A DNA stretch of 64,000 nucleotides from Deltaproteobacteria bacterium (GTDB lineage: Bacteria > Desulfobacterota > BSN033 > UBA1163). This document shows, in pieces, positions 1-64,000 of the stretch (position 1 is the stretch's first letter; every line of letters begins with the position of its first letter). Below the pieces are notes generated by a model. It was not told the DNA's origin. It was given only the letters and a program-made list of their open reading frames with translations, and did no database searches. The stretch is taken from contig VGRY01000011.1 in NCBI GenBank assembly GCA_016875195.1, positions 1 to 64,000 on the forward strand. Reading direction: 5' to 3'. The translations under genes and the position numbers were made by a program.

Positions 1-125
1 CTCAAGCTGCGAAAGCCTCTGGAAGAAGATGATCGGAAAGCCGTATTCGGGAAAACTGAATGTACGGTTTGATGAGGGGGAGCTGGAGATAGGGCATCAG
101 CCACTACGCCAGCTCTCTACTCTAC
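1..125 (+). mobile_element. 3' end of a group II intron (domain V and domain VI); body lies upstream of the window
   Basis: D5-like hairpin AGCCGTATTCGGGAAAACTGAATGTACGGTTT (about 36-70) followed by D6-like stem GAGGGGGAGCTGG...CCAGCTCTCTACTC and a CTCTAC end; ketosynthase reading frame resumes right after it at 126. Confidence 0.8.
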
Positions 126-257
126 CCCCATTGCGACCTTAACTACACACCGAATCAATCCATTAAGAAGGATGTGCGGGTCGCTATCTCAAACTCTTTC
201 GCTTTCGGTGGCAATAATGTGTGCTTGGTGTTTGGGCGATTTAGTTCGGAGTCATGA
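126..257 (+). CDS. beta-ketoacyl synthase C-terminal exon (partial, downstream of the group II intron)
   Basis: [43 protein letters not shown]: canonical KAS C-terminal motif NSFAFGGNN. Confidence 0.85.
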
Positions 258-301
258 GTTCGTAGTTCGGAGCTGACTACTTTAGGAGAATTGTTTCACA
301 G

Positions 302-1603
302 TTGATAAGCATGGATAAGAAGATGAAGAATAGTTTTTTAAATCAGACTCCTAACTCCGAACACCGAACTCCGAACTCTCCAGAGGAGCCTCGCATCGTC
401 ATCACGGGTCTTGGAATCCTCTCTTCCATTGGAGTGGGGAGGGAAGAGTTCTGGAAGAACTGCCTTCTGGGTGTTCCCGGGATCAAGCCAATCTTGAGGT
501 TTGATGTAAGTTCCTCTCGTTCAAAAATGGGGGGGCAGCTTCCTGAGATCGATTTTAAAACCTTCATCAAGCCTGCCAATCTTAGAAGGATGGACCGAAT
601 TGGAAAGGTGATGGTTTCGGCCGTAAAGATGGCGATCGATGATTCGGGTCTCGATTTAAGCAAAGAAGATCCACATCGAATAGGAATTTCGATCGGGACC
701 GGACTCGGAAGTTCAGATACGGTAGATCAATTTTTCCGTGGACTCTTAAAGGATGGTCCTGTAGGGGCGCAACCCTTACTTTTTCAGACCGCCGTGCCCA
801 ATGCGATCACCAGTCATTGCGCAATTGAATATGGAATCAAAGGGGTCAATATCACTTTTTCCCATAAAGAAACCTCTACAGAGATGGCAATGGCCTATGC
901 CTGTCATCTATTAAGAGAGGGGAAGGCAGATGTTATTCTTACAGGAGGAGGAGATGAGTTGAGCGAGCCTCTCTATCATGTCTATTCCAGACTGGGAGCC
1001 TTATCACCGGGCAAGGAAAAGGGATTCGAGGGAATGAGACCTTTTGATAGGGATCGCAACGGTATAGTTCTGGGAGAAGGAAGTGGAATCCTCGTATTAG
1101 AGAGATTGGAACATGCAGAGAAGAGGGGAGTAAAAATCTATGCAGAGATAGCCGGAGTAGGTCTTTCAGGAAGCACGGACGGAGTTCTCCGGTATGACCA
1201 GAAGGGTAATTCGCTTGCAAAGGCGATGTCCCAAGCTGCACAAGATCCCTCTATAGTCGATTATATTTCCGGTGCGGCCAATTCAACGCTTGACCTGGAT
1301 CGGGTAGAGGCGGTAGCGATCAGAAAGGTTTTTAGGGAGAAGGCCAAAGAAATTTCCGTAAGCAGCCTTAAATCAATGATTGGAGAGTTCGATGGTTCAG
1401 GAGGGGTGAGAGCATGTGGTGTAGCATTAAGCCTCTATCAAGGAATTATTCCTCCAACGATCGGGACTGAACATCTTGATCCCGATTGTGATTTTAATGT
1501 CGTTCTGGGTCAGTCAAAAAAAAGAGAGATACGATCAGCTCTATTGAATAGTTGCTCCAACGGTGGTTCGAATATTTCTTTGTGGCTCAAACGTTATGTG
1601 TAA
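302..1603 (+). CDS. beta-ketoacyl synthase-like protein lacking catalytic residues (chain-length-factor/KS-beta-like)
   Basis: KAS fold motifs (RIVITGLGILSSIG, PFDRDRNGIVLGEGSGILVLE, SSLKSMIGEFDGSGG, SCSNGGSNISL); Cys/His/His positions replaced. Confidence 0.85.
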   Translation: MISMDKKMKNSFLNQTPNSEHRTPNSPEEPRIVITGLGILSSIGVGREEFWKNCLLGVPGIKPILRFDVSSSRSKMGGQLPEIDFKTFIKPANLRRMDRIGKVMVSAVKMAIDDSGLDLSKEDPHRIGISIGTGLGSSDTVDQFFRGLLKDGPVGAQPLLFQTAVPNAITSHCAIEYGIKGVNITFSHKETSTEMAMAYACHLLREGKADVILTGGGDELSEPLYHVYSRLGALSPGKEKGFEGMRPFDRDRNGIVLGEGSGILVLERLEHAEKRGVKIYAEIAGVGLSGSTDGVLRYDQKGNSLAKAMSQAAQDPSIVDYISGAANSTLDLDRVEAVAIRKVFREKAKEISVSSLKSMIGEFDGSGGVRACGVALSLYQGIIPPTIGTEHLDPDCDFNVVLGQSKKREIRSALLNSCSNGGSNISLWLKRYV

Positions 1604-1634
1604 TCAACCTAAAACAATATGAACCTTATCAGTT

Positions 1635-1695
1635 TGTCATTCCGGACTTGATTTAGCCTGCCCCGTACTGGATACGGGGGAATTCAGTATTTCAC
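1635..1695. repeat. interspersed repeat family D, copy 1 (TCCGGACTTGATTTAGCCTGCCCCGTACTGGATACGGGGGAATTCAGTATTT)
   Basis: near-identical copy at 18332-18390; contains CCCCGTA...TACGGGG hairpin. Confidence 0.8.
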
Positions 1696-1881
1696 TAAAG
1701 ATAGTCGCATACCAAGGCATTAAATCAGATGCTGAAACGAGTTCAGAAGCATGACCTGACAAGTTAATTACTGTCTCGGATCTCTTCCTTGCGGGGGCAT
1801 CTCCCAACCTGACCCCGAATTCTGCGGTCTAGCTCCCTCGGCCTTTTCGTTTTCTCTTCCTGGAGATTTGTTCTCCTGTGG

Positions 1882-3969
1882 TCATTCGACTCGTGGCTCC
1901 GGCCTCTGCTCTCGTGCAGGAGGTTTGATCTCCTGTCGTCTTGCCACACGTGGTTCAGGTCTTTGCTCTATCGTCGGAGGAGGCGTCCCCCGGCCTTGAC
2001 TTGTAACCGGAGGTCTGACACTCTGACTTGGAGGAGGAGAAGCTTGTCTTGATTTATCAATCTCCCTTACAGGTGGCCTTTCCAGACGTGTGTCTGACCT
2101 TTGATCCCCTCTGGAAGGGGGCATCACCTGGCTTGGACCCGAATCCGGCGGCCTATTCCCCAGACTTCCCGAAGGAACGGGTTGACCTGGTCTATCCATA
2201 CCCCTAGTCGAAGGTTTTATTTCCTGTTGTTTTTCCATTTTTTGTTCTGGCTTTAGTTCTTTTTGAATTTGCCGTTCCCCTTCTTGGCGTCTCTGCTCAG
2301 AAGGTTTTTGAATCTCTCTTTCGGGGGTAGTACCGCTCTTCCGGTCAAGAGTTGACCTATCTTTCGATTTATCTCTCTCAAGCTCTATGGGTTTTCGATC
2401 TTTTCTCGGACGTTCAACCCCTGGTTGAGGTGTTCTTTCTATTTGTTTTTCAACCCTTTCAGAAGGTTTTCGATCGATTGTTTTCTCCGCCTTCCTAACA
2501 GAAATTTTTCGATCTCTCCCTTTTTCCATTTCTCTCGCTGCTGGCCGTTCTCCGACTCGATCTATCCCTTTCTCTACGGGTCCTCCTTCCCTTCTTTTAA
2601 TCGTCATCTCCCTGGGTGGGAATTCAGGTCGTAGAACTGAGACTTCCCGCTCTTTAACCAATGGGCGCCTTTCCTTTACTTCTCTTACTTTGATCTCCTG
2701 AACTTTTTCGGGGGGCCTCCTGACCTGAGGAATTTCGCGAACGACAGGCATCACCGTTGTTCGTTCTGGTTTAATATTGGGCCTTCCAATATGTATTCTC
2801 TCTCTCAAAAAGGGATTCTCTCTTTCCCTCACTTCGACATGCCTTCCATGAACAAACGTGTCATGGTGAACAATTGTGACGGCGTTATGAACATGAACAT
2901 TTCGATAGACTATCTTCCCAACATTGATAGTATTGATGTTGATATTTGTGATATTGATGCTGTGAGGGCCGTAATATCCATGACCGTAGTAGATCTCCCT
3001 CGGCGCCAGTGGAACCCAAGATACATGGGTAGGGGTACGAACCCAACCCACAAATCCAGGCCCCCAGTAGACGGCTCCTCTCGCAGGAGGAACCCAGCAC
3101 CATCCGAAAGAGGCGACGAATGCCCATCGGCCATAGTGATAGGGTACCCAGCCCCATGGTTCGTAGGAGATCCAGACATAGTCACCCCTGATCCATACCC
3201 ATCTCCCTAATCGGTAAGGAGCCCATCCTGCGGAAACGACTATCGTAGGAGTCCAGACATGACCGTATTCCCTCACATAAACCCATCTTCCATTATCTTC
3301 AAAGTCGTTCGAATAGGGGGAAAGCTCTTCGGGAAGATATCGAGAAGGGGCGCGACGATAAGCGTACTTCTGGTTTCGGTTACGATTCCATTCCTCCCAT
3401 GCATCTGGTGGGCCTATGGGACCGAGTTCTGTGGGAAGTCCATCCCTCAGGGCGAGGGTCCTGTCTTGATCCACTCTGAGTCTCCCATCTTGGTTCTCTG
3501 CCGTAACAGAACCCATGTATACGGATATGTCTGTACTACGATCATCCAATAGGTCAATTCGAAAGATTGCCCGATCATGAGCTCTAACAGATGACATGGG
3601 TGTGTCAATCTGGAGAACGGTGTCTCTTAATCCCTTGAAATTAGCATAAACCCGACCTTCTGGGAGATAAAATTGAAAGGAATTTTTTTCAAGGGTGAGG
3701 ACATCGAAAGCGGTTTTTTCATCAAGCCTCAGGGCGGTTCCATCCCTTAACTGAAGCTCAATCCGGCTCCCTTCAGGTACCCAGATTCGATCCCCATCTT
3801 TCAATGGCATGTTGATGGATGCAGGGACCCAATCACCTGTGTCCTCTGTATTGACCTGGGCGTCGCCTTCAATGAAGCTAATGCGTAAACCCCCAAGGGT
3901 TGCCGGGTAGGATATTGTAGGAAGAAAAATGAGTACCGCCATCAGCACCACCCATCTTAATATTTTCAT
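1882..3969 (-). CDS. FecR-domain / DUF6600-type secreted protein with long charged Pro/Arg/Lys-rich C-terminal tail
   Basis: signal peptide, FecR-like DGDRIWVPEGSRIELQLRDG, YVWISYEPWGWVPYHYGRWAF aromatic repeats; RPEPRV repeats at C-terminus. Confidence 0.75.
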   Translation of the reverse strand: MKILRWVVLMAVLIFLPTISYPATLGGLRISFIEGDAQVNTEDTGDWVPASINMPLKDGDRIWVPEGSRIELQLRDGTALRLDEKTAFDVLTLEKNSFQFYLPEGRVYANFKGLRDTVLQIDTPMSSVRAHDRAIFRIDLLDDRSTDISVYMGSVTAENQDGRLRVDQDRTLALRDGLPTELGPIGPPDAWEEWNRNRNQKYAYRRAPSRYLPEELSPYSNDFEDNGRWVYVREYGHVWTPTIVVSAGWAPYRLGRWVWIRGDYVWISYEPWGWVPYHYGRWAFVASFGWCWVPPARGAVYWGPGFVGWVRTPTHVSWVPLAPREIYYGHGYYGPHSINITNININTINVGKIVYRNVHVHNAVTIVHHDTFVHGRHVEVRERENPFLRERIHIGRPNIKPERTTVMPVVREIPQVRRPPEKVQEIKVREVKERRPLVKEREVSVLRPEFPPREMTIKRREGGPVEKGIDRVGERPAAREMEKGRDRKISVRKAEKTIDRKPSERVEKQIERTPQPGVERPRKDRKPIELERDKSKDRSTLDRKSGTTPEREIQKPSEQRRQEGERQIQKELKPEQKMEKQQEIKPSTRGMDRPGQPVPSGSLGNRPPDSGPSQVMPPSRGDQRSDTRLERPPVREIDKSRQASPPPSQSVRPPVTSQGRGTPPPTIEQRPEPRVARRQEIKPPAREQRPEPRVE

Positions 3970-4362
3970 AAGTCCCCTCCTTTTATGTTAAAGCCTTCTA
4001 CCATAATTTTAACCTTTTAATCCATTAGACGAAAGAAGATGGTTTTTTATTCTATCCAGTCCGTCGGTAACGGGCAACCCTTTAAATTCAGGAGAGATTT
4101 TTCTCTATCCCGAACCAAAAGGACCACGCCTGCCTGCCCCGTACCATGTTAGGTTCGGGGCCTGCCAGTAGGCAGGGGTTGTACCCGCGGGTGAATTGGT
4201 CCTCTGGTACGGAATGTTCACCCCTTGTGGGCGTTTCTTGGGAACTACGGGCTTTGCCCGTGGGGCTCCATAAAAGCCATTCCTGCCTTTTGGTTGATCA
4301 TTTGTATCGTTCAAATTTTAAAGGTTTGGATGCCCCTGAAGAGCAAGGGATGGCAGTGCAAA

Positions 4363-5262
4363 TCAATCTTCAAAAATACTTCCCTGTTTTGCGAGAAACC
4401 CGTCGATTAGTTTTCGGGCGATACTTATTTTACCAGGGATACGTGGGAGTTTGTTGACGGTGAACCAGCCCGCGTCTTCGATTTCCGAATCATTCAGGGA
4501 AATCTCACCGCTAGCGTAAGTAGCTGTGAATCCAATCATAAGAGAATGAGGGAAAGGCCAGGGTTGGCTTCCAAAGTATTTAATGTTTTTAATATCCACC
4601 CCTACCTCTTCCTTCACTTCACGCACTACGGCCTCCTCAAGCGATTCTCCCGGTTCAACAAAACCAGCAAGAACGCTGTACATTCCTGGAAGGAAATGTC
4701 GGGATCTGGCCAAAAGGAGTTCCTGACCTCGCTCGACAAGAACAATGATGGCTGGAGCGAGACGAGGGAAATGGAGAAGGTTACATTGGGGACATTCTTT
4801 GGCTCGTTCGGTTGTTTTCAGTTTCAACGGAACTCCGCATCGGCCACAAAACTCGTGTGTCCGATCCCAATCCACAATTTGAACGGCCCGAGCTGCAATC
4901 CAGAAGAGGTCTTCGTCCAAGCGGCCATAAACTTGGCGCAACCCTTCAAACGTCATCCCTGCCGGGGGAGTCGTTCCATCTACTGCTTCACATGCATAAC
5001 AATGATGATTATTTAACTTGCCGAGGTAGTTTTGCCTTAAAACGCTTAGATCCAACTCATTTAAGTCCATCAAGAAGGGGAGGATTATGGATTCGGTTTT
5101 TTGATAGATAAGAAGTTTATTCTCCTGGAAGATGAACCACCAGGCGGGATCAGATAGCTCTTTAGGGGGTACGATGCCCGAAATAAATTTTCCGCCTTCA
5201 TCCATACTGATATCCTGTGAGGTTATTGTAGAACAATAAGACTTTTTCAGCCACTGATCCAA
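4363..5262 (-). CDS. nudC: NAD(+)/NADH diphosphatase (NudC-type Nudix hydrolase)
   Basis: zinc ribbon CGRCGVPLKLKTTERAKECPQC, Nudix box GFVEPGESLEEAVVREVKEEVG, SQPWPFPHSLM signature. Confidence 0.92.
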   Translation of the reverse strand: MDQWLKKSYCSTITSQDISMDEGGKFISGIVPPKELSDPAWWFIFQENKLLIYQKTESIILPFLMDLNELDLSVLRQNYLGKLNNHHCYACEAVDGTTPPAGMTFEGLRQVYGRLDEDLFWIAARAVQIVDWDRTHEFCGRCGVPLKLKTTERAKECPQCNLLHFPRLAPAIIVLVERGQELLLARSRHFLPGMYSVLAGFVEPGESLEEAVVREVKEEVGVDIKNIKYFGSQPWPFPHSLMIGFTATYASGEISLNDSEIEDAGWFTVNKLPRIPGKISIARKLIDGFLAKQGSIFED

Positions 5263-5327
5263 TGGGTTTCGATCAAAGAGAAAGAGATATTGATATGAGT
5301 GCTGATGGTTCGACGTGATCCGAAAAG

Positions 5328-6839
5328 TTGTGTTATACTGCTGACATTATGTCTGACATGGATGTCATCATCATCGGAGCAGGAGTGGCTGGCCTGACTT
5401 GCGGTTGCCTTTTAGCCCAAAGAGGGCTGAAAGTGCTGATCGTTGAAAAAAACCAAAAAATTGGCGGCTGCTGTTCCTCTTTTCAGAAAGAAGGGTTCTC
5501 TTTCGATCTCTCTGTCCAATCGTTGGGTGAATGCCAGGAGGGAGGACGAATCTGGAATTTACTGAGAAAGTTGGGTATTCTTCATCACCTCCGCTTTATC
5601 CCTCTTGAGCCGGCAAGGGAGTATCACTTCCCGGATCAGAAGATCGTTCAGTCTTCTCAACTTGAAACTCACATCGAACACCTCTCTAGAGTCTTTCCAG
5701 ATCAGAGAAAAGGGATTAGCCAGGTCTACGAAGTTCTGAGAAAGATCTTTGATGAATTTTCTCATGTCCCTTCATCTCTCAACTGGTTCGATCCGTCTTC
5801 CCTCAGTTCGCAGTTTCCTTTTCTCTTGAGATATAAAGATCAGACCTTTGGACAACTCCTCGGTGAATACATCTCTCATCCTTTCTTGAAAACCATCCTC
5901 TCCATTCGAACTTCTTATGCCTTGCTTCCTCCAGAAGAAATCTCTGTGGTGGGAATGGCAGGGATTGAGATGTCCTATTTCAACCACGGCGTCTCATGTT
6001 TGGAGGGAAGGGTGGAACAGTTTCCGCTGGCAATGGGGGAGGCTTTCAAGGGGATGAATGGGAAAATGATTGCCGGGCAGGAAGTTGAAAAAATACTAAT
6101 GAATAAAAAAGAAGCTATCGGCATCAAACTAACAGATGGCCAAGAATTGACAGGAAAGGTTATTATCTCCAATATCGATGCACAAGCGACTTTTTCCACT
6201 CTTCTCAGTGAGGATAGTATCCCCATGGCCTATAGGTCGAAACTGAAAGGGATGAGGCCCTCTCTCTCTTATTTTATCCTCTATCTTGGAATTGATGGGA
6301 GCTTGGAAGAGCTTTCTATATCCAATAACGAGGTTTTTCCAGACGATCAAATTTCGCAGGAGTATCAAGCCCTCTATGAAAATCGGATTCCTGGTGGAGC
6401 GCCTTTCTATCTGCTTGCTCCATCCAAAGTCAATCCCTCTCATACGCCTGAAGGAAAGAGCACGCTCTGCTTGAGCATGAAGGCTCCGTATCATTTCAGT
6501 GGAGGGTGGGCTCAAAAGACCATTGATGAACTCTCTGAGTTTCTCATTTCCAGAGCGGCGGTTCTGATTCCTGACCTGAGGAAGAGGATTCTGGTTAAAG
6601 CAGAGGCCACTCCAAAGACAATTGAGAAATGGACAGGGAATCTTTCAGGAGCGGCTTATGGATGGGCCCAGATCCCAAGCCAATCCGGTATCCACCGTCT
6701 CCAGCGGACAACTCCTATTCCAAATCTCTTTTTAACCGGACACTGGACATCGCCAGGCGGAGGGATCGCAGCTGTGGTAGCTTCGGGAGAGTTGACAGCC
6801 GAAGTAATTTGGAGCAAATTTGAGAGAGGAGAATCTTAA
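5328..6839 (+). CDS. FAD-dependent phytoene desaturase/CrtISO-like oxidoreductase
   Basis: DVIIIGAGVAGLTCGCLLAQRGLKVLIVEKNQKIGG Rossmann motif; C-terminal NLFLTGHWTSPGGGIAAVVASG. Confidence 0.85.
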   Translation: MCYTADIMSDMDVIIIGAGVAGLTCGCLLAQRGLKVLIVEKNQKIGGCCSSFQKEGFSFDLSVQSLGECQEGGRIWNLLRKLGILHHLRFIPLEPAREYHFPDQKIVQSSQLETHIEHLSRVFPDQRKGISQVYEVLRKIFDEFSHVPSSLNWFDPSSLSSQFPFLLRYKDQTFGQLLGEYISHPFLKTILSIRTSYALLPPEEISVVGMAGIEMSYFNHGVSCLEGRVEQFPLAMGEAFKGMNGKMIAGQEVEKILMNKKEAIGIKLTDGQELTGKVIISNIDAQATFSTLLSEDSIPMAYRSKLKGMRPSLSYFILYLGIDGSLEELSISNNEVFPDDQISQEYQALYENRIPGGAPFYLLAPSKVNPSHTPEGKSTLCLSMKAPYHFSGGWAQKTIDELSEFLISRAAVLIPDLRKRILVKAEATPKTIEKWTGNLSGAAYGWAQIPSQSGIHRLQRTTPIPNLFLTGHWTSPGGGIAAVVASGELTAEVIWSKFERGES

Positions 6840-7664
6840 ATGGTTCGAAAATCGTATTCGTTTTTATCCCCTCTCCCCCAGGTGGCTGTGTCGCAATCCC
6901 CTTTTCGTCATTGCGAGCGACCAGAGGGAGCGTGGCAATCTAAGGATTATCAATACCGTATGAGATTGCTTCGGTTGTTTCACTCCCTCGCAATGACATT
7001 ACGACACAGTCTCCAAAGGGGAAGAGATGGGGTGAGGGGGGAACAGTGGAGAGATAATAAATATCGGTTCCTATGTTTCAGTCTACTACTTTTAGGAATT
7101 CTTCTTACAGGATGTCCTAAGAAGATTGAAATCATCCCCCCCGAGAAGCCACCCTTTGAAAATCCGGTCATCAAACTTCTTGAGAAGTTTTCCCCTGCAG
7201 AATCTCTTCAGGCAAGAGCCTCCATCCGAATCGAAACAGTGAGAGATGGAGAGGAGATGAACTTTATCCTTAATGGATTTCTCCTCTATCAAAAGCCCGA
7301 TAAATTTCGGCTCCTCGGCTATCACCCATTGGGAATGGGGCTTTTCGATGCACTCTACCGGAACGGTGAGTTCTTTCTCCTGATTCCGCCCCAGAAAAGG
7401 GCCTATACTGGAGAAGTCTCCCAGTTTGAAAATGTGATGGCAAAGGCAGGGGAAATCAAAATCTCTTCAGAAAAGGGCGAAGGGAATGAGATTCCCAATC
7501 GCATCCAGATTGAACTGGTGGAGAAAGAGACCCGCATTGATTTGCGATTGAGAGGAATTTCTATCAATCCCTCCCTGCCCGAAGACAGCTTCCGATGGAA
7601 TGTTCCGGAAGGAGTAGAGGTGAGATCCATCGAGAGGCTTTTGAGAGGATTGAAACGTAGATGA
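6840..7664 (+). CDS. outer-membrane lipoprotein, LolB/DUF4292-like; true start probably downstream near the lipobox
   Basis: lipobox LLLLGILLTGC; AAs 1-60 encode the repeat rather than protein; beta-rich lipoprotein body. Confidence 0.65.
   Translation: MVRKSYSFLSPLPQVAVSQSPFRHCERPEGAWQSKDYQYRMRLLRLFHSLAMTLRHSLQRGRDGVRGEQWRDNKYRFLCFSLLLLGILLTGCPKKIEIIPPEKPPFENPVIKLLEKFSPAESLQARASIRIETVRDGEEMNFILNGFLLYQKPDKFRLLGYHPLGMGLFDALYRNGEFFLLIPPQKRAYTGEVSQFENVMAKAGEIKISSEKGEGNEIPNRIQIELVEKETRIDLRLRGISINPSLPEDSFRWNVPEGVEVRSIERLLRGLKRR
6905..7000. repeat. REP/MITE-like palindromic repeat family E, copy 1 (GTCATTGCGAGCGACC...CCTCGCAATGAC)
   Basis: inverted ends TCATTGCGAG / CTCGCAATGA; second related copy at 35108-35180; lies in the N-terminal part of ORF 6840-7664. 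Confidence 0.75.
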
Positions 7665-9001
7665 AAATTGCCCTGATCATCCCCAGATGGCCCAAAGACA
7701 GTTTCTGGGATGTGATCGCCTTTAAATTCCCACTCCTCTCTACCTCACTTCTTGCCAGCCTGACTCCTGCCCAACACCAGGTCAGCGTCATTGATGAGAG
7801 CATCTCTGAAATTGACTTTGATCAGGACGTTGATCTAGTCGCGATTACAGCCATCACTCCACTTGCCCCAAGAGGCTATGAGATTGCGGATCAATTCCGG
7901 CAGAAGGGAAAGAAGGTGGTCATGGGAGGAATCCATGTCTCGTGGCTTCCTGAAGAGGCAAAACGACATGCAGACAGCGTTGTTATTGGTGAAGCGGATG
8001 AAATCTGGGCTGATATTTTAAAGGATGCAGAGAAAGGATCACTTAGACCTTTTTACCAACAGGAAGAAAGAACTGACCTGAGTCGTCTTCCCATTGCCCG
8101 AAGGGATCTTCTTCCCCGGAAAGGCTACCTCTTTCACAACCTGATACAGACCACCCGGGGATGTCCCTATGACTGCGAGTTCTGCTCGGTGACTGCCCTT
8201 CATGGGAAAACTTATAGGATGAGGCCGATTTTCGAAGTCGAAAAGGAGATTCAATCCTTGGAGCGTTCAAAAGCCTACATCTTCTTTGTTGATGACAATC
8301 TCGTTGGAAACCTCTCCTATGCGAGGGAACTCCTGACGATGCTTTCCCATTACCGATTGCGGTGGGTGAGTCAGGGGCCGATTCATATCGCCGAAAATGA
8401 AGAGATCCTTTCACTCATGGCGAGAGCCGGATGTCACGGACTCTTTATCGGGTTTGAGAGCCTTCGCGAAGAGAACCTCGACCTGATGGGAAAGAAAATA
8501 AATCGGGTAAAGATGTATGAGAAGGGGATCCAGAGGCTTCATGATACAGGCATCGGAGTCTATGGTTCCTTTGTCTTTGGATACGATTATGACGATGTTT
8601 CGGTCTTCGATGAATTTCTGGAGTTTGCCAATCGAAACAGGATCGACGGGACGTTCCTTCCTATTCTTACCCCATTTCCAGGGACACGGATCTACCAGAG
8701 ATTAAAGAAGGAAGGGAGACTCCTCACGGAGGACTGGTCGAAGTACGATATGGCAACGGTCGTTTTCCAGCCGAAGAAAATGACTGTGGAGGAGCTTCAG
8801 GAAGGGTTCTGGAAGGTGAATCGGTCTTTCTACTCTCCTTCTTCGATGGCGAAAAGGATCTTCCATCCCTTTCATCTCAGAAGAAGCCTGATCATCTTCG
8901 GCCCCATGAACCTTGGTCTCTGGCCCGCCGTCAAAAAAGCCGAACGATATTTCATAACTTTAAATAAGGACCCCAAACGATCTATTAAAAAGAGCAATTA
9001 G
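7661..9001 (+). CDS. B12-binding-domain radical SAM protein
   Basis: N-terminal cobalamin-binding-like domain, TTRGCPYDCEFCSV [4Fe-4S] motif. Confidence 0.9.
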   Translation: MKIALIIPRWPKDSFWDVIAFKFPLLSTSLLASLTPAQHQVSVIDESISEIDFDQDVDLVAITAITPLAPRGYEIADQFRQKGKKVVMGGIHVSWLPEEAKRHADSVVIGEADEIWADILKDAEKGSLRPFYQQEERTDLSRLPIARRDLLPRKGYLFHNLIQTTRGCPYDCEFCSVTALHGKTYRMRPIFEVEKEIQSLERSKAYIFFVDDNLVGNLSYARELLTMLSHYRLRWVSQGPIHIAENEEILSLMARAGCHGLFIGFESLREENLDLMGKKINRVKMYEKGIQRLHDTGIGVYGSFVFGYDYDDVSVFDEFLEFANRNRIDGTFLPILTPFPGTRIYQRLKKEGRLLTEDWSKYDMATVVFQPKKMTVEELQEGFWKVNRSFYSPSSMAKRIFHPFHLRRSLIIFGPMNLGLWPAVKKAERYFITLNKDPKRSIKKSN

Positions 9002-9008
9002 AGATACG

Positions 9009-10966
9009 TTGATGAGAACAATAAAGGTCTACCTCATCCTAATCATTCTTTTCACTATCTTAGGGGTTTCTTTCTCCAGCGCAGAGGAGAGGATCCTCAG
9101 GTTTCACAGCGATATCACGGTCCACGAGGATGCATCCCTCACCGTGAAGGAGACGATTCAAGTCGCCAGTGAAGGCAAGGAGATCAAGCGCGGGATTTAT
9201 CGCGACTTTCCCACCAGATACAACCAGCCCTGGGGCAACCGCACCGTGGGTTTCTCTGTTCAGGAAGTCCTCAGAGATGACCGACCGGAAAAATATTTTC
9301 AAAAAGGTATCCTCAATGGTGTCAGAACCTACATCGGCGATCAGGACACATTGATTCCTCCGGGCGAGCATACCTATACCATTGTCTATAAAACAGACCG
9401 GCAGCTCGGTTTTTTTAAGGATTATGACGAGCTCTACTGGAATGTAACGGGCAATGACTGGAACTTCCCTATTGAGAAATCCTCAGCCCATGTAACCCTG
9501 CCTCAGGGCGCTGTCCAGAAGATCATCAACCATACTGGTTATACAGGGCTTTCGGGAGAGAGAGGGAAAGATTTTAAAGCGGAGATTGATTTCGACGGGC
9601 GGATTATATATGAGACAACTAGACCCCTTGCCCGATACGAAGGATTTACCATCGCCCTTTCATGGCCCAAAGGCTTTGTGACCGCACCGGATACAAAGAC
9701 AAAGCTTAAACATTTTTACCAGGACAACAGAGATTTCTTCTATGGTTTCATCGGTCTTCTGGTTGTCCTGGGTTACTACCTGTTCGCTTGGGCCAAGGTG
9801 GGGAGAGACCCGAGAAAGGAGGTGACGGTCGTCCAATATACTCCCCCCGAGCGTATGAGCCCTGCAGACATCAGATATTTTCTGAGAAAAGGATATGATG
9901 ATAAGACCCTTGCTGCCGCAATCATTAATATGGCGGTGAAAAGGCATCTCTCCATCGAAGAGGAGGATGGAAAGTATAAACTTTTGAGAAGGGAGAAAGA
10001 GAAGGCTCCTCTCTCCGCAGACGAGATATTCGTCTTTTCAAGGCTTCTCAATTCTGAAAAGGAGATGGTTCTGGAAAAAAAGAACGGCTCCAAGATCAGA
10101 AGTGCCATGAGAGACCTGGAGAACCATCTGAAATTAAAATATCGGTTAGGAAAATATTTCTTTTCTAATAAAAAATATTTTTTGGTTGGCCTTATGCTTT
10201 CGTTCATTGCTTTTTTGATCGGCGGCGGAATCGATGCGAATGAAACATATTATCTCCCAGCCTTTATTTTCATCTGTTTCTGGTTGACGCCTTGGAGTTT
10301 TTACACGTTCGGCTTTCTGGTGCCCGGAATGATAAAAAGCTGGATGAGCCTCAGAGGCCCTTTCCTGAGAGAAGGCTCCTCCAGATTCCTTCTATTCTGT
10401 TCATGACATTGTTCACGCTGGCCTTTCTGGGTGCGGAGGCATTTGTCATTTACTACTTCTTCTTCAGCATGTCGTTTGCAGTGGGACTCTTGATTCCTTT
10501 TGTCTTGCTGGTGAATGTGGTATTCTTTTTTCTTCTTAAAAATATCACCCCAGAGACCAGAAAAATCCTCGACGCGATAAAAGGGTTCAAACAATTCCTC
10601 GTGGCTACCGAGAAGGACCGGCTCAATATGCTCAACCCGCCTGAGAAGACCCCGGAACTTTTCGAAAAATATCTGCCCTATGCCCTTGCCCTCGATGTTG
10701 AGCAGAGATGGGGAGAGCAGTTTTCAGACGTCCTTGCGAACCTGTCAGCAACAGGATATTCACCCACATGGTATTCAGGGATGGGAACCGGTCTTGCCTC
10801 GGCAAGCACATTTTCATCTTACTTTGGCGACTCGTTTACAAATGTTCTCTCATCCTCGTCTCCTGGCTTAAGTAGCGGAGGAGGGGGCTTTGGTGGAAGT
10901 GGGGGCGGTGGAGGTGGCTCTGGAGGAGGTGGATCTTCAGGCGGAGGCGGCGGCGGAGGCTGGTAA
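9009..10966 (+). pseudogene. DUF2207-type membrane protein split by a frameshift (ORFs 9009-10406 and 10292-10966)
   Basis: N-terminal RILRFHSDITVHEDASLTVKETI; Gly-rich C-terminal tail GGGGSSGGGGGGGW typical of DUF2207 family; reading frame changes in the 10292-10406 overlap. Confidence 0.75.
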
Positions 10967-11203
10967 GCCAGAGGGCCTGTAGTCAAAAAAAGTGAACGGT
11001 TTTTTTGGATAAAATGAAGTGAGGGATGTTAACCATCTAAATTCAAACCTTCCTTTTTCAGAAACTATCCACCCACAAGAAGTCTCCCAAATTAAACAAT
11101 TTCCCCATACGAAAAGTACATCACTCTCTGCCCCAATTTAGGATTTGCTTTTCGTTGGGAAAATATTCTAAAATTACAAAGTTGAAATATAAGGTTTTTA
11201 CCG

Positions 11204-11641
11204 ATGAAAGGTTTTTCGTCGGATAGCAGGAGAGAAACAGGAATGGATCAGGAGAAACTTATCTATTTTAAAGGATTTCTTGAGGGTCAGCTTCATAATC
11301 TGTTAATAGAAGCCGGAAAGACTTGTAGCGATATGCGTCATGATCGCAATGGAGATTTTCCCGATCCCACGGATCGGGCTTCACTTGAATCGGATCGGAA
11401 CTTTCTTCTGAGGATCAAAGATCGGGAAAGAAAACTGATACTGAAGGTGAAGGAAGCCCTGGACCGGATTGACAACGGGACCTTTGGTATTTGTGAGACT
11501 TGCGGCAAATCAATTTCCGAGAAGAGGCTGATGGCCAGACCCGTCACCACACTTTGCATCGATTGCAAAACCGAATTGGAGGATCTGGAGCGGAAAGAGA
11601 GGCTCAGGGGAACGAAACCAAAGAAAAAATTTCCTTCTTAA
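11204..11641 (+). CDS. DksA/TraR C4-type zinc-finger protein
   Basis: ICETCGKSISEKRLMARPVTTLCIDCK. Confidence 0.85.
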   Translation: MKGFSSDSRRETGMDQEKLIYFKGFLEGQLHNLLIEAGKTCSDMRHDRNGDFPDPTDRASLESDRNFLLRIKDRERKLILKVKEALDRIDNGTFGICETCGKSISEKRLMARPVTTLCIDCKTELEDLERKERLRGTKPKKKFPS

Positions 11642-11700
11642 GAATTAGCATCTACTAACCTAATCTGGGGAATCCAGAACAAAGCAGGGTTTGGAGGGTT

Positions 11701-11862
11701 AAAAATTCGAAATCCGAATATCGAAATACGAAACAAATCCGAATTTCCAAAATTCTAATAAGGAACGCATATATGCGTTCCCAACTTTTTTGTTTAGGAC
11801 ATTTATGATTTGGTCATTTTGGATTGTTTCGAAATTCGAATTTCGTGCTTCGGATTTAGACT
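11701..11862. repeat. short-word hairpin element (AATTCGAA subfamily) with internal 20-bp palindrome
   Basis: left AAATTCGAAATCCGAATATCGAAATACGAAAC / right GTTTCGAAATTCGAATTTCGTGCTTCGGATTT; GGAACGCATATATGCGTTCC at 11762-11781. Confidence 0.85.
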
Positions 11863-11931
11863 TATTTAAAAGTGATTCATTCCGTTGTCGCAGAGTAGCA
11901 AAATTAGATCCCATTTCATTAAGCGACTATT

Positions 11932-12927
11932 ATGCCTGAATTGAGAAAGGATCCCATCCATGGAAGATGGGTAATCATTGCAACAGAACGGAGTAGAAGG
12001 CCCTCAGATTTTGTGCCAGAAGAACGAAGGCCCGTTGGCGGATTCTGCCCTCTCTGTGAGGGAAATGAGGACCGGACTCCTCCGGAGGTGTTGGCTTTTC
12101 GGGATAATGGAGTCATTCCGGATTCACCAGGCTGGTCGCTGCGCGTCGTCCCGAATAAATTCCCCGCCCTCCGGATCGAGGGGGAACTCGACCGGGAAGG
12201 CGAGGGGATCTATGATAAGATGAACGGAATCGGGGCCCATGAAGTGGTGATTGAAACGCCCCAGCATTCCGAGACCCTGTCCACTCTCCCGTTAAAGAAT
12301 GTGGAAAATGTCCTCTGGGCTTACCGGGAGAGGATCGTTGACCTGAGGCGGGATCATCGGCTTCGCTATGTCATGGTCTTTAAAAATTATGGTTCTGCGG
12401 CTGGAGCCTCTCTTGAACATACCCACTCCCAGATCATTGCTCTCCCTATTGTTCCCACAAGAGTGCGTGAGGAAATCGAAGGGGCGAAAAGTTACTTTCT
12501 CTATAAAGATCGGTGTGTCTTCTGCGATATCATCCGCCAGGAACTCCGGCAGAGGAGCCGGGTGATCACAGAGAACAGCGGGTTTGTCTCCATCGCTCCC
12601 TTTGCCTCGCGGTTTCCCTTTGAGACCTGGATTCTTCCGAAGATCCACCAGACCAGTTATGAACTGATGGAGAACTCCATCTATGGGCAGGCCGCTGAAA
12701 TTCTCTCTGACACCCTGAAACGATTGAAACAGGTTCTTGACGATCCTCCATATAACTATATCATCCACACCTCTTCCTCTCCGGAGCAGGACCGGGACTA
12801 TTACCACTGGCACATTGAAATCATGCCCAAGTTGACGAAGGTAGCCGGGTTCGAGTGGGGAACAGGATTCTATATCAACCCGACCCCTCCTGAAGAAGCC
12901 GCAGAGTATTTGAGGGAGGCCAAGTAA
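11932..12927 (+). CDS. galT: galactose-1-phosphate uridylyltransferase
   Basis: MPELRKDPIHGRWVIIATERSRRP, EHTHSQIIALPIVP, YYHWHIEIMP. Confidence 0.92.
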   Translation: MPELRKDPIHGRWVIIATERSRRPSDFVPEERRPVGGFCPLCEGNEDRTPPEVLAFRDNGVIPDSPGWSLRVVPNKFPALRIEGELDREGEGIYDKMNGIGAHEVVIETPQHSETLSTLPLKNVENVLWAYRERIVDLRRDHRLRYVMVFKNYGSAAGASLEHTHSQIIALPIVPTRVREEIEGAKSYFLYKDRCVFCDIIRQELRQRSRVITENSGFVSIAPFASRFPFETWILPKIHQTSYELMENSIYGQAAEILSDTLKRLKQVLDDPPYNYIIHTSSSPEQDRDYYHWHIEIMPKLTKVAGFEWGTGFYINPTPPEEAAEYLREAK

Positions 12928-12933
12928 CAGGCT

Positions 12934-14796
12934 ATGTCCGATCATCCTAATGGCTATGATCTTCTAAAGACGACGATCGAACTTTCCGTCTCCTCATTTC
13001 CCATTGAGACGAAGCTGGAAAAGATTTTTCAGTGCATCACCAACGGTTTTCAATCGGATCGCTCGCTCCTTCTGCGACCGGAGATGATTCTGAAAGAGGG
13101 ATTTCTCTCCCGGGTCATAGAAGAGAAAAAACCCCTGTGGGTGGATGAGGAGAGGCCTTTTAAGGAAGATACGATTCTTCCGGAAGAGAGGGATCTGGTC
13201 TGTCCGGCTTTTGGTTGCATTCCTCTCTCTGATGAAAATTCTATTCAGGGAATCATTTATATTGGTTTTTCAAAAGGCCGAACATTTTCATCAAACGAGA
13301 CTGAACTCCTTCTCCTTCTGGCAAAGGAAATCGGAGTAACGATCCGAAATGATCAGCTCCACCGTGGAGCAGATGATGATGAGAGAAGAGTGAGGCAGCT
13401 CTCAACCCTGTGGGAGTTGAACAAGGCATTGCTCACCACCGTCAATTTTGAGCGGATCGTCCATATGACCTTGACCGCCATCACGATCGGCAATGGGCTT
13501 GGATTCAACCGGGCCATGCTCTTTCTCGTCGATGAAAAAGGGCATGTTGTCAAAGGAACGATGGCTGTTGGGCCGAACAGTGCAGAGGAGGCAGGAACAA
13601 TCTGGCCTGCTCTTTCCCAACGAAGCAGAAATCTTTCTGAGCTGGTTACTCAGATCGAGTCATCCACCGAAAACCACTCCGTCCTCAATTCCATCGTTAA
13701 GGAGATTCAGATTCCACTGGAAGATGGGCAATGTATTATTTCGAAGACTGTTCTCGAGGGAAGACCCTTTAATATCCGGTTTCCTCTGGGTGAAGAGGAA
13801 TGGGTTCAGACCCGGTGCGAGAGGGGGTGCCATCTCAGCTCGGAAGTGGGATGCTATGTGGGCGAGCATCTCAGCCGCGATCCCAAGGTGTATGCTTTTG
13901 CCACAGTTCCACTCTGGGGAAAAGGAAAAGTGATTGGGGTGATCCTGGTCGATAACCTCTTCAATCAGGATACCATCACCGACGAGGATATTCGTTATCT
14001 CACCATGTTTGCAAGCCAAGCAGGGTTGGCCATTGAGAATACCCTGCTCTATCGCAATTTAGAAGAGATTCACCAGGAGCTGAAAGAAGCCCAGACCTTC
14101 CTGGTTCATCGGGAGAAGATGGCGGCCTTAGGGGAACTCTCCACCTCCATTGCCCATGAGATTAGAAACCCACTCGTCTCCATTGGAGGATTTGCGCGTC
14201 GCCTCGATCGCGCGCTTCCGGCAGATGCCTCGGAGAAACGGTATACCCGGACCATCGTAAAGGAAGTGGAGAGGGTCGAAAACATTCTGAGTAATGTCCT
14301 CACCTACACCAAAGAAGAAGCGATATGCTTGAAGATGCTGGACCTGCGGGAGGTGATAGAGGAGAGTCTCTCCATGATTTCAGAAGGGTTAAGAAATGGG
14401 GGGATTCAACTGATGAAATCGTTTTCGGATCAGATCCCCCCGGTCAAAGGTGACTACTATCAATTGAAGCAGGCCTTCTTCAACCTGGTGAGCAATGCCT
14501 ATGAGTCGATGAGAGGCGAAGGAAAGCTTTCCATCCGCATTCATCCCTACAAGAAGAATGGGGTCTCATGGGTTGGAGTCGAGGTTGAGGATACTGGTGG
14601 TGGCATTGATCCTGAGGCGCTTCATCATATCTTCAACCCCTTTTACACGACAAAAGACAACCGGTTAGGCTTGGGGTTGCCCATCATCCATAAGATTGTT
14701 ACTTCTCATCAGGGGCAGATCGAGGTGAACAACCATCCCGGAACGGGTGCGACCTTCATCCTCACCTTTCCGGCACAGGAGGTGCGAGAGAAATGA
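12934..14796 (+). CDS. GAF-domain sensor histidine kinase
   Basis: MAALGELSTSIAHEIRNPLVSIGGFARRL H-box, HATPase motifs DTGGGIDPEAL, GLGLPIIHKIV. Confidence 0.92.
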   Translation: MSDHPNGYDLLKTTIELSVSSFPIETKLEKIFQCITNGFQSDRSLLLRPEMILKEGFLSRVIEEKKPLWVDEERPFKEDTILPEERDLVCPAFGCIPLSDENSIQGIIYIGFSKGRTFSSNETELLLLLAKEIGVTIRNDQLHRGADDDERRVRQLSTLWELNKALLTTVNFERIVHMTLTAITIGNGLGFNRAMLFLVDEKGHVVKGTMAVGPNSAEEAGTIWPALSQRSRNLSELVTQIESSTENHSVLNSIVKEIQIPLEDGQCIISKTVLEGRPFNIRFPLGEEEWVQTRCERGCHLSSEVGCYVGEHLSRDPKVYAFATVPLWGKGKVIGVILVDNLFNQDTITDEDIRYLTMFASQAGLAIENTLLYRNLEEIHQELKEAQTFLVHREKMAALGELSTSIAHEIRNPLVSIGGFARRLDRALPADASEKRYTRTIVKEVERVENILSNVLTYTKEEAICLKMLDLREVIEESLSMISEGLRNGGIQLMKSFSDQIPPVKGDYYQLKQAFFNLVSNAYESMRGEGKLSIRIHPYKKNGVSWVGVEVEDTGGGIDPEALHHIFNPFYTTKDNRLGLGLPIIHKIVTSHQGQIEVNNHPGTGATFILTFPAQEVREK

Positions 14797-15149
14797 AGAG
14801 GATCCTGGTCGTCGATGATGAAGAGAGCATCCGCCTTCTCTATAAGGAAGAGCTTGAGGAAGAGGGCTTTGTCGTGGAGGTGGCCAGGGATGGTTTAGAA
14901 GCTCTTGAACAACTTCCGTTATTCAAGCCGGACCTCATCACCCTCGACATCAAGATGCCTGGACTCAACGGCATTGAGACGCTCAAGCGGATCCGCGAGA
15001 CTGAGAGGCAACTCCCCATCGTCATGTGTTCTGCTTATGGGGAGTATAAACAGGACCTGACGACCTGGGCTTCCGATGCCTATGTGGTCAAGTGCGCGGA
15101 CCTGACAGAATTAAAAACCACGATTCGGAGACTTCTGGGGCTTCTATGA
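14793..15149 (+). CDS. response regulator receiver protein
   Basis: RILVVDDEESIRLLY, DLITLDIKMPGLNGIE; ATGA overlap with the kinase gene. Confidence 0.92.
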   Translation: MKRILVVDDEESIRLLYKEELEEEGFVVEVARDGLEALEQLPLFKPDLITLDIKMPGLNGIETLKRIRETERQLPIVMCSAYGEYKQDLTTWASDAYVVKCADLTELKTTIRRLLGLL

Positions 15150-16015
15150 AAGTAAAAAAAGCAGTAATTCCAGCAGCAGGTTTCGGCACCCGGTTTCTTC
15201 CGGCGACGAAAGTTGTACCCAAGGAACTCTTGCCCATTGTTGATAAGCCTACCATCCAGTATATTATGGAGGAAGTTGCCTTATCAGGCATTGAAGAGGT
15301 GATCCTCATCACCGGCAGGGAGAAGGGTTCGATTGAGGATCATTTCGATACTTCGACCGAATTGGAGAACCATCTCAGAAAGAAGGGAAGGGATGACCTC
15401 CTAAAGGTCGTCCAGGAAATCTCCGGGATGGTGACGCTGGTCTCGGTGAGGCAGAAGGAGCCTCTGGGCTTGGGTCATGCGATCCTCTGTGCGAAAAGGG
15501 TCGTTGGGAAGGAACCTTTTGCTGTTCTGTTAGGTGATGATCTGATCGATGCAAATGTCCCATGCATCCGTCAGATGATGAAGATCTATCAGGATATGGA
15601 TGGAGCGCTTATTGCCATTCAAAAGGTTCCGAGGCAGGAGGCGCATCTCTATGGAATCATCAAGGGTAAAAAGGTGATGGACCGGGTTTATTCTGTCGAA
15701 GAAATGGTGGAGAAACCCGAGAAGGGGAAAGCGCCATCCAATCTTGCCATCATCGGAAGGTATATCCTTCCTCCCCGCATCTTTGATATACTGGAAAGGG
15801 TCAAGCCTGACCGGAGAGGAGAGATTCAGCTCACAGAGGGTCTGAAGGAGCTGAACCGGGAAGTTCCCATCTATGGATATGAGTTCATCGGAGACCGTTA
15901 CGACGCAGGGGATAAGTTTGGTTATCTGCAGGCGAATCTTTCTTTTGGGTTGAGGCATCCGGAGATCGGCACGAAACTGAAAAGATATTTAAAGACATTA
16001 TCCTCATATTGTTAA
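15146..16015 (+). CDS. galU: UTP-glucose-1-phosphate uridylyltransferase
   Basis: MKVKKAVIPAAGFGTRFLPATKVVPKELLPIVDKPTIQYI; start inferred at 15146 (overlap with upstream stop). Confidence 0.93.
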   Translation: MKVKKAVIPAAGFGTRFLPATKVVPKELLPIVDKPTIQYIMEEVALSGIEEVILITGREKGSIEDHFDTSTELENHLRKKGRDDLLKVVQEISGMVTLVSVRQKEPLGLGHAILCAKRVVGKEPFAVLLGDDLIDANVPCIRQMMKIYQDMDGALIAIQKVPRQEAHLYGIIKGKKVMDRVYSVEEMVEKPEKGKAPSNLAIIGRYILPPRIFDILERVKPDRRGEIQLTEGLKELNREVPIYGYEFIGDRYDAGDKFGYLQANLSFGLRHPEIGTKLKRYLKTLSSYC

Positions 16016-16048
16016 CTGTTCATAGTTTAAGCTTTATTGGTTAATTGT

Positions 16049-16077
16049 AAAATGCGACTAAAACATAGTCGCATTTT
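16049..16077 (+). terminator. perfect 12-bp hairpin downstream of galU
   Basis: AAAATGCGACTA-AAACA-TAGTCGCATTTT. Confidence 0.7.
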
Positions 16078-16079
16078 CC

Positions 16080-16155
16080 GGGGCAGTAGCTCAGCTGGGA
16101 GAGCGCCAGAATCGCACTCTGGAGGCCGGCGGTTCGATCCCGCTCTGCTCCACCA
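16080..16155 (+). tRNA. tRNA-Ala(CGC)
   Basis: cloverleaf with encoded CCA; anticodon loop ATCGCAC; G3:U70 in acceptor (GGGGCAG/CTGCTCC). Confidence 0.95.
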
Positions 16156-16160
16156 GAAAT

Positions 16161-16201
16161 TAAAAGGGTTGGACATCGACATTCTGTCTGGCCCTTTTTT
16201 T
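16161..16201 (+). terminator. intrinsic terminator after tRNA-Ala
   Basis: AAAGGGTTGGACA...TGTCTGGCCCTTTTTTT. Confidence 0.75.
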
Positions 16202-16218
16202 CTATAAAGTTAAAAGGT

Positions 16219-17373
16219 GTGAGAGGAATTATCATGAGACTCCATGAATTTGAGGCAATGGACATCTTTGAGACGATGGGAATCCCTGTTCCGAGGCGCG
16301 GGGTTGCGGAGACTGCGGAAGAAGCGCTTCGCGTGTCCGAAAAAATCGGGTATCCGGTAGTGGCCAAAGCCCAGGTGCTGGTGGGCAGCCGTGGCTTGGC
16401 CGGAGGAATCAAGATCGCATCGAATCCGGAAGAGCTCGGAGAGATCGGCAGGACTCTTCTTGGTTCTGCGATCAATGGCCTGCCTGTACGAAAGATCCTG
16501 GTGGTTGAAAAGGCGGACATCGCACAGGAGCTCTATGCGGGCATTACCGTGGATGGATATTCGGGGAAGCCTGTGATTGTTGCCAGCACTGAGGGCGGCA
16601 TTCATATTGAAAAGACAGCGCAATCAGGTCCCGAAAAAATCGCAACCATTCAGATAGATCCGTTCCAACCTTTGGACCCCCATCAGGCCATTGCCCTTTT
16701 ACAGAAATTTGAATTAAACCAGAATCTCCTCGTCGCCTGGGCGGATGTCATTGCTAAGCTCTATCGTACCTTCATACGCTACGAAGCCCTGATTGCGGAA
16801 ATCAACCCTCTGGTTCTTCTTCCAAACCACGACCTTCTGGCAGTAGATGCTGTTCTGGAATTGGACAACTCCGCTCTTTCAAGGAGTAAACATCCATTGC
16901 CAGATCGGCTGGAACGGATTGAGAATCCTCTGGAACGGAAAGGCAGGGAGATTGGTGTCACCTATGTCGATCTCGGGGGAGATATCGGGCTCATCTCTTC
17001 AGGAGCCGGATTGGGGATGGCCTCCATTGACATGATTGGAGAAAAGATGAAGCCTGCCAATTTCCTCGAAACAGGAGGAGGTATCACAGAGCAGCTTCTC
17101 TACAAATGCATGGACCTGATCATGATGAAAGGAAATCTTCGGGGAATCCTTATCAACATCTATGGAGGCATCAATCCCATTCATGAAGGGGCCAAGGGAG
17201 TGGTACGCTATATCAAGGAACACCATGTAAAGATACCGATCGTTGCCAAGGCTCTTGGAAACCATCAGGAGGAGACCTGGGAAATCTTTCGCTCAGCAGG
17301 TGTCCACGTGGTCACTGAAGCCGCAACGGAAAAAGCTGTTGAGCGACTCTTTGACTTGGTTGGAAAAGCATAA
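16219..17373 (+). CDS. sucC: succinate-CoA ligase (ADP-forming) beta-subunit-like (ATP-grasp)
   Basis: MRLHEFEAMDIFETMGIPVPRRG, ATP-grasp, LINIYGGINPIHEGAKG. Confidence 0.85.
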   Translation: MRGIIMRLHEFEAMDIFETMGIPVPRRGVAETAEEALRVSEKIGYPVVAKAQVLVGSRGLAGGIKIASNPEELGEIGRTLLGSAINGLPVRKILVVEKADIAQELYAGITVDGYSGKPVIVASTEGGIHIEKTAQSGPEKIATIQIDPFQPLDPHQAIALLQKFELNQNLLVAWADVIAKLYRTFIRYEALIAEINPLVLLPNHDLLAVDAVLELDNSALSRSKHPLPDRLERIENPLERKGREIGVTYVDLGGDIGLISSGAGLGMASIDMIGEKMKPANFLETGGGITEQLLYKCMDLIMMKGNLRGILINIYGGINPIHEGAKGVVRYIKEHHVKIPIVAKALGNHQEETWEIFRSAGVHVVTEAATEKAVERLFDLVGKA

Positions 17374-17406
17374 TGAACTCTAATCTTGCTAAAACAGGAA
17401 ACAACC

Positions 17407-18279
17407 ATGAGCATACTCATAAATGACTCCACGCGGGTCATCGTGCAAGGGATTACCGGACGGATTGGAAGCCTCCAGACCCACTGGATGCTTGCCTATG
17501 GAACAAAGGTGGTGGCTGGCGTCACTCCCGGAAAAGGAGGGACAATGGTTGAAGGAGTGCCTGTTTTCAGCAGCGTGGAAGAGGCGGTGAGTAAGACCGG
17601 TGCAAACGCCTCTGTCTTTTTTATCCCAGCCGCTTTTGTCCTGAATGCTTTTTTAGAAACAGTGGATGCGGGCGTGAAACTGATTGTGATGATTCCCGAG
17701 CACATTCCCGTCCACGATGTGATGAAGATGAGAGCCTATGCCATTGAAAAGGAAGTCTATGCCCTTGGCCCCACCACCCCCGGGATTCTGGTTCCGGGAA
17801 AAGGCAAGATGGGCATCATGCCGGCTTCTCTCTTTGCGCCCGGGAGGGTTGGGATCATCTCCCGGAGTGGAACCCTTTCTTATGAGTTCGCGGGCATTCT
17901 CTCGGAATGCGGAGTGGGACAGAGCACCGTTGTGGGCATGGGAGCTGACCCTGTGGTCCTGACCAATTTGGTAGACATCCTCCGGCTCTTTGAAGAGGAT
18001 AGAGATACAGATGGAGTGATCATCGTGGGGGAGGTTGGAGGAGACCAGGAAGAGAAGGCTGCCCGGGTTATCCAGGAGAAGATGACAAAGCCTGTTGCCG
18101 CTTACCTTGCAGGCCGGCGCTCCCCTGAAGGAAAGCGCATGGGACATGCAGGAGCGATTGTTCGGGGTTCAGCCGGGACCGTGGCAGGCAAAGAGGAAGC
18201 TCTACGTTCAGCAGGGGTAGAAGTCCTGGAAAGCCCCATCCATGTAGCCCTTTGGGCCGAGAAGCACCATCTCCGTTAA
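17407..18279 (+). CDS. sucD: succinate-CoA ligase alpha-subunit-like
   Basis: MSILINDSTRVIVQGITGRIGSLQTHWMLAYGTKVVAGVTPGKGG; GHAGAIVRGSAGT phospho-His region. Confidence 0.88.
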   Translation: MSILINDSTRVIVQGITGRIGSLQTHWMLAYGTKVVAGVTPGKGGTMVEGVPVFSSVEEAVSKTGANASVFFIPAAFVLNAFLETVDAGVKLIVMIPEHIPVHDVMKMRAYAIEKEVYALGPTTPGILVPGKGKMGIMPASLFAPGRVGIISRSGTLSYEFAGILSECGVGQSTVVGMGADPVVLTNLVDILRLFEEDRDTDGVIIVGEVGGDQEEKAARVIQEKMTKPVAAYLAGRRSPEGKRMGHAGAIVRGSAGTVAGKEEALRSAGVEVLESPIHVALWAEKHHLR

Positions 18280-18331
18280 TTGGTCTCTACATGTTTAGCA
18301 GGTTAGTTCAGCAATAATGTTGGAATGCTAT

Positions 18332-18390
18332 CAATCCGGACTTGATTTAGCCTGCCCCGTACCGGATACGGGGGAATCCAGTATTTTCAA
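18332..18390. repeat. interspersed repeat family D, copy 2
   Basis: same sequence as 1635-1695 with few changes. Confidence 0.8.
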
Positions 18391-18472
18391 TCTGAGTTCC
18401 TGCTGCCAGCATTGCCTCAATCCGACCAGTTTGTTATATTGAAACTATTCTGTCTGGAAAGGTATCAAAGCG

Positions 18473-19375
18473 ATGAGGATTCGAAAATCGGGGAAAGTTC
18501 GAGAGGGAGTCTGGTTTTTAGGCCGGAAGGAATCAGGGGTCTATCTTTTAGAGGGGAAAGATGGATCAATGATCATCAGCGGCGGGATGAGCTACATCAT
18601 TCCGGACATTCTTGAACAGATTGAAGAATTTGGAATCGACGAGAGCAAGATCAATAAGATCCTCATCCTTCACTCCCATTTTGACCATGTAGGGATCATT
18701 CCATTTTTTAAACGCCGTAACCCACAGATCGAGGTCTGCGGTTCGGAAAGGGCCTGGGAACTTCTAAAAATGGAGAAAGCAATTGTCACGATCAATCAGT
18801 TCAGTAGGAACGTGGCCAAGAGGATGGGGAGAGAAGAGGTTTACTCAAAATATGATCTGGAGTGGAGGGATGATATCCGTGGAAGAATTGTTCGGGAAGG
18901 CGAGAAAATCGACTTGGGCGACCTAACCCTGTCAGTCTTTGAAACTCCGGGTCACTCTTCATGCTGTATTGCCGCCTACGTCTCCGCTCTGAAAACTCTC
19001 TTTCCAACGGACGGAGGAGGCATTCCCTTTGATGAAACGATCATCACTTCTGGAAACTCGAACTTCACCAAATATCAGGAGAGTCTTGAACGATTAAAGT
19101 CTCTCGAAGTGGATTACTACTGCGCCGACCACTATGGATATGTGGTCGGGGAAGAAGCCAGACAGTTCATTCCAATGACGATTGAGATGGCGAAAAAGAA
19201 GCGGTTGCAGATGGAAGAAGCCTATGGGGCTACGCGCGATATCGATGCCGCAGCAAAGTTGCTCATCTCTTCCTTTTATAAAGAGAGCCCTGACTATTTC
19301 CTTTCTCCCGACATCTTTTACGATGTGCATCGCCAGATGATTCGCCACATCGCCACTGTGATTGAGCAGAAATAA
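18473..19375 (+). CDS. MBL-fold metallo-hydrolase
   Basis: HSHFDHVG metal-binding motif, FETPGHSSCCIAAYV. Confidence 0.88.
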   Translation: MRIRKSGKVREGVWFLGRKESGVYLLEGKDGSMIISGGMSYIIPDILEQIEEFGIDESKINKILILHSHFDHVGIIPFFKRRNPQIEVCGSERAWELLKMEKAIVTINQFSRNVAKRMGREEVYSKYDLEWRDDIRGRIVREGEKIDLGDLTLSVFETPGHSSCCIAAYVSALKTLFPTDGGGIPFDETIITSGNSNFTKYQESLERLKSLEVDYYCADHYGYVVGEEARQFIPMTIEMAKKKRLQMEEAYGATRDIDAAAKLLISSFYKESPDYFLSPDIFYDVHRQMIRHIATVIEQK

Positions 19376-19525
19376 CAATCTCGGGGTAATGTCTTCATAA
19401 GTTACGCTATATCTTTTCATGTAACCGTCCTTGACAACCTGCCCTAATTCTAATAATTTTTATTTATGCTCTGAAAAATGTATAGACAAAATAATAAAGT
19501 GTCCCTAATTTAATTTGGAGGAAGT

Positions 19526-20545
19526 ATGGAGGATCGGATATTAATTGTGGATGATGAGGAGGTGATTTGTAATATTTTGTTCAAGAGGTTGGGGAAGGAA
19601 GGGTATTCCTGCATCACGGCCAATAATGGGAAGGAGGCCCTCAGCCATTTTTACCAAGGCAACTTTTCCCTCATCATCTCCGATATCAACATGCCCGAGA
19701 TGAATGGGATCGAACTCTTACAGAAGGTCAAGGCCATCGACCCCAAGGTGAAGATGATCATGGTGACCGCCTACCCGGAAATCGATCTGGCAGTCAATGC
19801 AATGAGACTCGGAGCTTATGATTTCATTATCAAGCCGGCAGACCTTGACCTGATCGTCATGAGTGTGAAGAAAGCCCTCGAAAGCAAGCGACTCGAAGAA
19901 GAGATTGAGGCCTACCACAATCGTTTGGAAGAGATGGTGGGAGAGCGGACCGCTAAACTTCAACAGGCTTATCGATATCTTAAAAAGAGTCACTTAGACT
20001 CGGTCAAGGTTCTGGTTGAGGCAATCGATGCAAAAGACCCTTATACCCGGGGACACTCTGACCGGGTGAAACGGATGAGTCTGGCAATCGCCAAACAGAT
20101 GGATTTTTCCGAAGAGAGGCTGGAGATCCTCGAATATGGAGCGCTTCTCCACGATATCGGTAAGATTGGCATCAAGGATGAAATTCTTCAGAAGCAGGGT
20201 CCGTTGAATAGCACAGAGTACCAGTTTATTCGGGAGCACCCGCTGATCGGAGTGAAGATCGTAGAGGGAGTGGAATTTTTCAAGAATAAGATTCCGATGA
20301 TCCGCCACCATCATGAATATTATGATGGTGGCGGTTATCCGGACGGTCTGGCTGGGGAAGATATTCCTCTGGAGGCGCGGATCATCAGCCTTCCTGACGC
20401 ATTTGATGCCATGACCAGCGTTCGGCCTCATCGAGGAGAGAAACCCCTTCACGATGTCCTGTCGGAGATGGAGAAGTGTAAAGGGAAACAGTTCGACCCG
20501 AAGATTGTAGATATCTTTATTCAGGGGAAGATTTATAAGGTGTAA
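19526..20545 (+). CDS. response regulator with HD-GYP domain (putative c-di-GMP phosphodiesterase)
   Basis: receiver domain; HDIGKIGIKDEIL; HHEYYDGGGYPDGLAGEDIP. Confidence 0.92.
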   Translation: MEDRILIVDDEEVICNILFKRLGKEGYSCITANNGKEALSHFYQGNFSLIISDINMPEMNGIELLQKVKAIDPKVKMIMVTAYPEIDLAVNAMRLGAYDFIIKPADLDLIVMSVKKALESKRLEEEIEAYHNRLEEMVGERTAKLQQAYRYLKKSHLDSVKVLVEAIDAKDPYTRGHSDRVKRMSLAIAKQMDFSEERLEILEYGALLHDIGKIGIKDEILQKQGPLNSTEYQFIREHPLIGVKIVEGVEFFKNKIPMIRHHHEYYDGGGYPDGLAGEDIPLEARIISLPDAFDAMTSVRPHRGEKPLHDVLSEMEKCKGKQFDPKIVDIFIQGKIYKV

Positions 20546-20562
20546 CCCTCAGGGGTAATCAT

Positions 20563-20707
20563 CAAATTCCAAGCACCAATAATCAAATAATCACCAATTT
20601 ATCAATGACCAAAATTCCGAGACAGAATAGACATAAAATTTACTGTGTTTTGAACATTGGTTATTGGAATTTATTTGGAGCTTGAAATTTGGTTATTGGA
20701 ATTTAAA
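20563..20707. repeat. short-word hairpin element (AAATTCCAA/AATAATCA words)
   Basis: left AAATTCCAAGCACCAATAATCAAATAATCACCAAT vs right ATTGGTTATTGGAATTTATTTGGAGCTTGAAATTTGGTTATTGGAATTT. Confidence 0.8.
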
Positions 20708-20711
20708 GATT

Positions 20712-21698
20712 ATGCCGGCCAACCTCACCCCACAGTATTTAGAAGCAGAGGCAAAGTTCAAGCAGGCCAAATCCGTTCCCGAAAAGATCAAAGCCCTTGA
20801 GGTGATGATGGCCATCATCCCGAAGCATAAAGGGACGGAGAGACTCCGGGGGCAGCTGAAGTCCCGGATGGCCAAATTGAAAGAGGAGCAGCAAAAGAGA
20901 CCCACGGTCAGCAAAGCAGAGCAGGCATATAATGTTAAAAAAGAGGGTGCGGCTCAAGTGGTACTGCTGGGCCTTCCCAATGTAGGGAAATCGAATCTTT
21001 TTACTCACCTGACTCACGCTATTTCTGAGGTTGCGGATTATCCTTTTACCACACAGAAGCCCATCCCGGGAATGATGAGGTTTGAAAACCTCCAGATTCA
21101 GCTCGTGGATACACCGCCCATTCAAATGGACCGGATCGAGTCCGGATTTCCCAATCTCTTAAGGAATGCCAATGGATTTATTATTGTTCTGGATCTGACA
21201 GATGATCCTGTCTTCCAGATGGAAGTGATTCTTGAAGAGTTGAACCGGATGAAGATAAGGGGAGGGGACAGAGATTCAGCAGATCTTCTGGAGCAAGGAT
21301 GGGTTTTTAAAAAGGCGCTTCTTCTTGGCAACAAGGCTGATCTCAAGGATTCAATGAATGGACTCCGGGTGCTCGAGGACCGTTTTAAGAATGAATGGAT
21401 GATTCTGCCGGTTTCTGCAAAAGAGGAGATGAATTTCGAAGAGGTGAAGAAAGAAGTTTATAGCCGACTGGATATTCTCCGGGTCTATACAAAAATACCG
21501 GGCAAAGACGCAGACCGGTCAGAACCTGTGATTCTGAAAAAGGGAAGCACGATTGACGATGTGGCTCTCTCCGTTCATAAAGATTTCGCTGCCAAACTCA
21601 AATATGCCCGGGTCTGGGGATCGGGTAAATTTGATGGACAGATGGTGAAGCGTGACTATCGGGTGAGCGAAGGCGATGTCATTGAACTGCATATTTAA
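20712..21698 (+). CDS. TGS-domain GTPase (DRG/Obg-like)
   Basis: VVLLGLPNVGKSNLFTHLT G1 motif, NKAD, C-terminal TGS; start placed at MPANLTPQ because the upstream codons belong to a repeat. Confidence 0.88.
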   Translation: MPANLTPQYLEAEAKFKQAKSVPEKIKALEVMMAIIPKHKGTERLRGQLKSRMAKLKEEQQKRPTVSKAEQAYNVKKEGAAQVVLLGLPNVGKSNLFTHLTHAISEVADYPFTTQKPIPGMMRFENLQIQLVDTPPIQMDRIESGFPNLLRNANGFIIVLDLTDDPVFQMEVILEELNRMKIRGGDRDSADLLEQGWVFKKALLLGNKADLKDSMNGLRVLEDRFKNEWMILPVSAKEEMNFEEVKKEVYSRLDILRVYTKIPGKDADRSEPVILKKGSTIDDVALSVHKDFAAKLKYARVWGSGKFDGQMVKRDYRVSEGDVIELHI

Positions 21699-21718
21699 CG
21701 ATGAACGATGTAACGCTC

Positions 21719-21769
21719 CAACCCCCCTCTATTCCCCCCTTAAACTAAGGGGGGATGAAGGGGGGTTAT
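21719..21769. repeat. C/G-rich palindrome family B, copy 1
   Basis: ACCCCCCTCTATTCCCCCCTTAAACTAAGGGGGGATGAAGGGGGGTT. Confidence 0.85.
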
Positions 21770-21841
21770 AAGGGGGGGCGAGGGGGAGTTATGAGGTTGA
21801 GTAGATTTAAGATAACGAATAGACAATAAACCATAGATAAA

Positions 21842-22696
21842 ATGGCTGTTTTAACGAGAAGAAATTTTTTCAGGTGGATGTTGGGATTTTCGCTCCTTCC
21901 TGTTTTTCCCTTTTATCTGCGAGAAACAGAAGCAAGTTCGTTTTGTGCATCGAGACAGGAGGGGAAATCGATCGCAGAATTTTTCAAAGGAGAAGAACTT
22001 TCCTACGAAGTTGGATTCTGGCTTTTTAAAAAGGCAGCCCTTGGTAAATTAACCTTTAAAGAGATGGACAAGAAAGGTCGTTACATGGCCATCCTCCAGA
22101 CAGAGACCTTGGGGATTCTGGGATATATTGCTCGTTATCGGGTGGACACTTATCGTTCTGTCATGGAAGAGTTGGATGACGGAAGGCGCCTGCGGGCGAT
22201 TTCATTCGAAGAGAATGTTAAGGTAGGGGAAAAAGTGAGAAAGAGGACACATCTTTTTGATTATCAGAGAATGAAATGGGTTCAGACCAGGAGGAGAAAG
22301 GACGGGACCATCGCGAAGACAGAAGAAGCGATCCCTCTCGGAAAAACCTATGACGATTTCGTAACAGCTTCATACAATTTTCGTTACGGGGTATACGGAG
22401 AGATCGAGAGGGGGAAAAAATATGTGGTTCCCACCTTTCCGAAAAAGGGTCCTTCAAACTATGAAGTGAGGGTGGCGGCGAAAGAAGAGGAGGAGAGAAG
22501 GAGAAGATCAGAAAAGCTTAAAGACGGAAAAGATTACTTTATTAAACTTCTTCTCGATCCGGAGATCACTCATTCCCAGGAGGGTTTGATCGAAGGGTGG
22601 TTGTCAAGAGATCTCTATCCCATGGAAGGAACGATCAGAGATGTGGTACTCTATGGAGATGTGACCGGGAGGCTCGTTCAAAAAAATAAAGGTTAA
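21842..22696 (+). CDS. DUF3108-like secreted protein
   Basis: signal peptide; FFKGEELSYEVGFWLFKKAALGKL pattern. Confidence 0.6.
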   Translation: MAVLTRRNFFRWMLGFSLLPVFPFYLRETEASSFCASRQEGKSIAEFFKGEELSYEVGFWLFKKAALGKLTFKEMDKKGRYMAILQTETLGILGYIARYRVDTYRSVMEELDDGRRLRAISFEENVKVGEKVRKRTHLFDYQRMKWVQTRRRKDGTIAKTEEAIPLGKTYDDFVTASYNFRYGVYGEIERGKKYVVPTFPKKGPSNYEVRVAAKEEEERRRRSEKLKDGKDYFIKLLLDPEITHSQEGLIEGWLSRDLYPMEGTIRDVVLYGDVTGRLVQKNKG

Positions 22697-22763
22697 GGCT
22701 AAGGTTCAGGTTAAGGTTAAGGGAAGTCTAATCTCTAAGCCTCAACCTCGACCTTAACCTTTG
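22688..22763. repeat. short-word hairpin element (GGTTAAG subfamily)
   Basis: AAAGGTTAAGGCTAAGGTTCAGGTTAAGG / CCTCAACCTCGACCTTAACCTTT. Confidence 0.85.
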
Positions 22764-22770
22764 TCTTTGA

Positions 22771-22986
22771 ATGATGAATACTCATTCACGCTATTTCAGG
22801 ATACATCGGAAGGAGATTGCCTATTTCAAGTTCATCATCGAATCGCATGAGGGGATGGCTGTGGTGAGAACGAAGGATCCTCACGAAGCGATTGTGGAGT
22901 TGATGATCGCGCCGGGTTGGGAAAAGGATGTGGAGGAGGTGCTGGAGGGGTTGAGGAAGGAGATAACAATCGAGGCAATCACCTAA
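22771..22986 (+). CDS. DUF4911-like small protein
   Basis: small conserved-looking ORF with RIHRKEIAYFKFIIESHEGMAVVRT; stop codon abuts hairpin element. Confidence 0.55.
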   Translation: MMNTHSRYFRIHRKEIAYFKFIIESHEGMAVVRTKDPHEAIVELMIAPGWEKDVEEVLEGLRKEITIEAIT

Positions 22987-23125
22987 ATCCGAAGCACGAA
23001 AAACGAAATTCGAAACAAGCACGAATATTCAAAATACACAATTCAAAACGGTTTTGCTTAAGATATTCGAAAATTTGAATTTTGGGATTGTTTCGTGCTT
23101 CGATATTCGGATTTCGAATTTTTAG
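22984..23125. repeat. short-word hairpin element (AATTCGAA subfamily)
   Basis: TAAATCCGAAGCACGAAAAACGAAATTCGAAACAA / TTGTTTCGTGCTTCGATATTCGGATTTCGAATTT. Confidence 0.88.
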
Positions 23126-23151
23126 CAGCTATTTCATATCAGGAGAATTGA

Positions 23152-24573
23152 ATGATAAAACATATCCCTTTTGAAAAAATTCTTAAAGAGGCCCTCAGAG
23201 AGGGTGGGGAGTTTGCGGACATCCTGTTTGAGCAGACCTATTCGGTTGCCATTGTCTGCGAAGAGGACCGCATCGAGAAGATGATCTCAGGCCAGGACAT
23301 GGGCCTGGGGCTCCGTGTCCTCTATGATGGAAGAACCTTTTACAGTTTTACCAACCGGCTGGGAGAGGAGGACCTCCTCCAGTTAGCTGGTGTGGTCAGT
23401 CGCGCAGTCAAAGAAGACCGTGGCGGAAAGATCTTCAACCTCATCGATCCAAGCAGGGCATTTCCTCCCAGCCCTTCGGTTCATCCTCCTCGTGCCCCGA
23501 TTGAGAAACATCCAAAATCCATTCCGATCGGAGACAAAGTCTCGATGGTCAATCGGGCCAATGAGGTAGCACGAAAACTCGATCCCCGCATCCGGCAGGT
23601 GAAGGTCCTCTACCGGGATGTGAGTCAGTCTGTCTCCATTACCAACTCGGAAGGTTTATGGATAGAAGGGGAAAAGGTGGGCATGGTCTTTTCCGTTCAA
23701 GTCGTTTCCTCCAAGGAAGAAAACATGCAGACCGGGTACGAACCGATCGGTGGGACAATGGGTTTTGAGCTCTTTGAACTCTGCCCCCCGGAGAGAGTGG
23801 CAGAGATTGCGGCAAGAAGATCGCTTCTGATGCTATCGGCAAGAAAGGCACCGATGGGTAAGATGACCGTAGTCCTTTCGAGCGATGCAGGAGGAACGAT
23901 GATTCATGAAGCTGTAGGCCATGGACTGGAGGCAGACCTAGCCCAACAGGGCCTCTCTGTCTATTCGGGAAAGATCGGAGAGAAAGTGGCCTCTTCCCTC
24001 ATCACGGTTGTGGATGATCCCACTATTCCACAAAAGAGAGGCAGCTATGCCTTTGACGATGAAGGAGTTGTTTCGCAGAAGACCACTCTCGTGGAAAAAG
24101 GGATTTTGAAAAGTTATCTTTACGATCGTCTGTCCGCTTTCAAAGACGGCGTTTCATCGACCGGAAATGGAAGGAGGGAATCTTATCAGATCAAGCCCAT
24201 CCCCAGAATGAGTAATACTCTCATCCTTCCCGGGCAAACAAAGCCCGAAGAGATTATTCGCTCCGTGGATAGGGGCCTGTTCGTAAAGAAGATGGGGGGC
24301 GGACAGGTCAATACGGTCAATGGTGATTTTGTCTTCGAGGTCAGTGAGGGATACCTGATCGAAAAAGGAAGCATTGGAGAACCGGTCTGTGGAGCCATCT
24401 TGATTGGCAATGGACCACAGGTATTAAAAGAGATTGATATGGTGGGAGACGATTTAGGTTTTGGGATTGGAACGTGCGGAAAAGATGGACAGGGTGTTCC
24501 GGTTGCCGATGCCCAACCCACCCTGAGGATTCCGGAGATCGTCGTCGGAGGGCGTGAAGAGGCCCCTAAATAG
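23152..24573 (+). CDS. tldD: TldD-family metalloprotease
   Basis: MIHEAVGHGLEAD (HExxxH), overall TldD layout. Confidence 0.9.
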   Translation: MIKHIPFEKILKEALREGGEFADILFEQTYSVAIVCEEDRIEKMISGQDMGLGLRVLYDGRTFYSFTNRLGEEDLLQLAGVVSRAVKEDRGGKIFNLIDPSRAFPPSPSVHPPRAPIEKHPKSIPIGDKVSMVNRANEVARKLDPRIRQVKVLYRDVSQSVSITNSEGLWIEGEKVGMVFSVQVVSSKEENMQTGYEPIGGTMGFELFELCPPERVAEIAARRSLLMLSARKAPMGKMTVVLSSDAGGTMIHEAVGHGLEADLAQQGLSVYSGKIGEKVASSLITVVDDPTIPQKRGSYAFDDEGVVSQKTTLVEKGILKSYLYDRLSAFKDGVSSTGNGRRESYQIKPIPRMSNTLILPGQTKPEEIIRSVDRGLFVKKMGGGQVNTVNGDFVFEVSEGYLIEKGSIGEPVCGAILIGNGPQVLKEIDMVGDDLGFGIGTCGKDGQGVPVADAQPTLRIPEIVVGGREEAPK

Positions 24574-24823
24574 TAGGATGGGGAGATTGGGCGTTGAGGA
24601 GATAAGGGGATAGGGTGTAAGGGAGTTAAGATTGATGCCTATCCAGAGAGACAACGTTAAAAATAGTATCAAATCCTTCCAAGAAGTTTCAGTTGACCGA
24701 TTCTTATTAAATATGTATATTTTAATCGACAATTTACGGGATGGAAAAAAAGATATTTCTTCTTTTCAACCATGGAAATTAATTTACATGCGCGCCTGAT
24801 TTAGGCTACAATAAATTTCAAAA

Positions 24824-26131
24824 ATGAAAACCATCCACAAAATAATTCATGGTGATTCTAGACAGATGAATCTGGTGACCGATGAATCGGTACATTTAAT
24901 CATCACCTCACCTCCATACTGGCAGCTTAAAGATTATGGGACAAACGACCAAATAGGTTACCATGAGTCCTATGAGAGTTATATCAATAACCTAAACCTT
25001 GCCTGGAAGGAATGTTACCGGGTGTTGCACCCAGGTTGTAGGCTTTGCATAAACATCGGAGACCAGTTCGCTCGATCTGTCTACTATGGACGATACAAGG
25101 TCATTCCGATTCGAACCGAAATCATTAAATTTTGTGAAACAATCGGGTTCGACTACATGGGTGCGATCATCTGGCAAAAAGTGACAACAACCAATACAAC
25201 CGGTGGAGCGACCATCATGGGGAGTTTTCCATATCCCCGTAACGGAATTCTGAAACTCGATTATGAGTTTATTCTGTTGTTTAAAAAACAGGGAAATCCA
25301 CCTAAGCCGACCCGAGAGCAAAAGGAACTGTCGATCATATCAAAAGAAAATTGGAATACATATTTTTCAGGCCACTGGTACTTTGCAGGTGCTAAACAGG
25401 AGGGACATATTGCGATGTTCCCTGAAGAACTTCCTGCCCGGCTTATAAAAATGTTTTCTTTTGCAGAGGATACAGTTCTTGATCCCTTCCTTGGTAGTGG
25501 CACGACTTCAATGGCTGCTCGTAACCTGGGACGTCATTCAATCGGTTATGAAATAAACGAAGATTTTATTCCGACCATCAGGAAAAAGCTACAGATAGAG
25601 CAGACCGATCTTTATGGAACAGAATATGTTTTTCTAAAAGACCCTATCAAAACCGACCTGAACGAAGAGATTAAAAAGCTGCCCTATATCTTCAAGGACC
25701 CCCATAAACTCGACAAGAAGATAGATCCCAAAAAGCTTCAATTTGGCTCCAAAATAGATGAAAACAGTGGAGAGCGCGAGGAGTATTACTCTGTTAAGGA
25801 AGTCATCAGCCCTGAGTTGATTAGACTCAGCAACGGACTGATTGTACGGTTGATCGGAGTTAAAGAGAATAAGGAAATGAATGGGTTGGCAGTCAATTTC
25901 ATTACTGAAAAAACAAGAGGGCAAAAGGTCTTCCTGAAATTCGACAATCAGAAGCACGATAATGAGAATCGCCTGCTTTGTTACCTCTATTTAAAGAACA
26001 AAACATTTCTTAATTCCCACCTCATAAAGGAGGGGCTTGCGGAGGTAGATTGCTCTATTGATTTCAAATACAAGGATAAATTCATAAATCTTCGTGGGGA
26101 TTCAAATTATGGCCTTCAAAAAGTTCGCTAA
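24824..26131 (+). CDS. site-specific DNA methyltransferase (likely m4C, type II) with C-terminal SNase-like domain
   Basis: TSPPYWQLKDYG (motif IV), DPFLGSGTTSMAA (motif I); C-term VRLIGVKENKEMNGLAVNFITEKTRGQKVFLKFDNQKHDNENRLLCYLYLKNKTFLNSHLIKEGLAEVD. Confidence 0.88.
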   Translation: MKTIHKIIHGDSRQMNLVTDESVHLIITSPPYWQLKDYGTNDQIGYHESYESYINNLNLAWKECYRVLHPGCRLCINIGDQFARSVYYGRYKVIPIRTEIIKFCETIGFDYMGAIIWQKVTTTNTTGGATIMGSFPYPRNGILKLDYEFILLFKKQGNPPKPTREQKELSIISKENWNTYFSGHWYFAGAKQEGHIAMFPEELPARLIKMFSFAEDTVLDPFLGSGTTSMAARNLGRHSIGYEINEDFIPTIRKKLQIEQTDLYGTEYVFLKDPIKTDLNEEIKKLPYIFKDPHKLDKKIDPKKLQFGSKIDENSGEREEYYSVKEVISPELIRLSNGLIVRLIGVKENKEMNGLAVNFITEKTRGQKVFLKFDNQKHDNENRLLCYLYLKNKTFLNSHLIKEGLAEVDCSIDFKYKDKFINLRGDSNYGLQKVR

Positions 26132-26798
26132 AGATTTTGGAAGCAAAGAGATAATCTTGAATTATGGAAATAGGCGATGGGGGCTTACCAAGACCAATAA
26201 AGTAGGTGAAGTTATGGCGATGATACGCCAATGCCAGCCAAAAACATTTCAAGAATGGGAAGATTGGTATTTTAAGAATGCTTTTACAAATACGAAACAA
26301 ACAATAAAAATCACCGAAGAAATACTGACCGAACTTGGCCAACGATTGCATGAAAAGATTACTGAAATTGTTGCCCCACAATTACGTGAAGCATTAGCTA
26401 CTTTGACCCAACAGGATTGCATCGACTATATATACCAATTGACGATCCATCGAACATTTGACGGATATTTGGCTGAAAAGTCGGTAGTTCACGATAATCT
26501 TGCCAAGGAGTTTCCTGATGTTGTCTTCGAGGAAACGAATCCGGATCTCGACCATGCCGGAGACATTGATTTTATCGGTAAGGTTGGTAACAAAGCATTT
26601 GGCCTCCAGATCAAGCCTATCACTGCTCATGCCAGCCTCGGCGATTTTTCGGTTACGGCCCGGATGGAACAATCCTTTCGTGACTTCGAAGAACAGTTTG
26701 GAGGAAAAGTCTTTATCGTGTTCAGTGTCGAAGACAAAATTAAAAACATTGAAGTGATTGCCGAGATAAAAAAGGAAATCGAGCGGCTCAGAAAATAA
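26109..26798 (+). CDS. MjaI-like type II restriction endonuclease
   Basis: overlaps MTase 3' end; GNRRWGLTKTNKVG, WEDWY, DLDHAGDIDFIGKVGNKAFGLQIKP (PD-D/ExK-like). Confidence 0.7.
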   Translation: MAFKKFAKDFGSKEIILNYGNRRWGLTKTNKVGEVMAMIRQCQPKTFQEWEDWYFKNAFTNTKQTIKITEEILTELGQRLHEKITEIVAPQLREALATLTQQDCIDYIYQLTIHRTFDGYLAEKSVVHDNLAKEFPDVVFEETNPDLDHAGDIDFIGKVGNKAFGLQIKPITAHASLGDFSVTARMEQSFRDFEEQFGGKVFIVFSVEDKIKNIEVIAEIKKEIERLRK

Positions 26799-26947
26799 TG
26801 ATGACCTACGGAAGAAAAATCTTAAGTTGCGTTTTCACCTACGTTCCCATTGTTCGCCCATGGAATCTGGATAAAGGCTATGCTGACTATGAAATGTTGG
26901 TTTTACATGCCGAATTTATTTCCCAGTCTCGGGACTGAGGAGGACAA

Positions 26948-28102
26948 TTGATAAAAAGGTCAATAATAGGAGGTGTCATTATGTTCGTGCATTCTTTCAG
27001 AAAGTTGTTGGTCGTTTGTTCTATCGCATTCACAATACTGCCGGGATTTTCTTTAGCGCATTCACCAGACCAACCCCCTCATCAAACCTTCGAAATGGGC
27101 CACCTCAAGCTTGAAAGCGGGGAAGTCATTGAGAACTTTGTCATGTCGTATGTCACCCATGGCAAACTGAATGAAAACAAGTCTAACGCTATCCTGATGG
27201 CTCCGGCGTTAGGAGGCAATCACCATCGAATCGATTTTTTAATCGGCCAGGGGAAGGCTTTGGACACGGAGAAATACTTTATCATCTGCGCGGATTCTAT
27301 CGGAAATGGCCTTTCCACCTCTCCGAGCAACAGTAAAACTCAGGCGGGACCGAAATTCCCTAAATTTAACATCCGAGATATGGTCTATTCTCAATACAGG
27401 CTCGTGACCGAGAAGTTTGGAATCAAACGCTTGGTGGCAGTTGCAGGTGCTTCGATGGGTGGTTTTCAGGCAATTCAGTGGGCGGTCAGCTATCCGGACG
27501 CTTTGGGTTCGGTCGTGGCGCTCACAGGTGCGGCCCGATCTTCTGCTTGGTTCATCGGGGTTTTACACCTTCGGAATCAGGTATTGATGTTAGATCCCGC
27601 ATATAACGAGGGGAATTATAAAGAACCACCTGGAAATGGTTGGCGACTCTTTTCAAACGTCAGTTATCTGGTCGGGGTTACGCCGGAAGGGGCAAATCAC
27701 ATGTTCCCTAACGGAAAAGATATTATTCCATTCCTGACAGGACAGGGGGATAGTATGGCTAAAAGGCCGCCCGACGCAAACAATCAAATCTATCAGACGT
27801 ACGCTTGTTTTAACCATCATGTAGGCGAAACGCCGGGGTTTAACGGCGATTTGGTCAAAGCGCTGAAAAGCATCAAGGCGAAAACTCTTCTCCTTCTTGC
27901 TCGTAACGATGTGTTGGTTCCTATTGAGCAGGTGAAGCAAGATGCAAAATATATCAAAGACGTGAGGGTCGAAGAGATTCCAACGATGTTCGGTCACCTC
28001 GGGGCGAGTGCGAGCTATAGCCCTGCCGATGTCGATTATTGCAATCGCATTGTTCGAGAGTTCTTGAATGATGCAACGAATTTTGGGAGAAATATCAAAT
28101 AA
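26948..28102 (+). CDS. secreted MetX-like alpha/beta hydrolase (homoserine O-acetyltransferase family)
   Basis: signal peptide LLVVCSIAFTILPGFSLA; GASMGGFQAIQWAVSYPDA; FGHLGASASYSPADVD. Confidence 0.8.
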   Translation: MIKRSIIGGVIMFVHSFRKLLVVCSIAFTILPGFSLAHSPDQPPHQTFEMGHLKLESGEVIENFVMSYVTHGKLNENKSNAILMAPALGGNHHRIDFLIGQGKALDTEKYFIICADSIGNGLSTSPSNSKTQAGPKFPKFNIRDMVYSQYRLVTEKFGIKRLVAVAGASMGGFQAIQWAVSYPDALGSVVALTGAARSSAWFIGVLHLRNQVLMLDPAYNEGNYKEPPGNGWRLFSNVSYLVGVTPEGANHMFPNGKDIIPFLTGQGDSMAKRPPDANNQIYQTYACFNHHVGETPGFNGDLVKALKSIKAKTLLLLARNDVLVPIEQVKQDAKYIKDVRVEEIPTMFGHLGASASYSPADVDYCNRIVREFLNDATNFGRNIK

Positions 28103-28586
28103 AGAAGAGCTTGGTACCAGGCAAGGGTAATTCGGTACGTTCCCGCAATAAATACACGAGGGCGGCACATTTCATTTATCTCAATAGGCATGTTAGAATG
28201 GACTTTATAGAGTCAGCCTTCGAGGTCAGTTCAAAGTTCCCAAAGGGGCTAAGAACGCAGTGGTTCTTCATAAGGAACACCTGATAACTGACGGCATCTA
28301 AAACGGGCTCGGGTCGGACCCAGGTAAGTATCTGATCCTATAAATGAATACCTCAGAAAATATGTCAGTTTTAGTCTTAGGATCGTCATTTTGGGACTAA
28401 AATTGCGAGTCTCTCAAGGCTAACTAGGAGCCAGGGCTAAGGTCAACAACTTAACTTAGCCAGACCCACGTTGACATGCCTGCTGTTTCTTGTATTGTCC
28501 AAACAATTTTCTTGCTTTTAAGGATCAATTGGCTTATAAAGAGTTAACAAAATAAGTTGAACAGAGCCTTATCGGCTTATCGTCTA

Positions 28587-28627
28587 TGCCCGCAAGAACT
28601 CTAAACGACTTCTTTGCGGGCTTTTTT
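28587..28627 (+). terminator. strong intrinsic terminator
   Basis: GCCCGCAAGAA...TTCTTTGCGGGCTTTTTTT with no ORF directly upstream. Confidence 0.85.
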
Positions 28628-28734
28628 TCAGCATAAGAGCTGATATTTGCTTATTAATCAGTCCAAAGTTGTATAGACACGGAATCTAAATCTTTCCTCT
28701 GTTCCCTTTACCAAAGGGAGGAATGGCCTCGCTT

Positions 28735-28785
28735 ATAACCCCCCTCTATTCCCCCCTTAAATTAAGGGGGGAGGAAGGGGGGTTA
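28735..28785. repeat. C/G-rich palindrome family B, copy 2
   Basis: TAACCCCCCTCTATTCCCCCCTTAAATTAAGGGGGGAGGAAGGGGGGTTA. Confidence 0.88.
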
Positions 28786-28909
28786 CGGGAGACTTTCCGA
28801 AGAGCATGTCTTTTCAGTTATGGACTCCTTAATAATTAGGAATAACTACCCCGTCATTCCCGCTGCGAGAAATGTGGGACCAACAGGGTAAACTCAAGAA
28901 AGGAGAACG

Positions 28910-29215
28910 ATGATGAATATTTATGTGGGGAATTTATCCTATGAGGCAACCGATGCGACGATCCGGGAGGCTTTCGAATCCTTCGGCGAGGTAACGTCAG
29001 CGAAAGTGATCAAAGACAAGTACACTGGCCAGTCGCGGGGATTCGGTTTTGTAGAAATGCCCGCACCGGCTCAGGCTCAAGCAGCCATTAAAAGCCTTAA
29101 CGGAAAAGACCTTCTGGGCAAACCGATCAGCGTGAATGAGGCCCGTCCCCGTGCCGACCAGGGAAAAACCGGGGGAGGGCGGATGGGTTATAGTGGTCGA
29201 GGTAAACGTTATTAA
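28910..29215 (+). CDS. RRM-type RNA-binding protein
   Basis: MNIYVGNLSYEATDATIREAFESFG, SRGFGFVEM. Confidence 0.93.
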   Translation: MMNIYVGNLSYEATDATIREAFESFGEVTSAKVIKDKYTGQSRGFGFVEMPAPAQAQAAIKSLNGKDLLGKPISVNEARPRADQGKTGGGRMGYSGRGKRY

Positions 29216-29244
29216 TCTTGTTTTCTCAGAAAAGAGGTTAAACC

Positions 29245-29412
29245 ATGTTACAGCGAAGAAGACAAGGAAGGTCTCATGCTTCAAGGTCAAATCCTCTGAG
29301 GCATCGAAAATCTTACAAAGTTTTGTGTTCGGGCTGCGGGAAAGAGGTTGTTCTCCCCGTTCCCCCGCCGACTGACAAAAAACTACTGTGTATGGAGTGC
29401 TTCAGGAAATAG
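29245..29412 (+). CDS. small zinc-ribbon protein (55 aa), not in ORF track
   Basis: MLQRRRQGRSHASRSNPLRHRKSYKVLCSGCGKEVVLPVPPPTDKKLLCMECFRK*: CSGC/CMEC pair; sits between two RRM genes. Confidence 0.75.
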   Translation: MLQRRRQGRSHASRSNPLRHRKSYKVLCSGCGKEVVLPVPPPTDKKLLCMECFRK

Positions 29413-29433
29413 AGATATCTGAGGAGCGATGAT

Positions 29434-29700
29434 ATGAATAAGAAGGTTTACGTAGCCAACCTCCCTTCCCAGGCCAGCGAACTGGAGCTCAAAACCCTGT
29501 TCTCGAAAGCTGGAGATGTCGTATCTGTCAAGATTGTAGCGGACAGGCAAACCGGGCAACCGAGAGGCATTGCCTTCGTTGAGATGTCAACACAATGGGA
29601 AGCTCGGAGAGCTGTCTCCATGCTGAACCGAACGGATTTCATGGGAAAACACTTGCTGGTTAAAGAAGCAACCGTCAAACGTGGTTTTCGGGAGAAATAG
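29434..29700 (+). CDS. RRM-type RNA-binding protein
   Basis: NKKVYVANLPSQASELELKTLFSKAG, RGIAFVEM. Confidence 0.92.
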   Translation: MNKKVYVANLPSQASELELKTLFSKAGDVVSVKIVADRQTGQPRGIAFVEMSTQWEARRAVSMLNRTDFMGKHLLVKEATVKRGFREK

Positions 29701-29720
29701 CCTTAAGAACCTATGATGCC

Positions 29721-31037
29721 CTACTCCTCTTCCTGAACAGGTTCGGGGAGTTTTTCGAGTTTCACCTTTGAGATTCTGCGGCCGACCATTTCGATGATGT
29801 GAATCTTTTTCCCCTCCACTTCTACCCTATCACCGCCTTCAGGAATTTTTTGAAGGGTGGCCATCAGGAATCCCGCCAGTGTTTCATATTCCGGTGATTC
29901 GGGCAGGGGGATTTGATAGTCTTCTTTTAAGTCCTTGAGGCTGATCGATGCATCGATCAAGAAGGTTCCGTCTTTTAACTGAATCACGGGGCTTTCCGTA
30001 TCGTGCTCATCCCTGATCTCTCCGACGATCTCTTCGATCAAATCTTCAATGGTCACTAAGCCGGAAACACCACCATATTCATCTACCACGATGGCCATAT
30101 GGATTCTCCTCCTCTGCATCTCTTTCAGGAGGAGACTGATGTTCATTGTCTCAGGGATGAAGTAAGGGGATTTAATGATCTTACGAATATCGACCTGTCC
30201 TGTTTTTGTAAACGCAGTGAGGAAATCCTTTGAATGTAGGATACCTCGAATGTCATTGATGTCCCTTCCATAGACGGGATAACGGGAAAACTGTTCCTCT
30301 TCTATAATTGTCCTGATCTCCTGGGGCGATTTTTCTATCGGGATGGCCACGATTTGAGTGTCCGGAACCATGACCTCTTTGACGGACATGTCCGTAAATT
30401 CAAAGACACTTTGGAGGATCTTCTCTTCCGAGGGCTCGAATACACCATGTTTTCCGCCTTCTTTGATCAAGAGCTTTATCTCTTCCTCTGTAATATAGGC
30501 CCTTTCGCTAAAAGGTTTTCTCCCGAAGGGACTGAGCACGAGGGAGGTGCTGAAGGTGAGGAACTTGACAAAGAAAGCGGTGATCTTTGAGAAAACATCG
30601 ATGGTTCTTGCCGTCCAGAGCCCGATGGTTTCAGGATGCATCAGTGCAATGGACTTGGGCACGAGTTCTCCAAAGATCACGGAGAAATAGGTGATCACGA
30701 CGACTACGATCCCAATGGAAATCGGTTCAGCGGCAACCGAGATGGCTTTGATCGGGACCATCTGAAGGGCTGGTTTGATCACCTCGATGGCAGCTGCGCC
30801 TCCAACTGCAGAGGCGAGGACACTGACTCCGGTAATACCAATTTGAATGGTGGCCAGAAACCGGTCCGGTTCTTCCTTGAGTTTGAGAAAGATTTTTGCA
30901 TTTCTTCTACCCTTTTCGGCCAACTGCTGAATATGGGTTTTTCTGGCCGTCACTACAGCAATCTCCGTTCCAGCGAGATAACCGTTTAAGAGGATGAGGA
31001 TGGCAATAAAAAATATCTCTCCCAAAAGTCCTTGCAT
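29721..31037 (-). CDS. hemolysin-family / CNNM-CorC transporter
   Basis: DUF21 membrane domain, CBS pair, CorC/HlyC C-terminal domain. Confidence 0.9.
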
Positions 31038-31135
31038 AAAGGCCCCCTTACTTTTTCAGTAAAATAGGTAAGAAAAATAAGAATAGCAGAGAAAAACTGT
31101 TGGAGTCCATTTAATCGTTTTAAAGGAAGCGTGCT

Positions 31136-32302
31136 CTAAAAATTGATCTTTTTGAGCCGTTCGATGGCTTCCTTTAACCTCGACTCGTCCACGGTGAGGG
31201 TCATCCGGACATAACCTTCTCCTGCGTCTCCGAAACCATTTCCCGGAGTAGCGACAATACCCGCGTTTTCAATCAGAAGTGTGGCAAATTGAGCGGAGGT
31301 GTATCCTCGCGGGACCCGGATCCAGAGATAGAAGGTAGCCTTGGGTAAATCCACTTCAAGTCCGATCTCCCGAAGCCCTTTCACCATCACGTCCCTCCGG
31401 CCTTCATAGATCCGGATGATATTTGGAATGGGCGTATCGTAGCGGTTAAGGGCTTCGATGCCGGCTTCCTGAATTGCCTGAAAGAGACCCGAATCAATAT
31501 TGGTCTTGACTCTCCCCAACCCGGAGACGATTTCAGGATGTCCCACGGCAAAACCCACTCTCCAGCCTGTCATGTTGAAGGTCTTGGAGAGGCTGTGAAA
31601 TTCGATGCCGACCTCCTTCGCCCCTTCGACTTCAAAGAAGCTGAGAGGCCGGTAGCCATCGTAAGCCAGTTCAGAGTAAGCGGCATCATGGCAGACGATG
31701 ATTCCATAACGCTTGGCAAAGGCAATCACCTCTTCGAAGAAAGGCTTTTCGGCAATCGCCGCTGTTGGGTTGTTGGGATAGTTGATAAAGAGAAGTTTCG
31801 ACTTTTCTGCTACCTCTTTTGGAATGTCAGAGAGTTTTGGAAGAAAACCATTCTCCTTGAGCAGGGGCATGAAGTAAGGCGTTCCTCCTGCAAAGAGAGT
31901 TGACACGCGGTAGACCGGATACCCGGGACTCGGCACGAGCACATAGTCTCCCGGATTCACAAAGGCAAGAGGGATATGAGCGATTCCTTCTTTTGAGCCG
32001 ATGAGGGCGAGCACCTCTGTTTTGGGATCGAAAGAGATATGGAATCTTTTCTCAAACCAGTTTGCTGCGGTCTGCCTGAATTGGATCATACCTTCATAGG
32101 AGGGATAATGATGATTCCCTGGGTCTTCTGCGGCTTTTTTCATCCGTTCGATGATCGGCACGGGAGTAGGAAGGTCAGGATCTCCAATTCCCAGGTCGAT
32201 GAGATCCATCCCCTTCTTCCTCATCTCCTCTTTCTTCTTATCGATTTCCGCAAAGAGGTATGGGGGAATCTGTTCAATCCGTTTCGCCTTTTGAATATGC
32301 AT
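31136..32302 (-). CDS. dapL: LL-diaminopimelate aminotransferase-like PLP aminotransferase
   Basis: IDLGIGDPDLPTP, INYPNNPTAA, HSLSKTFNMTGWRVGFA. Confidence 0.87.
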   Translation of the reverse strand: MHIQKAKRIEQIPPYLFAEIDKKKEEMRKKGMDLIDLGIGDPDLPTPVPIIERMKKAAEDPGNHHYPSYEGMIQFRQTAANWFEKRFHISFDPKTEVLALIGSKEGIAHIPLAFVNPGDYVLVPSPGYPVYRVSTLFAGGTPYFMPLLKENGFLPKLSDIPKEVAEKSKLLFINYPNNPTAAIAEKPFFEEVIAFAKRYGIIVCHDAAYSELAYDGYRPLSFFEVEGAKEVGIEFHSLSKTFNMTGWRVGFAVGHPEIVSGLGRVKTNIDSGLFQAIQEAGIEALNRYDTPIPNIIRIYEGRRDVMVKGLREIGLEVDLPKATFYLWIRVPRGYTSAQFATLLIENAGIVATPGNGFGDAGEGYVRMTLTVDESRLKEAIERLKKINF

Positions 32303-32325
32303 TCCTATCTCCTTCCGGTCAGGTT

Positions 32326-32428
32326 TACCCCGTTAGAAAGCCCTACGGCTCGCCCTTTGCCAAGCACAGCTTCTATCGGGGTGTGAATCTTTCCGTTAGA
32401 CATTACAAAACTTTCTAACGGGGTTTAA
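32326..32428. repeat. family C element (CCCCGTTAGAAA...TTTCTAACGGGG), copy 1
   Basis: terminal inverted sequences ACCCCGTTAGAAAG / CTTTCTAACGGGGTTT. Confidence 0.85.
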
Positions 32429-32490
32429 CTACCTTTTATCCTATGGCTATCCCAAATTCAAGAAGAAAAGTAGGCAATCAGTTTTAAATA

Positions 32491-32519
32491 TTGACATCAA
32501 CTCGTCTTCCTATCATAAT
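32491..32519 (+). promoter_or_regulatory. sigma70-type promoter of the TPR-LptA gene
   Basis: TTGACA-17 nt-CATAAT, 28 bp upstream of the ATG. Confidence 0.6.
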
Positions 32520-32546
32520 AATAGGCATTTTAAGAAAGAAGGCACG

Positions 32547-34289
32547 ATGAAAAAGCAGTCTCTTCTTCATATAGTTCTATTCCTTTTTCTCCTCCTTTCA
32601 CTCTTGGGTGGATGCGCTGGCAAGGGGAAGGATGTCAAGACGACCCAAGGGGATCCGGAGATCCTTTACCGTCAGGGACTGGAACGGTTCAATAAGAGAG
32701 ACTATTCTGAAGCCTTGAAGGTATTTGAACAGATTAAATCTAACTTTCCGGATAGCCCGCCCTATACACACTGGGCTGAAGTGAAGGTGGGGGATTGCCA
32801 CTACTTTAAGAAGGATTATGTGGAGGCTATTGCGGCCTATGAAGAGTTCAAGAAGACCCGACCCACGCATGAGGATATCCCTTATGTCCAATTTCAGATC
32901 GGCATGTCTCACTTTCAGCAGATGCGCACACTTGACCGTGACCAGACTCCCACGAAGAAAGCCCTCTCCAACTTCGAATATGTAGTCGCCAATTTCCCTT
33001 CCAGCCTTTTTACTGAAAAGGCCGCGGAAAAGATTGAGGTCTGCAAGAACCGGTTGGCTGACCATGAATTCTATATTGGAAATTTCTATTATAAGCAGGG
33101 GAAATATCAGGCAGCCGCGCTCCGACTGGCAGGGCGAGTGGAGAAGTTCCCAAAGAGAACCGATGAGGATAAAGCTCTTTATCTTTTAGGAAAGAGCTAT
33201 CTTGAACTCGATCAATGGGAGAAGGCGAGAGATGCTTTCACCCGGGTTGTCAACGAATATCCGAAGAGTTCCCATTACCGGGAGTCCAAATCGATCCTGG
33301 ACCAGGGCAAAAAGGAGAAGGCGGTTGTTCGTAAAGCTAAAGCCAAAGAATCAAGAAAAAAGGCGGATGTAACCGAAAGGGAGTCTGAAAAAATTGCGCT
33401 GGCTAAATTCGACGAAGAGAAGAGACAGCCAGTTCCATATAAGGAAGAGGGGGGTAAGATGAAAAGGGAAGAGAAGAAACCAGTTTCCCTTCCCGCTGAA
33501 ACCAAACCTACTCAACCTGCAACCTCTGTTGAAGAAGCCAAAGTAGTTTCTCCACCTCTGATCCGGTATGAAGAAGAAAAGAGGCAACCCATAGCCCCTC
33601 AAACGCCCCCTCCGAAGGAAGAGTTGAAAGTGGAGGTAAAACCCGAGGATGAGAAGCGGATGGCAGCACTGCCACCTCATCCTTCAGCTCCAGAGGCAAG
33701 GGATAGCCCGAAAGAAAAAGAGGGACTCAGTGAAGAACCCCCAAAGCAGAAAGAGGCAGAAAAGGTAAGAGAGAAGGCGAAGAAGATAGCAGCGTTACCT
33801 CCCCCTTCTACGGAGGAGAAGGAGGTTGCGAAAAAGGAGGTTCCAGCAGAACCTAAGGAAATCAAATTGGGGGATACGAGCGAGCCCATTGATATCACTT
33901 CGGACAAAGTAGAGGCTTTTTCAAAAGAGAACCTGATTATCTTCAGGGGAAACGTGATGGCCCGTCAAAAGGACATCGTCATCTATTCTGATTCTTTAGA
34001 AGCGTTTATCTTAAGCGATGGCAAAGGGATTGAGAAAGTCGTGGCCGGAGGAAATGTGAAGATTCAGCAAGGGGTTCGGGTCGCTAATTGTCAGAAAGCA
34101 ATCTTTTATAATCGGGATCAGAAAGTGGTTTTAACTGGGAATCCGAAGGTGTTGGAGGGCGACAATTTAGTCTCCGGAGAGGAGATTATTTTTGATATTG
34201 CTAAGAATCGTGTAGAGGTAAAAGGAGGGCCGGGAGGAAGGGGAAAAGTGAGGGTTCTTCCTGGAACGGAATTAGAAAAGTTGAAATGA
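32547..34289 (+). CDS. lipoprotein with BamD/YbgF-like TPRs, low-complexity linker and C-terminal OstA/LptA domain
   Basis: lipobox LLSLLGGCAG; TPR-like repeats; DTSEPIDITSDKVEAFSKENLIIFRGNVMARQKDIVIYSDSLEAF. Confidence 0.85.
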   Translation: MKKQSLLHIVLFLFLLLSLLGGCAGKGKDVKTTQGDPEILYRQGLERFNKRDYSEALKVFEQIKSNFPDSPPYTHWAEVKVGDCHYFKKDYVEAIAAYEEFKKTRPTHEDIPYVQFQIGMSHFQQMRTLDRDQTPTKKALSNFEYVVANFPSSLFTEKAAEKIEVCKNRLADHEFYIGNFYYKQGKYQAAALRLAGRVEKFPKRTDEDKALYLLGKSYLELDQWEKARDAFTRVVNEYPKSSHYRESKSILDQGKKEKAVVRKAKAKESRKKADVTERESEKIALAKFDEEKRQPVPYKEEGGKMKREEKKPVSLPAETKPTQPATSVEEAKVVSPPLIRYEEEKRQPIAPQTPPPKEELKVEVKPEDEKRMAALPPHPSAPEARDSPKEKEGLSEEPPKQKEAEKVREKAKKIAALPPPSTEEKEVAKKEVPAEPKEIKLGDTSEPIDITSDKVEAFSKENLIIFRGNVMARQKDIVIYSDSLEAFILSDGKGIEKVVAGGNVKIQQGVRVANCQKAIFYNRDQKVVLTGNPKVLEGDNLVSGEEIIFDIAKNRVEVKGGPGGRGKVRVLPGTELEKLK

Positions 34290-34551
34290 TAGAGTGACTC
34301 TTCGGTCTGATCTTTCTTCTTTTAATCATTCACACCTGCCAGACCTCATCTGATATTCATCAGAAATTCCAAAAAATATTAAAAAAACTTGACAAGAAAA
34401 ATTAGATGGTTTAAAGTGCCGCCGTGGGAAAAAAATCACCCCTTAAAAAGACATATGGATGCCCTCCTTAATGACAAGAAATCGGTTATAGGAGGCTTAG
34501 ACTCCTTGAGTTATTTGATTTCTGTGATCTCGGCAATTCCGAAATTGTAAA

Positions 34552-34966
34552 GAGAAGGAAGCGGATTTGTTGCACTTATAGATAACATAAATTGTGAGCC
34601 CCCTTCGGAAGAAGACTTAATTGGTGGTAATTTTGACAACGAATGTTGGGACTTGATCGTATCATCATCCCAGGGTCCGCAGGGACCCGCAGGGCCACAG
34701 GGACCTGCGGGCGTAAGCGGATTGGAAGTTGTTTCGGCGACGAGTGCTATGGACAGTAATCATAAGACTCAGACAGTGTCTTGCCCCGAAGGGAAGAAAG
34801 CTTTGGGCGGGGGAGGATCTATAACACTCGGCACCTCTACAGTAGCCTACGTATCGCAAAGCTATCCGACTGATACCACACCAACAGGGTAGACTGTTGT
34901 TGGCAGGTATCAAACTAGCGGGACTTTTTCAGTGACAGCCTGGGCTATCTGTGCCACTGTCGAATA
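34552..34966 (+). pseudogene. collagen-like (GPQGPAGPQGPAG) protein fragment with internal TAG
   Basis: SSQGPQGPAGPQGPAGVSGLEVVSATS...DTTPTG*TVVGRYQTSGTFSVTAWAICATVE*; frame continues past the TAG. Confidence 0.65.
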
Positions 34967-35107
34967 ATGATATGAGTGTCAGTAATACGGAAAACAACAG
35001 TGCAACAGCTCTTGACGAGCGGCGTGGCGATTTGCCCCGCCGCTCTTTTTTATAGCGGATGACACGAATCTATAGTGAACGACTTTAATAAATTGACATC
35101 CATCATG

Positions 35108-35180
35108 TGTCATTGCGAACGAAGTGAAGGTCGATGCGACCCACGTTCCCCGCATCATGTGCGGGGTCCTCGCAATGACT
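35108..35180. repeat. REP-like palindrome family E, copy 2
   Basis: GTCATTGCGAACGAAGTGAAGG...CCCCGCATCATGTGCGGGG...CCTCGCAATGAC. Confidence 0.75.
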
Positions 35181-35232
35181 ACTTTTCAAAGTCGATCACT
35201 ATAACGAATAGAACGAATGGAGGATGTTAATA

Positions 35233-36219
35233 ATGGATCGGATCTTCAGCGGGATTCAACCCTCGGGCGAAATTCATATCGGCAATTATGTGGGAGCCAT
35301 CCGCAACTGGGTCCAATTGACCAACCGGTATGATTGCATCTATTGTGTTGTGGACTATCATGCAATTACCATCGAATACGATGTGGAAATGATGCAACGG
35401 AGAATACTCGACACAGCCACTATTCTTGCAGCCTGCGGATTGACTCCGGATAAATGCATGGTTTTTGTTCAGTCCCATGTGCCCGAGCATACCGAACTGG
35501 CCTGGATCTTTAACTGCGTGACCCCGATCGGAGAATTGGAGAGAATGACCCAGTTCAAGGAGAAATCGAAACAGCACCGGCAGAATATCAACATGGGTCT
35601 TCTGGACTATCCCGTGCTTCAGGCGGCGGATATCCTCATCTATAAGGCGGGTTATGTCCCGGTCGGAGAGGACCAGACCCAGCACGTGGAACTCTCGAGA
35701 GAGGTTGCACGAAAATTCAATGCTCGCTATGGGGAAACCTTTCCAGAGCCCCAGGTCCTTCTCTCAACCGCACCAAGGATTGCGGGAACCGATGGGAACG
35801 CAAAGATGTCCAAATCGATGAATAATGCCATTGGACTGCTTGAGCCTCCGGAAGTGATCTGGGAGAAGTTGAGAACCGCCGCAACCTGTGAGCACCGGCA
35901 GCGCCGAAGCGACCCCGGCCATCCGGAACACTGCAATATCTTCACCATGCATACGGCATTTTCAAAACCCGATCAGATTGCTTTTGTCGATCATAATTGT
36001 AGGACCGCCGGGTTTGGATGCATCGAGTGCAAAGAAATCCTCCATAAGAATATGGTTGAGGAACTAAGTCCGATTCAGGCACGCGTCCGGGAGATGAACA
36101 AGAAACCGGAATATATTATTGATGTCTTGAAATCCGGAGCCTCTCGCTGTAAGGCCATTGCCGAAAAAGTGATGGACGAGGTTCGAACAAAAATCGGCAT
36201 CAAATCCGAATGGTTGTAA
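35233..36219 (+). CDS. trpS: tryptophanyl-tRNA synthetase
   Basis: MDRIFSGIQPSGEIHIGNYVGAIRNW; KMSKS. Confidence 0.95.
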   Translation: MDRIFSGIQPSGEIHIGNYVGAIRNWVQLTNRYDCIYCVVDYHAITIEYDVEMMQRRILDTATILAACGLTPDKCMVFVQSHVPEHTELAWIFNCVTPIGELERMTQFKEKSKQHRQNINMGLLDYPVLQAADILIYKAGYVPVGEDQTQHVELSREVARKFNARYGETFPEPQVLLSTAPRIAGTDGNAKMSKSMNNAIGLLEPPEVIWEKLRTAATCEHRQRRSDPGHPEHCNIFTMHTAFSKPDQIAFVDHNCRTAGFGCIECKEILHKNMVEELSPIQARVREMNKKPEYIIDVLKSGASRCKAIAEKVMDEVRTKIGIKSEWL

Positions 36220-36304
36220 GAAATCGGGGACGAGTTCCTATTCCCAAAGGTTCCAATTGATTTGGTGTGTCAAAAGTGTTACATTAAGTTTGGAGGTAAA
36301 ACTT

Positions 36305-36529
36305 ATGCCTGTGAAAAATCCTCGGATTAATGTCGTGCTGGAAAAGCCGCTCTACCATACCATTGAACAACTGGCAAACAGGGATGGGATCTCCCTCTCA
36401 TTAAAGGTACGCGACCTTGTGAAAGAGGCGCTGGAGATTGAAGAGGATATAGCGCTTTCTGCGTTCGCAGAGAAAAGAGAACGGACATTCACCAAAACAA
36501 AGTCATTAAAGCACCATGAGGTTTGGTAA
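36305..36529 (+). CDS. RHH-like antitoxin
   Basis: PRINVVLEKPLYHTIEQLANRDGISLSLKVRDLVKEALE; followed by RelE/ParE-like ORF. Confidence 0.75.
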   Translation: MPVKNPRINVVLEKPLYHTIEQLANRDGISLSLKVRDLVKEALEIEEDIALSAFAEKRERTFTKTKSLKHHEVW

Positions 36530-36807
36530 TTGTGCCATTCGAACTCAGATACCATCCTGATGTCAAATCCATAGACATTCCCCTCCTTGACGCAAAACTC
36601 CAAACCCGTATTAAGAATGCCGTAGAAAGGCGCTTAATGACAGCACCTCATCTCTATGGGGAACCCTTACGGAAGACACTCAATGGTTACTGGAAGTTAA
36701 GGGTTGGGGATTACCGGGTGGTTTTCAAAATTGTTGGGGAAGAGGTTTGGGTACTCGGCATCATTCGCAGAAAAAAGGTTTATAAGGAAATAGAGAAGAG
36801 GCTTTAG
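36523..36807 (+). CDS. RelE/ParE-family toxin
   Basis: GEPLRKTLNGYWKLRVGDYRVVFKIVGEEVWVLGIIRRKKVY. Confidence 0.88.
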   Translation: MVIVPFELRYHPDVKSIDIPLLDAKLQTRIKNAVERRLMTAPHLYGEPLRKTLNGYWKLRVGDYRVVFKIVGEEVWVLGIIRRKKVYKEIEKRL

Positions 36808-36941
36808 CGTAAATGATAATAAATTAGTGATAATAAATTAGGGACGGGTTCCTATTTCAGACGATCGAATAAGATCTTCAATTTGCTCCCCCCAATTTCT
36901 TACATGGGCTGGTATTTTCCCCTGCAATATGAAAAATTAAG

Positions 36942-36971
36942 TTGACAAATATGGCTACAAGAATGTATACT
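36942..36971 (+). promoter_or_regulatory. sigma70-type promoter of the MazEF-like locus
   Basis: TTGACA-18 nt-TATACT, overlapping imperfect palindrome GTATACTAATATGTAAAC. Confidence 0.55.
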
Positions 36972-37037
36972 AATATGTAAACTTAACGAAAGAGATTTCA
37001 ACTTTCTAACGGGGTAAACAATAAAAGGAGTACTTTT

Positions 37038-37286
37038 ATGTCAGCTAAAACGGTGAGGATTAGAAAAGAGACACAAGATATCCTCCGGGAACTTGCAAAT
37101 CATGAAGGAAAACCGATGCAGACGATCCTTGACCTAGCCATAGAAGGATACAGAAGGCAGCGTTTCCTTCAGGGGGCAAATGCAGCTTATGCCTCCCTGA
37201 GGAGCAATCCCAAGGCATGGAAGGAAGAACTTAACGAACGCAGGGAATGGGATGCAACGATGGCCGACGGCCAAGAGGATAAATAG
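37038..37286 (+). CDS. antitoxin partner of MazF/PemK-like toxin
   Basis: SAKTVRIRKETQDILRELANHEGKPMQTILDLAIEGYRRQRFL; overlaps toxin operon. Confidence 0.8.
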   Translation: MSAKTVRIRKETQDILRELANHEGKPMQTILDLAIEGYRRQRFLQGANAAYASLRSNPKAWKEELNERREWDATMADGQEDK

Positions 37287-37288
37287 AC

Positions 37289-37630
37289 ATGGCTGAACCC
37301 GTTCGAGGAGAAGTTTGGCTTGTAGATCTAAATCCCGTCCGTGGTCATGAACAGGCGGGGAAAAGGCCAGGGCTTATTGTCTCCGTGGATCTTTTTAATC
37401 AAGGGCCTGCCGGACTTGTCGTCATTCTTCCCATTACGACTAAAGCCAAAGGGGTTCCTTTTCATGTTGAAATCAAGGCTTCAGAAGGCGGGTTAACGCA
37501 ACAAAGCTTCATCAAATGCGAAGATATGAGGTCCATCGCCAAAGAGCGTCTTTTCAAAAGAATCGGCCATGTGTCTAATGAGGCAATGAAGGCAGTAGAA
37601 GACCGCCTCCGCATCCTCCTTAATTTGTAA
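37289..37630 (+). CDS. MazF/PemK-family toxin (endoribonuclease)
   Basis: VRGEVWLVDLNPVRGHEQAGKRPGLIVSVDLFN; ITTKAKGVPFHVEI. Confidence 0.92.
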   Translation: MAEPVRGEVWLVDLNPVRGHEQAGKRPGLIVSVDLFNQGPAGLVVILPITTKAKGVPFHVEIKASEGGLTQQSFIKCEDMRSIAKERLFKRIGHVSNEAMKAVEDRLRILLNL

Positions 37631-37711
37631 TGAACGATCTTTTCCAGTGACACTTCACATATTTTTTTTCAGACAGCTAGGCTTCTTAAAAATAGGGAAG
37701 TGTCCCTAATT

Positions 37712-38917
37712 TTAGTTCTCGGCAGAAGGGATTATAATCGAGATCTTTTTTTCTGAGGATTCTCTAAGAATAATGATAATGATTTCTTTACCCCGGCCTT
37801 TTTGAACGACGGCATCGTGGATATCTTTCAGCTTGGTAATCTCTTTTCCGTCAATTGAAACAAATTGGTCTCCGGGGAGAAGGCCGGCCTTTTCCGCCGG
37901 GCTCCCGGGGATCACTCGCTCAATCAACACTCCCTTTGCTTCCTCTTTCTCCTTTAGCACCACGCCGATTCGGGGTCGTTTTTTCTCAAATGGAGAGGGG
38001 TGGGTGATCCAGAGGAAGTCGGCTAAAGGTTCTGAAACCCCCGAAAAAGAAAGGTCCTCATCGAGGTTTTTCTTCCAGGTTTTTAAAACAATGGTTTGGA
38101 AGGGAAGGGGGGTTCTACGATAAAAACGTTTTGGAATTCCAAAATCAAAAACGATGTGGCCACTCCCCGCAATCACAACCATCGTTTTCCCTGCGCCATC
38201 AGGGGATTTAAGAAATTGCGCGAGCGTTTCTGCCATGCCTTCATCCCACAGACATTGGGCTTGATAGAAATGCTTGAACTTTTCAGCAGACCCACCCTGG
38301 TGATCCCTATAGATGGTTTTGATATACGAAAGATGTTCTTTATCGGTCAGGTTGATCTCAGGAAGTTTCGTTTTGTCTTCGGGGGAAAGTTTTTCGATCC
38401 CGGTCTGGGCTACTTTTCTTACAAGATCCCTATGAACATTGAGGGCGATTACTTTCAGACGGTGATTCTTAGCCTCATCAAGGATAGATCGATAGAGTTG
38501 ATAATCCATGCTCCAGGTCTTTTCCCACTGGACCTCCTTGAGAAAATCTTCTTCGGTTAAAAGCCCATGACTCCATTTATCAAGAATCGGTTGCTGGGAC
38601 TTTTCGAACATCTCCATTCCGATGGCCACCTCTTTTCCCTTGGCCATGAGATCTTTGATGATCTTCACCTGAATCTGGTGGTGCTCGACCTGGTCGTGAG
38701 ATTCTCCAACAAAGATCACCCGTGCTCCCTGAAGGTCGTCCGAAAGCTGCTGAAAGGATATTTTTTCACCGGCAGGCAGCTTAATGATTTCCTCTGCCCC
38801 GGGCGGTGGACTGATTTCAGGGACTTTGGACACCCAGAGAGGAGAGACACGCTTCATGCAGCTAGAGGAGAAAAAGAGAAGAGAGGCAATGACTACCCAG
38901 AGGCAATGATTTTTCAT
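37712..38917 (-). CDS. ChaN-like lipoprotein with C-terminal PDZ domain
   Basis: ARVIFVGESHDQVEHHQIQVKIIKDL; GVLIERVIPGSPAEKAGLLPGDQFVSIDGKEI. Confidence 0.82.
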   Translation of the reverse strand: MKNHCLWVVIASLLFFSSSCMKRVSPLWVSKVPEISPPPGAEEIIKLPAGEKISFQQLSDDLQGARVIFVGESHDQVEHHQIQVKIIKDLMAKGKEVAIGMEMFEKSQQPILDKWSHGLLTEEDFLKEVQWEKTWSMDYQLYRSILDEAKNHRLKVIALNVHRDLVRKVAQTGIEKLSPEDKTKLPEINLTDKEHLSYIKTIYRDHQGGSAEKFKHFYQAQCLWDEGMAETLAQFLKSPDGAGKTMVVIAGSGHIVFDFGIPKRFYRRTPLPFQTIVLKTWKKNLDEDLSFSGVSEPLADFLWITHPSPFEKKRPRIGVVLKEKEEAKGVLIERVIPGSPAEKAGLLPGDQFVSIDGKEITKLKDIHDAVVQKGRGKEIIIIILRESSEKKISIIIPSAEN

Positions 38918-39036
38918 ATAATCAATTATAACATTCGACCTTAAGAGTCGAAAGGAGAAGGAACGATCCTTGAAACTTAAAGGAAAATTGTGATATTCAT
39001 TTAAAGAATGCTGATTTTGAAAGAGGGAAGAGACAA

Positions 39037-40071
39037 ATGAAACACGTGAAAATAGCTGTCTTCATCTTATTCATTTCTTTGATTTCTGTCGATTATGCCC
39101 CGGGCCAATCCTCGACAAAAGAATTGGAATCAGAAAAGATAGAGGCATTGCTCGAAAAAATCAAAACGCTTGAGGAATCCATTGCCCAACTTCGTTCAGA
39201 GATCGCATCCGTAGAAAAATATTTCAAAACTATTCAGGCTCGCCCACCTCTCTCTTCTTACAAGCTACCCGCAGAGATGACCCTGTGTGGGGAGAGGGTA
39301 CCCCTTCAGGATAGAACTATCTGGGAGAATCTGGACCGGGAATTTATCATCACCCTGGATAATCATGCCCAGATCCTCTTATGGATGAAGCGGGCGCGCC
39401 GTTACTTCCCCCATATCGAAAAGAGACTGAAGGAGATGAATCTTCCGGATGATCTGAAGTATGTCACGATTACGGAAAGTGCTCTCCGGCCTCATGTGGT
39501 CTCCTCCGCCGGAGCGGCTGGGATCTGGCAGTTTATCCCCTCCACGGGGGAGAAGTACGGGATGAGGAGAAGTAAAACCCTTGATGAGCGTTTCGATTTC
39601 TTTAAAGCAACAGAGGGGGCATTGGGCTATTTGAAAAGCCTTTACGAGGAGTTCGGCAGTTGGACTTTGGCCATGGCGGCCTATAATGTAGGGGAAAATC
39701 GTATCCGGAAGGAGATCGAGCTTCAGAAGACGAGGGATTATTACTATCTTGACCTGCCTATGGAGACAGAGCGATATGTCTATAAGATTGCGGTAGCGAA
39801 GATTATCCTCTCCGATCCAGGGAAGTATGGATTCTCTCTTGAAGATTCGGAGTTTTATGATCCCCTCAAGTTAGAAAGGGTCCAGATTGAACTGAAACAG
39901 CCCCTTCCCATTATGGAAGTGGCGAGGGCTATCGGATTTTATTATAAAGATCTCAAAGAGATGAACCTCCATCTCCCGGATGAGGCGATTCCTGCTGGCA
40001 TCCATTTCCTCAACCTGCCCTCCGGGACCTCCGAACGCTTCTGGAGCTTTTTCAATAACTGGAAGAAGTAG
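39037..40071 (+). CDS. lytic transglycosylase (SLT domain)
   Basis: ESALRPHVVSSAGAAGIWQFIPSTGEKYGM; AAYNVGENRI. Confidence 0.9.
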   Translation: MKHVKIAVFILFISLISVDYAPGQSSTKELESEKIEALLEKIKTLEESIAQLRSEIASVEKYFKTIQARPPLSSYKLPAEMTLCGERVPLQDRTIWENLDREFIITLDNHAQILLWMKRARRYFPHIEKRLKEMNLPDDLKYVTITESALRPHVVSSAGAAGIWQFIPSTGEKYGMRRSKTLDERFDFFKATEGALGYLKSLYEEFGSWTLAMAAYNVGENRIRKEIELQKTRDYYYLDLPMETERYVYKIAVAKIILSDPGKYGFSLEDSEFYDPLKLERVQIELKQPLPIMEVARAIGFYYKDLKEMNLHLPDEAIPAGIHFLNLPSGTSERFWSFFNNWKK

Positions 40072-40080
40072 CCTTTTAAT

Positions 40081-40106
40081 TTTTGTTGAAATTATTCAAC
40101 AAAAGG
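40081..40106 (+). terminator. hairpin downstream of the transglycosylase
   Basis: TTTTTGTTGAA...TTCAACAAAA. Confidence 0.5.
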
Positions 40107-40363
40107 AATATCCTTCATATTTAAAGACCGTATAGCAATCACAGGCGATGGAGGAGAGGCAGTCAGGTTCCAAAGATTTAGGATGCGGGTCTTTTATACT
40201 AAGGGAAATGGTCACCTACGTAAAATCGAATGCTTTCATGTTCTTGGCATGTTGAATTCCGAACGGTTAAAGGTTGCCGCCCTAAATCTTTTCCACCCGA
40301 CCGCCTCTCCCCCATTTCGGAAATCGGTTTTTTAATATTACAACACAACCTCTAAGAGAAGGG

Positions 40364-41902
40364 ATGGTGAGTGTGGACAAGGAACGGATTCTAATCGTCG
40401 ACGATGAACCTCTCGTTCTGGAGATGGTTGCCTCATATGTGAGCCACCTCGGATTTGAGCGGACAACAGCCAGAAATGGCAGGGAGGCATTGGAGCGGTT
40501 AAGAAGTGAACCGGTTACGATTTTAGTCACCGACATCAGGATGCCTGAGATGGATGGATTTGAGTTGATGAAAGCGGTCCGGTCCGAGTTCCCGGATATC
40601 CATATCGTCGCCATGACGGCCCATGGCGCCTCCTATACATTCACCGATGTAGTTGAATGGGGAGCGACGGATTATATCCCCAAACCTTTCTCCCTCGATG
40701 AGATGAGAGCCAAATTAAACAGGGTCGTCCGTGAGAGAGAGCTCCTTCGGGATTTAAAGCAGAAATCCTTGGAACTGGAAAAGGCAAACGAGGATCTAAA
40801 AAGACTCGACAATTTGAAGTCGATCTTCGTCTCAAGCGTTTCGCATGAACTCCGGACCCCATTGACGGTCATCAAAGAATTCATCTCTCTGACGCTCGAA
40901 GGACACGGGGGAACCCTCACCGAAGATCAGAGAGAGTATCTGGGCATCGCCCATAAAAATATTTTGCGTCTGACGAACCTCATCGATACGCTCCTAGACT
41001 TTTCGAGAATCGAGTCCGGCAAAGGACTGCAATTGAAGTTCGAGCCCGCCCGTCTGGTGGAGGTGGTTGAAGACGCATCGATGACTTTATCCCAATCGCT
41101 GGTAGAGAAGAGGATTACCCTTGAAAATGGGCTCGATCCGGATATGCCTCAGGTTCTGATCGATCGGAATCGGCTGGTCGAAGTGTTGATTAACCTGATG
41201 AACAACGGCATTAAGTTTACTCCAGGCGGGGGCAAGATCACGATCGATACAAGAGGGCTGACGGAAACTCGGGATTACCTGAAGATGGTGGTGAGTGATA
41301 CGGGCATTGGGATTCCTCCTGAAGATTTGCCTAAAGTGTTTGACCGATTCTACCAAAGCCATAATACAGGGATTTCCATGGGATCGGGTCTGGGGCTTGC
41401 CATCACCAAAGAGATCATCGAGGGGCACCGGGGAACCATCCAGGCCGAGAGCCGGCTGGGAAGCGGTACAACCTTCATTTTCACCCTTCCCCTACTTGGA
41501 GTGCATAACATCTTTCAACTTCTTATTGAACCAATGCTGGAAGAATCTGCGAAAGACGGAATCCCCTTTTCCATGCTCCGCATCAAGTTCTGGGACCCGA
41601 AGATGAAACGGGAGGTGGTCTTAAGCCACGACTCCTGGGGAAGTGTCAAATATGCACTCCAGAAGATGGTCCGTTCGGTTGATATCGTTATCCCCTTTCC
41701 AAACAGCCTCATCTATCTCTTCTCGTTTATTGACCAGAAGCTGGCCAAGGAGATCGGAGAGAGGGTAGAGGTGAAACTGACCCAGGGAGGATATGTCCCT
41801 AAGGGAACGGAGGTTCAATTTACAACTTACTCCTTCCCTCATGATTGCGAATCAAAAGAAGAATTTTTAAAGGGGTGCCATCAGCTTATCAAGGTGGAAT
41901 AA
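40364..41902 (+). CDS. response regulator-histidine kinase hybrid with extra C-terminal domain
   Basis: receiver ILIVDDEPLVLEMV; H-box VSSVSHELRTPLTVIKEF; extra ~130 aa after GSGTTFIFTLPL. Confidence 0.9.
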   Translation: MVSVDKERILIVDDEPLVLEMVASYVSHLGFERTTARNGREALERLRSEPVTILVTDIRMPEMDGFELMKAVRSEFPDIHIVAMTAHGASYTFTDVVEWGATDYIPKPFSLDEMRAKLNRVVRERELLRDLKQKSLELEKANEDLKRLDNLKSIFVSSVSHELRTPLTVIKEFISLTLEGHGGTLTEDQREYLGIAHKNILRLTNLIDTLLDFSRIESGKGLQLKFEPARLVEVVEDASMTLSQSLVEKRITLENGLDPDMPQVLIDRNRLVEVLINLMNNGIKFTPGGGKITIDTRGLTETRDYLKMVVSDTGIGIPPEDLPKVFDRFYQSHNTGISMGSGLGLAITKEIIEGHRGTIQAESRLGSGTTFIFTLPLLGVHNIFQLLIEPMLEESAKDGIPFSMLRIKFWDPKMKREVVLSHDSWGSVKYALQKMVRSVDIVIPFPNSLIYLFSFIDQKLAKEIGERVEVKLTQGGYVPKGTEVQFTTYSFPHDCESKEEFLKGCHQLIKVE

Positions 41903-41925
41903 ACCCCTTCAAAAGAACTTTGGTC

Positions 41926-41974
41926 TAACCCCACCTCCCCTCCCCTTAGATTAAGGGGAGGTAGGGAGGGGTTA
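41926..41974. repeat. C/G-rich palindrome family B, copy 3
   Basis: TAACCCCACCTCCCCTCCCCTTAGATTAAGGGGAGGTAGGGAGGGGTTA. Confidence 0.88.
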
Positions 41975-42020
41975 ATAGCGGGATAAGGAAGTTACATCTA
42001 CAGGGAGTGGCTATCCTATT

Positions 42021-42305
42021 ATGAAAATGTTATTGGCAATCTGTGTCTTACTTGCCATCGCAATGGCCTGTGATGGCAAACCTTCCTCCTCGCAGGGGAA
42101 GTCTGAAACTTTACCCGTTCAGAAAGTGACCATCGAAAAAGAGAAGATTCAGAAGGAAGAACCTCTTCCTCCCGATGTGAAAATCAAGTTGAAACGGGAT
42201 GGGAAGGATAACTATTCCTGGGAACTGAGCGGTTCGGATGTAAACGAGGTCCTCAAGATCAATGAAAAACTGAGAAAACAGTTGGGCGGAGAACAGCATA
42301 AATAG
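42021..42305 (+). CDS. small hypothetical lipoprotein
   Basis: MKMLLAICVLLAIAMACDGKP lipobox-like. Confidence 0.6.
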   Translation: MKMLLAICVLLAIAMACDGKPSSSQGKSETLPVQKVTIEKEKIQKEEPLPPDVKIKLKRDGKDNYSWELSGSDVNEVLKINEKLRKQLGGEQHK

Positions 42306-42318
42306 CAACGGATTGATG

Positions 42319-42383
42319 GTTTATTGGGTTTTTTGGGTTCATTGGGTTATAGTGTTAACCCAACAACTCAAACAACTAATAAT
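42319..42383. repeat. short-word hairpin element (TTGGGTT words)
   Basis: TTTATTGGGTTTTTTGGGTTCATTGGGTTA / TAACCCAACAACTCAAACAACTAATAA. Confidence 0.8.
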
Positions 42384-42397
42384 CTTATGTAGGTGAA

Positions 42398-42631
42398 ATG
42401 ATGGAAGCATATTTTGAACAGATCTTTAAGGATCTTCCCTTTGGGCTGGGCATTGCCATACTCATCTTTTTGGGAATCCTCCTGATCATCTGGCTTCTCC
42501 TCCCCCTCTGGGTGTTATTCATCCAATGGAACACTGGAAAAATCAGAGATGAGATCCGGAGGCTTGCCGATCAGCTCGAAAGCAGGGAGGGGAACGGAAG
42601 GGATAAACATGTCTCTGGGCCGAAGGATTAA
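42398..42631 (+). CDS. small membrane protein
   Basis: single TM segment LGIAILIFLGILLIIWLLLPLWVLF. Confidence 0.55.
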   Translation: MMEAYFEQIFKDLPFGLGIAILIFLGILLIIWLLLPLWVLFIQWNTGKIRDEIRRLADQLESREGNGRDKHVSGPKD

Positions 42632-43043
42632 AACGGTCCTCGTTTTCTTTCTGCTTCTCCCGATCTCCCTGGCCTATTCCCAAAACCTCCCCAAGATTCC
42701 CTTATACATCAAAGATAAAGAGATTCGAGTGGAGGTGGCCAGGACCCCTGGGGAGAGGGCTGAGGGATTGATGAATAGAAAGCATTTAGGGAAGGAAGAC
42801 GGGATGTTTTTTATCTTTGAGGAGGAGGGGTATCACAGTTTCTGGATGAAGAATACTTTGATTCCACTCAGCATTGCCTTCATCGACAAAGAAGGCCGGA
42901 TTGTGAAGATCACAGATATGAAACCCCTGACCCTCGATTCCCATCCCCCACCAAGGCCAGTTCTTTATGCCCTGGAGATGAATCAAGGGTGGTTCTCTAA
43001 GAATGGGATCAAGGCAGGAGATGTGGTGAGGTTCTCTAAATAG
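42609..43043 (+). CDS. DUF192-family secreted protein
   Basis: VEVARTPGERAEGLMNRKHLGKEDGMFFIFEEEGYHSFWMKNTLIPLSIAFID. Confidence 0.9.
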   Translation: MSLGRRIKTVLVFFLLLPISLAYSQNLPKIPLYIKDKEIRVEVARTPGERAEGLMNRKHLGKEDGMFFIFEEEGYHSFWMKNTLIPLSIAFIDKEGRIVKITDMKPLTLDSHPPPRPVLYALEMNQGWFSKNGIKAGDVVRFSK

Positions 43044-43133
43044 TTCGGAAAAAAAGTTTTGAGTTCGGAGTTCAGGGTTCGGAGTAAAAAATAAATCTAA
43101 AACTCCGAACTACGAACTCATTGCTCCGAACTA
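43041..43133. repeat. short-word hairpin element (GTTCGGA subfamily) between convergent genes
   Basis: TAGTTCGGA...TGAGTTCGGAGTTCAGGGTTCGGAGT / ACTCCGAACTACGAACTCATTGCTCCGAACTA. Confidence 0.9.
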
Positions 43134-44531
43134 GGCCGTATCGTAATTCCCGATCCAGCAGTAGAGGCAGAGTTTTTCACGGGGCAGCCCGATTGCTTCT
43201 ACCATATCTTCAATTTTTTGATATTTCAATGTAGTCACTCCCAGTTCCTTCCCAATCCAATCCACCATCCGTTTATATTTTTTTGATCCCTGGTCAATAT
43301 ATTCCCTGACATCTTCGATCTCTTTTCCCTCGAGAGCCTGGATTGCCTTTCGTGCGGCCAGTTCATCAATGGAGCGGGTTGAAAGTGCGAACCGACAGGG
43401 AAACATCAGAGGAGGACAGGCGGGTCGAATATGAACTTCCTTGGCTCCACACTCCTTAAGTTTTTTAATCGTGAAGTTCTTCAATTGGGTTCCCCTGACG
43501 ATGGAGTCTTCACAGAGGACAATCCGATTTCCACAGATCACTTCTTTGACGGGGATGAGTTTCATCGTTGCCACGAGGTCGCGAATTTCTTGAGAAGGAG
43601 GAGTATAACTTCTTCCATATCCGGGCGTATATTTGACTAGTGGCCTTCGATAGGGAAGTCCGGATTCCATTGCATACCCGATGGCATGACCCACGCCTGA
43701 ATCAGGAACGCCCGCCACCAAGTCTGCTTTGATGTTATCCCCTTTGGCCAGAGATCTACCGCATCGCTCTCTGACCAGCTCCACGCTGATGCCTTCGTAA
43801 CTCGAAGCAGGGTAACCGGTATAGATCCACAGGAAGGAGCAGATCTGATTTTTATTTTGCCCAAGGGCTTTTTCTTCTAATCCAGATTTCCCCATGAAGA
43901 TGACCTCACCCGGGTCGAGATACTTTTTGATTCGAAAACCTAAATTCAAAAAGGAACAGGTTTCTGTGGCGATCGCGTACTCTCCATTTTTTTCTCCGAC
44001 CACCAGAGGGGTTCGACCCAAGCGATCCCGGGCCGCGTAGATCCCTTCTTTTTTCAGAAGGAGAATGGAAGCAGAGCCTTTAATCCGGTCATAGACCCCT
44101 TCTATTCCTTCAAGGAGGGTGCGGCCCCGGGTGATGAGTTTGGCGACCAATTCAACGGAGTTCATCCCGCCATGCGACATCTCGCCGAAGGTCTCCCCTT
44201 CTTTGAGAAGTTCTGAGCCCAATTCTTCGACATTCTCTATCAATCCGGCTACGACAATAGCAAACGTGCCGAACTTGGATCCGATGATCAAAGGCTGGGG
44301 ATCCCGATCGCTGATCACTCCAATGCCGATGCGTCCTTTCATTTCTTTATACTCATCGAAGAATTTCGACTTAAATTGTGATTTGCTGATATCATGGATG
44401 GAACGGTAGAACCGCTTTCCAAAAACGGCCATGCCTCCGTATTCTGTCCCCATATGGGAATGATAATCGATTCCGTAAAGCAACATGTCCGCGCAGTTCT
44501 TTTTTGATACGATTCCAAAAATGCCGCTCAT
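43131..44531 (-). CDS. amidophosphoribosyltransferase-like (PurF paralogue, MSGIFGI N-terminus)
   Basis: Ntn-hydrolase-like N-term SGIFGIVSKK; PRTase motif RIVLCEDSIVRGTQLKNF. Confidence 0.85.
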   Translation of the reverse strand: MSGIFGIVSKKNCADMLLYGIDYHSHMGTEYGGMAVFGKRFYRSIHDISKSQFKSKFFDEYKEMKGRIGIGVISDRDPQPLIIGSKFGTFAIVVAGLIENVEELGSELLKEGETFGEMSHGGMNSVELVAKLITRGRTLLEGIEGVYDRIKGSASILLLKKEGIYAARDRLGRTPLVVGEKNGEYAIATETCSFLNLGFRIKKYLDPGEVIFMGKSGLEEKALGQNKNQICSFLWIYTGYPASSYEGISVELVRERCGRSLAKGDNIKADLVAGVPDSGVGHAIGYAMESGLPYRRPLVKYTPGYGRSYTPPSQEIRDLVATMKLIPVKEVICGNRIVLCEDSIVRGTQLKNFTIKKLKECGAKEVHIRPACPPLMFPCRFALSTRSIDELAARKAIQALEGKEIEDVREYIDQGSKKYKRMVDWIGKELGVTTLKYQKIEDMVEAIGLPREKLCLYCWIGNYDTA

Positions 44532-44621
44532 AGATCCTCCTTCATCCAATTTTGCTTTAACCCAATAACAAAGCAATACTGCATTGTCAATACAATTCGG
44601 GGCCCCTGTAACAGCGAGGCA

Positions 44622-45056
44622 TTATGAGATCGGGATCCATTGCATGATGATGGCGTCTTCGTTCCCGTAATAATTTTTGGAGATACCGATCTTCTCGAAT
44701 CCCAAATGTGAGTAAAAGACTTGCGCCCCGAGATTGCTTCTCCTTACCTCCACCTGTAATCTTTTTAAATCAGGGATCTCCATCGCCTTTTGGAGAAGCT
44801 CTTTCCCGATCCCCTTTCTTCTCTGCGAGGGAAGAACGGCGATAGAAATGATGCGCCCCTCCGGAATGAAGATGATGTAGCCCCAAACCTGATTCCTCTG
44901 ATCAGCGGAGGTTTCTGTATAGACGAGAAACGTTTCAGGGCAGAAGGAATGGAGCTCGATGAAGGTCATCCGGTCGTAGGGAGATTTCGGGAAGGATTCC
45001 TGTTCGATTTTAAGAATGGCGTCTAAGTCTGATAGAGAGAAAGGCCTAATCATCAA
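44622..45056 (-). CDS. rimI: ribosomal-protein-alanine N-acetyltransferase (GNAT)
   Basis: ISIAVLPSQRRKGIGKELLQKAME; LEVRRSN. Confidence 0.85.
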   Translation of the reverse strand: MMIRPFSLSDLDAILKIEQESFPKSPYDRMTFIELHSFCPETFLVYTETSADQRNQVWGYIIFIPEGRIISIAVLPSQRRKGIGKELLQKAMEIPDLKRLQVEVRRSNLGAQVFYSHLGFEKIGISKNYYGNEDAIIMQWIPIS

Positions 45057-45766
45057 TCTTTCTTTATTCCAGAAATGATGGAAGCAACCCCTCCTGTCAA
45101 CGGTCGGGAAAAGACATTTGCCAATCCAGATTTCCTCATCAATCCTTCATATTCTTCAGCATATCGAAAATGAAGGACAGACTCAGGAAGATAGGCATAG
45201 GCCCCTCTGTCGCCGGAGATCCATCCGCCAATCCATGGAAGAATCTTTTTAAAATAAATTGGATAGAGCCTTTTCATCACCCCCTTCTGCGGGAAGGTAA
45301 ATTCAAGGATCACAACCCTGCCACCCGGCCTGACGACACGGACCATTTCCGAGACAGCTTGTTCCTTCTCCACAATATTTCTTAAACCGAAGGCGATCAT
45401 TACACCATTGAAGGAGTTCTTCCGGAAGGGGAGGGACAGGGCATCTCCAAGACCAATGGCAACTTTCTGGAGAAGTCCTTTTTCCGAAAGTTTTTCGTGG
45501 GCTCTCCTGATCATCGGTTCCGAGAAGTCAAACCCGAAGACCTTTCTTCCGTGATTCTCCTGTTGAATCATTTCTATCGCCACATCTCCTGTGCCCGTGG
45601 CAATATCGAGCATCCAGCCATTGGCCCCCTTGAATTCACGGACCGCCATCTTTCTCCAGTAGACATCTCTCCTCATGCTGAGAAGGTGATTGAGAAGGTC
45701 ATAAGTGGGAGCGATATTGTTAAAGAGGTTTCGAATGGATTCAGGATGCAGTGAGTAGGTTTTCAT
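45053..45766 (-). CDS. ubiE: demethylmenaquinone/ubiquinone methyltransferase
   Basis: FNNIAPTYDLLNHLLSMRRDVYWRK; MLDIATGTGDVAIEM; IAFGLRNI. Confidence 0.93.
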   Translation of the reverse strand: MKTYSLHPESIRNLFNNIAPTYDLLNHLLSMRRDVYWRKMAVREFKGANGWMLDIATGTGDVAIEMIQQENHGRKVFGFDFSEPMIRRAHEKLSEKGLLQKVAIGLGDALSLPFRKNSFNGVMIAFGLRNIVEKEQAVSEMVRVVRPGGRVVILEFTFPQKGVMKRLYPIYFKKILPWIGGWISGDRGAYAYLPESVLHFRYAEEYEGLMRKSGLANVFSRPLTGGVASIISGIKKD

Positions 45767-45843
45767 TTGGGAAGATTATAGCAGAAGAGACTCGGTACAG
45801 GCAATTGACATCTCCCTCTGTTAAAAGTAGAATATTTAAAATT

Positions 45844-46722
45844 ATGAAAACGAGAGTAACAAACTTGATCCTCCTCATTGTTTTAATTCTCTTTGTTACC
45901 CCGTGTTATGGAGAGATGTATAAATGGGTGGATGAGAAGGGGACACTCCATTTCGCTGACGACCTTTCAAAAGTTCCCGAGAAATACCGCCCCGATGCTG
46001 AGTTGCGGAAGCCTCCCAAAGAGATGAAGGAGGTTTCTGTGCCGGAGGCTCAGGAGAAACCCAAAACCGTTCCGGGTATGACCTCTCCTCCAGTCAAAAC
46101 CGAAGCTGCAGGATATGAAGTGCCGCTTTTCAGACGACATGAGCTGTGGCTTACGGAAGTTGTGTTGAACGGAAGCGCCAAGCATTATTTTATTGTGGAT
46201 ACAGGGGCAAGCTTTACCCTCATCAGCCGACAGATCGCCAATGAGCTTGGGATCCCTATTAACGATACGACCCCTTTTATTCGTGTTGCGAGTGTGAGCG
46301 ATGTGATGCTCACCCCGTTGGTGACGTTAAGGTCCATACGGGTGGGAAAAGCAGAAGTTGAAAATGTCGACACCCTCGTTTATAGCATGCCATCCTATCA
46401 GGGCCTATTAGGAAATTCATTCCTTAACAAGTTCAAGGTGGTGCTCGATTCCATCAACGGAAAGATGACTCTTTATTCGATGCAGGGAACACCCTCTCCG
46501 GACCGGCCGGGAGGATTCAGCAGGGATTACTGGATCGGTCAATTCAAGTTTTATAACCGGAACCTCGAAGAATTGAGAAGGCTCAAGGCCAGTTATGAAG
46601 GCCGCGGATCACAAGCAGAACTGAACCGGATCAATAATGCAATCCGGTATTTTGAAGGTCAACTGAGCGAATTAGAACGGAAAGCCTCCTTCGCAGGGGT
46701 GCCCAGGAATTGGAGAGAATAA
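45844..46722 (+). CDS. DUF4124 domain plus retropepsin-like aspartic protease
   Basis: EMYKWVDEKGTLHFADDLSKVPEKY; YFIVDTGASFTLISRQIANELG; LLGNSFLNKF. Confidence 0.85.
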   Translation: MKTRVTNLILLIVLILFVTPCYGEMYKWVDEKGTLHFADDLSKVPEKYRPDAELRKPPKEMKEVSVPEAQEKPKTVPGMTSPPVKTEAAGYEVPLFRRHELWLTEVVLNGSAKHYFIVDTGASFTLISRQIANELGIPINDTTPFIRVASVSDVMLTPLVTLRSIRVGKAEVENVDTLVYSMPSYQGLLGNSFLNKFKVVLDSINGKMTLYSMQGTPSPDRPGGFSRDYWIGQFKFYNRNLEELRRLKASYEGRGSQAELNRINNAIRYFEGQLSELERKASFAGVPRNWRE

Positions 46723-46747
46723 CACCACTGTTATACAATGGAAACAT

Positions 46748-46866
46748 TAAAATTCGAAGCACGAAATTCGAAACAAACACGAATGTCCAAAATCTGAATG
46801 TTTTAAACAAAAAGATTTTTGAATTTTGGAATTGTTTCGAACTTCGATATTCGGATTTCGGATTTG
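46748..46866. repeat. short-word hairpin element (AATTCGAA subfamily)
   Basis: AAAATTCGAAGCACGAAATTCGAAACAAACACGAATGTCC / GGAATTGTTTCGAACTTCGATATTCGGATTTCGGATTT. Confidence 0.88.
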
Positions 46867-46882
46867 CCTGGCGAAGCCAGGA

Positions 46883-47437
46883 TCATGGTGTATACAGCAC
46901 CACCAGGAGTTTAGCCTCTTCATTTCCCAGATTGCGAAGCTTATGGGGAATGCCCGAATCGAAATGGAGGGTTCCGGCTTTTTTGAGACGATTCTGATTT
47001 TCTCCGACCCTCACCTCCACCTCTCCTTTTAAGACATAGATGAATTCTTCCCCTTCATGGCGGTAATCCACCATCCGATGGTCCTGCTTTGGGTCGATGG
47101 TGACGAGGAAGGCCTTCATGTGTTTCGTCTCTGCATCCGGAGTGAGCGTTTTGTAGGAGTAAGCCTGAGTCCGTTTGTAAAAACGCTCACTTCTCTTTTT
47201 AGCCAGAGCTTCCTGTTCTTCAGCAGAAAGAAAAGAGCCAGAGTCCATTGAAAGGGCTTTCGATATCTGGATGACCGCAGACACAGGAGGGATGATCTTC
47301 CCTTCTTCGATATCCCGGAGATAGCGGTGTGAAAGTCCGGTTTTGTTGGCGAGATTTTCGAAAGAAATTTTCCTGAGTGTCCTCAGTTGTTTCATTTTTG
47401 CCCCAAATGATTTTTCATCTACCTTCTTCGTGGCCAT
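46883..47437 (-). CDS. XRE-family regulator with C-terminal cupin domain
   Basis: LRTLRKISFENLANKTGLSHRYLRDIEEG HTH; HEGEEFIYVLKGEVEVRVGE cupin. Confidence 0.92.
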   Translation of the reverse strand: MATKKVDEKSFGAKMKQLRTLRKISFENLANKTGLSHRYLRDIEEGKIIPPVSAVIQISKALSMDSGSFLSAEEQEALAKKRSERFYKRTQAYSYKTLTPDAETKHMKAFLVTIDPKQDHRMVDYRHEGEEFIYVLKGEVEVRVGENQNRLKKAGTLHFDSGIPHKLRNLGNEEAKLLVVLYTP

Positions 47438-47581
47438 ACTGCCTCCCTATTGTCTCAATGAGATATATGTCTATATTATATTGTCAATTAAATATTTTTC
47501 AATAGATATTTTGAACGTACCATCCGTTTTTCAAATTACCCTTTAGCTTCTCTCCGTTTCATTATATAATACTACAAGAGG

Positions 47582-47839
47582 TTGAACATGGCGGAATGGG
47601 TAAAAGCAGGAGTGGTTGAGAATCGCTTTGAGGGGGATAGGATTTCTCAGTCCTTGAGTGAGGCAGGCATTCCATTTATGGTGAAATCATTTCTGGACAC
47701 CGCTTACAATGGGCTCTATGTTCCTCAAAAAGGATGGGGAGTGGTGATGGTTCCAGAAGAATTTAAAGAACAGACCGAAAAGATCGTCAATGATATAAGA
47801 AAATCTTTTGAGAAGGAGGGGAAAGATGAAACTGAATAG
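47582..47839 (+). CDS. small DUF2007-like protein
   Basis: RISQSLSEAGIPFMVKSFLDTAYNGLYVPQKGWGVVMVPEE. Confidence 0.5.
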   Translation: MNMAEWVKAGVVENRFEGDRISQSLSEAGIPFMVKSFLDTAYNGLYVPQKGWGVVMVPEEFKEQTEKIVNDIRKSFEKEGKDETE

Positions 47840-48275
47840 CTTAGAAGACATTTTACGATTTGCCATCCGAAAGGAGGCGGATGCGGCAACGGCCTATTGG
47901 ATCGCCGCAGACAGGGCAAACCCAGGGGTCAAGAAATTTTTTGAGGAGTTGGCTGAAGAAGAGGAAAGGCATAGGGATCGGCTTGAGAAGTTCGATGTGA
48001 AAAAAATCGGTCGAATGAAATTGAAAGAGACCAAAGAAATAGGGATCAGTGAAAGAATAGATGATATCCCCTTTGGCCCGGAATTGACTTATGATCAGAT
48101 TCTTCGGGTGGCGATTAAGAATGAGGAGAAGTCCCAGAAGCTCTATACCTCCACTGCAAAACTGGTCACGGATTCAAATCTGAAAAAATTATTGTTGATC
48201 CTGGCGCAGGAAGAGTCCACCCATAAAGCGAGGCTGGAGAAGATTTATGACGAAGAGATTTTGACAGAGTTCTAA
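47826..48275 (+). CDS. ferritin-like/rubrerythrin-type protein
   Basis: AIRKEADAATAYWIAADRA..ELAEEEERHRDRLE; AIKNEEKSQKLYTSTAKL..AQEESTHKARLE. Confidence 0.85.
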   Translation: MKLNSLEDILRFAIRKEADAATAYWIAADRANPGVKKFFEELAEEEERHRDRLEKFDVKKIGRMKLKETKEIGISERIDDIPFGPELTYDQILRVAIKNEEKSQKLYTSTAKLVTDSNLKKLLLILAQEESTHKARLEKIYDEEILTEF

Positions 48276-48293
48276 ATTAGAATATAGGTTAAG

Positions 48294-48386
48294 GCTCAGG
48301 CTGAGGTTAAGGCAAAGGCAATGGCAATGGCTTAATGTGTTTGTTGTATTAGTCTTGACCTCAACCTTGGCCTCAACCTTTGTTTT
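48294..48386. repeat. short-word hairpin element (GGTTAAG subfamily)
   Basis: AGGTTAAGGCTCAGGCTGAGGTTAAGGC / CTTGACCTCAACCTTGGCCTCAACCT. Confidence 0.85.
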
Positions 48387-48397
48387 AGGGGCTTGGG

Positions 48398-48784
48398 ATG
48401 ATACCTGGACTGACGGGAAAAGCTGAGATGATGGTAAGAGAAGGGGATCTGGTCAGCCATTTGGGGGAGATCGATGTCGATGTTCTCTCAACTCCAAGAC
48501 TGATTCAACTGATGGAGGAAGCGGCCGTCAATGCTATTCGGGATATGATCCCTTCCGACCAGTTGAGTCTGGGAACCCAGATTAATATCAAACACATCTC
48601 CGCTACCCCTCTCGGGATGAAAGTGACAGGCCATGCCATCCTGAAGGAGATCCAGAAGAATCGACTCCTCTTTCTAGTGGATGCCTATGATGAGAGGGAG
48701 AAGGTGGCTGAAGGAGAACATGAGCGGGTTCTCGTTTCAAAAGAACAGTTTAACCAGAAGGTAGAAAAGAAGAGGTCAGGGTGA
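48398..48784 (+). CDS. hotdog-fold thioesterase (FlK-like)
   Basis: DVLSTPRLIQLMEEAAVNAIRDMIPSDQLSLGTQINIKHISATPLGMKVTG. Confidence 0.8.
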   Translation: MIPGLTGKAEMMVREGDLVSHLGEIDVDVLSTPRLIQLMEEAAVNAIRDMIPSDQLSLGTQINIKHISATPLGMKVTGHAILKEIQKNRLLFLVDAYDEREKVAEGEHERVLVSKEQFNQKVEKKRSG

Positions 48785-49242
48785 TCTGTGGTTCTTCTAA
48801 TGAAAGAGTGAAGCCTAAAAAGAGGAAAAAACGTTTTGAAATCCTGGACCATACTGCCGATATCGGGCTGGTTGTGTATGGCGAGGACCTTAAGACGCTT
48901 TTTGAGAATGCCGGGGAAGCCTTCTTCGATCTCATTACCGATTTAAAGAAGGTCAGGCAGAAAGAAGAGAGGGAGATTGAACTTAAGGGTGAAAGCCTGG
49001 AACGGTTGATGGTCGATTGGCTGAATGAACTGCTTTACCTGCATGACGTCGAAACCCTTCTTTTCAAAAGATTTGGAGTCGAAGCGGTTGGAAACGAAGG
49101 GCTGAGGGCAAAGGCCTGGGGCGAACCATTTCAAGAAGGAGTCCACATAATCAAAACCGGGGTAAAAGCAGTGACCCACCATCAAATTCAGGTGAAAAGA
49201 GAAGACGGAGGCTGGAGGGCACGGGTGATTGTGGATCTATAA
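48781..49242 (+). CDS. archease (RtcB cofactor family)
   Basis: KRFEILDHTADIGLVVYGEDLKTLFENAGEAFFDLI; C-terminal VIVDL; next to RtcB. Confidence 0.92.
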   Translation: MICGSSNERVKPKKRKKRFEILDHTADIGLVVYGEDLKTLFENAGEAFFDLITDLKKVRQKEEREIELKGESLERLMVDWLNELLYLHDVETLLFKRFGVEAVGNEGLRAKAWGEPFQEGVHIIKTGVKAVTHHQIQVKREDGGWRARVIVDL

Positions 49243-49255
49243 TAAATAAATGGGT

Positions 49256-49495
49256 TGCATTACATCAATCGGTTAAGGTTACGGCTACGAAGCCCGTTTC
49301 GGTTAAAAAGGTTACGTTGATCGTTGTCGAAGCTCGTATCGATGCTCGTCTAAAGATTCTCGAAACTCGAGTTTCTTATTTCGAGCTTCGGGCTTCGATA
49401 CGAGCCTCTTCACCGACAAACGAGTTTCGAGGTATCCTTTTGACCCTAAACGATACGGGCCTCGTGACCCTTACCGTTAGACTTTATTATCTATA
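49256..49495. repeat. long nested short-word hairpin element between archease and rtcB
   Basis: outer arms ATCGGTTAAGGTTACGGCTACGAAGCCCGTTTCGGT / ACGATACGGGCCTCGTGACCCTTACCGTTAGA; inner arms GTCGAAGCTCGTATCGATGCTCG / CGAGCTTCGGGCTTCGATACGAGC. Confidence 0.85.
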
Positions 49496-49510
49496 CCAAG
49501 GATGGTCAAA

Positions 49511-50965
49511 ATGTCAGCCAACGAAAAGATCAAGATTCAAAAAATAGATGATTACCGGTGGAGAATCCCGCGCGAAGGCAAGATGAGGACAGACGGAATC
49601 ATCTATGCCGATGAGCGGATGTTTCAAGACATCCGGAAGGATCAAAGCCTGGCGCAAGTGTCCAATGTCGCATGGCTTCCGGGCATTGTTGGCCATTCTC
49701 TTGCCATGCCAGATATCCACTGGGGATATGGGTTTCCCATTGGCGGAGTGGCTGCCTTCGATTTGAATGACGGGATCGTCTCTCCAGGAGGAGTAGGATA
49801 CGACATCAACTGAGGCGTCAGGCTGATGCGCTCAGGCCTGAGCCGCAAGGACATTCAGGGAAGGATAAAGGAGCTGGTGGATACCCTTTTCATTAACATT
49901 CCTTCGGGTGTGGGTTCCCATCGAAAGGACCTGAAACTGAATCGGGAAGAGCAGAAGCAGGTCTTCAAAAAAGGGGCGAAGTGGGCGATTGAAAAGGGTT
50001 TTGGGACAGCAGAGGATATCGAACATATCGAGGAGAGAGGTTGTATCGAAGGGGCTGATCCAGAGCGTGTCTCCGAGAAAGCAATGGAGAGGGGAAGGGC
50101 GCAATTGGGGACGCTGGGTTCTGGAAACCATTTCATTGAAGTTGGTTATGTGTCCGAGGTGTTTGATCATGAGGCTGCTCGTACGTTGGGATTATGGAAG
50201 GATCAGGTAACCGTTTTCGTCCATACGGGTTCAAGGGGATTAGGGCATCAGGTCTGTGACGATTATATACGGGTAATGATGAATGCCAGCCGGAAATATC
50301 AGATTGAACTTCCTGATCCTCAACTCTGTTGTGCACCAATCTCTTCATCAGAAGGAGAACAATATCTGGAGGCGATGGCTTGTGCAGCCAATTATGCCTT
50401 TACCAACAGGCAGATGATTTCTCACTGGGTGAGGGAGACCTTCGAACAGGTTTTTAAGAAGAGTCCAAGAGACCTTCAACTCGGTTTGGTTTACGATGTC
50501 TGTCATAACATCGCGAAGATCGAAACGCATACAGTCAACGGAGAGAAAAAGAAACTCTGTGTCCACAGAAAAGGAGCGACAAGGGCGTTTTCACCACACC
50601 ATCGGGATATTCCAATAGATTACCAATCGATTGGCCAGCCTGTCCTCATCCCGGGTGATATGGGTAGGTGTTCTTATGTATTGAGTGGAACAGAGATGGC
50701 AATGAAAGAGACTTTCGGCTCCACCTGTCACGGAGCAGGAAGGGTGATGAGTCGTCATCAGGCGATTAAGACAGCAAAAGGAAGGGCGATTTCGAGGGAG
50801 ATGGAAGATAAGGGGATCATTGTTCGAGGAGCAAGCCGGGGAACGATCGAAGAAGAAATTCCCGAAGCCTATAAAGATATTAATGACGTGGTCGATGTGG
50901 TTCACCATGCAGGGATCAGTCTGAAGGTCGCAAAACTGGTCCCCATGGGAGTGGTCAAAGGATAG
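49511..50965 (+). CDS. rtcB: RtcB-family RNA ligase with in-frame UGA at the conserved Cys (candidate selenoprotein); track splits it into 49502-49813 and 49826-50965
   Basis: ...[44 protein letters not shown]-[UGA][15 protein letters not shown]...; both parts in one frame. Confidence 0.85.
49828..49846 (+). promoter_or_regulatory. candidate bacterial SECIS hairpin
   Basis: GCGCTC-AGGCCT-GAGCCGC; loop GGs 25-26 nt from the U of UGA (counting U as 1); compare E. coli fdhF loop AGGUCU. Confidence 0.6.
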
Positions 50966-51043
50966 GGTTCAAGGGGCCAAGGGTTCCAGGGTTCAAGTGA
51001 GAATCTCAAATGAAAAAACTTGAATCCTTGAACCCTGATTGTA
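50964..51043. repeat. short-word hairpin element (GGGTTCAAG words)
   Basis: AGGGTTCAAGGGGCCAAGGGTTCCAGGGTTCAAG / CTTGAATCCTTGAACCCTG. Confidence 0.8.
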
Positions 51044-51049
51044 CAAAAA

Positions 51050-52081
51050 ATGAAGATACTGGCGATTGATATCGGGGCGGGAACTCAGGACATTCTCCTT
51101 TTTGATTCAGAGAAAAATATCGAAAATTGCACCAGCCTGGTCCTACCGACACCCTCCCAAATTCTTGCGGGACGATTGAAAATAATTGAGGGCGATCTCT
51201 TTATCCATGGAGATACCATCGGAGGAGGATCGCTCGGTCGGGCCATCGATAACCACCTCAAAAAGGGTTATCGAGTGCTCATGGAAGAATCCGCAGCTTA
51301 TTCGATTCGCAATGATTTAGATCAAGTCAGATCCATGGGGATCGAAGTGGGAAAAAAACCTTCATCGGGACAGTTCCACGAGTTAGAGATCTGCGAGATC
51401 GATCTGGACCTTCTCCGTCGTTTCCTTACTCAATTTGGAGAAGAATTTAAATTTGATGTCATTGCCATCGCAGTTCAGGACCATGGGGTGGCTCCTAAAA
51501 CGATCTCAGACCGGATTTTCCGATTTACCCGAATGGAGGCAATGCTGCAACAAGATAATAGACCCGAGTCATTTCATTTTTTAGAAGGTTCAGTGCCGGA
51601 CTATTTTCTCCGGATGCAATCAGCAGTGAGGGCGGTGAAAAGGTTTACCTCATCCTCTGTCCTGGTAATGGACACTGCTTTTTCTGCGATTTTAGGATGC
51701 ATGGACCAGGTGGAAGAGCCATCCCTGGTCGTCAATGTCGGAAATGGACATACGATTGCCGCCCTGATTATTGATGGAAAGATCGAAGGGATCTATGAGC
51801 ACCATACGCATAGGTTGACTTCTGAGAAACTCGAGAACCACCTCCGCCTCTTTTCACGGGGTGAATTGAAGGGACAGGAGGTTTACGAGGGTGATGGCCA
51901 TGGAGTCATCACTTTGACTCCATTTCTTGGAGATATGGGTGTTCGGGTGACGGGTCCCAACCGCAACCTTTTCAAAGGAACTTCTTTTAACTATACCTTT
52001 GCCGCTCCAGGCGGCAACACCATGATGACCGGCCCAATGGGGTTGGTGAAAACCGCACAATACCGGTTTGGTAATTCATAG
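51050..52081 (+). CDS. DUF1786-like protein (ASKHA-like N-terminus)
   Basis: MKILAIDIGAGTQDILLFDSEKNIENC; VVNVGNGHTIAALI. Confidence 0.75.
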   Translation: MKILAIDIGAGTQDILLFDSEKNIENCTSLVLPTPSQILAGRLKIIEGDLFIHGDTIGGGSLGRAIDNHLKKGYRVLMEESAAYSIRNDLDQVRSMGIEVGKKPSSGQFHELEICEIDLDLLRRFLTQFGEEFKFDVIAIAVQDHGVAPKTISDRIFRFTRMEAMLQQDNRPESFHFLEGSVPDYFLRMQSAVRAVKRFTSSSVLVMDTAFSAILGCMDQVEEPSLVVNVGNGHTIAALIIDGKIEGIYEHHTHRLTSEKLENHLRLFSRGELKGQEVYEGDGHGVITLTPFLGDMGVRVTGPNRNLFKGTSFNYTFAAPGGNTMMTGPMGLVKTAQYRFGNS

Positions 52082-52229
52082 CATGTAGATATCTTTGCGG
52101 GGAAACTGATTTTTTGGAGGGTTATTCTATCGTAACAAGCTGAATAAGGGATGGTTTTTAGAAGGGGTTCCTTTGATTCGTGGAATCAGTTAGGGTAGAA
52201 TTAACCCATTCGATTAGGAGGTGTAAGAA

Positions 52230-52445
52230 ATGTTTGATCGAATTACCTTTGATCCAGAGATCATGGGAGGCCGTGCATGTATCCGGGGGATGCGGATTCC
52301 TGTTTCGGTCATTGTGGGTCAGATCGCACATGGGGCAAACTTTGAGGAAATCATGGAGGGATACCCAGACCTTGAGAGAGAGGATATCCAGCAAGCCATT
52401 GAATATGCGGCATGGCTGACCCAAGAGCAAGTTTACAACCTTTGA
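52230..52445 (+). CDS. DUF433 antitoxin-like protein
   Basis: FDRITFDPEIMGGRACIRGMRIPVSVIVGQIAHGANFEEIMEGYPDLEREDIQQAIEYAAW. Confidence 0.92.
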   Translation: MFDRITFDPEIMGGRACIRGMRIPVSVIVGQIAHGANFEEIMEGYPDLEREDIQQAIEYAAWLTQEQVYNL

Positions 52446-52451
52446 GGTTCA

Positions 52452-52826
52452 ATGATGCGATTCCTTGCTGATATGGGTGTGAATATCAAAGTTGTGGAAT
52501 GGCTGCGCAATAAAGGTCATGATGCGAAACACTTACGTGAAGAAGGATTGCACCGGATGCCAAATGGTGAGATATTTACTAAAGCTCTCCTTGAAAACCG
52601 TATCATTATAACATTTGATCTCGACTTTGGGGAAATCGTGGCCCTTTCGAAAGGGAAAAAGGCGAGCGTCGTTCTCTTCCGGTTACATAATACTCGAACA
52701 TCCCATCTTATACGCCGATTATCAATTGTCCTGGAGGATTCCGCCAATGCATTGGAAGAAGGGGCAGTTGTGGTGATCGAAGAATCACGTCATCGTGTGC
52801 GCCATTTTCCGCCAGGGAAAAAGTAG
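52452..52826 (+). CDS. DUF5615 (PIN-like) toxin-like protein
   Basis: MRFLADMGVNIKVVEWLRNKGHDAKHLREEGL..IITFDLDFGEI. Confidence 0.9.
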   Translation: MMRFLADMGVNIKVVEWLRNKGHDAKHLREEGLHRMPNGEIFTKALLENRIIITFDLDFGEIVALSKGKKASVVLFRLHNTRTSHLIRRLSIVLEDSANALEEGAVVVIEESRHRVRHFPPGKK

Positions 52827-52880
52827 ATCGCAAATTAGCTTCTGTCCTTATAGAGGCATCATGGGATTAAAAAGAGGAGG

Positions 52881-53393
52881 TTGAACATGGGAAGGGTTTG
52901 TTATTCGTCTTTTAACTCAACATGGTTGAAGAAGGTGTTTGTTGCCTCCACTGAGAAGGGGGTTTGTATGGTGGATTTCCTCAAACCGGAGAAAGTTTTT
53001 CTGAAAGAGTTGAAAAAACAGTTTCCCGGGGAGATCATTAGAAATGATCAGAAGAATAGAGAGGTTCTTTTTCAGTTGAAAAAATATGTGAAGGGAGAGC
53101 TAAAGCATTTTCAATGCCGATTGGATTTGAAAGGGACTCCTTTTCAAAGAAAGGTCTGGTCAGCACTGACCAAGATTCCTTACGGCAAAACACGATCCTA
53201 TCAAGATGTGGCTCGGACTATTGGCCATCCAAAGGCCTTCCGGGCTGTGGGAAATGCGAACGGGAACAATCCTGCTCCCCTGATCGTCCCTTGCCACAGG
53301 GTGATTGAGAGTAATGGCGGCCTGGGTGGTTTTGGCCACGGGCTGAAGGTCAAAAAGCAACTGCTGGACTTCGAAAAATCCCATGGGATTTGA
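52881..53393 (+). CDS. ogt: methylated-DNA-protein-cysteine methyltransferase
   Basis: IPYGKTRSYQDVARTIGHPKAFRAVGNANGNNPAPLIVPCHRVI. Confidence 0.93.
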   Translation: MNMGRVCYSSFNSTWLKKVFVASTEKGVCMVDFLKPEKVFLKELKKQFPGEIIRNDQKNREVLFQLKKYVKGELKHFQCRLDLKGTPFQRKVWSALTKIPYGKTRSYQDVARTIGHPKAFRAVGNANGNNPAPLIVPCHRVIESNGGLGGFGHGLKVKKQLLDFEKSHGI

Positions 53394-54225
53394 TGAGTTT
53401 CTGAAAGAAGCCGCTCTCCTCCTTGGCCTTCAACGTCGGCCTTTCCAGAGGAGGGGAGTCAAGAGAAAGGTTGAGCGCAGACTTGTTGAAATCGGGTGTC
53501 CTGGTTTTGACGAATACCTGTTAAAGATTCAAATAGACCCCAAAGAAAAGGATCACATCTCGACAATCCTCACGGTTACCATCTCGAGGTTTTTCAGGGA
53601 CAGGGAGGTGTTCGATGCACTCGAAAAATCTGTCCTTCCTGCGATCCTAAAAGACAGAGAAAAAAAGGATTTGAATGTCTGGTCGATCGGTTGTGCCAGT
53701 GGCGAAGAGCCATACAGCCTTTCTCTGTTATGGAAAGAAAAATTTGAGAAAGATTTTCCGAAGCTCCATCATTCTATCTTAGCCACAGATATTGATGAGA
53801 AGATGATTGAGAGGGGAAAAGAGGGGCGTTATAAAAAGAGCAGCCTCAGAGAAGTTCCGGATAACATCTTAAAGCGTTATTTCAGAATCAAGAATGAATT
53901 TTATGTCCTTGAGCAAGTCATCCGGGAGAGTGTGGATTTTAGAAAGCAGAATATCCTTGAGGACGAACCCTTTTCGGGGATGGATGTCGTCTTCTGCCGT
54001 AATTTAGCCTTTACCTACTTCTCAAAAGAATCCCAGACCAAAGTCCTTAAAAAACTTGCCGAAGGCCTGAATGAAAAAGGGTTTCTGGTTATCGGAAAAG
54101 ACGAAATCCTTCCCCTCATGTATCCCACCCTGTTCGTCCCGTTTTCTAAAGCTCAAGGAATTTACCAGAAATTTTCGTTAAATGTAACTAATCGACTTAA
54201 CCTATGTTCGGAGACTGAAGATTAA
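53383..54225 (+). CDS. CheR-type protein-glutamate O-methyltransferase
   Basis: TVTISRFFRDREVFDAL; WSIGCASGEEPYSLSLL; DVVFCRNLAFTYF. Confidence 0.92.
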   Translation: MGFDEFLKEAALLLGLQRRPFQRRGVKRKVERRLVEIGCPGFDEYLLKIQIDPKEKDHISTILTVTISRFFRDREVFDALEKSVLPAILKDREKKDLNVWSIGCASGEEPYSLSLLWKEKFEKDFPKLHHSILATDIDEKMIERGKEGRYKKSSLREVPDNILKRYFRIKNEFYVLEQVIRESVDFRKQNILEDEPFSGMDVVFCRNLAFTYFSKESQTKVLKKLAEGLNEKGFLVIGKDEILPLMYPTLFVPFSKAQGIYQKFSLNVTNRLNLCSETED

Positions 54226-54265
54226 CGATAGAAGTCTTGAATGGAAAAGTTAAGTAGTTAAGTAG

Positions 54266-54291
54266 GGTGGGTCAAGCGAAGCGGACCCACC
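54266..54291. repeat. REP palindrome next to RAYT remnant
   Basis: GGTGGGTCAAGCGAAGCGGACCCACC. Confidence 0.8.
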
Positions 54292-54294
54292 TTC

Positions 54295-54490
54295 TTTAAA
54301 CGGATTCTCCTTTTTTATTCCAAATCCATTCCAGAAAGGGTACCGGGGGTAACGGCTCCCCAACCGGGCGAGTATCATCCCTCCCCAACAGCCTGCCGGA
54401 AGGAACTGTGCGGCCAATCCCAAGGGTTCTGAACGTAACCATGCTTCGCTGGATTGTAGTGAATATAATCCATGTGCCTTCTCCCATCCT
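54295..54490 (-). pseudogene. REP-associated tyrosine transposase (RAYT) C-terminal remnant
   Basis: reverse-strand HMDYIHYNPAKHGYVQNPWDWPHSSFRQAVGEG*YSPGWGAVTPGTLSGMDLE*. Confidence 0.78.
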
Positions 54491-54660
54491 CAGTTCCTAT
54501 TTCTTTCCGCATGGAGTCTGCATCTGCTTTTAGATCTTGCCAACCATTTCTTTCATGAAGAAAGAGTTGCGAGGGGGGGCATAACTATATTGTGTTGATT
54601 TCACAAGACAATCCTAAGGGTTGTCTTGTTGGTATCAAATTTTGGTCCTTTCCATTCTTT

Positions 54661-55152
54661 TTATCCGAAGCTGGTGGAGTTCATCAAGGCTTCTTCCATC
54701 TGTCGCAATGTTGAGAAATGGACCAATTCCTCTTCAGCGAGATGCTGGTAGAATATTTTTTCAAAATCGCTGGTAGCTTCTTGAGCTAAACGGTTATAGA
54801 ACTCATGCCCTTTAAACTCGAGTTGAATGGCTAATCGGATAGATTCCATCTCATCCGGGTTGATACTGAAACCTTCGCCCATCTGTTCTCTTGCTTCTTG
54901 GAAGATGTTCTGGAGAGTCTTCTTCTTCGTGATACCGGATAGAATCTCCGGGTTCGCAGAAACCACATCACTCTCATAAATCTTTTTAACCCTTTTGATA
55001 TGGTCCAACTCCTCTTCAGCTATCGTCTGAAAAATTACCTTTGCGATATAGGTCTTTGCTTTCTCCACTGCCTTGAGAAAAAATTCTCGTCCATCAATTT
55101 CAAAACGAATCGCTTCCTCTAAAATCTTCCTTTGTTCAGTCTTTTCACTCAT
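54661..55152 (-). CDS. ferritin-like/rubrerythrin-domain protein
   Basis: AIRFEIDGREFFLKAVEKAK..IAEEELDHIKRV; QLEFKGHEFYNRLAQEA..LAEEELVHFSTL. Confidence 0.85.
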   Translation of the reverse strand: MSEKTEQRKILEEAIRFEIDGREFFLKAVEKAKTYIAKVIFQTIAEEELDHIKRVKKIYESDVVSANPEILSGITKKKTLQNIFQEAREQMGEGFSINPDEMESIRLAIQLEFKGHEFYNRLAQEATSDFEKIFYQHLAEEELVHFSTLRQMEEALMNSTSFG

Positions 55153-55818
55153 TTGCAGCTACTATCGATTGATTCGGTTTAAAACCCAAACGGTCACTCA
55201 TTTTTTTAACGGTCTTATTGAAATCTCATTTTACCAGGAAGCGGGTCGCATGTCGAGAAAGGTTCTCTCGTTCATTCTCAATCATCATACATATACTTTG
55301 CTCATCATTACTGCGGTGTTGGTGCTTTGTCCTTCAACCGTAAGGTTTCCTGGGATGTCGTCGACGTCTTCCGGTCAATGCCGGAAACCTGACCCTTCCC
55401 GCAATCATGACAAGGCAAACATTCAACGCCGGATCAATATCCCGGGACGTGAGACCAAGATTTCGTTGCAATGACTCACTCCGCATTGATCACCAACGGA
55501 TCGAGGTGGACTGCTGTAAAAATTACCACACATGTCACACTTGAGGCACTAAATATTCCTCCCATTCCTGATATTTTGAAAAGCAACACTTCAAGACATT
55601 TCGATAGCTTTAAAGGCTTTTAAATGGAATCTACACATCTTGAGACGGAATGTCAAATTGTTGGTAGAAATAGTCTTCATCGGGTTTCCATCCGAAACAT
55701 GAGAATGGGTTTCCCCGATTTGGTTTATCATCCAGGCTCCCTACCTCGGTTATGGGTTTTATGTCTAACACCCTTCGTCCTCCTTATCTCCATCATCCTG
55801 TAAGGATTCGTTGTGAGC

Positions 55819-56241
55819 TCATATCACGGAGAACAATTCCGTTAGTTTAACAAGGGTTGAGAAGTGGCGGAGCATCCCTCTGATGATGAGTTGTCGGGTG
55901 AGGAGCTTCTTGAGAACCTTAAAACCATTTGCGTCAAAAAAGTATGGGAGGCCGAATTTGATCTTGAGGAGGCATAAGTCAAGTACAGTTGTTGAATCGG
56001 CAATAATATGCAGGTTGGGTTGAATCATGGTATTTCCTGAGATTGTAAGCTCTCCTTGTTTGAATTCCAATCCCACAGAGGTTTGAATATCGCGAGCCTC
56101 TATCAATACCTTGGCCTTCAAAGATTTGAAGGGTTTTGTCTTCTCCGAGTTTTGATCCAGATTCTGCCGGATGAGGTCGGAGAGCATTGTAGCCAGACCT
56201 ATTTCGTTTGCTTCTTTGAGAACAGTTATTAACGGTTTCAT
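55819..56241 (-). CDS. SCP2 sterol-binding-like protein
   Basis: KVLIEARDIQTSVGLEFKQGELTISGNTMIQPNLHIIADSTTVLDL; ORF upstream of 56241 encodes a repeat. Confidence 0.5.
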   Translation of the reverse strand: MKPLITVLKEANEIGLATMLSDLIRQNLDQNSEKTKPFKSLKAKVLIEARDIQTSVGLEFKQGELTISGNTMIQPNLHIIADSTTVLDLCLLKIKFGLPYFFDANGFKVLKKLLTRQLIIRGMLRHFSTLVKLTELFSVI

Positions 56242-56266
56242 GATAGAATTGGCATTGCTATAGGAG

Positions 56267-56342
56267 TAACTCCCCCTCCCCCCTCTTAACCTAAGAGGGG
56301 GATATTCCACCTCTTAAAATAAGAGGAGGTTAGGTGGGGTAG
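56267..56342. repeat. C/G-rich palindrome family B, copy 4 (compound)
   Basis: CCCCCTCCCCCCTCTTAACCTAAGAGGGGGATATTCCACCTCTTAAAATAAGAGGAGGTTAGGTGGGG. Confidence 0.85.
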
Positions 56343-56350
56343 CGATGGTT

Positions 56351-57514
56351 TTAAAATGCGTTCTGATATATTTTGAGGACTTCGTCCGGATCGAAGACCG
56401 GCTTCGGATTGTAAACGATGGTCCCGTCCATCAGGGCCTCATTGGCACATTGAACCAGCCCAGCTTCTTCCACATTCACTTCCCTTAACGTCTGCGGCAA
56501 TCCGAGGGCTCTTGTAAACTCCCATATGGCTATGGCAGCCTGCTCTGCGGCTTTCAACGGGTCCATCCCTCTAACTTCTTTTCCCATAGCTTCGGCGATC
56601 CTGGCATAAAGATCAGGGCAGGCGTCAAGGTTATACAGGATGCAGTGCGGCAGGAGAATGCTGTTGGCTACCCCATGGGGAACGCCGAATGCCGCCCCGA
56701 CACAATGAGCAAGGGCATGAACAAGCCCTAACTGGGCATTCGAAAAAGCCGCTCCTCCAAGTGTGGCAGCGATCAACATCTGGCCTCTTGCGACAATATC
56801 TTCTCCGTTTTGTACGGCTCTGGGCAGAAACTCTCTGATCAACCTTATTCCATGGAAAGCCAGTCCATCCGTAATCGGTTCTCTCTGCATGGAGGGGATG
56901 GCCTCGATACAGTGACACAGGGCATCCATCCCCGTGGCAGCAGTGAGACTTTTGGGCATTCCTGTAGTCATGCTCGGGTCGAGAATGGCGATATTCGGGA
57001 TGAGAAAATTGTCTGCGAATAGTAATTTCCGCTTCTGCTCATGATCCTTGATCACTGCGGCATAGGTGACCTCGCTTCCGGTTCCTGCAGTTGTCGGGAT
57101 GACGATATGCGGGATAAGGGGACTTCCAAGCATATTGAGGCCGGCATGATCCTCCAACTTTCCTCCTTTGGTCAAACAGATCGCCATCCCCTTTGCTGTA
57201 TCAATGGCACTTCCTCCTCCGACGCTAACCAGGATATCTGCTCCAAGAGATCTTCCATATTCCGAGCCTGCGTTAATGATGTGGACTCCGGTGTCAGGGG
57301 TGACGTCGGAAAAAATGCCTACACATCTGGTCCCTAAAGCATTGCGGACGAAATTGACGAGGTCGGTTTTAACGAGATCCCGGTCCGTTACGATCAGAGC
57401 TTTCGTCCCTTTTAACTCGTCTACCTCCATTCCCACCTCTTTAGCCGTACCAGGCCCGAAAAGGATCTTGGTGGGAAGCCTGAAAATAAAATTGAGATCG
57501 ACATCATAGGACAT
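56351..57514 (-). CDS. iron-containing alcohol dehydrogenase
   Basis: ILVSVGGGSAIDTAKGMA; HIVIPTTAGTGSEVT; HALAHCVGAAFGVPHGVANS. Confidence 0.93.
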   Translation of the reverse strand: MSYDVDLNFIFRLPTKILFGPGTAKEVGMEVDELKGTKALIVTDRDLVKTDLVNFVRNALGTRCVGIFSDVTPDTGVHIINAGSEYGRSLGADILVSVGGGSAIDTAKGMAICLTKGGKLEDHAGLNMLGSPLIPHIVIPTTAGTGSEVTYAAVIKDHEQKRKLLFADNFLIPNIAILDPSMTTGMPKSLTAATGMDALCHCIEAIPSMQREPITDGLAFHGIRLIREFLPRAVQNGEDIVARGQMLIAATLGGAAFSNAQLGLVHALAHCVGAAFGVPHGVANSILLPHCILYNLDACPDLYARIAEAMGKEVRGMDPLKAAEQAAIAIWEFTRALGLPQTLREVNVEEAGLVQCANEALMDGTIVYNPKPVFDPDEVLKIYQNAF

Positions 57515-57564
57515 AGCGCCATCCTCCTCTCTTTCAAAGAGAAGAAATGTTGTTCAGTGCTTGG

Positions 57565-57987
57565 TTATTCATCGAGGAATTTTGTTTCGATTCGGGTTGT
57601 ACATTCAACAAGTTCCTGTGACGCCTTGACATAACGGACGATCGTTGGCAGGTCCCCTTTCAACTTCAGTTTTCCCTGCATCATTCCTTTCACCGGTTCC
57701 AGTTCTTTCTTGATGACCTGTTTCCATCGAGCATAATCACCGGTGATACAAAAAGGGGCCTTCTGGGCTTCTTCGGCGGTAACGATCTTCGCATCTCTAC
57801 AAACTCCCTGATGAAGATCGAGCCATATACCAACATCCTCCTGAATGCCAATCTCCGGTTTCGCTGATGTAACCAAGGCAACCACCCCAGCAGTCCAGGT
57901 TGCACCTGCTTTCTTGTATCCCTCACTGGAGTTAATCTGTTTCTTAAACTCTTCAACCCACTCTGCACTTGGAAATGTTAGAGCCAT
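57565..57987 (-). CDS. SCP2 sterol-binding-domain protein
   Basis: GIWLDLHQGVCRDAKIVTAEEAQKAPFCITGDYARWKQVIKKELEPVKGMMQGKLKLKGD. Confidence 0.75.
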   Translation of the reverse strand: MALTFPSAEWVEEFKKQINSSEGYKKAGATWTAGVVALVTSAKPEIGIQEDVGIWLDLHQGVCRDAKIVTAEEAQKAPFCITGDYARWKQVIKKELEPVKGMMQGKLKLKGDLPTIVRYVKASQELVECTTRIETKFLDE

Positions 57988-58016
57988 AAGATTCCTCCTT
58001 TTTCTATTTCCTCATA

Positions 58017-59879
58017 TTATCCATGCAGCCTCTTTGCTAAATCCTCCAGTCCAGCCTTGATCAATATCTCTTTTTTAGGTTTGCCCTCTTCGTCCAATCC
58101 CCTGATCTCATAGTATTCTCGGAGCAATTTTTCGACATCTGGCATTGAACCGGCTGCAGCGCCCTCTTTCAACGGAGTAAGGATTCTTTTGGGCAGCCTG
58201 TCATCTTTCCCTGTCACTCCCATCATATTTCCGAGCCCTCTCTTTAAAAGCCATGTTCTTTCTCCGCAGGCGAGGAGATCTTGCAACGAAAAATCGATTC
58301 CTGTGGTTACCCTTACCATCTCTGCAAGATCATTCGCCGAGAAAGTCCAGGCCACAAATTCGCAGATCACGAGAGAGTTGCAGGGAATGCCAAAGTCTTC
58401 GCAACGTTTTACCATCTCAGCCTTGCCTTCGCTTGTCTGACCTATATAATTTTCCTGAAATCCAGCCTCCGGATATGTAGCGATTCCCTGTTCAATGCCC
58501 AGACAGAGATGCATGAGATGGCAGGCTCCCCGGATGGATGTCATATAAGCAAGGCCCATGCCGTGAAAACCTCTGGGGTCGTGCATAGGAGCCTCCAGCC
58601 CTTTCACCTCGACGCTAAGCTCCTCTGCATCTTTGCCCATTCTTTTGGCTGCTTCCCTGGTCCCCTCAGATAGAATTAGGCCGATCCCTTCTTTCTTTGC
58701 AATCTTGTGGATCAGTTCAATGGCACCCTGGATATTCCCCCATGTCAGGTCAATTCCATCGGTATCTCTTTTAGTGATCAGCCCTTTCTCATAGGCTTCC
58801 ATGGCAAAGGCAATGGTCGCGCCACAACTGATGGTATCCATTCCATATCGGTTGCACCATTCATTGGCCTTGATCACGCCTGCGAGATCATCGTTCATGA
58901 TCAGCGTTCCGAAACTCGCACAGGTCTCATATTCAGGTCCTGGTCCTTCTTCCGTCTTAAAAGGCCCATCATCAACCTTGACGATTCGCTTGCAAGCAAC
59001 CGGGCAAAAAGAACAGGCATGATTTCTGGTAAGATACTTTTCGGTCAAGGAGGGTCCACCAAGATTTGCAGAGAGATGGAGGTCTTCTCCGATGCTCCAG
59101 TTTTTTATAGGCACATCACCTGTCATCATTCCCAGGTCCATGCCAGCATCTGTTCCCATAGACCGAAACGACTGAGCCACGACAGCATCACGAGATTTAG
59201 CAATTAAAGTTTTTCTCAGTGCCGCATAATCCTCCGGAGAAGAAACCTCCACTTTATTTGTGCCCTTCACAACGACAGCCTTTAACTTCTTTGAGCCCAT
59301 CAAGGCTCCCATCCCTGTCCTGCCGATGAAATCACCTTTGTCATTACAGATCGCTGCGAATTTGACCAGATTTTCACCAGCAGGGCCGATGGAAAGGACT
59401 TTCGGGTTTCTTTCTTTCCCATGCCTTTCCTTCAAGAGATCTGTGACTGCATAATTGTCCATTCCCCACAGGTCCTTCGCATCTCTTATCTCAATCTTAT
59501 CGTCTTCAATGACGAGATAGACCGGAAAGGGTGACGCACCCTTGAAGATGATTCCATCCAAACCGGCGAATTTCAGCTCCGGTCCAAAATTCCCGCCGCA
59601 GGTTCCTTCTCCCCAGATTCCTGTCAATGGCGACTTTCCACAGACCGCAAACCTCGATGTGCCCGGCAAGGTGGTGCCGGTGAGAGGTCCATTCATGATG
59701 ATGAGCGGATTGTCCGGAGAAAAAGGATCAACTCTCGGATTGAACCGGTCGAGGAAGAGTTTTGCAGCCACCCCGCTTCCCCCAATAAATCGTCTTTTGT
59801 CTTCCTCAGACACATCGGTGATGTTTATTTGAGAGACAGATAAATCAACTTCCAGGATTCGGTTTTTGTATCCTCCCAT
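58017..59879 (-). CDS. aor: aldehyde ferredoxin oxidoreductase (tungsten/molybdopterin)
   Basis: MGGYKNRILEVDLSVSQINI; NPLIIMNGPLTGTTLPGTSRFAV; HACSFCPVACKRI. Confidence 0.93.
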   Translation of the reverse strand: MGGYKNRILEVDLSVSQINITDVSEEDKRRFIGGSGVAAKLFLDRFNPRVDPFSPDNPLIIMNGPLTGTTLPGTSRFAVCGKSPLTGIWGEGTCGGNFGPELKFAGLDGIIFKGASPFPVYLVIEDDKIEIRDAKDLWGMDNYAVTDLLKERHGKERNPKVLSIGPAGENLVKFAAICNDKGDFIGRTGMGALMGSKKLKAVVVKGTNKVEVSSPEDYAALRKTLIAKSRDAVVAQSFRSMGTDAGMDLGMMTGDVPIKNWSIGEDLHLSANLGGPSLTEKYLTRNHACSFCPVACKRIVKVDDGPFKTEEGPGPEYETCASFGTLIMNDDLAGVIKANEWCNRYGMDTISCGATIAFAMEAYEKGLITKRDTDGIDLTWGNIQGAIELIHKIAKKEGIGLILSEGTREAAKRMGKDAEELSVEVKGLEAPMHDPRGFHGMGLAYMTSIRGACHLMHLCLGIEQGIATYPEAGFQENYIGQTSEGKAEMVKRCEDFGIPCNSLVICEFVAWTFSANDLAEMVRVTTGIDFSLQDLLACGERTWLLKRGLGNMMGVTGKDDRLPKRILTPLKEGAAAGSMPDVEKLLREYYEIRGLDEEGKPKKEILIKAGLEDLAKRLHG

Positions 59880-60078
59880 GGATCTCCTCCGGAATTTTTA
59901 ATACAATATCAGAAATGCCATGTTTGTCAATTTACATTTTATTTTAGACTTCCCTATATATTGGCGATGGGTTGACTAATTGTACAAATTGGTCCAAGAA
60001 ATTATCATCAGAGCATGCCTAACGAAACCATAATTTAATATTTTTAAAAGAAATTAAATAGTTAAATTGATCGGAGGT

Positions 60079-60094
60079 TGGCATTATATTTGCT
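60079..60094 (+). promoter_or_regulatory. putative sigma54 promoter
   Basis: TGGCATTATATTTGCT (GG/GC separated by 10 nt) upstream of ORF 60155. Confidence 0.55.
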
Positions 60095-60154
60095 TTTAGA
60101 CCTACAAGGGCTTATACTTGATTATATTAAAAACGAAGAAAGGGGGAGCAGAAA

Positions 60155-60496
60155 ATGAGTGTAAAAGCGATTAAATGGTTGTTTCTAATTCTTATCATGG
60201 TCACACTGTTTTGTATGAATGGTCCATCAGTCCTTGCCAGGAATAGTTCTCTTAAATCCCCACCTTTAGATTATGCCGGGAAATCTTATACGGGAGTTCA
60301 AGATCCATCTTACCTCAGCTACGATTTAGCTTTGCGGGAATATATGGTCTATCGAATTAACAAACACTTCGGGATCACACTCGACCCAAAAGCCTATTCT
60401 GGATTTGACCTCCTTGAAATCGAAGCTCTTTTTAAATGTAAAAAAAAGGAGGAGCCCTTTAATACCTTTCTGAATATGTTCCCGAAAAGTCCTTAG
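60155..60496 (+). CDS. hypothetical secreted protein
   Basis: signal peptide WLFLILIMVTLFCMNGPSVLA. Confidence 0.6.
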   Translation: MSVKAIKWLFLILIMVTLFCMNGPSVLARNSSLKSPPLDYAGKSYTGVQDPSYLSYDLALREYMVYRINKHFGITLDPKAYSGFDLLEIEALFKCKKKEEPFNTFLNMFPKSP

Positions 60497-60548
60497 AATT
60501 GAAAGTAGTCTTCCGTGGAGATTTTAGTAGGTTAAAGGAGAATCTTAT

Positions 60549-61067
60549 ATGAGAAAAAGTGTATTGAGCACAATTTTTATTTTGGCCCTCATGCTGATGA
60601 GCATCGGGCAGTTCAGCAAAGCAATGGCTGAGGTGAATATCAAGGTTGGGATCAATATTCCTCCACCACCCCCGCTTGTGATTCCATCACCACCACCCAT
60701 GTACGTTATACCAAAGACCTATGTCTACTTTGCCCCCGAGGTTGAAGTGGATGTCTTTTTTTATCATGGATACTGGTACCGCCCACATCAAGGTCACTGG
60801 TATCAGTCCAAAAACTACAATGAGCATTGGGTTTATATAACTCCTCAGAAAGTACCCACAGTGTTATTAGATCTTCCACCGAACTTTCGGCGCGTACCCC
60901 CGGGACATAAGCATATCCCGCATGGGCATCTTAAAAAGCACTGGAGCGCCTGGGAGAAAGAAAAATACTGGGAGAAGCACGGAGGGAAAGAATGGCATGG
61001 TGATGAAAAATGGGAACATCAAGGGGGTAAAGGCAAAGGTAGAGGTAAGGGAAAACACAAAGATTAG
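60549..61067 (+). CDS. hypothetical secreted His/Lys-rich protein
   Basis: signal peptide; PPPPPLVIPSPPPMYVIP; PPGHKHIPHGHLKKHW. Confidence 0.65.
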   Translation: MRKSVLSTIFILALMLMSIGQFSKAMAEVNIKVGINIPPPPPLVIPSPPPMYVIPKTYVYFAPEVEVDVFFYHGYWYRPHQGHWYQSKNYNEHWVYITPQKVPTVLLDLPPNFRRVPPGHKHIPHGHLKKHWSAWEKEKYWEKHGGKEWHGDEKWEHQGGKGKGRGKGKHKD

Positions 61068-61161
61068 ATGAAAATATAAATTTTCATGTTAGGTATGAAT
61101 GGATAATTGGTATTAACCTCTGGGCGGGGGATGCCTCCGCCCAAAGGATGCACTGGGTTGG

Positions 61162-61575
61162 TTAATAGCGGCGGTAATGGCCTTCAACCCAGATTCTTCT
61201 CTCTACATATCGTCCAGGGGTCTGACGTTCTACATAGTGACCCGCTACCCAATTTCCCCACCGATCGTAATGGCCAGGCACCCAAACCCTCTCCCATTCT
61301 CCTGGAACCCATTCGCGAACCGTTTGCCAATGCCCCGGAACATACTCATGAGGCGGAGGATAATAAGGTTCCGGCGGCGGAGAGTAAACAACATGAGGCG
61401 GAGGGGGATACGCATGGAGATGATGGACAATCAGGCCCCCTAATGCAAGAGCCCCGAGAGCAATGCCAGCTCCTTGCCAACGGTGACGTCCTTTCGACCC
61501 TGCCTCCGCATAGGTAAAAACAAAGAGAGAGATTATGGTTACAACCAAAGCAATAGAGATGAGTTTCTTTGCCAT
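61162..61575 (-). CDS. secreted YxPGHW-repeat protein
   Basis: EYVPGHWQTVREWVPGEWERVWVPGHYDRWGNWVAGHYVERQTPGRYVERRIWVEGHY. Confidence 0.7.
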   Translation of the reverse strand: MAKKLISIALVVTIISLFVFTYAEAGSKGRHRWQGAGIALGALALGGLIVHHLHAYPPPPHVVYSPPPEPYYPPPHEYVPGHWQTVREWVPGEWERVWVPGHYDRWGNWVAGHYVERQTPGRYVERRIWVEGHYRRY

Positions 61576-61802
61576 AATAGACCCCTCCTTTCCGGTCGTT
61601 TTTTGGTCTTTGATAATTTGACGGCTGGAGTAGGGATTTTATTCAAATCGGAATATCGGATCCAGGGAATATTTAATTTTCGAGAAAAGAAATATCCCAT
61701 ACCCGGAGGTTTCCCTTGAACCATGAAAACTAACAGATTCGGAATATCCTTTGTTATCAATGAGTTAATGATTTTTACGCTGACAATTGCTGATTCTCCC
61801 AA

Positions 61803-62249
61803 TTAAAAATTGGAAGAAATGGCATAGATGATCACCCCTTCACGGATTTTCGGACCTCCGATCAAAACTGTTCTTCCTGGGGAAAGCCTGACATTGGTAT
61901 TGAGGATATTAATTCTTTCACGGGCGACTCTTATTCTTAAATCGGCAACATCCCTCCTGCGCATTCTCTCCAGGGTGGTCTCGATGATGATTCTACCCTC
62001 CCAGGCCGAGATGGAAGCCGGTCGATTCGGAGAAAGATGAAGGATTTCATCTTTTAAGAGGCGATAGGAGGTGAAGCTGAACAGGGACCCCAACTGTCCA
62101 TGGATATCCCCCAAGGACGGATCGACCCCTGTTCCCACGTTGGAAGCCCGGATCACCCTGAATCGTGTCTGAACCTGGCCGAAAGCTGTGGAAGCGAAGA
62201 AGAGAAAAAAGATGGAACAATAGATGGTTAGGATGGTCGTCCTTTTCAT
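61803..62249 (-). CDS. hypothetical secreted protein
   Basis: signal peptide from MKRTTILTIYCSIFFLFFASTAFGQVQTRFRVIRASNVG. Confidence 0.6.
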   Translation of the reverse strand: MKRTTILTIYCSIFFLFFASTAFGQVQTRFRVIRASNVGTGVDPSLGDIHGQLGSLFSFTSYRLLKDEILHLSPNRPASISAWEGRIIIETTLERMRRRDVADLRIRVARERINILNTNVRLSPGRTVLIGGPKIREGVIIYAISSNF

Positions 62250-62758
62250 GATGAAAATGTCTCTTCCTCCGGTTCTTCGAAAAGCCATATTACTGTTACC
62301 TGCCCTGTTTCCAGGTCGTATACCATCACATTATGGGTGTCACTTTCCACGTATTCTACAACAGATGCTTCCAAATAGGAAGGGGTTTTTTGAAAGAGAA
62401 AAGGTGAAATGATTAGGGCAAGAACGATTGCCGTCGCCACGGCAGGAATCCATACCCTCTTCCTGAGCAAATAAGATAGGTCAAGCCACGAACGAAGCAA
62501 GTTCCACCAGGATGGTTTCCTCTCCATGCGGATGTTTTTTTCTATCTTTTCCCACACCCACGGAAAGGTTTCTTCCTGGAGGGCTTCATCCACAGGCGCT
62601 TTCAGGGCATTTTTCAACCCTTCGAGTGCCATTAGCTTTTCACTGCAGGTTGTGCAAACAGGGAGGTGCCTTTCGACAAGAGCCCTTTCTTCATCCGTCG
62701 CCTGGCGATCGAAATACCTCTCTATCAGTGGTGAAACCGACGAACATGAATTTTTCAT
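62246..62758 (-). CDS. zinc-finger anti-sigma factor (zf-HC2)
   Basis: IERYFDRQATDEERALVERHLPVCTTCSEKL; single TM; beside ECF sigma gene. Confidence 0.88.
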   Translation of the reverse strand: MKNSCSSVSPLIERYFDRQATDEERALVERHLPVCTTCSEKLMALEGLKNALKAPVDEALQEETFPWVWEKIEKNIRMERKPSWWNLLRSWLDLSYLLRKRVWIPAVATAIVLALIISPFLFQKTPSYLEASVVEYVESDTHNVMVYDLETGQVTVIWLFEEPEEETFSS

Positions 62759-62776
62759 CCGCTTTCCCTGCCTTTT

Positions 62777-62882
62777 ACCCCGTTAGAAATAATGTTCCGC
62801 TGCTCTGGAGCAGGAATAGATTTTGGAATAATTCCGGCGGGGCATTAAACCTAAATCCCGCTGGAATTTCTAACGGGGTTCA
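62777..62882. repeat. family C element (CCCCGTTAGAAAT...ATTTCTAACGGGG), copy 2
   Basis: ACCCCGTTAGAAATAATGTTCCGC / GCTGGAATTTCTAACGGGGTT; lies between sigma and anti-sigma genes. Confidence 0.88.
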
Positions 62883-63429
62883 CCATGTCCTTTAACAGGA
62901 CCTGGAGCTTCTTTCTCCCGTAATGGAGACGGGACATCACCGTTCCGACGGAGCACCCCGTTGCCTCTGCGATTTCCTCGTAGGAGAGTTCCTCAATCTC
63001 CCTGTAAATCAAGGTCTCCTTTTGATCCTGAGGGAGCTGGTCGATCGCCCATCTCACCTTTTCCTCCACTTCCTTGCGGGCAACAATTTGATCGGGCCTT
63101 TTATCAGGACTATCGGATGGCTGGAACCCTCCTTCCTCATCCAGGCTAAAAAAAGTCCCCTTTTTCCCCCTCCGGGAGTGGTCAATGGCTGTATTCATGG
63201 CTAAACGATAAAGATAGGTATAAAAGGCTGATTTCCCTTTGAAATTTTTAATTGAACGGAAAAGCTTGATAAAAACCTCTTGTACCACGTCGAGGGCGTC
63301 TTCTCTGTGCCTCACCACCCCATAGGCAATCCGGTAGACCTTCTTATGATACTGATTGAAGATCTCTTTCAAAGCGTCCTGATCACCCTGCTGGCAACGG
63401 GAAATCAGTTCCGTTTCCTTATCGTTCAC
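62851..63429 (-). CDS. ECF RNA polymerase sigma factor
   Basis: AYGVVRHREDALDVVQEVFIKLFRSI; EIEELSYEEIAEATGCSVGTVMSRLHYGRKKL; C-terminus NPVRNSSGI encoded by family C repeat. Confidence 0.93.
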   Translation of the reverse strand: MNDKETELISRCQQGDQDALKEIFNQYHKKVYRIAYGVVRHREDALDVVQEVFIKLFRSIKNFKGKSAFYTYLYRLAMNTAIDHSRRGKKGTFFSLDEEGGFQPSDSPDKRPDQIVARKEVEEKVRWAIDQLPQDQKETLIYREIEELSYEEIAEATGCSVGTVMSRLHYGRKKLQVLLKDMVNPVRNSSGI

Positions 63430-63526
63430 TGCCCTGTACCTCTTTAGACGAAAAATAGGGGGGAAATATTCAAGCGCCTTGATTTTATTTATCTATTAGT
63501 GTAAGACTTTCGGACAGGTTGGGCAA

Positions 63527-63784
63527 ATGGAAAAATTCAAGCAGATTGGGATTGTTATCATCGGATGGGTCTTCCTCGTATTAGGCGTCTTGGGCCTCTT
63601 TCTCCCCGTTCTTCAGGGCATCCTCTTTATTATGATTGGCCTTGCTATCCTCTCCTCGCGAAGTGAAATGATCAAGCGGTTTTTAAAGCATCTCGAAGAA
63701 CGCCATCCCCACTACCATGAGCACATAGAGAAGTGGAGGAATAGGATAAGAAGTTGGTTCAGCAAGGATGGGATGGAACGATAG
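63527..63784 (+). CDS. PGPGW/DUF454-like small membrane protein
   Basis: IGWVFLVLGVLGLFLPVLQGILFIMIGLAILSSRSE. Confidence 0.7.
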   Translation: MEKFKQIGIVIIGWVFLVLGVLGLFLPVLQGILFIMIGLAILSSRSEMIKRFLKHLEERHPHYHEHIEKWRNRIRSWFSKDGMER

Positions 63785-64000
63785 ATGGCAAACAAGAAAC
63801 AACCGAATAAAAATGGAAACCTGAACGAGTGGGTGAATAAACTAAAACGGATTGAAGAAAACGCCGAAAGACTTTCACTCCTCTCACGTTTGGGTCAAAT
63901 CCTCAATTCCACCCTGGATCACCAAGAAGTTCGGAGAAGGGCAATGGAGGCCGCCATCCAGTTGATGAAGGCAGAAGTGGGCTCTCTCCTCCTGATTGAC
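63785..64000 (+). CDS. GAF-domain protein (partial at window edge)
   Basis: RLSLLSRLGQILNSTLDHQEVRRRAMEAAIQLMKAEVGSLLLID. Confidence 0.65.
   Translation, partial: MANKKQPNKNGNLNEWVNKLKRIEENAERLSLLSRLGQILNSTLDHQEVRRRAMEAAIQLMKAEVGSLLLID

Follow-up and report, generated by a model that had tools for sequence, protein, structure and literature searches.

The gene at positions 302–1603 (+) of the window, by which we mean the whole stretch of DNA analyzed here (positions 1–64,000 of contig C11 in one deltaproteobacterial genome, G000), encodes a ketosynthase (KS) homologue in which all three catalytic residues have been replaced. We consider this protein to be the non-catalytic beta subunit of a ketosynthase heterodimer, with a probability of roughly three in four, in which it would shape the acyl tunnel of the catalytic ketosynthase encoded directly upstream, within a ladderane-type lipid operon. 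Throughout, we refer to the gene at 302–1603 as KS-beta2, to its upstream partner as KS-alpha, and to the other inactive ketosynthase of the same operon as KS-beta1 or CLF1. The replacement of the triad, purifying selection on KS-beta2, an intact KS-alpha, the conserved pairing of the two genes and a distinct KS-beta clade are all directly established.

The KS-beta2 protein is a CLF-like ketosynthase homologue of 433 aa whose start is uncertain, with TTG 302 giving the longest frame and ATG 311 as the alternative, and residues 1–27 are of low confidence in the AlphaFold2 model (mean pLDDT 77.8, pTM 0.82). Both ketoacyl-synthase Pfam halves are matched (PF00109 at 126 bits and PF02801 at 61 bits), FabF structures align to the protein at E ∼ 1e-76, and a fold search with the model matched full-length FabF at TM 0.8–0.87. 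Against TIGR03150, the family of FabF (beta-ketoacyl-ACP synthase II), the protein scores 324.9 bits, below the cut-off of 493.75, and the triad is absent. Short repeats of the type CCGAACTCCGAACTC at window positions 238–420 span the N-terminal ∼25 residues of the KS-beta2 frame. Repeats of this type recur just upstream of the gene in opposite orientation, and residues resembling the repeat stretch (NSEHRTPNSP) are found in some KS-beta2 orthologues.

A first-pass annotation of this DNA had proposed that the nucleophilic Cys was replaced by Glu, the His of the HGT motif by Ala and the His of the KSMIGH motif by Glu. Residue-level alignments show that all three replacements are real, at E190 (codon 869–871, +), A325 (codon 1274–1276, +) and E362 (codon 1385–1387, +). 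In the AlphaFold2 model E190 begins the helix 189–205, which is where ketosynthases carry their nucleophile. We also considered whether a Cys/His/His set lies elsewhere in the fold, an outcome that would speak against the annotation, and rejected this relocation because no Cys or His is invariant across 18 KS-beta rows. The loss of the triad in KS-beta2 is thus confirmed, and it reflects neither chance nor decay.

The replacements were followed across the KS-beta2 orthologues of 26 genomes within the phylum, all Deltaproteobacteria/Thermodesulfobacteriota MAGs; a scan of named genomes with the window family returned MAGs of this group and one actinobacterium. Position 190 is Glu in 26/26 genomes. 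At position 325, 24/26 have Ala and the remaining two Gly or Ser, and at position 362 there are 20 genomes with Glu, five with Asp and one with Ser; His is found at neither of the latter two positions in any of the 26. The former active-site strand and loop (158–192 and 319–333) are still among the best-conserved stretches of the protein. When compared with near relatives, KS-beta2 has a dN/dS of 0.05–0.12, similar to that of KS-alpha (0.06–0.09). On these values we rejected the reading of KS-beta2 as a decaying pseudogene copy of the neighboring KS, which the loss of all three catalytic residues might otherwise suggest; together with the open frame, the fixation of the replacements in 26 genomes and the rejection of KS-beta2 as a local duplication of KS-alpha (AU p 3e-7), they leave decay with a negligible probability. 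A KSQ-type malonyl-ACP decarboxylase making acetyl starter units would likewise carry a replaced nucleophile, and Glu is a Gln-like residue. However, the residue is Glu and not Gln, and decarboxylation requires the two His (Rattray 2009, PMC2649909), whereas KS-beta2 has Ala and Glu in their place and none of the orthologues has His at either site. With E/A/E at the three positions we rejected this alternative as well, and regard it as highly improbable.

The catalytic partner is interrupted in the window genome. The window opens with the 3′ end of a group II intron at 1–126 (+), recognized by Rfam RF00029 at 36–125 (46.5 bits), followed by the 3′ exon of KS-alpha at 127–258 (+), which encodes ...FAFGGNN.... 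The intron end at 126 was picked as the base that restores the frame and is ambiguous inside a run of C. The 5′ exon, comprising the first 364 codons, lies outside the window on contig C17 of the same genome (C17:1–1093, −), and joining C17:1 to window position 127 yields a single uninterrupted KS-alpha frame. Contigs C17 and C11 therefore appear to adjoin, a reading supported by four relatives (G008, G004, G001 and G012) that have the same genes adjacent without the intron, and an intact KS-alpha gene. The intron is multi-copy, with copies on contigs C77, C42 and C16, and this multiplicity would account for the assembly break between C17 and C11, which falls at the site where the intron interrupts KS-alpha. 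The initial reading of a KS split by a group II intron directly upstream is thereby supported. That partner might also have lacked the catalytic residues, which would have undermined the idea of an active and inactive pair, but KS-alpha of the window genome keeps Cys/His/His (VCSSSS, AHGTAT and KSIVGH), as does every complete KS-alpha partner examined. Elsewhere in the genome, another KS-like gene (L012, contig C12, 40547–42969, −) appears as two separate pieces ∼1.2 kb apart.

The two genes travel together. KS-alpha adjoins KS-beta2 in about 16 genomes of families f1, f2, f21 and f25, and among 395 genomes of the phylum, at the thresholds used, KS-beta2 was found in 24, KS-alpha in 22 and both in 21 (Fisher p 1e-30, uncorrected for kinship), with the unpaired cases being contig-edge fragments or sub-threshold partial matches. 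Linkage is lost in family f12, though both genes are retained in 7/7 genomes. These seven genomes count against the heterodimer and could instead indicate a homodimeric pseudoenzyme, acting as a scaffold or ACP sink with no pairing to KS-alpha, particularly as ketosynthases are homodimers by default. Yet both genes persist even where they are unlinked, adjacency is conserved elsewhere, and PDB entries 9s5h and 9s5i contain both members of a homologous pair, such that we regard a homodimer as very unlikely.

The pair is embedded in a conserved cluster. In the relatives G008, G004, G001 and G012, the gene order runs from an acyl-CoA dehydrogenase through KS-beta1, a small multidrug-export-like protein, FabZ and two methyltransferases to LolA, KS-alpha, KS-beta2, a CrtI-like protein, a putative lipoprotein and, last, a B12 radical SAM protein; G012 gave no LolA match. 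Downstream of KS-beta2 in the window, these last genes are a CrtI/phytoene-desaturase-like flavoprotein (5328–6839, +), the putative lipoprotein (6840–7664, +), which is LolB-like by reading only and has no Pfam or NCBIfam match, and a B12-binding radical SAM protein (7661–9001, +) with a weak match to TIGR04072 rSAM_ladder_B12 (78.8 bits, cut-off 360). Between KS-beta2 and the CrtI-like gene, the window genome carries a FecR/DUF6600 gene and a NUDIX gene in antisense orientation; the FecR/DUF6600 protein (1882–3969, −) has a long repetitive charged C-terminus and occupies the same site in several relatives, though not all. A motif scan over the cluster loci gave no ACP candidate, nor did the cluster show a ketoreductase, which weighs against the heterodimer reading; both must therefore come from elsewhere in the genome.

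A further point against this reading is that the operon holds a second KS-beta, and either could pair with KS-alpha. KS-beta1 (L010:6737–8044, on contig C17, −) is also inactive, with Phe/Ala/Glu at the three positions. In two other genomes (G031, L086:6633–9085, and G044, L093), CLF1 directly follows its own intact KS, a KS that is missing from the operon in the window's family, so the ancestral operon may have contained two KS-alpha/KS-beta pairs. It is possible, though we put this forward only tentatively, that the two dead KS-betas, with Glu in KS-beta2 and Phe in CLF1, now share the one catalytic KS-alpha as alternative heterodimers. If so, each heterodimer would serve its own stage, or its own chain length, within a single lipid pathway.

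To place KS-beta2 among ketosynthases, we examined a tree in which KS-beta2, CLF1, chain C of 9s5h and one Streptomyces CLF are separated from all catalytic KSs by a branch with values of 99/98. Since this split is unchanged after removal of the active-site columns, the substitutions themselves are not its cause. The branching order on the KS-beta side is unsettled, with chain C of 9s5h on the same side as KS-beta2, and long branches (the Streptomyces CLFs and 9s5h chain C) leave deep placements unsure. The act-type Streptomyces CLF (L112) groups with the catalytic KSs, although its separation from KS-beta2 is not significant, as a single clade of the two is not formally rejected (AU p = 0.087).

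By gene order and sequence, KS-beta2 comes closest to the non-canonical FabF of ladderane-type clusters, represented by Kuste3606. FabF paralogues without active-site residues were described in Kuenenia stuttgartiensis and proposed to recruit non-FASII products (Rattray 2009, PMC2649909), and Kuste3606 follows the FabF Kuste3605 beside FabZ, phytoene-desaturase-like and radical SAM genes in kuste3603–3608, a candidate cluster for ladderane synthesis (PMC4790861). Both Kuste3606 and KS-beta2 directly follow a canonical FabF in a set with FabZ, phytoene-desaturase-like and radical SAM genes, and both have lost the Cys and both His, with Glu at the position of the KSMIGH His. They differ at the first two positions, which are Val/Asn in Kuste3606 and Glu/Ala in KS-beta2, and in that the anammox cluster has an ACP gene. 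The distance between the two is also considerable: Kuste3606 comes from a different phylum, and a long branch of 1.3 changes per column separates the two. Another anammox protein, the Kuste2805-type non-canonical FabB/FabF next to the FabF Kuste2804 and a B12 radical SAM gene, has Phe163 and Glu333 as in CLF1, which in G031 and G044 likewise has a KS of its own beside it, and thus resembles CLF1 and not the window gene, a comparison made through the published residue table and not by alignment.

PDB entries 9s5h and 9s5i contain two different KS chains together, of which chain B has Cys/His/His and chain C is triad-less. Chain B of 9s5h is the best PDB match of the window genome's KS-alpha, while chain C carries Val163, Asn298, Tyr300, Gly302, Lys328, Glu333, Gln342 and Arg392, matching all eight Kuste3606 residues of Rattray 2009 Table 2. 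Judged by these residues, the entries probably represent the anammox Kuste3605/Kuste3606 pair or an orthologue of it. The match came from sequence comparison only; 9s5h was not among the best 50 matches of the fold search (library to April 2026), and a search of PubMed Central for a paper on an anammox KS/non-canonical-KS structure found none. The core of the first-pass annotation, a dead CLF/KS-beta-like KS paired with an upstream catalytic KS, is accordingly supported from several sides, namely intact adjacent pairs in relatives, co-occurrence, a KS-beta clade that survives masking and an apparently co-crystallized PDB pair.

Other systems offer partial parallels. KS/CLF is an obligate heterodimer of one active and one inactive KS (reviewed in PMC12664062), and the actinorhodin KS-CLF (1TQY) resembles the present case in that a protein with the full-length KS fold adjoins an active KS and has lost the catalytic Cys and His. 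It differs in that the act-type CLF has Gln at the nucleophile position, compared with the invariant Glu of KS-beta2, and in that a minimal type II PKS carries an ACP. Gln or Glu in place of Cys had been offered as a hallmark of CLFs; the Cys is indeed replaced, but by Glu, and the act-type CLF that we fetched has Gln. The suggested parallel with aryl polyene KS-CLF pairs proved poor. The aryl polyene CLF, ApeC, is half-size (PMC8358021), with a single thiolase domain and 240 aa in E. coli CFT073 as opposed to the 433 aa and both Pfam halves of KS-beta2, and we rejected an ApeC identity on this difference in protein size. The similarity to ApeC is that an active KS is paired with an inactive protein and that the operon includes a dehydratase and a LolA-like gene. 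Finally, the present case resembles ishigamide-type highly reducing KS-CLF pairs and AmcF-AmcG, which belong to reduced, non-aromatic pathways and join an active KS to a partner lacking the motifs, though their accessory genes differ from those of the KS-beta2 cluster. The Streptomyces CLF that shares the KS-beta clade (L113) is probably of the ishigamide type, but its placement is unsure, with a very long branch and Ala/Pro/Asp at the three positions.

How such a pair could work can be outlined as follows. KS-alpha would supply the Cys/His/His site and carry out decarboxylative condensation on ACP-bound chains, while KS-beta2, unable to hold an acyl thioester or to decarboxylate malonyl-ACP, would complete the dimer and form part of the wall, or the end, of the acyl tunnel of KS-alpha. 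In doing so it would set which chains KS-alpha accepts and how long they grow. We infer both the heterodimer and this tunnel function, and likewise a polyunsaturated or cyclized lipid product, with the pair predicted to act alongside the FabZ dehydratase, methyltransferases, CrtI-like flavoenzyme, B12 radical SAM protein and LolA-like carrier of the ladderane-type lipid operon.

The invariance of E190 raises a different possibility, that this Glu is catalytic instead of structural. KS-beta2 would then be an active enzyme with changed chemistry, its E190 serving as acid/base on the ACP-bound chain in concert with K357 and E362, for example as a cyclization factor or in loading a non-FASII building block. 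Among the orthologues, K357 and E362 are for the most part retained, recruitment of non-FASII products was the suggestion of Rattray 2009, and a precedent exists in AmcG of cispentacin biosynthesis, a KS-like subunit without functional motifs that pairs with the KS AmcF in a heterodimer and is proposed to be a cyclization factor (PMC10698177). On the other hand, position 190 differs among KS-beta relatives, being Glu in KS-beta2, Phe in CLF1, Val in 9s5h chain C and Ala in the inactive KS of L128, and some orthologues carry Asp or Ser at position 362, so there is no common catalytic set in the KS-beta clade. We therefore find changed chemistry unlikely, with the caveat that it is compatible with a heterodimer and so not fully separable from the tunnel-shaping role that we prefer.

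These results bear on ladderane-type lipid pathways. Normal elongation by the non-canonical FabF paralogues of ladderane-type clusters was judged impossible in 2009, and recruitment of non-FASII products was then proposed; conserved pairing, selection and the apparently co-crystallized pair point instead to KS-alpha/KS-beta heterodimers in these clusters. If this is true, the logic of chain-length factors operates in a lipid pathway beyond the classic aromatic and aryl polyene systems, and a condensation step of ladderane-type pathways becomes testable in vitro, with new orthologues for expression provided by the second lineage. According to PMC9821293, E. coli expressing the anammox genes did not produce ladderane. 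KS-beta2 extends a known but poorly understood kind of protein, the ladderane-type non-canonical FabF, to an uncultured Deltaproteobacteria/Thermodesulfobacteriota lineage in which the Glu is fixed and, unusually, one operon holds two KS-betas. Intact KSs with an adjacent inactive KS also occur in other families, in G321 (L128), G106 (L129), G034 (L102) and G026 (L104), where the nucleophile position of the inactive KS is Ala, Glu, Glu and Arg, respectively.
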